Part shown: one piece after another, positions 1-64,000 of the stretch
How the letters are laid out: each line of letters opens with the position of its first letter
Numbering within the stretch: the stretch's first letter is position 1
NCBI GenBank assembly: GCA_963971285.1
Contig: OZ020247.1
Location: 15,582,614-15,646,613 of the forward strand
Direction of reading: 5' to 3'
DNA from: Astropecten irregularis
Lineage: Eukaryota; Echinodermata; Asteroidea; Paxillosida; Astropectinidae
Length of the DNA stretch: 64,000 bases
Made by a program: the position numbers and the translations under genes
The notes under the pieces: generated by a model
What the model was told of the DNA's origin: nothing
The model's database searches: none
Seen by the model: only the letters and a program-made list of their open reading frames with translations

Positions 1-235
1 TCTATCCAGAAAAGAGCACAACCAGTGACCACAATTATTGTTGATCTTTTAAAGATCAAAAATAAAAGAGAGAAGACTTAAGAAATACTGTGGCCGTTTT
101 TCACCGTTTTCTCAAAAAGTGGGCACCGTATGGGACTGAAATTTTCACAGATTACTGTTACTGTATCTTTCTTGATATTTTTGCACATGAATCTGTATTT
201 CTTTGACACAAAACAAAGTATGATCATCCTTTTAA
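1..235 (+). repeat. MITE family A, 5'-truncated by the window edge
   Basis: Matches the 3' two thirds of the family A consensus: the self-complementary GATCTTTTAAAGATC, then GTGGGCACCGTATGGGACTG, ending in AAAGTATGATCATCC. Full copies are about 360 bp with terminal inverted repeats TTAAAGGTAGTATCATACTT. Confidence 0.8.
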
Positions 236-720
236 TGTTCCTAAATGACAGAGAAATAATGAATGTAGAATAGGAATATTCATTAAGCTGGGAATCATCT
301 TGGACAAGTGTTCTGAATTGATCCCATCAAAGGAGTATTCCTAACTGGTATGAAATAAAAACAAAATATCCAAATCACACGATAGTAAGCTTTCAATATT
401 TTATTAATTATATAGCAAGTGACAAAATTATAATACTGAAGAGGTGCTGCACAACTTGAAATTCTCAATAAAATGGAGAGAAATACAATGTACAAGTTTT
501 TGTGGGCTACGTAGAGGTTAAATTGAATGATCTCTATTTATTTCCGTTCCTTTTTAGGGGGTGGGGGGGGGGGTGGGGGCAGGGTAATAAGAAGGTATTC
601 AACAGCATTTGGATAAAAGTTGTAGATTATTCAGTTTATTTAGATAATTAAGTTTGACTCTTAAAGCAGAATGTTTTCTATTAAATGAATTTTATTTTGT
701 TTCATTTGAGAACACCTGTC
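235..720. other. Non-coding, no recognised element
   Basis: AT-rich sequence with one G-run near 557-585. No gene or repeat boundary seen. Confidence 0.6.
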
Positions 721-1033
721 AACTTAAATGTACAGTACAGGATTGGTAACATACCCAAACAGAAATGTTTACAAATTTCTGCCTGAAATGGTGTGTTTAT
801 CCAGAAATAAGTCAAACAAAAACAAGGACAGCTTTGATCTCGGGGTAAAATCAAAACCATCATTTATGTTTTATACAAAACAATATTGAGTCATGTTTTC
901 GCTATTTTCTCATGGCTCAGATGTACGATTGAGCTCAAATTTTAACAGGTTTATCATTTTATATACATGTTTGATCAGACAAAGTGTGAGTGCTTTTCTG
1001 TGACCTTTACCAATCATGTATTATACCTTTAAA
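720..1033 (+). repeat. MITE family B copy with internal deletion
   Basis: Begins CAGGATTGGTAACATACCCA and ends TTACCAATCATGTATTATAC plus CTTTAA. Relative to the 4,637 and 6,124 copies it lacks about 60 bp after GAAATGTT. Confidence 0.8.
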
Positions 1034-1164
1034 TAACCCCCCCAGCAATATCTTGTTTTATTGCTGGTTTCATTTCTCTTACATGTACATGTATCTTTAA
1101 ATAGATGTACGTAGTTTTTTTTGTTCCATAAGTTTCAATTTGATTTTGAAGAGTGTGAAGGCAA

Positions 1165-1425
1165 TATTGACCGAGACTGGATTCGAACCCAATACCTAAT
1201 AAATGCACCATTTACTAAAATGGCAGAACACTGGGTTGTAATCCAGAGTGTAGATGCAATTCCCAGTAGATACAAATTGTCTTTCTATTTATAGCATGAT
1301 CATTACTCACTTTCTCAAGTCTCCAGAAAGTTGAAATGTGAACAAAGAAAAAAATGACTGGAGCGGGATTTGAACCTGCAACCTCCGGAATACAGTGCTG
1401 GGGCTCTACCAACTAAGCATCCTGT
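1165..1425 (-). repeat. tRNA-derived SINE fragments (two, degenerate)
   Basis: Read on the minus strand, a tRNA-like B box (GGTTCAAATCCCGCT) lies at about 1365-1380 with a degraded A-box region near 1400-1420. A second degenerate B box lies near 1175-1190. They match the SINE head better preserved at 19,253 and 15,170. Confidence 0.6.
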
Positions 1426-1591
1426 TTGAGATATCCCCCATGGATATATAAGGTCTCAGGTTGCAGCACTGCTAATGTTGCATGCATCTTCAATGATCCT
1501 TGGGATATAGCAGTATGTGAGTGGTTTCATGGCTTCTGAATGCCAAACGAACAAAGAAAATTGACTATTAGGGACACCGCCGACATTGGAC

Positions 1592-1735
1592 AGGATAGCT
1601 CAGATGGCAAGAGTGCTGGTACAGACTGGGTATTCTGGGGGTAGCAGGTTCGAATCCCGCTCTAATTAAGTTTTCTTAATTCACCTTTCTATGACTTAAA
1701 ATTAATCCAGTCAGTTTCCCATTTGATGATTGAAT
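1592..1735 (+). repeat. tRNA-derived SINE
   Basis: GGATAGCTCAGATGGCAAGA (A box) and GGTTCGAATCCCGCTC (B box), followed by the family tail AATCCAGTCAGTTTCCCATT and TTTGATGAT. Confidence 0.75.
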
Positions 1736-1739
1736 TGAA

Positions 1740-2237
1740 GTTTTGACATTTTTTTCATTTAAATGAGGTTGGGGCTGGGGTAAAAGCAAACAGGTAACCT
1801 GCCCTCAATCCGTGCGGACAAAATGCTGTGAAGCAAATGACACGACTTTACAGAAATCCAAATTTGTTTCTTTTGCACTCTTTTTATGACTGGAAGTATC
1901 ACTGTCACAGTGTTTTTCAACAGTTATAAATGGAAATGTGTGGTAGCCCACCCCTTTGTCCCAAGGCAACGCTCAAAATGTTCCGACTGCCTAGCTATAC
2001 ACTTCATCACCCTTCCTGTAACTCTTAAACCAATGCAAAACAGGCGTATTTTTACAGGCAAGTTGGGGGCAACAAATGGCCTTGCCCTTTTTAGAACCAA
2101 ATTCAAGGTCTGGCACTGCATGCAAAAGGAATTTTTTTTTAAAAATAAAAATGACTGTTCTATTTTCTTGGAGATTGCCTGGAACTGATTGCCTGTAAAT
2201 TGCCTCGTGTAACATGGGCTTATACCCTGTAACTTAA
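1740..2237. other. Non-coding, no recognised element
   Basis: Overlapping short open frames on both strands (1886-2277) look like nothing known and have no repeat partner in the window. Treated as chance. Confidence 0.5.
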
Positions 2238-2376
2238 GGCCGTGTCCCAATTCTCTGGCTGCGACTGCAAATAACACACAAGTCTATGTAAATGGCTGCA
2301 GTCACTGGCTAGTGGCTGCCATATATAGGTACATGCGCAATTTGCAGCCGCAGCCAGAGAGTTGGGACACTTCCTA
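2238..2376. repeat. Short palindromic MITE, about 137 bp
   Basis: Left end GTGTCCCAATTCTCTGGCTG is mirrored on the right by CAGCCAGAGAGTTGGGACAC. The arms are near identical and the centre is unrelated. No other copy was noticed in the window. Confidence 0.8.
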
Positions 2377-2568
2377 CATGTATGAGCTAGTAATCAGAAC
2401 ATAGAGCAATCATGGTTGGTACACGGCCAATTAAGAATCATATGTATACACATAAATTAAGCCCGACCAGCGGGTATACCAGCTATTTACATGCCAATGG
2501 TATCAAGCTGAGAAACTTCATTAAAATTTTGACCAACAAAAACTTTTTACAATATCTTTTCAGAGGAT

Positions 2569-2876
2569 CTGGGCCCAAATTCATGGAATCTGTTACGGCC
2601 TATTACGGCTTACGGGCACTGCTATGCGTGAAATCTATTTCATGGAATCCGTAAGCAAGAATTTCGGTTAGTGAAGAATTCCTAGGGTAACCGTGATTGT
2701 TTTCTGCTTACGCGCTGTCATATGAATTCTGCAGAAATTCCTTGCTTACTGTTTAACAGTAATATCAAAAAGAAAACTTTCCAGTGAAATACGCTAACCG
2801 TAAGCAAAAGAAATTTGCTACCGTAAGCGAAGAATTTTTGCTAAGGGTAACGGATTCCATGAAATTGGGCTCTGTT
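2569..2876. repeat. MITE with GGGCCCAAATTCATGGAATC ends
   Basis: Terminal inverted repeats CCCAAATTCATGGAATC and GATTCCATGAAATTGGGC. The interior is made of repeated GGTAACCGTAAG/CTTACGG motifs in both orientations, so most of the 300 bp could fold. Confidence 0.75.
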
Positions 2877-3417
2877 AAGGAGTGAAAGAAAAGAAAATAT
2901 TTTAGCAATATAAACTATAATTCTGGAAAAAAACAAACAAAATATTGATGGAAGCTCTTACATTCCTTTGCGTCAATTTCACGCTTTCACTTCTTTGCCA
3001 TAGAATTTATGTATTTATTTTTACTTTTTTCACGGACGAAAATGTCAATTCAAAAATAAGTGATGACTATTAATCTTTAACTGCAAAACTATAGAAAACG
3101 TTACTATTTTTACAACTTATTTTTTTTTAGTAAATACGTAAAAGAGGAAAATTTAATGCAAATTATTAAAATCACCCTCCGAAAGCCGTGATATATGCAG
3201 TGTATTGATATGCATAATGTAGCTTAAAATAAAATATACTGTGTTAAAATACAAGTGCCATTCCTTTTAACAAGAAAACCTTCACCTAAATATAACTGTA
3301 TGCAATTTTAACTTCACAAATACGTCTTTTACAAGAGCACATAAATGTTGCTTTTTTTAAGAATTAAAAAAAAAAAAAAATTGTTAATAAATGAAAGAAA
3401 ACCAAAATAGTTAGTAA
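2877..3417. other. Non-coding, AT-rich
   Basis: Poly-A and poly-T runs only; no gene or repeat seen. Confidence 0.6.
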
Positions 3418-3594
3418 TAGGGCTCCGCACTCAAGCTATTTATAGAATACGCCCTTTATATTGTCAGCTATAGTTACCTGGATGTTCGGACAAATTGCAC
3501 AACATTTACATGTAAGTTAATTGGGCAACGTGCGACTTGTTTGTCCGAACATGTGAATGTGACGTCATCCCTAGTGCGGATCCCTATTGGCCCC
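3418..3594. repeat. MITE family I, copy 1
   Basis: Begins AGGGCTCCGCACTCAAGC and ends AGTGCGGATCCCTAT (inverted ends). The interior carries GATGTTCGGACAAATT and the inverted AATTGGGCAACGTGCGACTT. A close copy lies at 11,130-11,296. Confidence 0.85.
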
Positions 3595-3657
3595 AGATAA
3601 CATTTTGAATAAACTAGATTTTTTTTGGGGGGGGGGGGGGGGGTGCTGAGTTCAACA

Positions 3658-3846
3658 TTAAGGCCTTTTCACATGATACTAAAAACATCTTGCCAGGATT
3701 GCAAGTTGTTATCCTGCTTGAGAAATCTTATGAGAGAGTCATCGTGTGAAAGGACATCAATTCTTGTGTGACCGATCGATGTCCTAGGTGAATCCTTAAA
3801 AAAATCTCTCAAGCATTTTTTTTTAGAATCGCGTGAAAAGGCCTAT
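3658..3846. repeat. MITE with AAGGCCTTTTCACATG ends
   Basis: Left TAAGGCCTTTTCACATGAT against right ATCGCGTGAAAAGGCCTA. Inner motifs AAGATTT/AAATCTT repeat in inverted order. Preceded by a G-run at 3628-3643. Confidence 0.75.
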
Positions 3847-4101
3847 AGAGAGCGTGCACGTGACGTCACTTGACAGCTTATCGGCCATTTTGGACGGCAC
3901 ACGTACGCACGCACATGCGCGTACGCGTACGTTCCAGACAGCATCATTATATGCACGCACTTCTGCGTAAGCGTCCGGTTGATTTGCAACCTACGCTAAC
4001 ACATGTGGGTTACATACACCGTACATACGTGCATTATACATGTGTACAGCGCTGCCTTCCAAAATGGCGTCCTGATCACGTGACTGCACACCCTCTATAG
4101 T
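3846..4101. repeat. MITE with TATAGAG/CTCTATAG ends
   Basis: Left TATAGAGAGCGTGCACGTGA and right TCACGTGACTGCACACCCTC plus TATAG form inverted ends. Subterminal GGCCATTTTGGA is mirrored by TCCAAAATGGC. It abuts the preceding element directly. Confidence 0.75.
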
Positions 4102-4636
4102 ATCTGTGACAAAATCAGTACAAACTTTAGCCAACAACAATGCACAGGTACAATGTACGTGAGGATACCATACAATTCCACATAATAACGGTATACATGC
4201 ATAAGTATCCATCATTTAACATAATCGTTGACATACATATCCAGCATGTCTTGTCAGAACATGAAACAAAACCAAGGTGATATGTTTTATTAAGGCCTTT
4301 TCAAGGTTTGCACATGTACAGGCGTCTATCAATCAACGTACAGCACAACATACCGTACATGTACACAATGTATCCACTATCCATACATGTATGTGCTAAT
4401 TACATAATGCAGGCTGCTTTTTCATTCAGTTTGCGAAGCCATGAGCCCAATTCCACATGCGATGTTTGCCCTCGGCTTAATCTCCCGAAATTAAATAGAT
4501 TGAATCGAACTGACCCCTGGCTAAACAAATAAAACCTAATCTATATATTTCATCTTTTAAGCCTCTAGCTTGCTAACCCCCTAAAGAACTTGAAGAAAAA
4601 GACAAAAGACAAATAAAATAAAAGAGAAACTCTCAG
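4102..4636. other. Non-coding, rich in ACATGTACA alternations
   Basis: Many self-complementary ACATGTAC-type words but no defined element or gene. Confidence 0.55.
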
Positions 4637-4976
4637 TTCAGTACAGGATTGGTAACATACACAAACAGAAATGTTCACAGATTTACGTCTAATTTTTAGG
4701 GTATGAAGATGGTGCTGGTAGAAACATACCGTTAAAATATTTCCGTCTGAAATTGTGTATCCTGAAATTAGTAAAACAACGACCGAAAACAGTTTTGATC
4801 TCGGGGTGAGATCGAAACCATTCTGAGACAGGTTTTGGCTATTTTCTTGTGACTCACATGTCCAAATGAGCTAGTCAAATTTTCGCAGGTTTATTATTTC
4901 AAGCAAAAATTGGGTCAGAAAAAGCTGTGAGTGCTGTTCTGTGATATTATTTACCAATCAAGTATTATACCTTTAA
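4637..4976 (+). repeat. MITE family B, near full length
   Basis: Starts CAGTACAGGATTGGTAACAT, contains GGTATGAAGATGGTGCTGGT (shared with family A) and GATCTCGGGGTGAGATC, and ends CCAATCAAGTATTATACCTT. Confidence 0.85.
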
Positions 4977-6123
4977 GAACACACGTCTCTAAACCTGGGA
5001 TGTGAGTGGCCACACACAACAAAAATCTGAAAACACCAAGGAAAAAATTAACATTTAAAAGTTCCTATACTTTTGAGCAGCGCAGGTGTAAACAAACAGG
5101 TGTAAATGTTAACAAAAAATTCAGAATTCAGATTTAAATCTGAAGTTTTACATCCCTGATAAACCTCAAAAGCTTTTCTGTATCAGACCCGGACATTCTG
5201 AAGGTCTTGCCTTTGTTGTGTGTCTTTGGGATATTAACGTGAACGTTTAGCTATCCGTAAACATTAACAGCCCATCCGATGTTTCGCAATAGTGAAGTCT
5301 AGTTCCGACAACTTTAATTTGTACCTGACATTGAGGCAAATTTTTTTTTATTCTTAAGTTTTGAAATGCATAGAAATGACATATATTCGTATTTAGCAAA
5401 TCCTTTCTTTTTAATCTAATCATGCGCATGACTAAAATAATGAACGGAGAATTACGAAAATACTGAAATTCGCTTCGTATTTTACACTTGCGCATAGCGA
5501 GCAAGATATCCATGCCTTGAAGACGTATAATGGATAGCGGAAAAACTGTGACGTCATAAGTACACAAATACTGGTGACATATCTGATATCCAGCAAGCTA
5601 CCTGTATCCGTTCGCTTGTGAAACCTCTCTATTGTCAATAACCTACCTCACTGAGGTTAGGGAACTACAGAATGAAAACGTGCTTGACTCCTGGGCCTGA
5701 TGTATGAAACCAATACATACAAAAATCCCTGATTCCTAAGAGATGCAGACACACTATAAATACATCCCCCAGAACCCCGATAGCAAAATAGACTGGTTAA
5801 TTTGCCTCTTGGCAAATATGATACCCTGTGAATAAAATCCGCATTTCCCCTTTCTGTCTTTTTTTCACCCCTTTTGTGACGAAGGAACTGTAATCCCTGT
5901 GACCACACTCCTCCGTCATTTCATTTCCTGTTTGTTTCCCAAGCTGAAGACAAATTATTATAATTTCAATAGGCAATTCCAATATTCTCAAAATTTTGAA
6001 TGAGGTGACTCGCATGTGCAGTGAATTTAATGAATGTGGAATATAAAAACAAAAATATCGGCCACTTTTACATGTATTATACAGGCAACGTTTTGTAAAT
6101 TTATACATTTTGGCAATCTCGCT
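4977..6123. other. Non-coding, no recognised element
   Basis: Small open frames at 5,247-6,108 on the minus strand overlap one another, show no domain and have no splice-consistent partners. Confidence 0.5.
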
Positions 6124-6456
6124 TTAAAGGTATAGAGCAGGATTGGTAACATACCCAAACAAAAATGTTCACAGATTTACGTTTAACTTTCAGAAGATGG
6201 TGCAAGTAGAAACATACGGTTAAAATATTTCCGCCTGAAATGGTGTGTTTATCCAGAAATTAGTCAAACAAACACCGAAAACAGTTTTGATCTCGGGGTA
6301 AGATAAGAAAGAGTCGGGTTTTCGCTATTTCCCCTTGACTCAGATGACCGATTGAGCTCACATTTTCATAGGTTTGTTATTTCATGTACATGTTTGATTA
6401 GACAAAGTGTGAGCGCTGTTCGGTGACCTTTACCAATCATGTATTATACCTTTAAA
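6124..6456 (+). repeat. MITE family B, full length
   Basis: Starts TTTAAAGGTATAGAGCAGGA and ends CAATCATGTATTATACCTTT plus AAA. This is the best copy for defining family B. Confidence 0.88.
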
Positions 6457-8205
6457 ACTCAGCATGCTCAAGGTAGTTTTGAATCAATGCTTGCAATGTA
6501 CAGCACTGTAACCTACATGTATGATCCGAAGACTCACCCAGGTCAATTTTTTAAAGGTGACTTGTGTTACATTTTTACATTTATTTAATCCTTTGAAGGT
6601 TATATCATACAGTAATCTGGTTGGAACAAGAAGCGTAAACCCTCAGCCTACTTTCGATTAACAAATTCTCCACACAAACCCAATTTTTTCATGGTGTACC
6701 TGTACCACTAACTTTGTGCTCCCTTGAAATACTACATAAAGAAATTTCGTTTTTTGAAAAGAAAAACCCCATAGGGAAAAACAACTAGAAAATGATAAAT
6801 GTAACTGTAATGTTACCATGGTTATTTGCCCATAAGCCATTTCACCTGCTAATGCTTCCACAGAAAGCCTTTCAAGCAGTTTGAACATGACAGGTGCCAT
6901 AGAAATGAAAAACGTTTCAAAAAGTGTGACGATTTTGATCAATCAGTATTTTGGATATTAACCTTGAGCAAAACCTTTGAACAATCTCAGGAAGATATAT
7001 TCATAAACAAGATGGCAAACAAATGCCAAACTTTATATCTTGAAGATTTGAAAAATGACTGGAATTTGGTCATTATTGCAAATTTCAAGATGAAATACAT
7101 TGTCCATCAGTGCATACCAGTACGAAGTAATTCTAGGCATATTTGAATGATCCAAACACACAGCAATACAAATCTGTGCTTTCTGTTTAAATTTCTACCC
7201 CAAAAATATGACTTCATAAGAATTAAATTTTTCAGAAATGCCCAAGGCATAAACAAATTAAAATATTGACTTATCTTGAGTAAATAAGTATCGATGCTAA
7301 TATTCCTCTGTACAAAGTCATTTTTGTCAAATCTGTAATTGAATGTACAAGTATAGATCTTAACAATAGCCCGACTTTAACATACATGTCATGTACATGT
7401 AAGGCCAATTCAATGCATGCACATGTACATGTAGCACTTAAGCTCCCATTAATATTAATTCAGGAAAAAGCCAGAAAATATGATAAATCTGTGTACAGTG
7501 TCATAAAAATATAACTGTAAATTGAAACTTTAATTAATAACAATGATACAATTTTATGTACATAAATTATGTGAATTATTCTACATGTGTATATACCATG
7601 ATCTGTTTCTGTTTAAAACCAGACGCTTTCACAGTTTCGCTCTGTAAGCGGCATGAACTTCCTGCTGCAAGGATACACAGCTATGTAAGCGCATGTGCTG
7701 AGCAATGTTTAATACATGTTCATCCATAGTGTATGTCTGGTCCCACTTAATGACTCACTTACAAAAGAGTAATGAAATTCGGAAAGCTGAGTCCATTACA
7801 ATGTAGTAATGTAATTAAGGGTTTAGAAAAGGCTCAATCGGCTAACCTGATTACTCACAGAAGCAAATTTCATGTATATTGGAACTACATGAATTTTTTT
7901 TAGTGATTTACAAGCAACTTTACTATTTGTAATTAGTTTCCAGTGCATTAGGAATCATTTACATATGCAAAATTGCCAACAAATAAATAAACAATGAGGG
8001 AAAGAAACAAAATTCCAAACAAAATTCAAAAATACAATTCCATGGAAATGTGTACTAAAGCCAATTCAGCTGAAATTCAGCTGCACTTCACTTTTTTTGT
8101 ACAGTATCCATTTTGTGCCCTCATGCAGATACACAAACCATCTACTTGCATTCAATTTTAGCACACACTCAAGTACATTATACTATATCTTCAAACAATA
8201 GGCCT
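6457..8205. other. Non-coding, no recognised element
   Basis: AT-rich intergenic sequence. Short frames at 6,658-7,146 have no recognisable content. Confidence 0.5.
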
Positions 8206-8206
8206 A

Positions 8207-8282
8207 GGGGCTTATCTATTTCTGTGCTGTTTTTTTTCCCTTTATTAAGGGGGAAAAAACAGCACAGAAATAGATAAGCGTC
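8207..8282. repeat. Near-perfect hairpin, about 33-nt arms
   Basis: GCTTATCTATTTCTGTGCTG followed by a T/C run is mirrored after AATAAAGGG-like spacer sequence by CAGCACAGAAATAGATAAGC. The loop is only a few bases. Confidence 0.9.
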
Positions 8283-8860
8283 GTCCACTAATGGCGTCAC
8301 TCGATTCAAATGTCCAGAATTCAGACAAACGTGATGGAGTTTGCTGTGCATGTGCTATACACATGTGTGAATCTGATACACATTAGGCATTTCCACACTA
8401 CAGCATATATGTGCATGTGTACATGTACAGTGTCGAAATATACAAGAGGTCCAGTGTGTGTCAAATGTTCATTCCACTGCACGTGCTTGCAAATCATATT
8501 GCATAGCTCATTTCCGGCATTACACATACATGTACATGTAATTGAATAAATGCAATACTTGAAAAATAATTTCAACCGATAATTCCATTAAGACGATTTA
8601 CAAATGGTTGTCTTAAAGGAACACAGACAATGTAAAAGACGATTGGACGTGTGTAAACTGTTTCGCTGCGTATAAAAAAAATTCAATACCAAAACGTGGA
8701 GTGGTGCTATAAATAATCTGCCTAAAACACATTAGGGATGCCAAGCAGATGTGCTTACAGAATGACGTCCCCATCCACCCAATTTGACTATTTTCGAAGG
8801 CAAGGTGATGAATGAATGATAGAACCTAGAAGCCTGCTCTCCAACACCAAGTCTCTCATA
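8283..8860. other. Non-coding, no recognised element
   Basis: Contains ACATGTACATGT words. Overlapping small frames on both strands are not convincing. Confidence 0.5.
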
Positions 8861-8861
8861 A

Positions 8862-9070
8862 ACACGTCTCAGGCTCCGGCTCCATTTCGTGAATCCATTG
8901 TAAAATAACGGGTATCAAATCGAGGCTTTTGGCTGTGGTTCGGAAGTAGATTCTCTGGTTTGAAAAGGAAAATCAAAGCTTCAGCTTCAATGAAAAACCA
9001 CGACCTTTATTTCCAGCATATGGATGTCAGAGCTGGTGCCTGAGCCTCCGTTTTGTAATCGCCCTATAAA
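8862..9070 (+). repeat. MITE family G (GGCTC-rich ends) in the TLCD4-like 3' UTR
   Basis: Begins near TCTCAGGCTCCGGCTCC and contains TTCGTGAATCCATTGTAAA and CAATGAAAAACCACGACC. It ends GAGCCTCCGTTTTGTAAT. It lies 44 nt past the TLCD4-like stop and holds TTTATT at 9006-9011, an AATAAA on the gene's strand. Confidence 0.85.
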
Positions 9071-9113
9071 CTTGATGAAAAAAGAAATGTATAATACAAG
9101 GACTTGATATACC

Positions 9114-21678
<12,565 letters not shown>

Positions 21679-22719
21679 CTTGACTGTCAGCTGGCTACTG
21701 TTATCTACTGACTGTGGGCGCATCGAGAACGTGCACTACTAGTACACGTTGAAGTGCTGAATTATTTATGAAGTTTAAGATTTTTATCAGTGGAACAGGG
21801 AAATTATTCGTCGACGTAGTTATCCCTGCTGTGCATGCAGTGCATACAGTGCACACAGCTGACGGTATGGTCATCCTCATATCCAGGGAGTAGGGCGATG
21901 GGAGGTGGGGAGTCTTGGCGCGTGTAGTTATGTATAGATTACCCTGGTGAGATCGCTTTGGAAAAGGACGAGGTTGTTATGTCAAGTGCCCTGACTTATT
22001 TTGTATCACATCAGTGTATAAGTTATGCAACATGAATCTATATATGGCAGGCAACCTGTCTTTTTTCAATGCTGCATTTAGCATGCATTTTGCTTTGCAC
22101 AAAGCAAAAAAGGGTAAGTACCGAAAACAATTGATGCCTACCAATTTACAACAAAACCATACGAATGTAAACAACAACGGTCCCCTGGCCCTTAGAGAAT
22201 TTGCGTAAATTGTGATTTAATTATTTAAGGGCTAGCCTATGCCGGGCGTAATTAACTTACCTAAGCTATGAGAAACGAAGAGTGTAAAATGTGAACAAAT
22301 TGAAATTCCTTATTTAGGCTTTCGCAGAGTTCATATTCAATTTCTAAGGCCGGGCTTCAAGTTGTAGAGACGGTTGTTATATTAAAATTGCAGGTTTGGT
22401 TATTCCAACAAATTTGAAGGAAATCTTAGTAGATTCTTTGACATGTAATAACTTTGGTGTAGGCTTACAAACCACGATTAAAAGCTTAAGTGCGCACCAC
22501 AAGATCAAGGAATACAAGTACATTATCATGGTGACAAGATCAATGTACTTACCGGTAGATTATTTCTGGATTTATTGTAACTGGGGCGATGAACTCCCTT
22601 TTTAATTTTAAGGCTCGACTTTCTGCGCTCCAGTTCATGAGTTACTGAGTCAAATTTCATCCTAAATTTCTGTATAATTCTATTTTTAGTTCCTAAAGGT
22701 TTTGAGTTGATAAATCATC
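21679..22719. promoter_or_regulatory. Shared head-to-head 5' region of TLCD4-like and SGF29
   Basis: About 1.0 kb separates the two divergent start codons. It must hold both 5' UTRs and both promoters, and may act bidirectionally. I see no clear TATA box in a convincing position. The GC-richer part lies next to the TLCD4-like start. The stretch 21,960-22,620 is AT-rich with no recognised repeat. The call rests on gene order only. Confidence 0.4.
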
Positions 22720-25700
22720 ATGAGGCGTGCTAAGTCAGCTGCGCCGTCCAGCACAGCAACTGGCTCTACTGGTGCTCCAGTGGCAAGCACTGCGGAAAAG
22801 ACCGACAAATCTTCATCATCAGCAACGACTGCAGCAGCAGCAGCAACAGCAGCTGAGAAAACAACAGGAACTGCACAGGGAGCTGCATCACCTGCAGCTC
22901 AAGTACTTCAAACTTTTAAAGAATCTTACTCTGCCTCATTGCGATGATCATAACCCTTGGTCCGACATGGGGACTGGGACAGGTCATTGTCACCATGTCA
23001 GACCAAGGGTTACGATCATCACAACTAAACTCTGCTATGCTATAAGCCATGGCTAGCTACTCACTACTTAAGCTGTTATCAAGACATTAAAGAGATTGAA
23101 TATCGGCAGGTTTTTTTTTATCATTCTTTCCAAAACTTCATCAATAAGAAGAAATTCCATAGCTGACCATTTTTGGGGGGTGCATGTACTGTAGTGTATA
23201 TTTTGCCTGCACTGGCATTCTTCCTGTAAAGCTATTTTTGCAGTTCCCTTACTCTGATTGGCCAGTTTTAAAATAGCAGTTTTAAAACATACCTCTTGCA
23301 AAATAACATTTAGATAAGAAAGGTTGGCATGACATATTGCTCACAAGAATTGGCTAATCAAAAGATTGAAAATATATACTTCCTTTTTTCCGCCCCACTT
23401 ATTACACAGTCTATATGAGGAGTCATGCACACATTTCTTTCTGTTTTTAGATTTGTTAATCATTAAATGAAATGATTCAAACTTAGTTTTAACATACAGT
23501 ACATACTTGTAAACTGTATAAAGTCTGACTATTCTTATGTAAGAATGCATGGAGGGCTGTTTACAAAATTCTTTCCTTGGCATGTTTTTGAAATTTGTTA
23601 ATAAGTACTTTTTATTGCAAATCATGGCAAACACACAAACAAACAACAGTATTGTATTTTACTCTTGTACTGTAGACAGTATTATGGTGTTTTGTGTCTT
23701 TCTATTGTTCTATTGACTAGCCTGCTCTAGTCTCTAGAGAGCAGGCTAGTCAAAATGTTGCGACCAAATAAGAAGTGCGAATGTACGAATGAATATTACA
23801 TGGTGTTTCCGCAAACCAATCCACGTACCAATTGTCACCATGCAAAGTCTCAAACCTTTCTCATAATCGTATGTTTGGACACTGGTTGATTTCATTGTTC
23901 AGGCTCATGCAGCGATTACGGATGCTGGTGCCTCCATCCAAGACATGTTGAAGGAGCTACACCATCTGATCAAGGATACTCAGGTGGAGAGGTCCAAGAG
24001 CGAACAGACACTGCTGACCATTAACAAGACCCATGAGCGCATGCAGTCAGAGGGCAAGATCTCACCGTACTTCAAGACCAAACTGAGGACGCTGTATCAG
24101 TCGGCCGTGACAGAAGCCGAGAGCGAAGCTGAGTTAGTATAGATGTTTTGGGATGGTTTTGACACACAAGAAGGCTTGTGTTGATATTGAAGTTCAATTT
24201 GTAATTGAACTTTAAAGGTACAATACATGACTGGTTAAGGTCACAGGACAGCACTCATACTGTGTCTGATCAAACATGTACATGAAATAATAAACCTGTG
24301 AAAATTTGAGCTCAATTGGACATCTGAGTCACGAGAAAATAGCGAAAACCGACACGATTTTTCTTGCAAAACATGAAGAATAGTTTACTTTATGTTTGTT
24401 CCAAAAATCGTTCGGACGAACGATCTTTGGAAAAGACACTAAATATTGATTTCCTTGAAAAACCCAGCATCTGATGAACCAAGATTTCCCATGGTGACTG
24501 TTTGCACTGTTTATCACTGTTAACTGTTGATCATGAGTCCATTTTCTGTCTCAAACTCAATAATTTTTTTTGGAGGACATGCAAATCCTATATGCTCCCT
24601 TTAAGACGACACTAAGCATACCTTCCTTATTTGAAGTGGATTTTTTTTTTGCTGTGAAATGAAGTATTAAAAAAGATTTTCAGTAATGTTTTGATCCCGA
24701 AGTGCTAAAATAATTTATGGTATTTGTTTTACTTATGCTTGGAGTTAGGAGGGCCTGATGTTTCGATACTAGCAGGATCTTTCTCTAAGGCTTTGGCTCT
24801 CCTAACTCCAAGCATTTTATATATTTCAAGTCATTATTTTGGCTGATGAACAGTTTGCAGCAGTTTTTTACTTGCTCTGGTTTTTAGCTTAAGTGTTGTG
24901 TTGTTAATCGTCAAAAATCTATTGAAATCTGATGACTTAAGGCTGAAAAAAATTTTGTTTTTTTGCTTAAGATTTAGGCTGGTATATTATCCAAGGAAAG
25001 AATTTTATAACCCATTTCAAACTTTTTCCAATACCCTGCAATTCATAATTTTCAGTACAAGTAATATACTGCTGCAAACTGCTCACCAGACAAAATAATG
25101 ACCTGAAATGTATAAACAATGCTTGGAGTTAGGAGAGCCTGGCGTGTTATGATCCTAGCAGGATCTTTCTCAAAGGCAAAATTCTTAATTTTGTGTAAGA
25201 AGTCGCTAAAAACAAAAATTTATAAGGCAAACAGTTTCAATGTTTTGATTTCAATTTAACCACAAAAGAATTGGATTTGCGAACTCTTACTTTGGTAAAA
25301 ATATCCAAGTTTTGGTTTTGGTTGAACAGAATCCTGCGTAAGGCGCTGAAGAAAATTGCCGACATCAAAGCCGTGAGGAATGAGCAACGACTGCAAGCCA
25401 AGAATGCAGGGCTGTATGCAGACGCTGACGGCCCTCGTAAGACCATGAGAAGAGGTGTGCTGATGACCATGCTACAACAGGCTGCTCTGACTCTACCACT
25501 GTGGATTGGACGACCAGGAGAGAGGTTCATTATTAACATATTCATGATATTTGTTTGGCTTGGGTCCGATTTCACTAAGCACTATTAAAGACCAATCTTA
25601 AGTGTGAAGTCATGTTAATTGCTATGTAACGTGTGATGTCACAATACAAAACACTAGGGTGATACTGACAACTCATCTTAAGATTAACCTTAGAGTTATG

Positions 25701-28700
25701 TGAAATCCAGCCCTGCTCTGTCAAAATGAGTCATAATATTACGCAGCATGTTGACAGGTTGCGGGCAATTTGAGTATTAGGGTATTCTGAGAAAAGGAAT
25801 AACTGTTATTCTTTCAACTTTAAACTATCCATATTGAAGAATAAAGATCACGATGTACTTCATCTGATCATGAATATAACTGACTTTGTCAAATCGTACT
25901 AGTTCTCATATAACGGGTCACATGATTGGGCAAGAAACATCAAGTTGTACAGTGGGAACCTGTACCTGTATTTATCATATTATCTTGACACAAGAGTAAC
26001 AGTGGACAGAGATTTCACATTTTTCTAACCCTCCAATATTACAGGCATGCAACTTTTCTTTGGATCAGCTGATTTCCTCTTTTTTCTCTTCACTGTAATG
26101 CCATTGAAAAGTGAAAAACACTGTACAAAGTACAGGTGTATGTTAAAGATTGGAATTTCCTCCTTTTTTTAAGTACAGGTGTATGTTAAAGATTGGAATT
26201 TCCTCTTTTTTTTAAGTACAGGTGTATGTTAAAGATTGGAATTTCCTCTTTTTTTTGTTAAGTCCAAGTTGCATGCCTGATATTAGTATAGCTTTACACA
26301 TGCTCTAGGGGGTTAGGGTTAATGCCTCCATTTAGTTTGCTTTGCTTTGACTTAAAAAGGGTCACATGATTGGGCAAGAAACATCAAGTTGTACAGTGGG
26401 AACCTGTACCTGTATTTATCATATTATCTTGACACAAGAGTAACAGTGGACAGAGATTTCACATTTTTCTAACCCTCCAATATTACAGGCATGCAACTTT
26501 TCTTTGGATCAGCTGATTTCCTCTTTTTTCTCTTCACTGTAATGCCATTGAAAAGTGAAAAACACTGTACAAAGTACAGGTGTATGTTAAAGATTGGAAT
26601 TTCCTCTTTTTTTTTAAGTACAGGTGTATGTTAAAGATTGGAATTTCCTCTTTTTTTTAAGTACAGGTGTATGTTAAAGATTGGAATTTCCTCTTTTTTT
26701 AAGTACAGGTGTATGTTAAAGATTGGAATTTCCTCTTTTTTTTAAGTACAGGTGTATGTTAAAGATTGGAATTTCCTCTTTTTTTTGTTAAGTCCAAGTT
26801 GCATGCCTGATATTAGTATAGCTTTACACATGCTCTAGGGGGTTAGGGTTAATGCCTCCATTTAGTTTGCTTTGCTTTGACTTAAAAGATACTTCACTTA
26901 CGTTCATGAGTTATTAGTCTTAACACTTCCAGACTTCCAGCTTGTTGATGCTGATATCCCACCAGTCATACATCCAGAAGCTTGCTTGAATTCAATGAAT
27001 TGCCTTGTATATTTGGTTTCCTTTTATTCTCTCCTGATTCCGTTGTCTTGGTAGTCCGCCTCCTCTCTGTGGAGCCATACCGGCCGAGAACAACTACCTG
27101 GCCAAGCCAGGGGACAAGGTGGCTGCCCGGGTCAAAGGTAGCGATGGTGATGAGAACTGGATCCTGGCAGAAGTGGTGTCATTCAACCCGGCCACCAACA
27201 AATATGAAGTGGACGACATCGACGAAGAAGGCAAAGAGTAAGACAATTTCAGTATTCTGGACGTCGCTGGTTTGAATCCCGCTCCAGTTTAATTTTCTTT
27301 GTCCACTTTTCAATGACTTAAAAAGATACATTTAGAAAATTTTCCTTCTGTTTATTTGATGATTAAAATACAATCAATAAATGATTTACACTTGTTATTT
27401 TCAATTTTTTTTTTTAAGAAAGATATTAGGCTTTGCATCGTGACAATTGTATGTGGATCGGTTTGCAGAAACACCATGTAAGAATTGTCGTACTTTGTCA
27501 CACTTCTATTTCGTTCGCACTTCTCAGAAGTCTCATCGTTTCGACTAGCCTGCTCTTGTCCTCATCAAAAATGGCGAAACGTTGAGACTTACGAGAAGTG
27601 CGAACGAAATAGAAGTGCGAAAGTATGAACGATTCTTACATGGTGTTTCCGCAAACCGATCCACATACCAATTTTGTTTATTTCTTACCATGTGCCCAGT
27701 CATGTGCCCAGTCATGTAGGGATTTTGACATGTGCATGTTGTTTTTCGCCTCGCAGACGCCATTTATTGTCCAAGAGGCGGATTGTTCCGTTGCCTCTGA
27801 TGAAGGCCAATCCAGAGACCAACCCAGAGGCGCTCTTCAAGAAGGGCACGGTACGTTCCAATTCCAAACAGAAAAATGTAAGAAACTTTCTCTCCTTTAA
27901 AGGTAGTATCATACTTTGGTAAGAGGCCAAAACAGAAATGTTCACAGATTTACGTATAACTTTCAGGGTATGAAGATGGTGGTGGTAGAAACATACCGTT
28001 AACATTTTTCCGCCTGAAATGCTGTATTTCATCCAGAAAAGAGTAAAACAACGACCAAAAATCTTTTTAAAAGATCAAAAATAAAAGAGAAAAGACTTAA
28101 AAAATACTGTGGCCATTTTTCACTGTTTTCTCAAAAAGTGGGCACCGTATGGGACTGAAATGTTTACAGATGACTGTTCCTGTATCTTCCTTGATATATT
28201 TGCCAATGAATCTGCATTTCTTTGACAAAAACCAAAGTATGATATTACCTTTAAAAAAAAAATACTATCCAAACAAATTTAGTACTTGAGCAAAGATTGC
28301 TGTACCAAAAACCCTATATCGTAAAAGAAATATCATAGGCAAAGTAAAAATGAAATAGGATGACAAAGAAACATTACAAGAAAGACTCAATTCTGCCTTT
28401 TCCCTGTTGGCAATGGGAAAAAATCATTAAAGTCATCCTGAAGCGACATTTGACAGATTTTATGATTTAAAACTAACAAACATTGTTTGCTTTTGGATTT
28501 ACTCCAGCTGGTGATGGCACTTTATCCCCAGACGACCTGTTTCTACAGAGCACTGATTGATGCACCCCCTGAGGGGGTAAGTTCATAGGTCAAAGGTTAT
28601 ACAGTTAGCTCTCTATAGGGGTTAGCTGATACGTGGTACCTCATCCAGTCCTATTGGGGTTTACGAAACAGAGGCTCAGGCTCCATTTTGAGAATCCGTT

Positions 28701-29315
28701 CTAAAATAACGGTACTATCAAAATAGAGACTTTTGGCTGCAGTTCGGAAATAGATTCTCTAGTTTGAAAAGGAAAACAAAGCTTTAGCTTCAATGAAAAA
28801 CCACAACCTATATTTTCAGCATATGGATGACAGAGCTAGAGTCTGAGCCTCCATTTTGTAATACGATGAAGAGACAGTCAGTGTGAGGGACTAGTTTCTC
28901 CACACTGCGTTGATGCAGGCAATAATTGTTGCCTTGCTAAGGACTAGATACCCCCTCTACTTTTGTTTTGAGGCCAAATGTCTTAGAAGAGCTTCTTCAC
29001 ATTTCTCTTTGTCCCAGGCACCTGTGAAACTTCTGAACAAACAAAATTCACTAACAGTCGTACATGTAGGTTTCTCCATGAGGAATAACATGCAAATTCT
29101 TGAATCTTGAAGTGAGAAGCTCAATTTGTTCATTTAGGATGCGGCTCTTCGATGTGACATCTTCGTGACTATTCCGTCATCTATTTTTCTCTTTGTAGCC
29201 CATGGACGACTACTGTGTTCTGTTTGAGGACAACTCCTATGCAGACGGGTACTCACCGGCGCTCAAGGTGGCACAGCGCTATGTCGTTCAGGTCAAAGAA
29301 CCCAGACGAAGATGA
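22720..29315 (+). CDS. SGF29: SGF29 (CCDC101), SAGA/ATAC-associated tandem-Tudor reader of H3K4me3, 7 exons, 356 aa
   Basis: Coding exons: 22720-22902, 23903-24132, 25330-25524, 27055-27237, 27757-27850, 28508-28576, 29199-29315. All introns are GT-AG and every phase matches. SGF29 is a nuclear subunit of the SAGA and ATAC acetyltransferase complexes whose C-terminal double Tudor domain binds methylated H3K4. Residues 76-140 form the charged helical region (LKELHHLIKDTQVERSKSEQ, then KTHERMQ and SPYFKTKLRTLY), nearly identical to the vertebrate protein. The Tudor region spans about 215-356, with KPGDKVAARVK, WILAEVVSF, KYEVDDIDEEGKE, CFYRAL and VLFEDNSYADGYSP. Tyr301, Tyr308 and Phe327 align by spacing with the human aromatic-cage residues Tyr238, Tyr245 and Phe264 (numbering from memory). 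Odd: exon 1 adds about 60 low-complexity Ala/Ser/Thr/Lys residues absent from human SGF29 (293 aa). Exons 2-7 are near certain; exon 1 is joined by phase and a GTACTT donor only. Confidence 0.96.
22944..23022. repeat. Hairpin just inside SGF29 intron 1
   Basis: Arms GATGATCATAACCCTTGGTC and GACCAAGGGTTACGATCATC extend to about 28 nt with few mismatches, separated by about 20 nt. It starts 42 nt after the exon 1 donor. Confidence 0.85.
23023..23713. other. SGF29 intron 1, no defined element
   Basis: AT-rich; no exon-like or repeat signal. Confidence 0.5.
23714..23868 (+). repeat. Palindrome family F, partial
   Basis: ACTAGCCTGCTCTAGTC and GAGCAGGCTAGTC flank a tiny loop. Then GAAGTGCGAATGTACGAATG and ATTACATGGTGTTTCCGCAA. 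Confidence 0.85.
24211..24605 (-). repeat. Chimeric MITE family C, second copy, minus orientation
   Basis: Reverse complement of the 17,049 element end to end: TTTAAAGGTACAATACATGA to TATATGCTCCCTTTAA, with the family B to D switch at the same place (CGACACGATTTTTCTTGCAA). Confidence 0.88.
24735..24890. repeat. Palindrome family E with flank
   Basis: GGAGTTAGGAGGGCCTGATG and GCTCTCCTAACTCCAAGCAT flank TTTCGATACTAGCAGGATCT. The following CATTATTTTGGCTGATGAAC is repeated beside the 59,479 copy. Confidence 0.8.
25020..25180 (-). repeat. Palindrome family E, half element
   Basis: CTGCTGCAAACTGCTCACCA and AATGACCTGAAATGTATAAA precede TGGAGTTAGGAGAGCCTGGC and CTAGCAGGATCTTTCTCAAA; the second arm is missing. 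Confidence 0.75.
25915..26888 (+). repeat. Tandem segmental duplication holding a repeat-bearing MITE
   Basis: Copy 1 is 25,915-26,358 and copy 2 is 26,359-26,888. Each contains an element bounded by CAGGCATGCAACTT and AAGTTGCATGCCTG. Inside is a 43-bp unit (AAGTACAGGTGTATGTTAAA, then GATTGGAATTTCCTC and a T-run), about three units in copy 1 and five in copy 2. The flanks match nearly base for base, so the duplication is recent. Lies in SGF29 intron 3. Confidence 0.92.
27240..27350 (+). repeat. tRNA-SINE remnant (B box and tail)
   Basis: GTTTGAATCCCGCTCCAG then TTTTCAATGACTTAAAAAG, immediately after the SGF29 exon 4 donor. The A-box half is missing. Confidence 0.65.
27450..27690. repeat. Palindrome family F, full copy
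   Basis: Outer arms TGGATCGGTTTGCAGAAACA and TGTTTCCGCAAACCGATCCA; inner arms CTATTTCGTTCGCACTTCTC and GAGAAGTGCGAACGAAATAG; core GTTTCGACTAGCCTGCTCTT. About 220 bp, almost wholly foldable. It ends 67 nt before SGF29 exon 5. Confidence 0.9.
27897..28254 (+). repeat. MITE family A, full length
   Basis: TTAAAGGTAGTATCATACTT to AAGTATGATATTACCTTTAA. In SGF29 intron 5, starting 46 nt after the exon 5 donor. Confidence 0.92.
28663..28868 (+). repeat. MITE family G
   Basis: GTTTACGAAACAGAGGCTCA, AATGAAAAACCACAACC, and GAGCCTCCATTTTGTAAT. In SGF29 intron 6. Confidence 0.88.
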
Positions 29316-29727
29316 ACGTTATCCTTAGACTGTAGCTCCTCTAGATCAAGCCTGTTAGCGTTGGTGTCCTGGATGCACCAAGGCATCGTCTGTGTGAGTC
29401 AAGAACTTTGATGATCCGTTGGCTTGAACAATGCGACCTCTTGACCTATGATGTAGATACCTGCCATGTTCCTGATGCGATCGATCTTGACCTGTTAATG
29501 ATAACAGCTGTGACCTCATGCATTGGAGATTAGCCTTTTACCTCATCCTTGCTGGCATATGAAAAGCTGACCTCTCAACTCCTGAAACTTTGAAGGATCT
29601 CATGACCATTTTCAAAATAGAAGAACAATGAAACAGTGACACTGGCCACTTGGAGGTTGGAGACCCATCATGCATCTGAAGGCAACCACAGACAGCAAGG
29701 CAGCGAACTGACAGATGCACTTAAGGC
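29316..29727. other. Tail-to-tail gap between SGF29 and RAD1
   Basis: Only 412 nt separate the two stop codons. I find no AATAAA on the plus strand and no TTTATT (minus-strand signal) inside it, so the two 3' UTRs probably overlap antisense to each other. Confidence 0.6.
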
Positions 29728-32700
29728 TCAGTAATAGTCTTCATCTTGTTCCTCGTCAGGCGCACACTGGAGAGAAAGGAAGACAGAATCCAAGGGAAAG
29801 AATGACTTCCATGAGATTCACTGCTCGGCAGGAAATGTAGCTTAGCAAATTGTTCAGCCTTAAAGGTAATATCATACTTTGGTTTTTGTAAAAGAAATAC
29901 AGATTCATGGGCAAAAATATCAAGGAAGATACAGTAACAGTCATCTGTGAAAACTTCAGTCCCATAAGGTGCCCACTTCTTGAGAAAACAGTGAAAATGG
30001 CCTCAGTATTTCTGAAGTCTTTTCTATTTTATCTTTGATCTTTGAAAGATCAAAAATAATTTTGGCCACTGGTTTTACTCTTTTCTGGATAAATACAGCA
30101 TTTCAGGCAGAAACATTTTAACAGTATGTTTCTACCATCACCATCTTAAGACCCTGTAAGTTATAGGTAAATCTGTGAAGATTTCTGTTTCGGTATGCTA
30201 CCAAAGTATGATACTACCTTTAATATAAAAAAGCTTGAAACAAGCAATATGCAAAGCAAACATTTGGTTTGAAACCTGCGTTTGCTATATGAACTGTACA
30301 AGTAATGAACTGCTGCAAACTTCATGACCTGAAATATATAAAATGCATGGTTGGTAAAGCAAAGATCACAGAACAGCAATCACACTTATGTCTGATCAAA
30401 TATGTACATGAAATAAACTGTGAAAATTCGACCTCAATCGGACATCTGAGTCACGAGAAAATAGTGAAAACCCATCTCAATTTTTCTTATAAAACATGAA
30501 GAATGGTTTTGATCTTTCCTCGAGATCAAAACTGTTTTTGGTCTTTGTTTTACTTATTTCTGGTTAAATACACCATTTCAGATGGAAATATTTTATTGGT
30601 ATGTTTCTACCAGAACCATCTTCATACATTGAAAGTTCTACGTAAATCTGTGAATATTTCTGTTTGGGTATGTTACCATGAGTTAGGAGGGCCTGACATT
30701 TTGATCCTAGCAAGATCTCTCTGCTAAGGATGGAAACGTCAGGCCCTCCAGCATTTTGATCCTTTACTACACAGAACTTAAAGGTAGTATCATACTTTGG
30801 TAGCATACCAAAACAGAAATCTTCACCGATTTACCTATAACTTACATGGTATAAAGATGCTGATGGTAGAAACATACTGTTACAATTTTTCTGCCTGAAA
30901 TGCTGTATTTATCCAGAAATTAGTAAAACAACGACCGAAAATCCTTTTGATCTTGTAAAAGACCAAAACTAAAAGAGAAAAGACTTAAGAAATACTGTGG
31001 CTGTTTTTCACTGTTTTCTCTAAAAGTGGGCACTGTATGGGACTGAAATTTTCACAGATGACTGTTACTGTATCTTTCTTGGTACTTTTGCCCATGAATC
31101 TGTATTTCTTTGATAAAAACCAAAGTATGATTACCTTTAAGTTGTCTGCAGTACATCAAAAAGGGAGCTTTTTAGAAATTTGAGAAAATTTGTCCCTTTA
31201 TTTCAAACCAGACTAATTTGAAAGACTATTGGTTCACACTGTCCAGCACGGTACGAGCCAAATCTCTGAGACTCTGAGACTCACGTAATACTCGACGAAG
31301 CATATCTGTCCGTCCTCGTTACGTATCATGTACTGCAGAGACAGGAAGCCTCGATTGTCTATCCGGATGGACACCTTGTTGGACGACATCAGGGCTTTCA
31401 CGGTGGGCTTCAGGAGCACCAGCTTGTATCTGTGGGAAGAAGAAGAAACAATCAGGCTGTCTCAGTTCTGGGGATTTTGGAGGCCGGGAAGACGGGAATT
31501 GTGGAACTCTGAAGGCATCATTTAATAGAGTGTGCTTGAAGGCAATTTACAGTTGGGTGGCTTGCACTGTAAAGATAGAGGGGTTAATGTAACATTCACA
31601 GTGTATTTTAGAGCTGTACTGAATTGCTAGAGGGCTCGCTCCTTGTTCACCAGTGCGGAGACGTTTTGAAGCCGTAGTCATTTTGAATTTATGTGGAACT
31701 GTGTCTGTGGAACAGGAAAACGTTGCCTGGAATGCCTTTCAAAGAATGTACTCTAAATGCAAGGTGCGTCAGATTTTGGGCATATTGGGCTTCGATAATG
31801 CACCTGTATTGAACACAAACGCAGATATACAAAGACGTAGAAAATTTTGCGCTTTCCCTAAGTTTTTGCACAAACATGGATGCGCCCAGCAGGCATCACT
31901 CTGTACACAAGTCAGCACTGTAGTAATTTAATAGAGCTCTATGGTATAGCTGCTTAGCACCATTTGCCATTGATTGTAAGCAAAGCAAGTGATAATGTCA
32001 CTCCTCTTTTTTATACTAAATAGCACTCCGCACTTGCACTAAAAATAGCAGGCTAAATGCTGTGACGTCACACCGGATCTCAGACAAACATTGCAAGGTG
32101 TGGTGGGTGTGCTTGTGTGCGCTTGCATGCATGGTGTACACTACGTGTGCGAGTCACGTTTGTCTGACATCCGAGGTTTTTGTTCATGCACGCGCTGGCA
32201 AAATCACTCGTGTGACGTCATTAGTGCGGAGCGCTATTGAGGATTTTGACATTTGATATGAACTTACACTATCTAAAACCAACTTCGTACTTGTATATGT
32301 ATATATTTTTATAAGGATGCAATAAAGCAGGAACAATTTGTAATTCTTTATTTTCAGATTGACTCTGTTTTAGTCTTTGTATTTGAATAAAATCTGCCCA
32401 ATGTAAATTTATATTCTACAAATATTTACCAATATTTTCTCAATATTTACCTGTTTGTTTGTGTCTGTGTGCACTGGAAGGACTCGATCAGATCAGAATC
32501 TTTGGGAAAATCCGACTGAAATACAGACCAATCAAACAAAGATAATTATATCCTAATGCAATGGTGAACAAAAGGGGTGTGGGGTGCCGTAGCCTTGGGG
32601 TCTGACGTGTCAAACTCAAGGTCTTGTGGGCAATCTACAGATTGTGGGTTCGAATCCAGCCATGGGCTAGTGGTGCTTGCGTCCTTGGGCAAGACGCTTT

Positions 32701-35700
32701 GTCACATATTGCTCCTCTTCACCCAGGTGTAAATGGGTACATGTGAGGGTAGAGATGGCTTTGTGGTTGATTAGCCTCTGTGCGCTTTAAAAGAAGCCAG
32801 GGCTGTATACTCCCCGGTGAGGTTTCAGGATGTAAATTATGGCCCGATGACCAGGGATAATGTAAAGCTCATAGAGAATCTTTGATTATTATGCTCTATA
32901 TAAATAGATATTATTATATTATCAAAAGAATCTCCACACACCTAAATCATACATAACATTTAGCGAGAACAAACACAAATGACTGAGGAGGATTGGAACC
33001 TGTGACTTTTAGCGCCTGGTTCTAATCCCACTTTTGTCAGTTGTCTTTGCTCTCCTGTCAATGACTTTATCTGCTCCGTTTCCCTTGCGGTTAATTCATG
33101 ATGAGTTTGATGAAAACAAAACCTGGATATAATATCCCTTCGCCGAAATAGCAGAAAAAGGTTGTACTTACATGAGCACTGCCCGCATTACCAAACGTTG
33201 ATAGCCTGAAATATGGCTTGTCAGGAGACATAAGTATCTCTAGGACTTCACTGGTCATGTCCAACTCTTGGAAGGCATCCTTCAGACCCTCGGACTGAAA
33301 AAAAGACAATCGAACATAACTGTTATTCCATTCCTTAATCATAATCCTAACCTTCTGCACCTTCCGCCAAGTCAAGAGCTGCTTACCACTACTGCAGGGC
33401 TCGAAATATCCACTAGACCTTGGACTGAGTCTAGTGATTTCAGTGTCGGTCTAGTAAAGTGTGTACCGCACTAGTCCGGCTGTCTGGTGATTTTGTTTTC
33501 CTTGCACAATTAAAACGGTGCCTAAATTTATGATTTTTGACACAATATTGCATACAATTACTGTTTTCCTATGTGCATGAATGCCACAGGTGACAGGTCT
33601 AGTGAAAAAATATAGGTCTAGTCAAATGCTTCAATTACTAGACCTGCTGTCCAGTGCTTTTTTTCACGAAATTCGAGCCCTGACTACTCATAACCTGCAC
33701 AGCGACAGTGGATCATAAACCATGCATTACAAGACAAACCACACTGTGGTCTGTAGTCATATTCAGGATACCACACTTAATACCACAAGAAAAACCATGT
33801 GTGGTCAATTGTGGTAAGGCAGTGTAATGATAGTGTAATAAGCCTTATCGCAAATACCGCCTGGTTGATTTTGGACAATGGTGGAATGGCACCATGGGAA
33901 GGAAAAAGGGGCATATATTGTACCTTTTCCCTTCCCACAGTGCCTTTCGACTATTGTCCCAAATCAACCAGGCGGTATTTGCGATAAGGCTTATGGTAGT
34001 GTAATGAGAGTGTAATGGGAGTGTAATGAGAGTGCAACGAGTGTGGAATGAGAGTGTAATGAGAGAGTAGTGAGAGCGTAATGAGAGTGTAATGAGTGTG
34101 TAATGAGTGTGTAATGAGTGTGTAATAGGAGTGTAATGAGAGAGTAGTGAGAGTGTAATGAGTGTTATGAGAGTGTAATGAGAGAGTAGTGAGAGCGTAA
34201 TGAGAGTGTGGTGAGAGAGTACTGAGAGCGTAATGAGAGTGTAATTGAGAGTGTAATGAGTGTGTGATGACTGAGAGTGTAATGAGAGAGTAGTGAGAGT
34301 GTAATGAGTGTGTAATGAGAGTGAAATGAGTGTGTAATGAGAGTGTAATGAGTGTGTAATGAGAGTGTATTGAAAGTGTATTGAAAGTGTCGAGAGTGTA
34401 ATGAGTGTGTAATGATCGAGAGTGTAATGAGTGTGTAATGAGAGTGTAATGAGAGAGCAGTGAGAGTGCAATAGGAGTGTAATGAGTGTGTAATGAGAGT
34501 GTAATGAGAGAGCAGTGAGAGTGCAATAGGAGTGTAATGAGTGTGTAATGAGAGTGTATTGAAAGTGTATTGAAAGTGTCGAGAGTGTAATGAGTGTGTA
34601 ATGATCGAGAGTGTAATGAGTGTGAAATGAGAGTGTAATGAGAGAGCAGTGAGAGTGCAATAGGAGTGTAATGAGTGTGTAATGAGAGTGTATTGAAAGT
34701 GTATTGAAAGTGTCGAGAGTGTAATGAGTGTGTAATGATCGAGAGTGTAATGAGTGTGTAATGAGAGTGTAATGAGAGAGCAGTGAGAGTGCAATAGGAG
34801 TGTAATGAGTGTGTAATGAGAGTGTAATGAGAGTGTGCTGCAGGTGTAATGCAAGTGTACTGCAAGGAATCTGCGCTCACCTTCATGATAATCTTATTAA
34901 TGACGTTGGCCGCGCAGAAGTTAAAGTCAAGCGTCTCCTCTGGTTCCATGGTCTTGATGCTGCAATCTGTGACAACTCCATTCTCTTCCAACCTGTAGAA
35001 GAAGCAATAAACCCTGCAATTAATCAGCACTGGGAGAATTCTGAGAGTGTACTAGGTGAAGTGTTGGGCTGATTGATGTAGATGACATTAGTTGTGCAGC
35101 AATTAGGCCAAAGGATCAGAGAATAGTTTTGTTACATGATTAAATGAATTTGTATAAATCCCCATTAAACACCCTAGACCCTTGTACTATACAAAGAAGC
35201 ATACCGAATCCAACATACTTCAACAGTTGGTCACAGGTTTGGTAAGTGATTGGTACTGAACCTGACAAACTTCAACAACTCTAGCTGTAGACCAACTGTC
35301 CCAAACCCAACAAAATGCCACAGTGGCTTTAAACATACGTCAACCAACACCACCACAAATTCCACCAGCAACTGTATCCAACACACATAAACAGTTGGTC
35401 ACATGTTTGTTTGGTACTGAACCTGACAAACTTCAACAGGCTCTAGCTGTTGAATTTGGATTGACTTAATATGGATGTGTCTATGCCTTGATGTGTTACT
35501 GTAGACCAACTGTCCCAAACCACACAAAATGCCACAATGCCTTTCAACACACAAGTGCACCACCACAAATTCCACAAGCAACTGTACTGTAGGCCATGGG
35601 TAACCTTAAGCACAGGAAAAATACCAGTGCACTGCCACAAACTCCAACACTTGTTTCTACAGGTCTCATGCCTTACTTCCCCAAACCTGTCAGAATGAAA

Positions 35701-38700
35701 CACTGTACTCCTGGACCTTTGGTACTGACTCAAACAAAGTCCAACAACAGGTCCTTACTGTTTGGTACCAAACAAGCCAAAGCTCAACAGACAGAATTGC
35801 CTGTTGGAGTTTGAGGCTTTGATGTACTAATGCTTACAGGAGGAGTAAAGGGGTGCCATATCCACCGTAACACATCTTCAGAGCTGGAGTCACGTTGGAC
35901 GTGCCTGTGCCAAAAATAGTCAAGCATTCCTGAACAAAAGGAAGAGAGAGAGAGGCAGAAAGTCATCAGCATGACATAAATGCACAAAGTGCTCCATGCC
36001 TACCAGCATTTATACTTATCTTTTTGATCTTTTAAAAGATCAAAAATAAAAGAGAAAATACTGAAGAAATACTGTGGCCGTTTTTCACTGTTTTCTCAAA
36101 AAGGTGGCACCGTATGGGACTGACATTTTCACAGATTACTTTTACTGTATCTTCCTTGATATTTTTGCCCATGAATCTGTATTTCTTTGACAAAAAACAA
36201 AGTATGATACTACCTTTAAGCAGCTCTATGAAATAGGCCCATCTATTGCTCCACTTACCAGTAAGATGGTAAGGTTGACCATGAAGGTAGCCGATTGTTC
36301 CTTGATGATGTATTCTTGGAAGATTCCTGACTGAATGAAGGCATTTGCCTGTACACTCTTGGAATCTTCTACTGTCACCTTCAGCCCATTCTCACTAGCA
36401 AACACTGTGGCTAGCTGTTAAAAACAATCAACATGATCAAAGTAATCAGCTCATGTCTTTAGTCTATTTTCTAAAAGAGTTGCTTATATAAATCATTAGT
36501 TACATGACTGCCATGACACTACAGAATAGCAAGGTAAGGGACATGGTTTGCTATTAATCCTATAGCAATGCATGTATTAAGAATGAGATTTCCCAAATTG
36601 TTTTCTTTACCATTCAAAAAATTACTTTCTACAACAAAGCATTAATTATTTCATGTATTTAGAACTGTCTGAACATAATCCTTGTGGACTAATGCACACA
36701 AATTCCGTCATGACTGTAGTACTGTGTAGTAGTACATACAGTCATAGAACTTAAAATACGCGGGGATTGTGATAAGACAGGTCCCAAAACTAAAAAGGAA
36801 AGAAAACTACTGTTTGAATTGAAAGTTACTTGCCTAAATATTCCTTTGTGATGTCCTCTTCTACATTATTAGCAAGATTAATTTTGTGGAAAGAGGGCAG
36901 GGCTTTGATTTTTGAGGGAAATTTTGTGGGAAAGACAGTAACGAAGATGGAACATTTCACAGCCGCATGGACGGCCGCAGAGGAGAATAGTCTGGTTTCC
37001 TCTCTGACATTTTGAAGACTCTTGATCTGTTGGGTCTGGGCACTAGACTAACCAGACCTGACAAAATGGTCTCACGCGATCAGACGGTCTGTTTTAAAGT
37101 TTACAAGAAGCGCGTAAGAAAATTGAATTTTAACCTTGAAATGTTTAACAAATTTCTTCAATCTAGGCTTTTAAGGACCCAGGAACATTTGCTGAAAGTC
37201 AAAAGTATCATTTTTGAGGAGTAGAAGTTAGTTCAGAGCCAAAAAAATCAATGTGTTTTGGGATCCCGTCAACCCACAATCGCCCAGCTGCATAAGACTA
37301 GAGGCGAGTCGGCTAGGAGGCGAGTTGACCTGATACCGTCCTACTCCTAGACTGTACATCACTAATCATCAGCCTCCTCCCTAGCACTAGCACAGTAGCA
37401 GCCACATGTGGCGGCAGCCCCAGCTGCTCGCATTACAGTCTTGGGCATTTGCTATAAACCGAGGCGTGGCCTTTGTATGCCAATTAGGTACCTTATTATG
37501 AATATTCATGATTTACGTTGAAAGGCAAAATAGGATGCCAAGCGGGCCGTGGGAGTGTCACGGTTGGAGCTGCTGAAATGTAAACAAACGCGAGATAGTC
37601 CGCCTCCAGACAGTCTCGGCCATAGACATTATAAAAAAAAAACGTATAGCTTTTGTCTCAGTGCGTGGTTTATAAAACAGTCTGAGCTGCATGATTCCGT
37701 ACAGTTGAATCGCAGACACAACATGGCGGCTACATTCAAATCCATGTGGTAGTGTCTCGTTTGTGGAAAGCTAGAGTTAATTACGCATCCACAATGTGTG
37801 TGTACCACCAGCTTTCATGTTGTAATATTTACCATAATAGAAATAGATCGTGTGTATAGTAACAGTGTTTAATGCCCTCGTGCATCAGGCATGTCCGACT
37901 AGGCGATGAATAGTAAGTATACTATCATGACAACTATAGCAAGCAGTAGGCAACGTAGACATTATTTCAATTCCCCATGACAATACCACAGCGCACCGTG
38001 ACTATTCCCGATCCCACGATCTACACCGAAGCATAGTACAGTACTAGTACTAGTCATGTACGATACTGCATTATCATGGTACACGGAGGTCATTCGTTAC
38101 AGGTCATCCATATTCATTAGATACCAATTCAACTGGATTTTTGCGGGCGCTGATTGGTTCCTCCGGAAATCCGAAGGAAAAATAAAGAAAAAGTTAAACA
38201 ATTCATAGCAAATGCCCAAGACTGAAATGCGAGCAGCTGGGTCAAATGAAGTCACGAGAGGGCGCAGTGGCACGATGGGGTCCGTTATCGAGCTTTACAG
38301 TCTTGGACCAAGACTACACAATCCCCAGAAAGTCAGCCTGCCTGGTCTAGGTCTTGACTCTAACGTTAGTCTTGGACATGTTGGAGAGTTGGACTTCAAG
38401 TCACACACTTGTCTGCCCTTCCCTTGTGGCGTTACTAGTCCGAGTAACTTGGACCCTAAAAATCGCCTTTTTTAACATTTGGACATGGTCTGGCGATAGT
38501 AGGGTCCAAGTACCTTGTTTGCATTTTGGTTGCAAGAGCTCCATTTTGCAATGTTTTGCCTCTACCCTGAGTCAAAATCCTGTGATTTCACCTTCAAAAC
38601 GATCCTAAAATGTCTCATGCGGCCAGCTATGGACCAAGGGAGAATTGGAGATTCCAATAATGACAAGGTTACTCACATTTTTTAAAGAAAAGATCATATT

Positions 38701-39215
38701 TTCCCTAATTTTTTCCGGGTACCAGTGTACAATTTGAAAAACCAAGATGGCCGACCCAACGAACACTGTGCTCATTTTATAGGAGGTTTCTGTGCCCATT
38801 TTTAGGGGAAAAATTATCTTTTCTTCAAAAAATGTGAGTAAACCTTGTCATTATTGGAATCTCCAATTCTCCCTTGGTCCATAGCTGGCCGCATGAGACA
38901 TTTTGGGATCGTTTTGGAGGTGAAATCACAGGATTTTGACTCAGGGTAGAGGCAAAACATTGCAAAATGGAGCTCTTGCAACCAAAATGCAAACAAGGTA
39001 CTTGGACCCTACTATCGCCAGACCATGTCCAAATGTTAAAAAAGGCGATTTTTAGGGTCCAAGTTAAAGTTACTCGGACTAGGGCGTTACCAGCTTACCT
39101 CTTTATCCTTGAAATGTATCGCTTTCAGGACATTGGACACATTTCTTGCATTATCAGCCTTGGCCACGAGTATAAACTGCGAATCTTCCTCACTCTGTTG
39201 CGTCGATAAAGTCAT
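29728..39215 (-). CDS. RAD1: RAD1, subunit of the 9-1-1 (RAD9-RAD1-HUS1) checkpoint clamp, 8 exons, 282 aa
   Basis: Coding exons in transcript order: 39215-39099, 36414-36259, 35929-35838, 34992-34881, 33294-33172, 32515-32451, 31429-31285, 29766-29728. Each has GT-AG borders and the phases join without error. RAD1 is a PCNA-like nuclear clamp subunit that, with RAD9 and HUS1, loads at damaged DNA and supports ATR-CHK1 signalling. Recognised blocks: NARNVSNVLKAIHFKDKE, SVQANAFIQSGIFQEY, EPEETLDFNFC, NVINKIIMK, DMTSEVLEILMSPDKPYFRL, STFGNAGSAH, KVSIRIDNRGFLSLQYMIRN and EDGQICFVEYY. The last exon is only 13 codons, beginning CAPDEEQDED. The length equals human RAD1. The start at 39215 aligns with the vertebrate N-terminus and has A at -3; an in-frame upstream ATG would add 24 residues. 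Introns 1 and 4 carry large repeats close to their donors. Confidence 0.97.
29860..30223 (-). repeat. MITE family A, full length
   Basis: TTAAAGGTAATATCATACTT to AAGTATGATACTACCTTTAA, inverted internal motifs (CAGTCCCATAAGGTGCCCAC). In RAD1 intron 7. Confidence 0.92.
30344..30680 (-). repeat. MITE family B, minus orientation
   Basis: ATGGTTGGTAAAGCAAAGAT to TTCTGTTTGGGTATGTTACC; contains TCGGACATCTGAGTCACGAG. Confidence 0.85.
30682..30760. repeat. Palindrome family E
   Basis: AGTTAGGAGGGCCTGACATT and GAAACGTCAGGCCCTCCAG flank GATCCTAGCAAGATCTCTC. Sits directly at the end of a family B element. Confidence 0.8.
30778..31140 (+). repeat. MITE family A, full length
   Basis: TTAAAGGTAGTATCATACTT to CAAAGTATGATTACCTTTAA. 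Two inverted family A copies (29,860 and 30,778) flank families B and E in a 1.3-kb cluster. Confidence 0.92.
31430..32020. other. RAD1 intron 6 sequence, no defined element
   Basis: Short plus-strand frames at 31,653-31,931 are not recognisable. Confidence 0.5.
32022..32240 (+). repeat. MITE family J, longest copy
   Basis: AATAGCACTCCGCACTTGCA to CATTAGTGCGGAGCGCTATT. Inner inverted pair CTCAGACAAACATTG and GTTTGTCTGACATCC. Confidence 0.85.
32578..32925 (+). repeat. tRNA-derived SINE with conserved central domain
   Basis: Head GTGGGTTCGAATCCAGCC (B box), then CTTGGGCAAGACGCTTTGTC and TTCACCCAGGTGTAAATGGG, a central domain I recall from SINEs in many marine invertebrates. It ends in an ATTATTATATTAT tail. 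In RAD1 intron 5. Confidence 0.8.
32970..33105 (-). repeat. tRNA-derived SINE, degenerate
   Basis: GAGGATTGGAACCTGTGAC resembles an inverted B box, followed by the family tail CTCCGTTTCCCTTGCGGTTA. Confidence 0.55.
33393..33688. repeat. MITE with CAGGGCTCGAAAT ends
   Basis: Left GCAGGGCTCGAAATATCCAC, right CACGAAATTCGAGCCCTG. Inner TCTAGTGAT/GGTCTAGT words recur. CAGGG ends suggest a hAT relative (inference). Confidence 0.8.
33838..33996. repeat. Palindromic MITE beside the GTAATGAGAGT satellite
   Basis: ATAAGCCTTATCGCAAATAC is mirrored by GTATTTGCGATAAGGCTTAT. The arms run about 45 nt (CGCCTGGTTGATTTTGGACA). Flanked on both sides by AGTGTAATG satellite words, so it inserted into the array. 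Confidence 0.9.
33997..34863. repeat. Minisatellite of GTAATGAGAGT-type units in RAD1 intron 4
   Basis: About 870 bp built from 10-12 bp units (GTGTAATGAGA, GTGTAATGAGT, GAGAGCAGTGA, GTGCAATAGGA). A higher-order block of about 115-130 bp containing GTATTGAAAGTGTCGAGAG recurs three times (about 34,368, 34,549, 34,682). The array ends about 20 nt from RAD1 exon 4. Confidence 0.93.
35220..35800. repeat. Degenerate tandem repeat in RAD1 intron 3
   Basis: Words ACAGTTGGTCACA, GGTACTGAACCTGACAAACT, GTAGACCAACTGTCCCAAAC and CACCACAAATTCCA recur in order at a spacing of about 175-190 bp (35,222, 35,393), then decay. Confidence 0.8.
36018..36219 (+). repeat. MITE family A, 5' truncated
   Basis: GATCTTTTAAAAGATCAAAA to AAGTATGATACTACCTTTAA; ends about 40 nt from the RAD1 exon 2 donor side. 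Confidence 0.88.
36415..37295. other. RAD1 intron 1, no defined element
   Basis: Short plus-strand frames (36,830-37,224) lack recognisable content. Confidence 0.5.
37300..37425 (+). repeat. Duplicate of the foldback right end and its flank
   Basis: GGCGAGTCGGCTAGGAGGCG through GTTGACCTGATACCGTCCTA, CTAGACTGTACATCACTAAT and CAGCCACATGTGGCGGCAG is nearly identical to 21,283-21,380. The copy includes sequence beyond the foldback. Confidence 0.88.
37430..38427. other. RAD1 intron 1, no defined element
   Basis: GACTGTAATGCGAG-like words at 37,429 and the inverted GACTGAAATGCGAGCAGCTG at 38,219, with TTTGCTATAAACCG against CATAGCAAATGCCCAAGACT, suggest the ends of one roughly 800-bp inverted insertion. 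The interior is not recognised. Confidence 0.45.
38428..39090. mobile_element. Large near-perfect foldback element at the RAD1 exon 1 donor
   Basis: Arms 38,436-38,698 and about 38,813-39,081 are inverted copies about 265 nt long with only scattered differences; the spacer is about 110 nt. Ends TAGTCCGAGTAAC and GTTACTCGGACTA. A direct repeat GGCGTTAC flanks both sides (38,428-38,435 and 39,083-39,090), a 7-8 bp target duplication that would fit a hAT-like element. No coding capacity. Confidence 0.93.
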
Positions 39216-39960
39216 GTTTTCATCCGATTCTTGTTCACAAATCAAGCATTTCAATCCCGCGCGCTTAAAGCTGACATCGACAAGCATGACAAGGGAGCTG
39301 CCATTTTTTCTATGAAACTATTGAGGGCGCTAGACTCATAAGCAATTAAATTATAGAGGGCGCCACACTAGTTCACCGGAGACAATAATTATTAATTATT
39401 TTACAAGATATTATATAAAAAATGATTTTTTTTTTCACAAAACAGGCGGTATTCATGATGTTTCTGGCTGCGATCGCAGTAATCGCATGTAATTAATTTA
39501 ATAAGTTATTCTTAAAAGAAAAATGAATTGTTCGAAGTTTCCACATTTGCATAACTAGGATCACAACCCCTGAGAACAACGAGTGAAAAAAGTGACCAAA
39601 AATGATGAGATTACTTTCAAATTTCTTCCTTTAATTAGGCCGGAAAAAAAAAATTGTTGTGTTGCCCTCAAGTGGAAAAATTGAAATTTTGGGTGGGTCG
39701 GTCGATTTTTTATTTTTTTTAATAATAAATACAGGATGTATGGTCACCAGGGCTTATAAATCAACAGTCTTGGGTCGTTTTGAGGAGACACGCTTTTTTA
39801 TACTGCTAAATCTTACATTTTCTGTCAAAAATGGTGAGATTTTATGCTTTAGGACTCAGTAAAAAATAAATAAATCCCAACCCAAAGTTTTGGCATTTTA
39901 CGGTCGGTCGCTGAGGGCAACACAACAATTAAGTTAACTGACAAGCATGATGTCTTAGTC
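39216..39960. other. RAD1 upstream region
   Basis: Holds the RAD1 5' UTR and presumably its promoter. GAGGGCGC occurs twice around 39,324 and 39,355. At 39,652-39,930 the words TTGTTGTGTTGCCCTCA and TGAGGGCAACACAACAATT are inverted ends of a roughly 275-bp MITE. Confidence 0.6.
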
Positions 39961-39964
39961 ATAT

Positions 39965-40180
39965 GGGGGTTTATGAAACGGAGGCTCTGGCTCAGGCTCC
40001 GGGTCACGGTCCATTTCGTGAATCCATGTCTATCTTGGCTGTGGTTCGAAAGTAGATTTTCTGGTTTGGAAAATAAAACAGAGCTTTAGCTTCAATGAAA
40101 AACCACAACCTGTTGTATATTCAGCATTATAGATGAGTCGAGCCTGAGCCAGAGCCTCCGTTTCGTAAACCCTCATAGAT
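39965..40180 (+). repeat. MITE family G
   Basis: GGGGGTTTATGAAACGGAGG to GAGCCTCCGTTTCGTAAACC, with AATGAAAAACCACAACC inside. Confidence 0.9.
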
Positions 40181-40991
40181 AAATGAGACATTCCGAATTA
40201 ATACGGTTTTACAGTGAGCATATTTTGCCGTGGTAAATTCTCAGGTAAATTTACAATAAATAAGAGGTTTTTTTTACCGTGGCATAATAAACTACTTCAG
40301 TTGTTATCAAAGGAATGACGATGATGATTGGGATTGAAATTTAAAGTAACGGAATATCGCCCATACTTTGTCTAATCCCCTAAACCAACTTGGAGCTCAC
40401 TGAAGTACAATAAAATAGCTAAACAGGTGGCTATTCTTTTAACTTTAAAACCCTTTTTTTTTTTACTTTTAAAAACTTTTAAAAACTTTTTAAAACGTAG
40501 CAAGATCCAATTATTTTTTTTTCTCGGCTTTTCAAGAAAACACAACATTTAAGCATAAATTAGGCTCGACTGTGTATATTTCGTACAAAAATTCATGAGG
40601 ATGTTGTTTTAACTTCACTCATTATGTGTTTTCCCTTTATAACGTACTTATTAATAAATAATATTCATATTACAATTCACAACCCTCTTCTGCTATTATT
40701 ATTTTTATGAAACCTCACAATTTTCAAAGACCCTTTTACCACGAATTATTTCCCTAAAGTTCCAGTGAATAATTGATAAATACTCAACAAAGTCTCTTCA
40801 AAGGACAACACTTTTAGAAATACCTAAAATAACTTAATTACTATTTCAATTTTTCTATAAACGCTATACATTATTTCAGCATATATAAATATTGACACCA
40901 TAAAATGAGCTAAATATAAAGCTTTGATTTAAATGATTTTACTGTCGTCATCTCTGTATACTGAGTTGCAACTGGTTAGGGAGTTTGTCCG
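40181..40991. other. 3' flank of the SVOP-like gene
   Basis: Very AT-rich; presumably the 3' UTR. I see no gene or repeat with clear ends. Confidence 0.5.
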
Positions 40992-43900
40992 TCACAAATC
41001 CTGAAGAGAGAAAAAAACACAACATGATAATTAGATAGAACGCCAAGCAGAGATTTTATTAAAAAAAATAAATGCAATTAGGCAGCCATTTTGAATGTTA
41101 TTGGACTGACCTTTAACCCCATGCCTTGGGTTTCCAGAGGGAGTAAGCAAACTGCAATGGATCCCAGGATGCTGACGAAGAAATAAATCAGAATCGCACT
41201 GATGGGGGAACGTTTGATGAAACTCTGCAAGAAAAGAAAGGAAAATGGCACCAAAACAGTAAAATGAAGGGGCATCTCTGACTCTGACCTCTGTGCGGAA
41301 AAACACAAACCCATGACCATGTTATCTACGCCACTTGACAGGACCTCCGTGCCCACTCTCTGAGATAGACAATTAACCAGAACTGCTCACCTATCTCACC
41401 AACTGCCAATTCTAATTTAAATAGCTGTAGCATATAATAGTAAATGATAATTTGAACACGCTTCTGCCTTTGTTCTTTTCGAAAAGAAAATGAAAATAAT
41501 GGTATACACGGGTTTACACCTTGGCAGCCATCTTAGATTTTGATCACAACTTCAAAACGAGGCACTTCCACGCATGCGCACTTTTCGAAGTGTAAACCCG
41601 TCCATTGTTGAAGACAATACACGGGTTTACACTCCGGCGGTTTTGATGGCGACTTCAAAACGAGGCACTGTCACGCGTGCGCACTTTTCGAAGTGTAAAC
41701 CCGTGTATTATAGACATAATTATGAATTTGTTTTAAAATATTAATCCTACTTGAAGGTCTTGTTACCTCGGCAATGAAAGGTGTGAGAGCACCGGCCACT
41801 TTAGCCCAGAATTGACCGCTTGCTAAGGCCAGCGATCGGGTTGACGTTGGGTTGGCTTCGAGTGTATACAGAAACAAGCCCCCGTACGTTCCCATGGTCA
41901 AAGCACGGGTGAGGAAGATGAACGCCGTTGGAGGTATGCTGTAAGAGTAAAGAGGAGAAATATTTGTAAATCATAAGTAACATGAGGCTAGTCTGGTTAT
42001 CCACCAGAAACACGTATTGGTTCGTCCTAAAATGATGCTTCAATCTCCCGACTCATAGTCTATAAGTTAAGAGGGTCAAGGGCATTTAAAGGTACATGTA
42101 GTATCATACTTTGGTTTTTGTCAAGGAAGTACAGATTTATGGGCAAACATATAAAGGAAGATACAGTCACAGTCATCTGTGAAAATTTCAGTCTCATACG
42201 GTGCCCACCTTTTGAGAAAATCGTGAAAACGGCCACACTATTTCTTAATTTTTCTCTTAAATATTTTAATCTTTTAAAAGCTAAAAAATTATTTTGGTCA
42301 ATGGTTTTACTATTTTATGGATAAATATAGCATTTCAGGCAGACAAATAATAATGGATGTTTCTACCATCCCTATCTTTACACCCTGTAGGTTATAGGTA
42401 AATCTGTGAAGATTTCTGTTTTGGTTGCTTACCAAAGTATGATACTACCTTCAACTATACAATGACTTACTCGCCCAGTGTGACGACAATACACGCCATG
42501 AATGATGCCGCCAATAGCAGGGAAATACTCATTCCACCCTTACGACCAAACGTGAACACCAGAACCACTATGCACGGAGCCCCTATAGAGAAGAACAAGA
42601 CACTTTATATTGACATCTTCATTTAAATAATCAATACTAAAAGACTTCTTAGTTTTGCCGTTGAAGATAATGAAATGGATCTCTATCAACAGGCCATTGA
42701 GGTACGATGTACGTGTTAAAGGGCATATAAAGGTGACACGGAGCAGCAGCTGCCAGCAGACTACTCATAATATGATTTGTCATGGAATAAAAATAAACCT
42801 GTGCCATTTTTTCAGCCCCAATGAAAAACCATTGCAATTGTTACGCCAAATTGTGTAGGAATAGTTCTCTAATTTTCTAAGATAATAAATGTTTTGATGT
42901 TTGGTTTTACTCTTTTCTGGATAAATGCAGCATTTCAGGCAAAATTAGATTTGTATAGTACCGGTACGTTTCTACCATTGCCGTATTTAATAAATACTAT
43001 TTATACCCTGTAAGTTAGCCTATACGTAAATATGATAACATTTCTGTTTTGGTTTGTTACCAATGTTGTATATGCCCTTTAAATGCCTTATTATCATCTG
43101 TGCCAGGTTTTTAAATTCTTCCGTTTATCAAAAGTTGCGGTTATTATTATGCGAAAATTGTGAAAAGGGAGTGAAAAACTAACTATACTCGGTGTGCATT
43201 ACCTGTTGAGAATAATATCAAAAACTGACACAGGCTGCACAATAATAGCAATTATAGTCCAAAAACTCAAAACAGAGGGCCTGTTTGTTTCGCGCATGAG
43301 ATCAGTGATCCTGCTGATCCGGATCCCATTTTAGCGTATCTTGCATGGGACGTGGGATCTGCAAGATCACCGATCACGTGCGCGAAACAAACGGGCCCAG
43401 AAAAAACCCTCTTATCGATAAATGACAGCTTTCTTGTGATTTCTTCAAAATCCATTGTGGATGAAAATACCACAAACTCTTGGTGGCCACTGAAGTATGT
43501 CTGCTGTCACCAATAGTTTGAGGTCTGCCAATGTCAGCACTGGGGCCAATTTCATAGAGCTGCTTAAGCACCAAAATATGCTTAGCTGCAAAATCCTTGG
43601 TAAATAAAATCAATATGCCAGCCAAAACTCCTTGTGAATGTTATACTCAGCAAACAATGGCCCCTGGTCGCACCATGGGCCTTTCTCAAAGCTGCTCAGG
43701 CTCCGGCTTCGTCTCTGTTTCCATACGCTGAAAATATAGGTTGTGGTTTGCCATTGAATCTGAAACCCTGTTGTCCTTTTCAAACTGCAGCCAAAAGCCT
43801 CTATTTTGATAACTGTAATTTTGAAATGGATTCACGAAATGGAGGCGGAGCCTGAGCCGGAGCCGGAGCCCAGCTTTGAGAAAGGCCAAATTATCCCAGG

Positions 43901-46900
43901 ATATCATGTTGGAAATCATCTCGATCAAGTTCGACGAGTATACACCAACTACTTTCTGTCATGTTGCTCATGCTTACACATCGCAAACTCACACCAATCT
44001 TCTTGAAATGAACTGGAATCTTACCCATAAAGTCCCCTAGGGCAGCCACAACGCTGTCCAAATATTCCGAGTTGGATACGACCACTTCACACTCGACTGG
44101 TTCCCTGTCTTCTTCCTTACACGTTGGTGCTGTCATTCTGGGATGCGTAACGTCCGGCTAGAATTCAAGATAACGATGCATGGATACAACGGTTCTGTCA
44201 CGACTGCGTTATGTGATTTTAACTGAGACTGGGTAAGAGATGGGAATTCATATATTCCTTCTCGTTCATACAACCCGTGCACACAGTTGCACAAGATGTA
44301 GTGTAAATTAGCAACAGCAACAACAGCAACAGAACCAGCCCAAGCCGACGGCAACGACGACGACAACAACAGTAACAGCAACAGCAGGAACGACAGCAGA
44401 ATAGCAGTTGAACGGCAGCACAACAGCAGCAACAAAAGCAACAGCAACAGCAACAGCATCAGCAACAGCAGCATCAGAACCAGTAAAAGCAACGGCAACA
44501 GCGACAGCCGCATCAGTAACAGAAACAACAACGGTTGCACAGCAGCACCAACAGCAGCAGCAGCAACAGCAAGAGCAGCCGACAGCAACAACATCATCCG
44601 ACAGGCCAGCAGCAATAGCAGCATCAGAACCAGTACAAGCAACGGCAACAGCGACAGCCGCAGCAGCAACGGCAACAGCAGCAGCAGCAGCAACAACAAC
44701 AACAACAACAGCAACAATATCAACCAACACCAAAACAGAAAACCCATTTTTTACCGAAACGTCTTGAACACGGAGCGGCAGAATAGGATCCGACTCAGGA
44801 TCCACGGGGATATAGAGGCTGGTGTTATGGTGGTAATCCCCTCCCAGTGGTATCGTGAAGTTATCTGCCGTAGGCGGGAGTGGCGATGTGATTCTGATGA
44901 GTCTACCGCTTGACAACGCGATACCCAAGTAGCAGAAATACACGCAGAACCTGCAAGCATTATAATCAAACCATTAAAGGGAGCATATGGTTTGCAAAGA
45001 TGTGCGTTTTGGCTGAACTTAAACAGAAGTGAAGGTCTTAAACTTCCTTATAGACGTTGTTTCATGTACCTTTTTTACGCTTTGTTCATCTTGATACCAG
45101 AAATACGGCCGAAATAATCTTGCCCCCATCCGAATCCTTCACGGTTACACCACGATTTCGAAATGCTACTAAATCGTTCGGACGAACGATCCTTTTAAAA
45201 GACACTAAATCTTGATTTCCTTGAAAAACCAAGCATCTGATGAACCAAGATTTCCCATGGTGACTGTTTGCACTGTTTACGAACTGTTGAGTCGATTTTC
45301 TGTCTCAAACTCAATAATTTTTGTTGGAGTCCTTGCAAATCCTGTACGCTGCCCTTAATGTTTCGTGAAATCGGCCCCTGTTGTGTATTTTATGAGCTAC
45401 ACATCCCCAAGCCAAATTGTCAGCGTTACAGCTCTTCAATAAAGCAATGTCGTCCTTACCATATGAGCCAAAGTAGACTAGTCTGGCGAATCAGGTCCGG
45501 GCTCAGTAGCTGGATCACAGAGCTCCTCTCCTCCTAAAAATATAAATCATTCAATATCAATCTTCAGAATAAAATAATGATTATATTTGTTACCCATCAA
45601 TAGTGCAGTCTTCGCTCACACGCGAAGAGCATTACATGATGTACCTAGCTAATACCATCATATACAACTTGCTAAAGTTTAGGCTTAGAATGTGTCATGA
45701 GGTCACCGTTGAACTGTGAAAGAACGATAATAGTTCAAATGAAATGAGGATTTTGGAACAATCTGCAATAATAATGTATCGAAATATGATTTTATCTATT
45801 TCCCAACATACGATTCCCTTCCCTCTGATAATTATAAACTCGCTTGTGATAAAATGCTAATAAGTTACTACTAAAAAACGATTTTCGACAGAACAGAAGG
45901 AGAACAATACCGGTTTATACCCTTCAGAAAAGATAACACCAATTCTAAAAGGAAAACGGGGACCAGACTATTTTAAATCAAAGCCTCGGTTTGATTACAT
46001 GCAGAGCGGGATCCAAATCCGTCCCTCACGTGAGTGACGGACATCAATGCATTAATTGCTTCGCCAAAGATTTCTTGAATAGTTATTGTGAGTAAAAACA
46101 TGTAAATGTTTAGCCCTGACACCAGTGCAAGTTGGCCACATGCCATTTTCAATTTGTCTATTTTGTGTTTTTTGTAAAGATGATTTTAGGGCATGAGGGA
46201 CGGACATCAATAAAAATGACTATCCTTCACCTGAGTCTACGGATTTTTTTTTTTCATTGAAACTTGGAAACATGTTCAACTTTGGTTATTTAAATAGTGT
46301 AAGAAATTTCTTTTATATTAAAAACAAATTATCATTTCTTAGGGAAAAGAAGTAATTTTTAAGGGTGTTGAATTAATTTTAATTTATGTTTTTGGATGTT
46401 TACGCTCTGCACTGCTTCGAATGCAGGATGGATGGACTGTGAATAAAGCCTACACCCCTTTACGTCATACACTGTATCCTCCCATGCATGCATACGCCAC
46501 CTTATCATTAATGGTAGCCTGTATCAACTTTTCCTCTGGTAACTCTGTCTTGTTCTTGGCTGCGATGTTCTGTATGGTCGTGACTGCAGACTGGATGCTG
46601 CCTGTCAGGGCAAAGTATCTCGGGGACTCGGGGAAGAACTGGAAAAAATGAAATCAGATGTATAGTGTAAGCTCAAAGATAATTTGCTATGGGTGGATTT
46701 TTGCAAGAAAGCGAGAAAGTACAGCTAGCAGTACAGTGCAACAAACTTAAGCATTCACAGACTTACCTTCATTTCTTTCTTAAAGGAAGAGGTGAATGAA
46801 AACGGAAGAAGGGGGAGCAAGGAAGCAGACAATCACGCAAGCAGAGGAGCAAGAAAGACAGACTGCGAGGACAATTAAGAAAGCTAAGGGGAGGAAAACA

Positions 46901-49900
46901 GTGTATACATGCAAAATTAGAGAAAGTATAATTACGAGGGGAAAAAGCAAAAAGAAAAAGGAAGCAAAAAGGAAGAACCATGGGAAAAAGGAAGGAAGCA
47001 CGCCCACGAAGGAAAGAGTGGAATCACAAATGAAAGAATACAGGGAAGGACTGAAGCACAAAGGAAGGAATGAAGAAAGCAAGGAAGCCCAAAGAACAGA
47101 ATCAAGGAAGCACGAAGGAAAGAATCAAGGAAGCAAAGAAACACGAAGGGAAGAACCAAGGAAGCACTAAGGAAAGAATCGAGGAAGCGCAAAGGAAAGA
47201 AGCAAGAAAGCAAGGATGCACGAAGGAAAGAAGCAAGGAAGAAGCACAAATGAAAGAATCAAGGAAGCAAAGATACACGAAGGAAAGAACCAAGGAAGCA
47301 CTAAGGAAAGAATCAAGTAAGCACTAAGGAAAGAATCAAGGAAGCAAGGAAACACAAAAGAAAGAATCAAGGAATTAAAGAAGACCAAAGGAAAGAATCA
47401 AGCCGAAGCAAGGAAGCACTAAGGAAAGAATCAAGGAAGCACTAAGGAAAGAATCAAGGAAGCACTAAGGAAAGAATCAAGGAAGCAAGGAAACACAAAA
47501 GAAAGAATCAAGGAATTAAAGAAGACCAAAGGAAAGAATCAAGCCGAAGCAAGGAAGCACGAAGGAAAGAATCAAGGAAGCAAGGAGGGGAGGAAGCACG
47601 AAGGAAAGAATCAAGGAAGTAAGAACCACAAATGAAAGAATCAAGGAAGCAAGGAAGCACAAAGGAAAGAATCAAGAAAGCAAAGAAGCACAAAGGAAAG
47701 AATCAAGTAATTAAAGAAGACCAAAGGAAAGAATCAAGCCGAAGCAAGGAAGCACGAAGGAAAGAATCAAGGAAGCAAGGAGGGGAGGAAGCACGAAGGA
47801 AAGAATCAAGGAAGTAAGGAAACCCAAAGGAAAGAATCAAGGAAGCAAGGAAGCACGAAGGAAAGAATCAAGGAAGCACGAAGGAAAGAAGCAATGAAGC
47901 AAGGATGCACGAAGGAAAGAATCAAGGAAGCAAGGATACACGAAGGAAAGAATCAAGGAAGCAAGGAAGCACGAAGGACAGAATCAAGGAAGCAAGGAAG
48001 CACGAAGGACAGAATCAAGGAAGCAAGGATACACGAAGGAAAGAATCAAGGAAGCAAGGAAGCACAAAGGAAAAAATCAAGGAAGCACGAAGGAAAGAAT
48101 CAAGGAAGCAAGGACGCAAGGAAGCAAGGAAGCAAGGAAGCACGAAGGAAAGAAGCAAAAAGGTAAGTAAGTAAGTAAGGAAGAAAGAATCATTAAGCCA
48201 AGAGGAAGAAGAAAGACAGCGGGGAAGCAGGGAATTAAGGATAACGAAGGAAAGGAAACCATGCAGGAGGCAAACAACGCGGATGATCCAGAAGATGGGA
48301 AAGGGAGCAACGTGAATTGAGATGAAATGTATACGCACCCAGACAGCGATCATGACCGGTATGATGGGTATTGACGCCAGAAAACACTGAAACCTCCATC
48401 CAGAGACAGGTAGGATCGTGTATCCTAATGTGGCCACATACACGCTGCCAATCCCGAAGGAGAACTGTTAGGGGAGTAGATGAATGACTTCATTAACCAG
48501 GACCTACCGTAAATATAATCTACTGTCTTTGGCATTGTCTTTACTCACTCATGCGTGAAGTATATGTATCGTATGAATAGTACCAATGGAAAGCTAAGGA
48601 ACTAAGCTTTTTAGATATGTGTCATTTATTATTTAAAAGTGAAATCAAGATAGGATTAATTTAAATATTAGCAAATCTCGGTTTCGTTGTTTTTTCTGGG
48701 ACACCATAGCTTTATACATAATCTTTGGCATTCCAACGGGTACTTTGGTTCCACAATCCCTTAAATGTTTTCGTAAGTGTTACCTTATGGAGGAGTCCTT
48801 ATATAAAGGATAACTAAAAACAAAGTTTAATAATAACTGTTTCTATTATACAAGTATATGTATCACTGGTGTCGATTTCTTTTCATTGGGGGGGGGGGGT
48901 GATTGGTTTTTTTGGTGTCCTATGCGAGGAAGCCGACCGAGCGGGGGGAGGCTGTGGGAGGCGGGACACCCCCTACCAAACCAGGGACTTTTTATTAAAA
49001 ATAAACAGAGTCGAAAAGTTGCATTTTAGAGCATTTAAAAACGATATTCAGAAGAATTAGACATTATATGTGTAGTATAAATTCACTGCGAAGACACAAA
49101 CAAAAACAAGGATCATGTAATATTTCTATACAATAAACTTGAGTGACATTCAACCTCGAAATATCGGGGTGGGGGGTGATAATACACGCCAACCCCCACC
49201 TCAAATATTGGGGGGATTCCCCCATCCGCCTCGGAATCGACACCCATGATGATTCCCTCAAACCAATCAAACTGAAATTCGGGCGATTACAAATAGCGGG
49301 CCTCTGTGAGTTTGCAACGCGTTGGGCAATCAGAATGTGCATTGGGTCGTCAACATTTATTTTTGTTTCCGTGTAGGATTCTGTTGGTTTTCACGTGCAT
49401 TTCGCAGTTATAAATACATGCGTAATCGCACTATTCAGCCTTCTCGATACATTTTCCCATCAAATTGTATACAATAATGAAACTGAAGGCTATATATTGC
49501 GCATACCCAATGATGCACTTTGACATATGGCTATTCTCTTTGAAACAGCCTTTGTCTTCTGCATGTGGACCATATTGGAGATGATTGGCATATCCAAATG
49601 ACCAGCAAGAAAAAGGAAAACCCACACACCTTTAACTACTCGTGATGATAAGTTAAAATCTATATATTAAGCTGAAAGATATAGAGCGATATATGAGAAA
49701 ACTGCTGGTATACTCGACCCTAATCTAGATCATGCTTCATTGCCGTTGGACCATGCGTAAATGATGTATAGGCTATATTATGTATATAGGCCTTCTGCTT
49801 ACTGGTTAAAAAAGGCGGTACTTATAATACTCAATGCTACCAGATAATGTTACCGTTGGTGAAAATAATGTCTGCGAAAAATATTATTACAGTTGTTCGT

Positions 49901-52641
49901 CGGTGGAAATTTGGTGGAGATTTCGAGCACTACATGCGCATATATAGACCTTTCTTTTGCAACGTCACTGCCCGAATTTTTGCCAACCAAGATGGCGGAA
50001 ACTTTGGCGAGCCATCAAAGCCAGACATAAAAAAATAATTACAATTTAAACACAGCGTTTCATAAACATTGACAGATATTGCTGAATGTAATGGAAACAA
50101 CACAAGCAATGATGGTATTAATTTGTACAGCTATGGAAAGTTTGCAAATTATGTTGAATTTGGTCACGCCGTCTGTCAAGAAGACGAATTGATTTGCAAC
50201 ATTACGGACGCACATGCAAAGTATTGCCAACGTATTGTAAGTATTGTAAACAAAAGAAAGGTCTATAATACTCAATGCTACCAGATAATGTTATTTTTAA
50301 TAGTTGGTGAAAATGTCTGCAAAAAAGTATTACAGTTGTTCCTCGGTGGAAATTTGGTGGAGATTTCTAACACTTTTTGCGTATACTAAATACAAATTTT
50401 ACTTACAACATAATCAAGTAGAACTATTAATTTAACGGTGTTTGGAGTGCTATGCCAGACAAAGGCACGTGACCTATAATGTGTACATACCAATGGGGTT
50501 CGGAAATACCATGTAGTATTCGTTTGTACTTTCGTACTTCTTATTTCGTTCGCACTTCTGGTTAGGCCTCAACGTTTCAACCAGCCTGCTCTAGTCATCA
50601 TCAGGAGACTAGAGCAGGCTAAAACGTTTAGACCAATTATCAAAAGTGCGAGGCAATAAGAAGTGCGAAAGTACGAATGTATATTATTACATGGTGTTCC
50701 CGCAAACCGATCCACATACCAATTGTCACCATGCAAAGCCTCAAATCTTTCTCATGGCATTTAGGAAACTCGGAGGCTCAGGATCAGGCTCATGCTTCAG
50801 CTTTGACACCCGTTTGCTGAAAAAATAGGTTGTGGTTTTTCACAGAAGCTGAAACTCTGTTTTCCTTTTCAAACCAGAAAATCTACTTCAGAACCGCAGC
50901 CAAAAGCCTCCATTTTGATTCCGGTTATTTCAGAATGGATTCACGAAATGGAGCCCGAGACGGAGCCTGAGCCTCCGTTTCGTAAACACCCTTAATATCA
51001 ATACGGGCAATAAGTGCGCCACCATGAGTTTGCAACGCGTTGACCAATCACAATGCGCGGAATTATTATTGTCGACAAACTGCGTAATGTGGAAAGATGC
51101 GCAGTTTGTCGACAAAATTAATTGGCCAACGCGTTGCAAACTCATGGTGGCGCACCAAGTTGTGAAACGCCCGTATTGATTGTCCAAGCAGAGACTTAAG
51201 TAAACCAAAGTCTCATAATTTAATTTGTTCTTCAAATTCGGTTTCTTACCACTTGGCCGAGCACAAACAGAGCCCTGAAGCTAGAGGGCGTTATCTCCCC
51301 TAGGTACAAGATGAAGGAAGACTGTACTCCCACCACACACACACCAGCAATCAGACGGAGTATTAACACCCAGGCATAGTTGGGTGCGAGTGCGAGGATT
51401 GCAGAGTAGAAGAACATTAAGGTGGTCATGAGGATCAAGGCCTGGTATGGGAAGACAAAGATAAAGGTATAATACATGATTGGTAAAGGTCACTGCAATC
51501 GCACTTTGTCTGATCAAACATGTTCATGAAATGATACACCTGTGAAAATTTGAGCTCAATCGGACATCTGAGTCCCGAGAAAATAGCGAAAATCCGACTC
51601 AATGTTTCTTATAAAACATACAAAATGGTTTTGATCTTACCCCGAGATCAAAAATGTTTTCAAGGGGTCTTTGTTTGACTAATTTCTGGATAAATACACC
51701 ATTGGTAAATAACTTTTTTAAAGTGCAATAATGAAGAAGGTGGGCCTGAATAACGTATCCAGGGACGTGTAATGGCTAGTGTGAATTTCTGCACGGCCTC
51801 CAAATTCTTCGTTTACAAAACAGATTTTTGTTTGTCGAGATATAATTACAAATACTGTATTATGGAGACACGTTAGCGTCTGAAATTGAACAATTTGGAG
51901 ACATCTTGTATTAGAGAGACATTTTGATGTCTCCCTAAGGTATCAGCTACCTTTTAAAGACATATTTTTGTTGTGCATATTCTAATAAAAGACAGAGAAT
52001 GCTCTCAAAATGTACATATGTAAATTTCAAGTTCACTGGTTAGGAGGATGTTTAGAAATAAGTAGGTGAAGTTTGTGCACGACCCTATGGGAAAGTCTCC
52101 CTAAGGTCCCATCCTCGGTTATATGATATTTCTCAAATTATAGGGCAAAATGCAAATTAGGAATTTAATACAAACAATCCACAATTATTAGTCATGCACT
52201 TACCGGTCTGCGCCCAAAAGTATCCATTAATTTACTGATGGGATAAGTGCCAATAAGCTCTCCCACGAATAGCATCTATGGAATTAGAATGCAAAATTAT
52301 TAGCTTGAATATTTTGGAGCCTATCTATGAATATTACTGGTTTAGGTAATCGACCAATGATTGACTCGATGCAACCCGGTGAACAGATCGCCAGAGGTCC
52401 ACTGTTATGCAGCGGTGGAGTCATCATGACTCAAAATGTACACCCAAGGAGTCTTTCTCAAAGCTCGGCTCCGGCTCAGGCTACGGCTTCGTTTCTGTAA
52501 TCCATATGCTGAAAATATAGGTTGTGGTTTTTCATTGAAGCTGAAGCTCTGTTTTCTTCTTCAAACCAGAGAATGTACCTCCGAACCTCAGCCAGAAGTC
52601 TATAGTTTGATACCCGTAATTTCAGAATGGATTTACGAAAT

Positions 52642-52703
<62 letters not shown>

Positions 52704-55627
52704 ACCGGAGCCCAGCTTTGAGAAAGGCTCCAAATCTCTCAACAACGGTAACCAGGGTGCCAAATCATAAATCTGTTTAAGCACCAAGATTTGCTTTAAT
52801 AAGCACCCAAAACCCTATACTATCATTATGCCAGCCAAAACAATGGCCAAATACATGTACATTACAAGTCAAAAGCAGTAAACATCACATCAAATTCGGG
52901 TTGCTAATCCTTTTTGATTAAGGAAGAATTTTCGTGCTTAAGCAGATTTTGTGTTTAAGCAGCTTTATGAAATTGGCGCCTCATATTACGTCTTCCATTA
53001 AACGGTTCATTTAAATATTGATTTTGACGAAGTTAGGGCGGTTATTTAAGGTGTGGTACAGGATTTGCAAGGCCTCCAAAAAAATGCATTGAGTTTGAGA
53101 CAGAAAATTGACTCAACAGTTCGTAAACAGTGCAGTTCGTAAACAGTGCAAATAGTCACCACGGGAAATCTTGGTTCATCAGATGCTAGTATTTTTTTCA
53201 AGGAAATCAAGATTTAGTGTCTTGATAAAAGAGCGTTGTTCGAACGATTTAGTAGCATTTCGAAAGCGTGGTATAACCGTGAAGGATTCGGAGGGGGGGG
53301 GGGGGGGAGATTATTCCGGCCGTATTTCTGCTACCCAGATGAACAAAGCGTAAAAAAGGTACATGAAATAACGTCTGTAAGGAAGTTTAAGACCTTCACT
53401 TCTGTTTAAGTACCAAATTCCGCCAAACGCACAAATCCATTATGCTCCCTTTACGGTGTTCACTGTTGAAAAAGTACAGCATTTTGATAAATCAAACCAT
53501 AAAACATCAGTATATGGCAATGGTATCAGGAGTGGTTTTGTTGTTGTTGCTGGTACGATTATTCATTTTCAGATCCCTAGAAATAGCTCACCGTTGAAAT
53601 GATAGCTACTTGGTCGTCACTGAGTTTGAGAGTACACCTCAGAATTTCATTAATCGTTGTGGAGAGGAGGATTTGTGCGAAAACGGCGACCTGTTATACC
53701 AAAACAGAGGTTGAAGAAACTGATAATTATGCACATAATTATACAAATACAAGTTTTCGAATGCAAAAAACCGTGTAAAGTGCAAAACCAGTTAAACAAG
53801 GTTAACAACCAAATTTCCATGTATATCGCTTTTGATAGTTCTTTGGCTGTTGTTCACTGACTAGTATGAACACCAAATGAAATTTTTAACGGTGGTTTGT
53901 TTTATTGGGAAAGACATGTTTGTGCTAAGCGAATTCGTTTGTGCTTAGCAGCGCCATGAAATTGGCCCCAGAAAGCCACTTAACCACATCGTCAAGGATG
54001 CCTGTATATTTTCGATCATGTTAAATCAAAGCGAGTCCCTGGGAGCATATGCAGTGATGCAGAGATAGTTCACTATACTTAAAATTATGCACATAATGAT
54101 ACAAATAAAAGTTTTCGAATGCAAAAAAACGTGTAAAGTGCAAAACCAGTCCCAACAATTACGGTTTGTTTGATTTTAAAAGTTTCATGACCATTTTGAA
54201 TTATTAAAGGTAATATCATACTTTGGTTTTTTTGTCAACGAAATACAGAATCATGGGCAAAAATATCATATATACAGTAACAGTCATCTGTGAAAATGTC
54301 AATCCCATACGATGCCCACTTTTTGAGAAAACAGTGGAAAAACTGCCACAGTTTTTCATAAGTCTTTTCTCTTTTATTTTTGATCTTTGAAAGATCAAAA
54401 ATAATTTTGGTCACTAGTTTTACTCTTTTCTGGATAAAAACAGCATTTCATGCAGAAATATTTAACAGTATGTTTCTACTATCACCATCTTTATACTCTG
54501 TAAGTTACAGATAATTCTGTGAAGATGTCTGTATAGGTATGCTACCAAAGTATGATAGTACCTTTAAAGCAAAATACAAAATTAAATTTTATGGTGGAAG
54601 CTTTACAGGAGCCAGCCAGAACAATTTCAAACCTTTTGATCAAACTCCTTCTTGATGATATTATTTTCAGGCGAAATATACAAGTTTCAGTTTGGAACTT
54701 TATCCCATTTCCTGGACAATATTTGGGTGCACTTACCATTGCGAGGAAAGATATAACAAGGATGAAAATCTGAAGACAGCCAACGCCAATCGCGTCAATG
54801 GCATCGTTTACCGAGTAATCACCGGGCTCGCCTGCCGTGTCCATCGCCGTTTGCCCCGGCGAGGCTGAGCCGTATTCTAGCTGAGTCAGTGCCGCTTCGG
54901 CTTCATCTAGCGGCCCGGTCGTAGCTGTCCTTAAATCTGCAATTTAATGGCAGATGCTGATAATGCAATTAAATGACATGGAATTGAAGAAGCTGCTACA
55001 GCAATATTAAATAATAAGTTAAAAATTAGACTTTGCTAAGCACTTAAAGGTAGTATCATACTTTGGTAAGAAACCATAACAGAAATGTTCACATATTTAC
55101 TTATAACTTTCAGGGTATGAAGATGATGCTGGTAGACACCTACCGTTAAAATGTTTCCGCCTGAAATGGTGTATTTATCCAGAAATTAATAAAACAACGA
55201 CCGAAAATCTTGTTGGTCTTTTAAAAGATCAAAAATAACAGAGAACAAACTTAAGACAATACCGTGGCCGTTTTTCACTGTTTTCTCAAAAAGTGAGCAA
55301 CGTAAGGGACTGAAATGTTCACAGATGACTGTTACTGAATCTTTCTTGATATTTTTGCCCACTAATCTGTATTTCTTTGACAAAAGCCAAAGTGTGATAT
55401 TACCTTTAACAGTTTTAGCATAACAGGAATATCACAGGCTTATCGACACATAAACAAATCACACCAGACGATACAACATACAATGAATACAAAAAAAAAC
55501 AAGCACAAGTACAAAAACAAAGATCTGTAATATCTTTTGTAACAAAATATCATTATTTTGTTTGTTTACCTTTGAGTGGAATCTTTTCATCGTTCTTCCC
55601 TCTTAGTCTTATGGCGTCGGTGGCCAT
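40992..55627 (-). CDS. SVOP/SV2-like major facilitator transporter (SLC22B-type), 14 exons, 564 aa
   Basis: Coding exons in transcript order: 55627-55570, 54936-54737, 53690-53592, 52275-52204, 51441-51250, 48464-48339, 46638-46501, 45533-45460, 44950-44755, 44157-44025, 42582-42471, 41938-41767, 41224-41111, 41000-40992. The sum is 1,695 nt with all phases matching. About 90 acidic residues precede SVNDAIDAIGVGCLQIF, the SVOP-like lead into TM1. Later landmarks are KLMDTFGRRP (motif A), LILRLIAGVCVVGVQ, GWRFQCFLASIP, FFPESPRYFALTG, FTFGRKGGM, YTLEANPTSTRSLALASGQ and LLPLETQGMG. A loop between TM7 and TM8 carries two N-glycosylation sequons (NFT, NTS; about residues 350 and 362). Vertebrate SVOP is about 548 aa. 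Unusual: TM1 lacks the acidic residue typical of SVOP/SV2, so this may be a divergent paralogue. Substrate unknown. The start has an AAAATGG context. Confidence 0.93.
41505..41708. repeat. Two adjacent copies of a short palindromic MITE
   Basis: Copy 1 (41,505-41,603) and copy 2 (41,630-41,708) both run from ACACGGGTTTACAC to GTGTAAACCCGT and share CTTCAAAACGAGGCACT and GCGCACTTTTCGAAGTG. Lies in the SVOP-like intron before exon 13. Confidence 0.88.
42086..42454 (-). repeat. MITE family A, full length
   Basis: TTTAAAGGTACATGTAGTAT to AAGTATGATACTACCTT. An extra ACATGT is present within the left terminal repeat. Ends 17 nt from SVOP-like exon 11. Confidence 0.88.
42890..43088 (-). repeat. MITE family A/B, partial
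   Basis: TTTTACTCTTTTCTGGATAA and TTGGTTTGTTACCAATGTTG then ATATGCCCTTTAAA; the left half is absent. Confidence 0.7.
43274..43400. repeat. Palindromic MITE, about 125 bp
   Basis: GGGCCTGTTTGTTTCGCGC against GCGCGAAACAAACGGGCCC; inner GATCAGTGATC and GATCACCGATCACG. Confidence 0.88.
43542..43674 (-). repeat. Family H2 element, partial
   Basis: GGGGCCAATTTCATAGAGCT, TGCTTAAGCACCAAAATATG, and CAAACAATGGCCCC. Confidence 0.7.
43678..43890 (-). repeat. MITE family G, minus orientation
   Basis: CCTTTCTCAAAGCTGCTCAG to GAGCCCAGCTTTGAGAAAGG. The right end holds GAGCCGGAGCC repeats. Its ends differ from the 8,862 type and define a G2 subtype shared with 52,445. Confidence 0.88.
44309..44735. repeat. 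CAACAG/CAGCAA compound repeat in an SVOP-like intron
   Basis: About 430 bp built from CAACAG, CAGCAG, CAACGG and AGAACCAG units on the plus strand. An approximately 150-bp block (ATCAGAACCAGTAAAAGCAA, then CGGCAACAGCGACAGCCG) occurs at about 44,473 and 44,623. It occupies most of the intron between the 44,950-44,755 and 44,157-44,025 exons. Confidence 0.92.
44977..45358 (-). repeat. MITE family D, full length
   Basis: AAAGGGAGCATATGGTTTGC to ACGCTGCCCTT, with CATCTGATGAACCAAGATTT. The right half equals the left half of family C. Confidence 0.85.
45534..46500. other. SVOP-like intron, no defined element
   Basis: AGGGACGGACATCAAT (46,197) nearly repeats TGACGGACATCAAT (46,036). Otherwise nothing seen. 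Confidence 0.5.
46780..48250. repeat. Purine-rich minisatellite (GGAAAGAATCAAGGAAGCA) in an SVOP-like intron
   Basis: About 1.45 kb of GGAAAGAATCAAGGAAGCAC-type units, almost all A and G on the plus strand, therefore a pyrimidine tract in the pre-mRNA. A longer block with GAATTAAAGAAGACCAAAGG and AATCAAGCCGAAGCAAGG recurs at about 47,370, 47,513 and 47,710. The 46,780-47,000 and 48,180-48,250 edges are more degenerate. Confidence 0.93.
48540..48712 (-). repeat. Partial copy of the 62.3-kb palindromic element
   Basis: TTGTCTTTACTCACTCATGC, GATATGTGTCATTTATTATT and AAATCTCGGTTTCGTTG, ending TGGGACACC. Only one arm is present. Confidence 0.8.
48713..49820. other. SVOP-like intron, no defined element
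   Basis: G-run at 48,890-48,900; GTTTGCAACGCGTTGGGCAA near 49,311 resembles part of the 51,001 palindrome. Confidence 0.5.
49822..50380. repeat. Pair of 110-bp direct repeats, about 440 bp apart
   Basis: ACTCAATGCTACCAGATAAT through GTTGTTCGTCGGTGGAAATT and TGGTGGAGATTTC at 49,830-49,925 recurs at 50,269-50,368. The sequence between is unique. It could be a short LTR-like or duplicated unit. Confidence 0.75.
50485..50745. repeat. Palindrome family F, variant copy
   Basis: AATACCATGTAGTATTCGTT, CTTATTTCGTTCGCACTTCT, AGCCTGCTCTAGTCATCATC and AGACTAGAGCAGGCT, then CGCAAACCGATCCACAT. Confidence 0.85.
50753..50995 (-). repeat. MITE family G, minus orientation
   Basis: TTTAGGAAACTCGGAGGCTC to GAGCCTCCGTTTCGTAAACA, with GGTTGTGGTTTTTCACAGAA inside. 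Confidence 0.88.
51000..51182. repeat. Palindromic MITE of the GAGTTTGCAACGCGTTG type
   Basis: ATCAATACGGGCAATAAGTG to AACGCCCGTATTGAT; arms share CACCATGAGTTTGCAACGCG and TTTGTCGACAAA. About 180 bp, nearly all paired. Confidence 0.9.
51464..51706 (-). repeat. MITE family B, minus orientation
   Basis: AAAGGTATAATACATGATTG to AATACACCATTGGTAA; starts 23 nt upstream of the acceptor of SVOP-like exon 5 and reaches toward it. Confidence 0.82.
52445..52738 (-). repeat. MITE family G2 with GGAGCC expansion
   Basis: GTCTTTCTCAAAGCTCGGCT to AGCCCAGCTTTGAGAAAGGC. The right terminal region contains about ten uninterrupted GGAGCC hexamers (52,642-52,704), against two or three in other copies. Confidence 0.92.
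52750..52985 (-). repeat. Family H2 element, near full
   Basis: GTGCCAAATCATAAATCTGT, TTAAGCACCAAGATTTGCTT to GCAGCTTTATGAAATTGGCG. Confidence 0.75.
53052..53454 (+). repeat. MITE family D, full length
   Basis: GGTACAGGATTTGCAAGGCC to CCATTATGCTCCCTTTAC, with a G-run at 53,292-53,307 and TCGAACGATTTAGTAGCATT in the centre. Confidence 0.85.
53800..53975 (+). repeat. Family H element, partial
   Basis: GGTTAACAACCAAATTTCCA to CATGAAATTGGCCCCAGAAA. The sequence just beyond (GCCACTTAACCACATCGTCA) is also shared with 56,520, so flank was duplicated with it. Confidence 0.82.
54204..54567 (-). repeat. MITE family A, full length
   Basis: TTAAAGGTAATATCATACTT to AAGTATGATAGTACCTTTAA. Confidence 0.92.
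55044..55409 (+). repeat. MITE family A, full length
   Basis: TTAAAGGTAGTATCATACTT to AAGTGTGATATTACCTTTAA; SVOP-like intron 1. Confidence 0.92.
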
Positions 55628-56281
55628 TTTATCAGTGAGCCAGCTGCCTTTCCCATAGAATAATACCAGCTTGTGTTAAAACCGTCCAGGGTATGGTTTT
55701 ATTCAGACTTCTGCTGTTTTAACGACTGTTATCAACGACCAACTGCTGTGCTGCTGTACCAACGACTGTCAGACTGGTAGCAGAGGCTAGTTACACGCAT
55801 AATCACCTATATGAAGAAAGGCGGATAAAAAAATGTCAGTGATGGTTTCAGAAACTTGATCTCTGACGTGTACAAAGGAAAGAATAGAAATCGAGATGTA
55901 ACCATTGAATTAACTGCGTTTAACTGCGTTCTTATTTCAGAAATAAGTAAAACAAAAAATTAATACCCGAAACCAGTTTTCATTTCCGAGATCAAAACCT
56001 GAGAGTTTCAATTACCTCGCGTAACAATTACAATAGTTGACACTGTTTCCAATTATCAAAGATCCACAAGTTTGTGTTTATATTCCATGGCAAATCAAAT
56101 TATGAACTAACCGCAGCGGTTCTATCAACTTTAGGCCTTCAGTATAATGCATGTACTACCATAAAGCGCCTAATGTAAAGCATTATTATCATTCATTCGT
56201 TTGTTCTTGTTTCTCTCTTGGTGTCAAAGATGTCTGTTCCTCCGGGGTTTTGTCCTCCCCTGGCAAATGTTGCAGACAGCA
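55628..56281. other. Upstream of the SVOP-like start codon
   Basis: Probably 5' UTR and/or a non-coding first exon; the true promoter could lie further upstream. Nothing definite seen. Confidence 0.4.
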
Positions 56282-56585
56282 GGGGCCAATTTCACGACTC
56301 TGCTTATCACGAACATTTGCTAAGCACGACATGTCTGTCTTAATAAAAACAGGGTGAACAACCAAATTTCCATGTATATCGCTTTTGATAGTTCTTTGGC
56401 TGTTGTTCACTGACTAGTATGAACACCAAATGAATTTTTTAACGGTGGTTTGTTTTATTGGGAAAGACATGTTTGTGCTAAGCGAATTTTTGTGCTTAGC
56501 AGCGCCATGAAATTGGCCCTAGAAAGCCACTTAACCACATCGTCAAGGATGCCCGTATATTTTCGATCATGTTAAATCGACATGT
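56282..56585 (+). repeat. Family H element plus shared flank
   Basis: GGGGCCAATTTCACGACTCT to CATGAAATTGGCCCTAGAAA. The next 60 bp (CACTTAACCACATCGTCAAG, TTTTCGATCATGTTAAATC) match 53,976-54,035. Confidence 0.85.
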
Positions 56586-56974
56586 TCCTGGGAGCATATG
56601 TAGTGATGCAAAAAAAGTTAATACAGAGGTCACGCCAGAGTCCTTCATCAGCATGACAACTTTCAAGCTGTTTTGTTGTTGTCGAAGAGCCTCTTTCTTC
56701 ATTGACGAGTTTGATTCGCTGGAGAAAAAAGGAACGCGGTTGGTCGTTGTTTGCAAAGGCAAGGCGAGGTTTCGATGGGTTTAAGTCACAGAGCTATATT
56801 AAAAATTACTAGAGCGCTAACTCAACGTTCTCTGCGCGTAGACGATTTGAAGCAGTCCTGGGTGCAGTCATTTTGAATTTGAGTGCGTGAACTTCGTCCT
56901 GTTTTAGTCTTTGAATCATAATTTCACATTTCATTACTTAACTCAAGGAAATCTTTATGCGATTTACACTATGG

Positions 56975-57085
56975 TCGATTTCACGAAGCCCTACGATCGA
57001 TCGTAACTCGACTCAAGAAGGATAACCTATCGTATCCTACGTAGGGCTGTATAAGGCATCATAGGTCCTACGAATAATAGTACGA
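56975..57085 (+). repeat. TTCACGAAGCCCTACGATCG-type element
   Basis: Inverted partner of 15,430-15,548, with AAGGATAACCTATCGTATC shared. Confidence 0.65.
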
Positions 57086-57229
57086 GGTTACGTAGTACCA
57101 CTTACTGGGCCGCTAGAGCGCATTTTTGAAACGATTTTTGACTTCATCCTCCGCACTAACGTCTCACGCTAAGCAATGCAAAATCATAAATAGATCACCT
57201 CAAAAATGCCTGAAATCAAGTCAAAACAT

Positions 57230-57738
57230 TCTACAAAAACACATGGCGGCTTCTACACAGTCATGTCAAAGATGAACAAGTGGTACTTCAGTGCTACCTA
57301 CAATTATTTTTGGGGGTTGCAATTTCGAAAAATTAAAAAACAAATTCTCAAGCGCTTTAGCATTGAGCCCGTGTACAAACCATGTTACGAAGTCAAGGAA
57401 CTTGACCGCATGTCACTGACTATATGGCAATAATATTTAAGACTGTTTCATGCCACGCTTATAGGAAAGCCCGTAGAGATTGCGTGGACCAACATGAGTT
57501 GTGACATGAAACGGTCATTGATTATGTTTGGCATAGTCAGTAACATTCGGTAAAGTTCCCTGACTTCGTGAATAGGTTTGTGCATGGGAGCATTTCTAAA
57601 GCGCGTAAAGATTTCTTTCAGTGTACAAGGGTGCAGACCACTAAATAATTTCCCATAGGCTCCCACGCAAAATGGCCATTTAACAAAATAAAATAAAACA
57701 TATTCCCAAGTTTCTGAGGCAATCGACCAATACGGCAA
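57230..57738. repeat. Old inverted duplication with matching reading frames
   Basis: Plus-strand 57,275-57,430 and minus-strand 57,690-57,530 are diverged inverted copies. Both can be read as a peptide ending K-P-x-x-E-V-x-E-L-x-R-M-x-L-T. The core between them (GACTGTTTCATGCCACGC and GACATGAAACGGTC) also pairs. No known domain. Confidence 0.65.
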
Positions 57739-58024
57739 AGTACATTCAAAGCAAACATTACCTTAAACGGCCGAATTGACAGGTGCCTGACTTAAAAAGT
57801 ACCCCTCTACTACGGGACAAAATAGAGCGAATTTAGGGTCTTATTTTATCCAAACGGCTCAAAGGTGAAAATCCAAACTCTGGTGATCGGGTTCCATCGG
57901 GTTCCCACATAGGGCTCATACACAAAATTCATGAGGTCTGCGGACCGATTTGGGCCTATGATTTATAGTGGTCTGCACCCACAAAAAAAAGAGTCTTCAA
58001 CAAATTAATTATCTGCATGTTATC

Positions 58025-58312
58025 TGCGACACCGTTCTATGTGTATTTCAATATAGCAACGCGCAGTGACAATGCTACATTTTGAGCACGATCTTTTCAA
58101 TATGCATGCACAAATATTTCTATAGGTATCACGCAATACCGTTCTATGTGCATTTCAATATGGCAGCGCGCAGTGACAATGGTACATTCTACACACGATT
58201 TTGTCCATCTGCCCGCACATTTCTATGGCAAACTGGGAAAAATTCTAGTTACACGAGTCTTTTCCTTTCCAGTTCAATATGGCAGCGCGCGGTGACAATC
58301 GTATATACGTTT
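58025..58312 (+). repeat. Three tandem diverged units of about 110-120 bp
   Basis: TTCAATATAGCAACGCGCAG, TTCAATATGGCAGCGCGCAG and TTCAATATGGCAGCGCGCGG, each followed by TGACAAT, at 58,047, 58,155 and 58,272. The first two also share ACCGTTCTATGTG before them. Confidence 0.85.
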
Positions 58313-59478
58313 CATTAAAACGAGTGTCGGTTCTTCGTGAATTCACAGAACAGATGGTCGCGAATTGCAGCTGCTGAAGCGAAACTGACAGTGAATATTT
58401 CTATGTGAAACATCAAACATACACCATGTAGGCATTAGTGTCTATTTATTTAGGTAATAAACTGTTTTGTTTTCACTGAAATATTGCCGAAATATGTTAA
58501 TTTCAGGGTTTACATGCATGACCAATTGAATAAATTCACTTTAAGTAACAAATCTCTTTTTGGAACAGAAGCAGCTAGATAAATACTGAAAATAATATGG
58601 GTGGCGTAAAAGACACTAACCCCACTATGGCATACATCAGGCTCCTCAGTTTAATATGAATTGTCTACACAGATTATAAAGATCTTAGAAATGATTCGCT
58701 TTTCTGACAGATAAAAAACCTACATCTCTACAAGAAGGAACACATCGCAAAACGGAGGCCTTATTTTTGGCACTGATCACCACGCACGAGTGTGCACAAT
58801 AATATACACTGAAGCTATATCAACTGCATAGCCAATATTACTTTACTTTAAATTCATACTTAAATAAAAAGGGATAGTGCCTTACCTTGCTGCATTGTAA
58901 TGTGTACGACGTTTGCTACAAACTCCACCTTCGGCATATGCAAAACCAAATCAGTTTATCTGATCACGATACCAGAATTCTCTTGTATAACTGTGCACCG
59001 TGATTGTTCACAAGTGTGAAAAAAAGACTCGCTGGAATAGGCAGCAAGTCACGCAGTCTATTTATGGAAACTTGCCACGCATCATCAGCTATGTAATGTT
59101 AACGCCATTCCTGTCTGCACAAAGACTGAACAGTTTCAATGTTTAACCCAACATTTCATGTAAACGTCAGCATATAATTATAATAAACCATTATGCTGCA
59201 CACTGTTGCGCTGTTGACTTGGAGTGTATGCAAACCACTACAATTACACGTACTAACTGTAGAGCTACCAGTCTAGTACCATTATGCATGTGTTTTAAGT
59301 GTGGAGGATTACTCAAATTCGTCTATAATGGCCGTCAAGGCAGACTGCAAAAAAAACAGTACCAGCAACTTCAACAAGGTTGTGATAATTATATGGACGT
59401 GCGATGGGTCACACCGGTGGCTATCTCTCCACGTTTCTCCATTCAACCTCCTGAAAAAATATAACTGTACTATTTTAA
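58313..59478. other. Intergenic, no defined element
   Basis: No exon-like or repeat-bounded sequence recognised; it could hold the distal promoter of the SVOP-like gene. Confidence 0.45.
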
Positions 59479-59660
59479 TTGTGCTTGGAAGGCCTGACGT
59501 TTCGATCGTAGCAGGTTCTTTCTCAGAGCCCCTGAGAAAGACCCTGCTATGGGGTCGAAACGTCAGGTCCTCCTAACTCCTAGTATTTGTGTATATTTCA
59601 GGTCAATATTTTTTGTTGATGAGCAATTTGCAGCATTTGTTTTACTTGAATTGAATTCTT
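59479..59660. repeat. Palindrome family E with flank
   Basis: GCTTGGAAGGCCTGACGTTT and GAAACGTCAGGTCCTCCTAA flank a core with TAGCAGGTTCTTTCTCAGAG and GAGAAAGACCCTGCTATGGG. The flank TTGATGAGCAATTTGCAGCA matches 24,840. Confidence 0.85.
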
Positions 59661-59984
59661 ATTTTATCTGCTGCAGAATTGTGACTTATTAGTGGAAACA
59701 TTGGTTAACGGACGATGACCACATAATAATATTTATTTTTTTAGGATTCGAAGATGAGATGACAGAAAAAATACGGGAGCCTTTTCCTGATGTAGGACAA
59801 TTAGGCCTAGGACAAGGCTTGGAAGTTCTGTCACGCAACTCTGGAGCTTGAAAAGACAAATGTTTGCATTCCATTCTACCTACATTGTGTATACTTCTAA
59901 TCATTATACCCTGAAATGACAGCGTGCATCCCCGAATGTTCTTAAACCCTAAAGCATAGTGTATATTGTCATCATTTTCGGCAA

Positions 59985-60215
59985 CAATCTCGGTAACATA
60001 ATGCCCAGGTAGGTTATTGCTGAAAATGTTGTCTGTGTACACAGAGCGAAACGAGTTGGGTAACATGTAGCAGCAACATATCGGTAACATGTTGGCCAAA
60101 TGTTGGTAGTGTACACAGGGCCTAAAGCCGTGTTGCCCGGGTGTGGTGCCCTAATTGGGCAACATGTTACCGAAAAATAATGTTACCGAAAATGTTGACA
60201 GTGTACACTGCTTTA
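59985..60215. repeat. Diffuse repeat of GGTAACATGTTG/GTGTACAC words
   Basis: ATGTTGTCTGTGTACACAG, ATGTTGGTAGTGTACACAG and ATGTTGACAGTGTACACTG occur about 70-100 bp apart with GGGCAACATGTTACCG between. No clear ends. Confidence 0.6.
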
Positions 60216-60451
60216 CGGGAAGGCGTACGTCATTTTGTCATCGTGTGTTAATGCATTTGCAACTTATAACATACCCAGCTCGAAATAATCAAACTTGTTT
60301 GGGGTGCATCCTATAATATTAATTATTAATTAATAATATTAATATTAATTTCGAAATCGAGTCTGGATTGGCAAATATTCACGCATGCGTCTTTGAAGTC
60401 GGTCATGGATAATGCATACATTTTCTCTGAGTAGCAATGCATTATGCATTG

Positions 60452-60692
60452 ACGTTTACGAAACGGAGGCTCAGGCTCCGTCTCAGGCTCCGGCTCCATT
60501 TCGTGAATCCATTATGAAATAACTGATATCAAAATAGAGTCTTTTGCTGCGGGTCTGAAGTAGATTCTATGGTTTGAAAAGGAAAACAGAGTTTCAGCTT
60601 CAGTGAAAAACCACAACCTATATATTTTCAGCACATGGATGTCAGAGCTGGAGCCCGAGCCTAAGCCTCTTTTTCGTAAACGCCCCTAGAAA
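60452..60692 (+). repeat. MITE family G
   Basis: GTTTACGAAACGGAGGCTCA to TTTTCGTAAACGCCCC, with a double CAGGCTCCG at the left end. Confidence 0.9.
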
Positions 60693-60844
60693 GGTTAAAG
60701 AGACATAATTTCACGTCACATAGCAGAGGTTGCAGCAACCACAAATTAATGCATTTATTACACACAACAGTTTATTCTATTTATAGTAAAGGTTTACAAG
60801 ATGACAAAGGAAATCTTAAAAAGAAATAATAATAATAATATTTT

Positions 60845-61140
60845 CTCTCGTATTGGTGACGCCACCAAGAGTTTGCAAACGCGTTGACCAATCACTATTC
60901 ACGGAATTTGTGGGCAAGAAAGAGTCGCATTGTGATTGGCCCACGGCGTTTCAAACTCTGGGTCTCCTGATGAGGACTAGAGCAGACTAGTCGAAACGTT
61001 GAGACCCAATTGCGAGAAGTGCGAACGATATAGAAGTGCGAAAGTACGAACGATTATTACATGGTGTTTCCGCAAACCGATCCACATAAACTCTAGGTGG
61101 CGCACTATTTTGCAAACGGCCAAATTAGCCGTTTGGGTTT
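60845..61140. repeat. Palindromic GAGTTTGCAACGCG element interrupted by family F
   Basis: The outer element (as at 51,000) is split: CACCAAGAGTTTGCAAACGC and GGCGTTTCAAACTCT on the left, AACTCTAGGTGGCGCAC on the right. Between (60,961-61,087) lies a family F copy from CTCCTGATGAGGACTAGAGC to CCGCAAACCGATCCACAT. A nested insertion. Confidence 0.85.
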
Positions 61141-61752
61141 TAACGGTCGATTTATTACTGGTTTTGTTTTTCTTCTTGTCCGAAATTTGTCCGCGGTATA
61201 CTTCATGTATAGTTAAACCATGTAGCCTATTTGTCAGGAAACTTGTTAGGAACTTAGGTTCTACTAATTAATTACGTCATGAAGACATCATTAAGTATCT
61301 AATAAAAACTGTTTTTAGGTCAAATTATTACATAAATTTTGACAATTTTGAGTGATAACTGAGATGTAAGATTATACATTTCATAAGGCCACTGCATTGA
61401 GTGTTTGCTGTTTTTGAAAGAGCAATTTTGAAGTCACGAAATTCTGGGCATAGGGTATACTGTGATAGGCCCCTTGCATGCCTTATTCCATAGCCTTTGC
61501 CGATGGTACACAATTCTTTTCAATGCAATGTAATTGTAATTCAATGCTAACTATTATCAATTCCAGCTCACAGACGACGCCTCAATTTAATTGCAATATT
61601 GATATTGCCCGGGAGTCAAAATCAAGCCTTGTTTTCACTTCAGAAAGTCATTATGGAACAGGGAGCATATGGTATGTTTATATTTCATTTTTGAACGGAG
61701 GTTGATGTTTTTTTAGGATGGGAATGATTTGATTCGGGTTAGTGACGAGTTG
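61141..61752. other. Intergenic, no defined element
   Basis: Short frames only; nothing recognised. Confidence 0.5.
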
Positions 61753-61753
61753 G

Positions 61754-62086
61754 AACAAAAATCTTCGCAGATGTACCTATAACTTACAGTGTATAAAGAT
61801 GGTGATGGTAGGTCCTACCGTTACATTTGTTCAGCATGAAATGCTGTATTTTAACCAGAAAAGAGTAAAACCTGTGACCACAATTATTTTTGATCTTTTA
61901 AAGATAAAAAAAATAAAAGAGAAAAGACTTAAGAGATATATTGCCGCTTTTCACTGTTTTCTTAAAAAGTGGGCACCGTATGGGACTGACAGTTTTACAG
62001 ATGACTGTTACTGTATCTGTCTTGATATTTCTGCCCGTAAATCTGCATTTCTTTGACAAAAACCAAAGTATGATATTTCTTTTCAG
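61754..62086 (+). repeat. MITE family A, ends eroded
   Basis: ATGTACCTATAACTTACAGT to CAAAGTATGATATTTCTTTT, with the usual GTGGGCACCGTATGGGACTG core. Confidence 0.85.
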
Positions 62087-62296
62087 CAATAAAACACAGA
62101 CCTGATACACGGCCAGCGGTACAAATCATCTCGTATTAATAATGGTCTCAATCAACAAGGCGACTAAATGAATAATTTATCAATGATTTAAGAATTTATC
62201 TGACCAAATCAACATAATTATAGTAAATCTAACATGTGCTCTTATCTTAAGTATCATTATGCTGAACATTTATTTTTATAAGTAAATTCAACTCAG

Positions 62297-63262
62297 TATA
62301 CAGGGTGTCCCAAAAAAAAAATAAACCGAGATTTGTCAGTGTTTAATCCTATTTTAATTTCACTTTTGAATAATAAATGACACATATCTGGAAAGCTTAT
62401 TTCCTCAGCTTTCATTTGATACCATTCACATGATCCATACTTCACGCATGAGTGAGTAAAGACAATATTAAGCAAGACTATCAAAAAGTAATTTGCACAA
62501 CGATATTTTTATTTTAAAGAATCAATCACATTTCTAGAAACTACATTTCCTGGCCTTTGAAATGATGCCTCGGTCAAGAAAAATGAGCAAGGGATGACAG
62601 AGATATCTGCCTTTAAAATGGATTGAAAATTTTTGTTTTTCAAATCCTTCGTTTATACCTGACCGATTTTTTTGCATGAATGGATGTGGATCGATTATGT
62701 CCATTAAGAACGTGCGTGTTAAAATCCCTGCCATCCTCCCATTCCTTCTTTCTAGCCCGGATTTATTCACTAAGTCTTTCTTTCTATTCTTTTTATTCAC
62801 ACATGCGTGAAGTATGAATCTCATGAGAGGTATGTAATTGAAGAGGGGGAACTAAGATTTCTAGATGTATCATTTATTAATCAAGATTGTGTGATTAATC
62901 ATAACAAGTTTATTTCATCTCCGCATCCTTTCATGGGAAAAATCGGTCAGGTGTGAAAAAGGATTAAAAAAACAAAAAACAACAATGAAAATTCAATCCA
63001 TATTTAAAGGCAGATATCTCTGTCATCCATTGAAAGGCCAGGAAATGTAGTTTCTAGAAATGTGATTGATTCTTTAAAATAAAAATATCGTTGTGCAAAT
63101 TACTTTTTGATAGCCTTGCTTCATATTGTCTTTACTCACTCATGCGTGAAATATGGATCATGTTAATGGTATCAAATGAAAGCTGAGGAAATAAGCTTTC
63201 CAGATATGTGTCATTTATTATTCAAAAGTGAAATTAAAATAGGATTAAACACTGACAAATTG
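62297..63262. mobile_element. Large palindromic element, about 340-370-nt arms
   Basis: Left arm 62,320-62,690 and right arm 62,930-63,262 are inverted copies: GATTTGTCAGTGTTTAATCC against GGATTAAACACTGACAAAT at the outer edge, and CTGACCGATTTTTTTGCATG against CATGGGAAAAATCGGTCAG inside. The left edge is TACAGGGTGTCCCAAAAAA. The right edge is lost in the hexamer array. The spacer holds a third, diverged ACATGCGTGAAGTATGAATC. No long frame. Confidence 0.9.
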
Positions 63263-64000
63263 AAATTGAAATTGAAATTGAAATTAAAATTGAAATTGAA
63301 ATTGAAATTGAAATTGAAAATGAAATTGAAATTGAAATTGAAATTGAAACTGAAATTGAAATTGAAACTGAAATTGAAATTGAAGCTGAAGCTGAAACTG
63401 AAATTGAAATTGAAATTGAAATTGAAACTGAAACTGAAACTGAAATTGAAATTGAAACTGAAACTGAAATTGAAATAGAAATAGAAATAGAAATAGAAAT
63501 AGAAATAGAAATAGAAATAGAAATAGAAATAGAAATAGAAATAGAAATAGAAATAGAAATTGAAATTGAAATTGAAATTGAAATTGAAATTGAAATAGAA
63601 ATAGAAATTGAAATTGAAATTGAAATTGAAAATGAACTTGAAATTGAAATTGAAATTGAAACTGAAACTGGAACTGAAATTGAAACTGAAATTGAAATTG
63701 AAGCTGAAACTGAAACTGAAATTGAAATTGAAATTGAAATTGAAATTGAAACTGAAACTGAAATTGAAATTGAAACTGAAACTGAAATATAAATATAAAT
63801 TGAAATTGAAATTGAAATAGAAATAGAAATAGAAATAGAAATAGAAATAGAAATAGAAATAAAAATAAAAATAAAAATTGAAATAGAAATGGAAATGGAA
63901 ATGGAAATGGAAATGGAAATAGAAATAGAAATAGAAATTGAAATTGAAATTGAAATTGAAAATGAAATTGAAATTGAAATTGAAATTGAAATTGAAATTG
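63258..64000 (+). repeat. GAAATT/GAAATA/GAAACT hexamer array, continues past the window
   Basis: About 740 bp of strict 6-bp periodicity. Variants occur in blocks: AAATTG (63,258-63,470), AAATAG (63,472-63,558), mixed AAATTG and AAACTG (to 63,790), AAATAG (63,818-63,860), AAATGG (63,888-63,920), then AAATTG to the end. Confidence 0.97.

Follow-up and report, generated by a model that had tools for sequence, protein, structure and literature searches.

The window, the whole 64,000-nucleotide stretch of DNA analysed here (C10:15582614-15646613, within a searched genome of 475.7 Mb in 168 contigs), carried RAD1 as a minus-strand gene. Seven exon pieces were located, with a reading frame open across all seven; joined together, they covered positions 1-257 of the 257 in the Rad1 profile (E 8.2e-86). 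The frame at 33091-33450 hit Rad1 in Pfam and in PDB, and the exon 1 peptide matched a PDB RAD1 chain (E 2.1e-7). An eighth, short last exon was probably missed, since a donor follows the seventh piece. The coding part of exon 1 (39099-39215, minus strand, 39 codons) was followed at 39098 by the donor GTAAGC, and intron 1 (36415-39098, minus strand, 2684 bp) held a non-coding foldback element of 646 bp (38436-39081, no strand assigned, delimited from the sequence and an inverted-repeat search), which began 17 nt into the intron. An earlier sequence-only reading had described a foldback of about 650 bp lying 8 nt from the exon 1 donor, with the exon ending at 39099. These points were all confirmed: the inverted arms were recovered by the repeat search, the right-hand copy of the target duplication started at intron position +9 and occupied +9 to +17, and the donor GAG|GTAAGC was intact in the filled site.

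The left inverted arm (38436-38708, plus strand) started with TAGTCCGAGTAAC and was separated by a loop of 93 nt (38709-38801, no strand assigned) from the right inverted arm (38802-39081, minus strand); the left arm and loop were defined by the inverted-repeat search, and the right arm by this search together with the alignment of copies. The search returned three inverted pairs: 38445-38670 with 38841-39066 (226 nt, 99% identity), 38669-38708 with 38802-38841 (40 nt, 90% identity), and 38435-38450 with 39067-39082 (100% identity). Both termini were TAGTCCGAGTAAC, exactly as first read, and the inverted arms were also as described, except that their lengths (273 and 280 nt) slightly exceeded the proposed 265 nt or so. 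The arms made up most of the 646 bp, as is expected of a foldback, but tandem repeats like those within the arms of Tm1 and Tetris were not seen: no tandem array was reported inside 38436-39081 at a score of 120 or more. Besides the inversion, the only repeats within the arms were two direct 12-bp copies of TAGGGTCCAAGT lying 553 nt apart, the inner at 38500-38511 and the outer, found by repeat search, at 39053-39064 (neither assigned a strand). Minus-strand open reading frames in the element reached up to 89 codons. Terminal inverted repeats (TIRs), a target duplication, many copies and no transposase are the features of a MITE or other non-autonomous TIR element, and all of them were found here.

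The element was flanked by a target-site duplication, TGGCGTTAC on the left (38427-38435) and GGGCGTTAC on the right (39082-39090), neither assigned a strand, with one mismatch between the two. The duplication on both sides had been correctly recognized, but not its length: the 8 bp first proposed, GGCGTTAC, are the matching part of a 9-bp duplication, a length taken from the other copies. Forty-four two-ended family copies, including the one in the window, were read as sequence and scored: the 9-bp duplication was exact in 27, showed one mismatch in 7 (the window copy among them), two mismatches in 3, and four or more in 7. In a control combining left and right flanks from different copies (the script kept 40 pairings, each with two or fewer mismatches), two or fewer mismatches arose in 1 of 1000 draws. 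The ten copies with at least two mismatches are a point against the explanation preferred here, insertion of a DNA transposon. Among the seven worst copies, L021 had an exact 15-bp repeat instead of the 9-bp duplication, L064 and L033 apparently had extra bases between duplication and element end, and L063 was the inner pair of a nested cluster. The 36 duplications with no more than one mismatch shared a weakly palindromic target preference, with G at position 1, T at 3, Y at 4 and the mirror image of these, that was reached in 0 of 5000 draws from the flanks; the RAD1 insertion site matched it only partly.

The element is a member of a large family of the ordinary non-coding transposon kind. 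With the left arm as query, the best 40 of 605 candidates were scored and all 40 had 99-100% identity. The 13-base end TAGTCCGAGTAAC had 471 matches in the genome versus 16 for the reversed pattern used as a control, which excludes a chance origin of the element. The search for other copies suggested by the sequence-only reading was thus positive, both in the number of ends and in the target duplications that the copies carried. A complete listing of ends for contigs C1-C12, with matches split by the preceding base, gave 210 ends: 104 formed 52 inward-facing pairs less than 7 kb apart, and 106 were unpaired. By coordinates, the pairs were 53 bp to 6350 bp long, with recurrent lengths of 600-660 bp (19 of 52) and 86-88 bp (6 of 52). 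Family copies were also nested inside other copies, with duplications of their own (L066, L063). For 40 of the 106 unpaired ends (33 on C1 and 7 on C8), the inward 0.7 kb was read: family arm of 60 nt or more lay behind 32 of them, and in 9 of the 40 a mutated opposite end came directly before a copy of the 9-bp duplication. Of the 8 ends lacking such an arm, two (L107 and L115) were alike into the flank and so belong to one larger repeat. A search of viral contigs with a 21-base end gave no matches. Papers containing the 13-base string were, judged by the titles among the matches listed, unrelated to transposons.

Long palindromes can be mis-assembled, and inverted arms of this kind might in principle be an assembly artefact. 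There is next to no chance of this, given that the same structure was found at many loci with different flanks, each with a 9-bp duplication, and that the window copy has a private 6-bp duplication; the artefact test set out in the sequence-only reading accordingly came out against an artefact.

The shortest recurrent form can be related to the long one. Two 87-bp copies, L037 and L038, were exact reverse complements of each other, each with an exact 9-bp duplication. Their sequence is obtained exactly by joining nucleotides 1-76 of the window copy to the final 23 nt in their canonical form, with an overlap in TAGGGTCCAAGT, a string that the long form contains as two direct copies (38500-38511 and 39053-39064). 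On sequence grounds, the 87-bp form fits a deletion between these 12-bp repeats, and it would then have moved by itself, because its copies occupy separate sites with separate duplications. The long pairs were considered as possible autonomous parents and three were rejected: L030 (6350 bp) held a nested non-LTR retrotransposon, whose frame of 1198 aa matched RVT_1, endonuclease and PHD; L029 (2420 bp) held LTR-like direct repeats of 468 bp (96.8%); and the middle of L061 (2714 bp) was another repeat with inverted arms of 398 nt (97.5%), which as query gave 45 match rows from the best 40 of 1622 candidates scored. L060 (2771 bp) had a tandem repeat in its middle, and its longest open reading frame had no Pfam hit; in L060 and L061, none of the frames searched had a Pfam match with an E value of 1 or less.

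The age of the RAD1 insertion was estimated by aligning 22 copies with lengths of 600-660 bp; since copies were selected for best match or exact ends, the sample leans to young ones. The window copy differed from the majority by substitution at 3 of 640 sites, two of these changes being private, and in 7 gap columns, while the other copies, counted by hand, differed by 1 to 53 substitutions (median 9). Six of the seven gap columns corresponded to a tandem duplication of TAACTT (minus strand) near the outer end of the right arm, absent from all other loci compared. In the outer 230 nt of the arms, two arm-arm substitutions were found, at 38594 and 38606, and both represented the family majority state on both sides (20 and 22 of 22 copies in the left columns, 18 and 15 in the right). 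Because these mismatches were inherited, the identity between the arms reflects the source copy and not the time since insertion. The window copy nevertheless looks young when dated by its 3 substitutions in 640 sites from the family majority; the youth originally proposed thus stands, but the arm identity on which it had been based does not, as the mismatches are common to other copies.

As to the mobilizing enzyme, the PF10551 MULE domain had 33 matches in the genome. No pair of family ends was present at the 16 of these loci read with at least 1.5 kb of flank, and for 8 others the coordinates put the nearest exact end over 20 kb away; the comparison of MULE matches with ends covers these 24 of the 33. 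Lone end-like strings with 2-3 mismatches were seen (L051-L055, L070), never paired. The MULE match at C9:9890805 and a complete family copy, L060, were separated by 6.3 kb; L060 had its own duplication with one mismatch. Two MULE loci (L067, L068), neither with family ends, shared 5.3 kb at 99.6% identity. No transposase-bearing family copy was found among the long copies, the inward-read ends and the MULE loci examined, and none of the 40 unpaired ends read inward reached a transposase over its 0.7 kb. Placement of the family outside Mutator, whether in Merlin (whose duplications are of 8-9 bp), in an undescribed superfamily or elsewhere, is a serious possibility, though not a probable one: 33 MULE-domain matches exist, yet none of the 16 loci read had an end pair, and the family ends start with TAG, unlike the G-rich start of many MULEs. 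Against this, a duplication of 9 bp and arms that are hundreds of bases long suit the range published for MULEs (8-11 bp duplications and long TIRs, according to the available part of PMC6446971), with 27 of the 44 copies exact at 9 bp and 7 with one mismatch. By its anatomy, the family therefore leans towards Mutator without proof of the superfamily, the combination of 9-bp duplication and long arms being that argued for Tetris and Tm1 in the accessible portions of PMC4079207 and PMC3169594. Membership of hAT was rejected on the 9-bp duplication, as hAT has 8 bp (available part of PMC2874221), and so was that of Galileo and the P superfamily, with 7 bp (available part of PMC3573991).

Among the matches listed for foldback literature on echinoderms and sea urchin, no description of the present family was found. 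The sea urchin foldback transposon, which reportedly makes an 8-bp duplication, is likened to it by description and not by sequence, and that length differs from 9 bp. Long terminal inverted repeats are the common feature (Lieberman et al. 1983, as cited in the available part of PMC4079207). Among better characterized systems, the Mutator/Foldback family Tm1 of root-knot nematodes (accessible portion of PMC3169594) is similar in having long TIRs of foldback type, short forms resembling MITEs, and copies most of which lack coding sequence and most of which carry 9-bp duplications; unlike the present family, whose ends are alike and for which no MULE-transposase copy was found, Tm1 has TIRs made of short tandem repeats, asymmetric end motifs and a copy with a MULE transposase. 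Tetris of Drosophila virilis shares long TIRs, a variable non-coding middle, the lack of a detected autonomous copy and duplications of 8-10 bp, on whose length alone it was put near Mutator, but it differs in TIRs of up to 1735 bp, internal tandem repeats of 220 bp and just three complete copies (available part of PMC4079207), compared with arms of 273-280 bp and hundreds of ends here. Galileo, a P-superfamily foldback of Drosophila, is alike in its very variable arm length, mostly non-coding copies and nested forms, but has 7-bp instead of 9-bp duplications (accessible portion of PMC3573991). Rehavkus is alike in its 9-bp duplication and TIRs of 26-400 bp, and unlike in its PHD-finger transposase and a minisatellite before the 3' TIR (available part of PMC6446971), neither of which is in the window copy.

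Overall, what is seen at the locus is very probably a non-autonomous DNA transposon of the foldback type, MITE-like and with long TIRs, that was moved in trans, inserted recently and is probably neutral. A transposase encoded elsewhere, or lost since, would have recognized the termini, excised the element and integrated it at staggered 9-bp cuts, whose repair by the host would have created the duplication. Lying in RAD1 intron 1 beyond the U1 pairing site, the element would fold on itself and be removed with the intron.

The effect on RAD1 was judged from a single folding calculation, in which a filled pre-mRNA of 1071 nt was compared with an empty one of 416 nt. At the 14 donor positions, counted from -3, the predicted unpaired probability differed by 0.07 or less between the two, and the 646-nt element alone was predicted to fold to -503 kcal/mol as a self-contained hairpin. 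The reduced access of U1 proposed by the sequence-only reading was therefore not borne out by this calculation. As the two arms share a single intron with no exon between them, they should not drive exon circularization. It is unlikely that the insertion alters RAD1 expression, whether through a hairpin in the way of U1 or splicing, through ADAR editing or through dicing into small RNAs. The element does start 17 nt into the intron, and a long RNA duplex (-503 kcal/mol over 646 nt) is a suitable substrate for double-strand-RNA enzymes, but GTAAGC is intact, the predicted donor accessibility hardly changes and the coding sequence is open through the seven exons found. ADAR editing or small RNAs from the hairpin are possible; nothing computed shows a disturbance of RAD1, and the element most likely folds on itself and leaves with intron 1 with little or no effect.

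A bolder scenario, and a very improbable one, is that a young foldback family that is still moving has put a self-contained long double-stranded RNA just behind the intron 1 donor of a gene of the 9-1-1 checkpoint, and that carriers differ as a result. If so, the difference between carriers would be in RAD1 splicing or in hairpin-derived small RNAs, the insertion would provide a natural allelic series of DNA-damage checkpoint strength, and the transposase of the family would be of a type not previously tied to foldbacks in this lineage. The results add a well-marked foldback family, with fixed 13-base ends, 9-bp duplications and recurring forms of 87 bp and about 640 bp. They also provide a worked example of why arm-arm identity is a poor clock for foldbacks, whose mismatches may be inherited from the source copy, and a ready presence/absence marker in RAD1, tagged by the private 6-bp duplication.

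An 11-bp tandem array (77.5 copies of the unit AGTGTAATGAG; window 33998-34859) was located within the intron separating the RAD1 pieces 34881-34991 and 33169-33294. Its minus strand contained open frames of 343 and 366 codons, which are explained by the repetitive nature of the sequence. Other tandem repeats were a minisatellite (47053-48158), whose plus strand was open with a KESRKQ-like translation, and an AAATTG hexanucleotide array (63257-64000) extending past the window end. Rfam identified tRNA-like genes at 1355-1426, 15186-15258 and 19259-19331; of these, ARAGORN called only the one at 15186-15258 (tRNA-Thr).

Elsewhere in the genome, one foldback-family copy (L021, C1:30081600-30082900) was bordered on either side by an exact 15-bp repeat, GGCCTACTCCTTATC, in place of the usual 9-bp target duplication. 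Other copies harbored nested elements: a second, high-copy inverted repeat (L061, C8:31992100-31995200; arms of 398 nt, 97.5% identity) in the middle of the copy (527-2589), a stretch that matched the genome at 92-100% identity in the best 21 of the scored matches; a non-LTR retrotransposon (L030, C1:29775400-29782600; 1696-5289, minus strand) with an uninterrupted 1198-aa frame matching PHD, endonuclease and reverse transcriptase domains; and 468-bp direct repeats (L029, C8:26052000-26055200; 721-2720; 96.8% identity) enclosing approximately 1.07 kb, a structure which resembles a short non-coding LTR element.

Two MULE-domain (PF10551) loci, read in the search for the family's transposase (L067, C10:8672900-8678600; L068, C11:23673200-23678900), had frames of 640 aa and no visible inverted ends. 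They were 99.6% alike across 5.3 kb, suggesting either that the locus was recently duplicated or that the two are copies of a long mobile unit.
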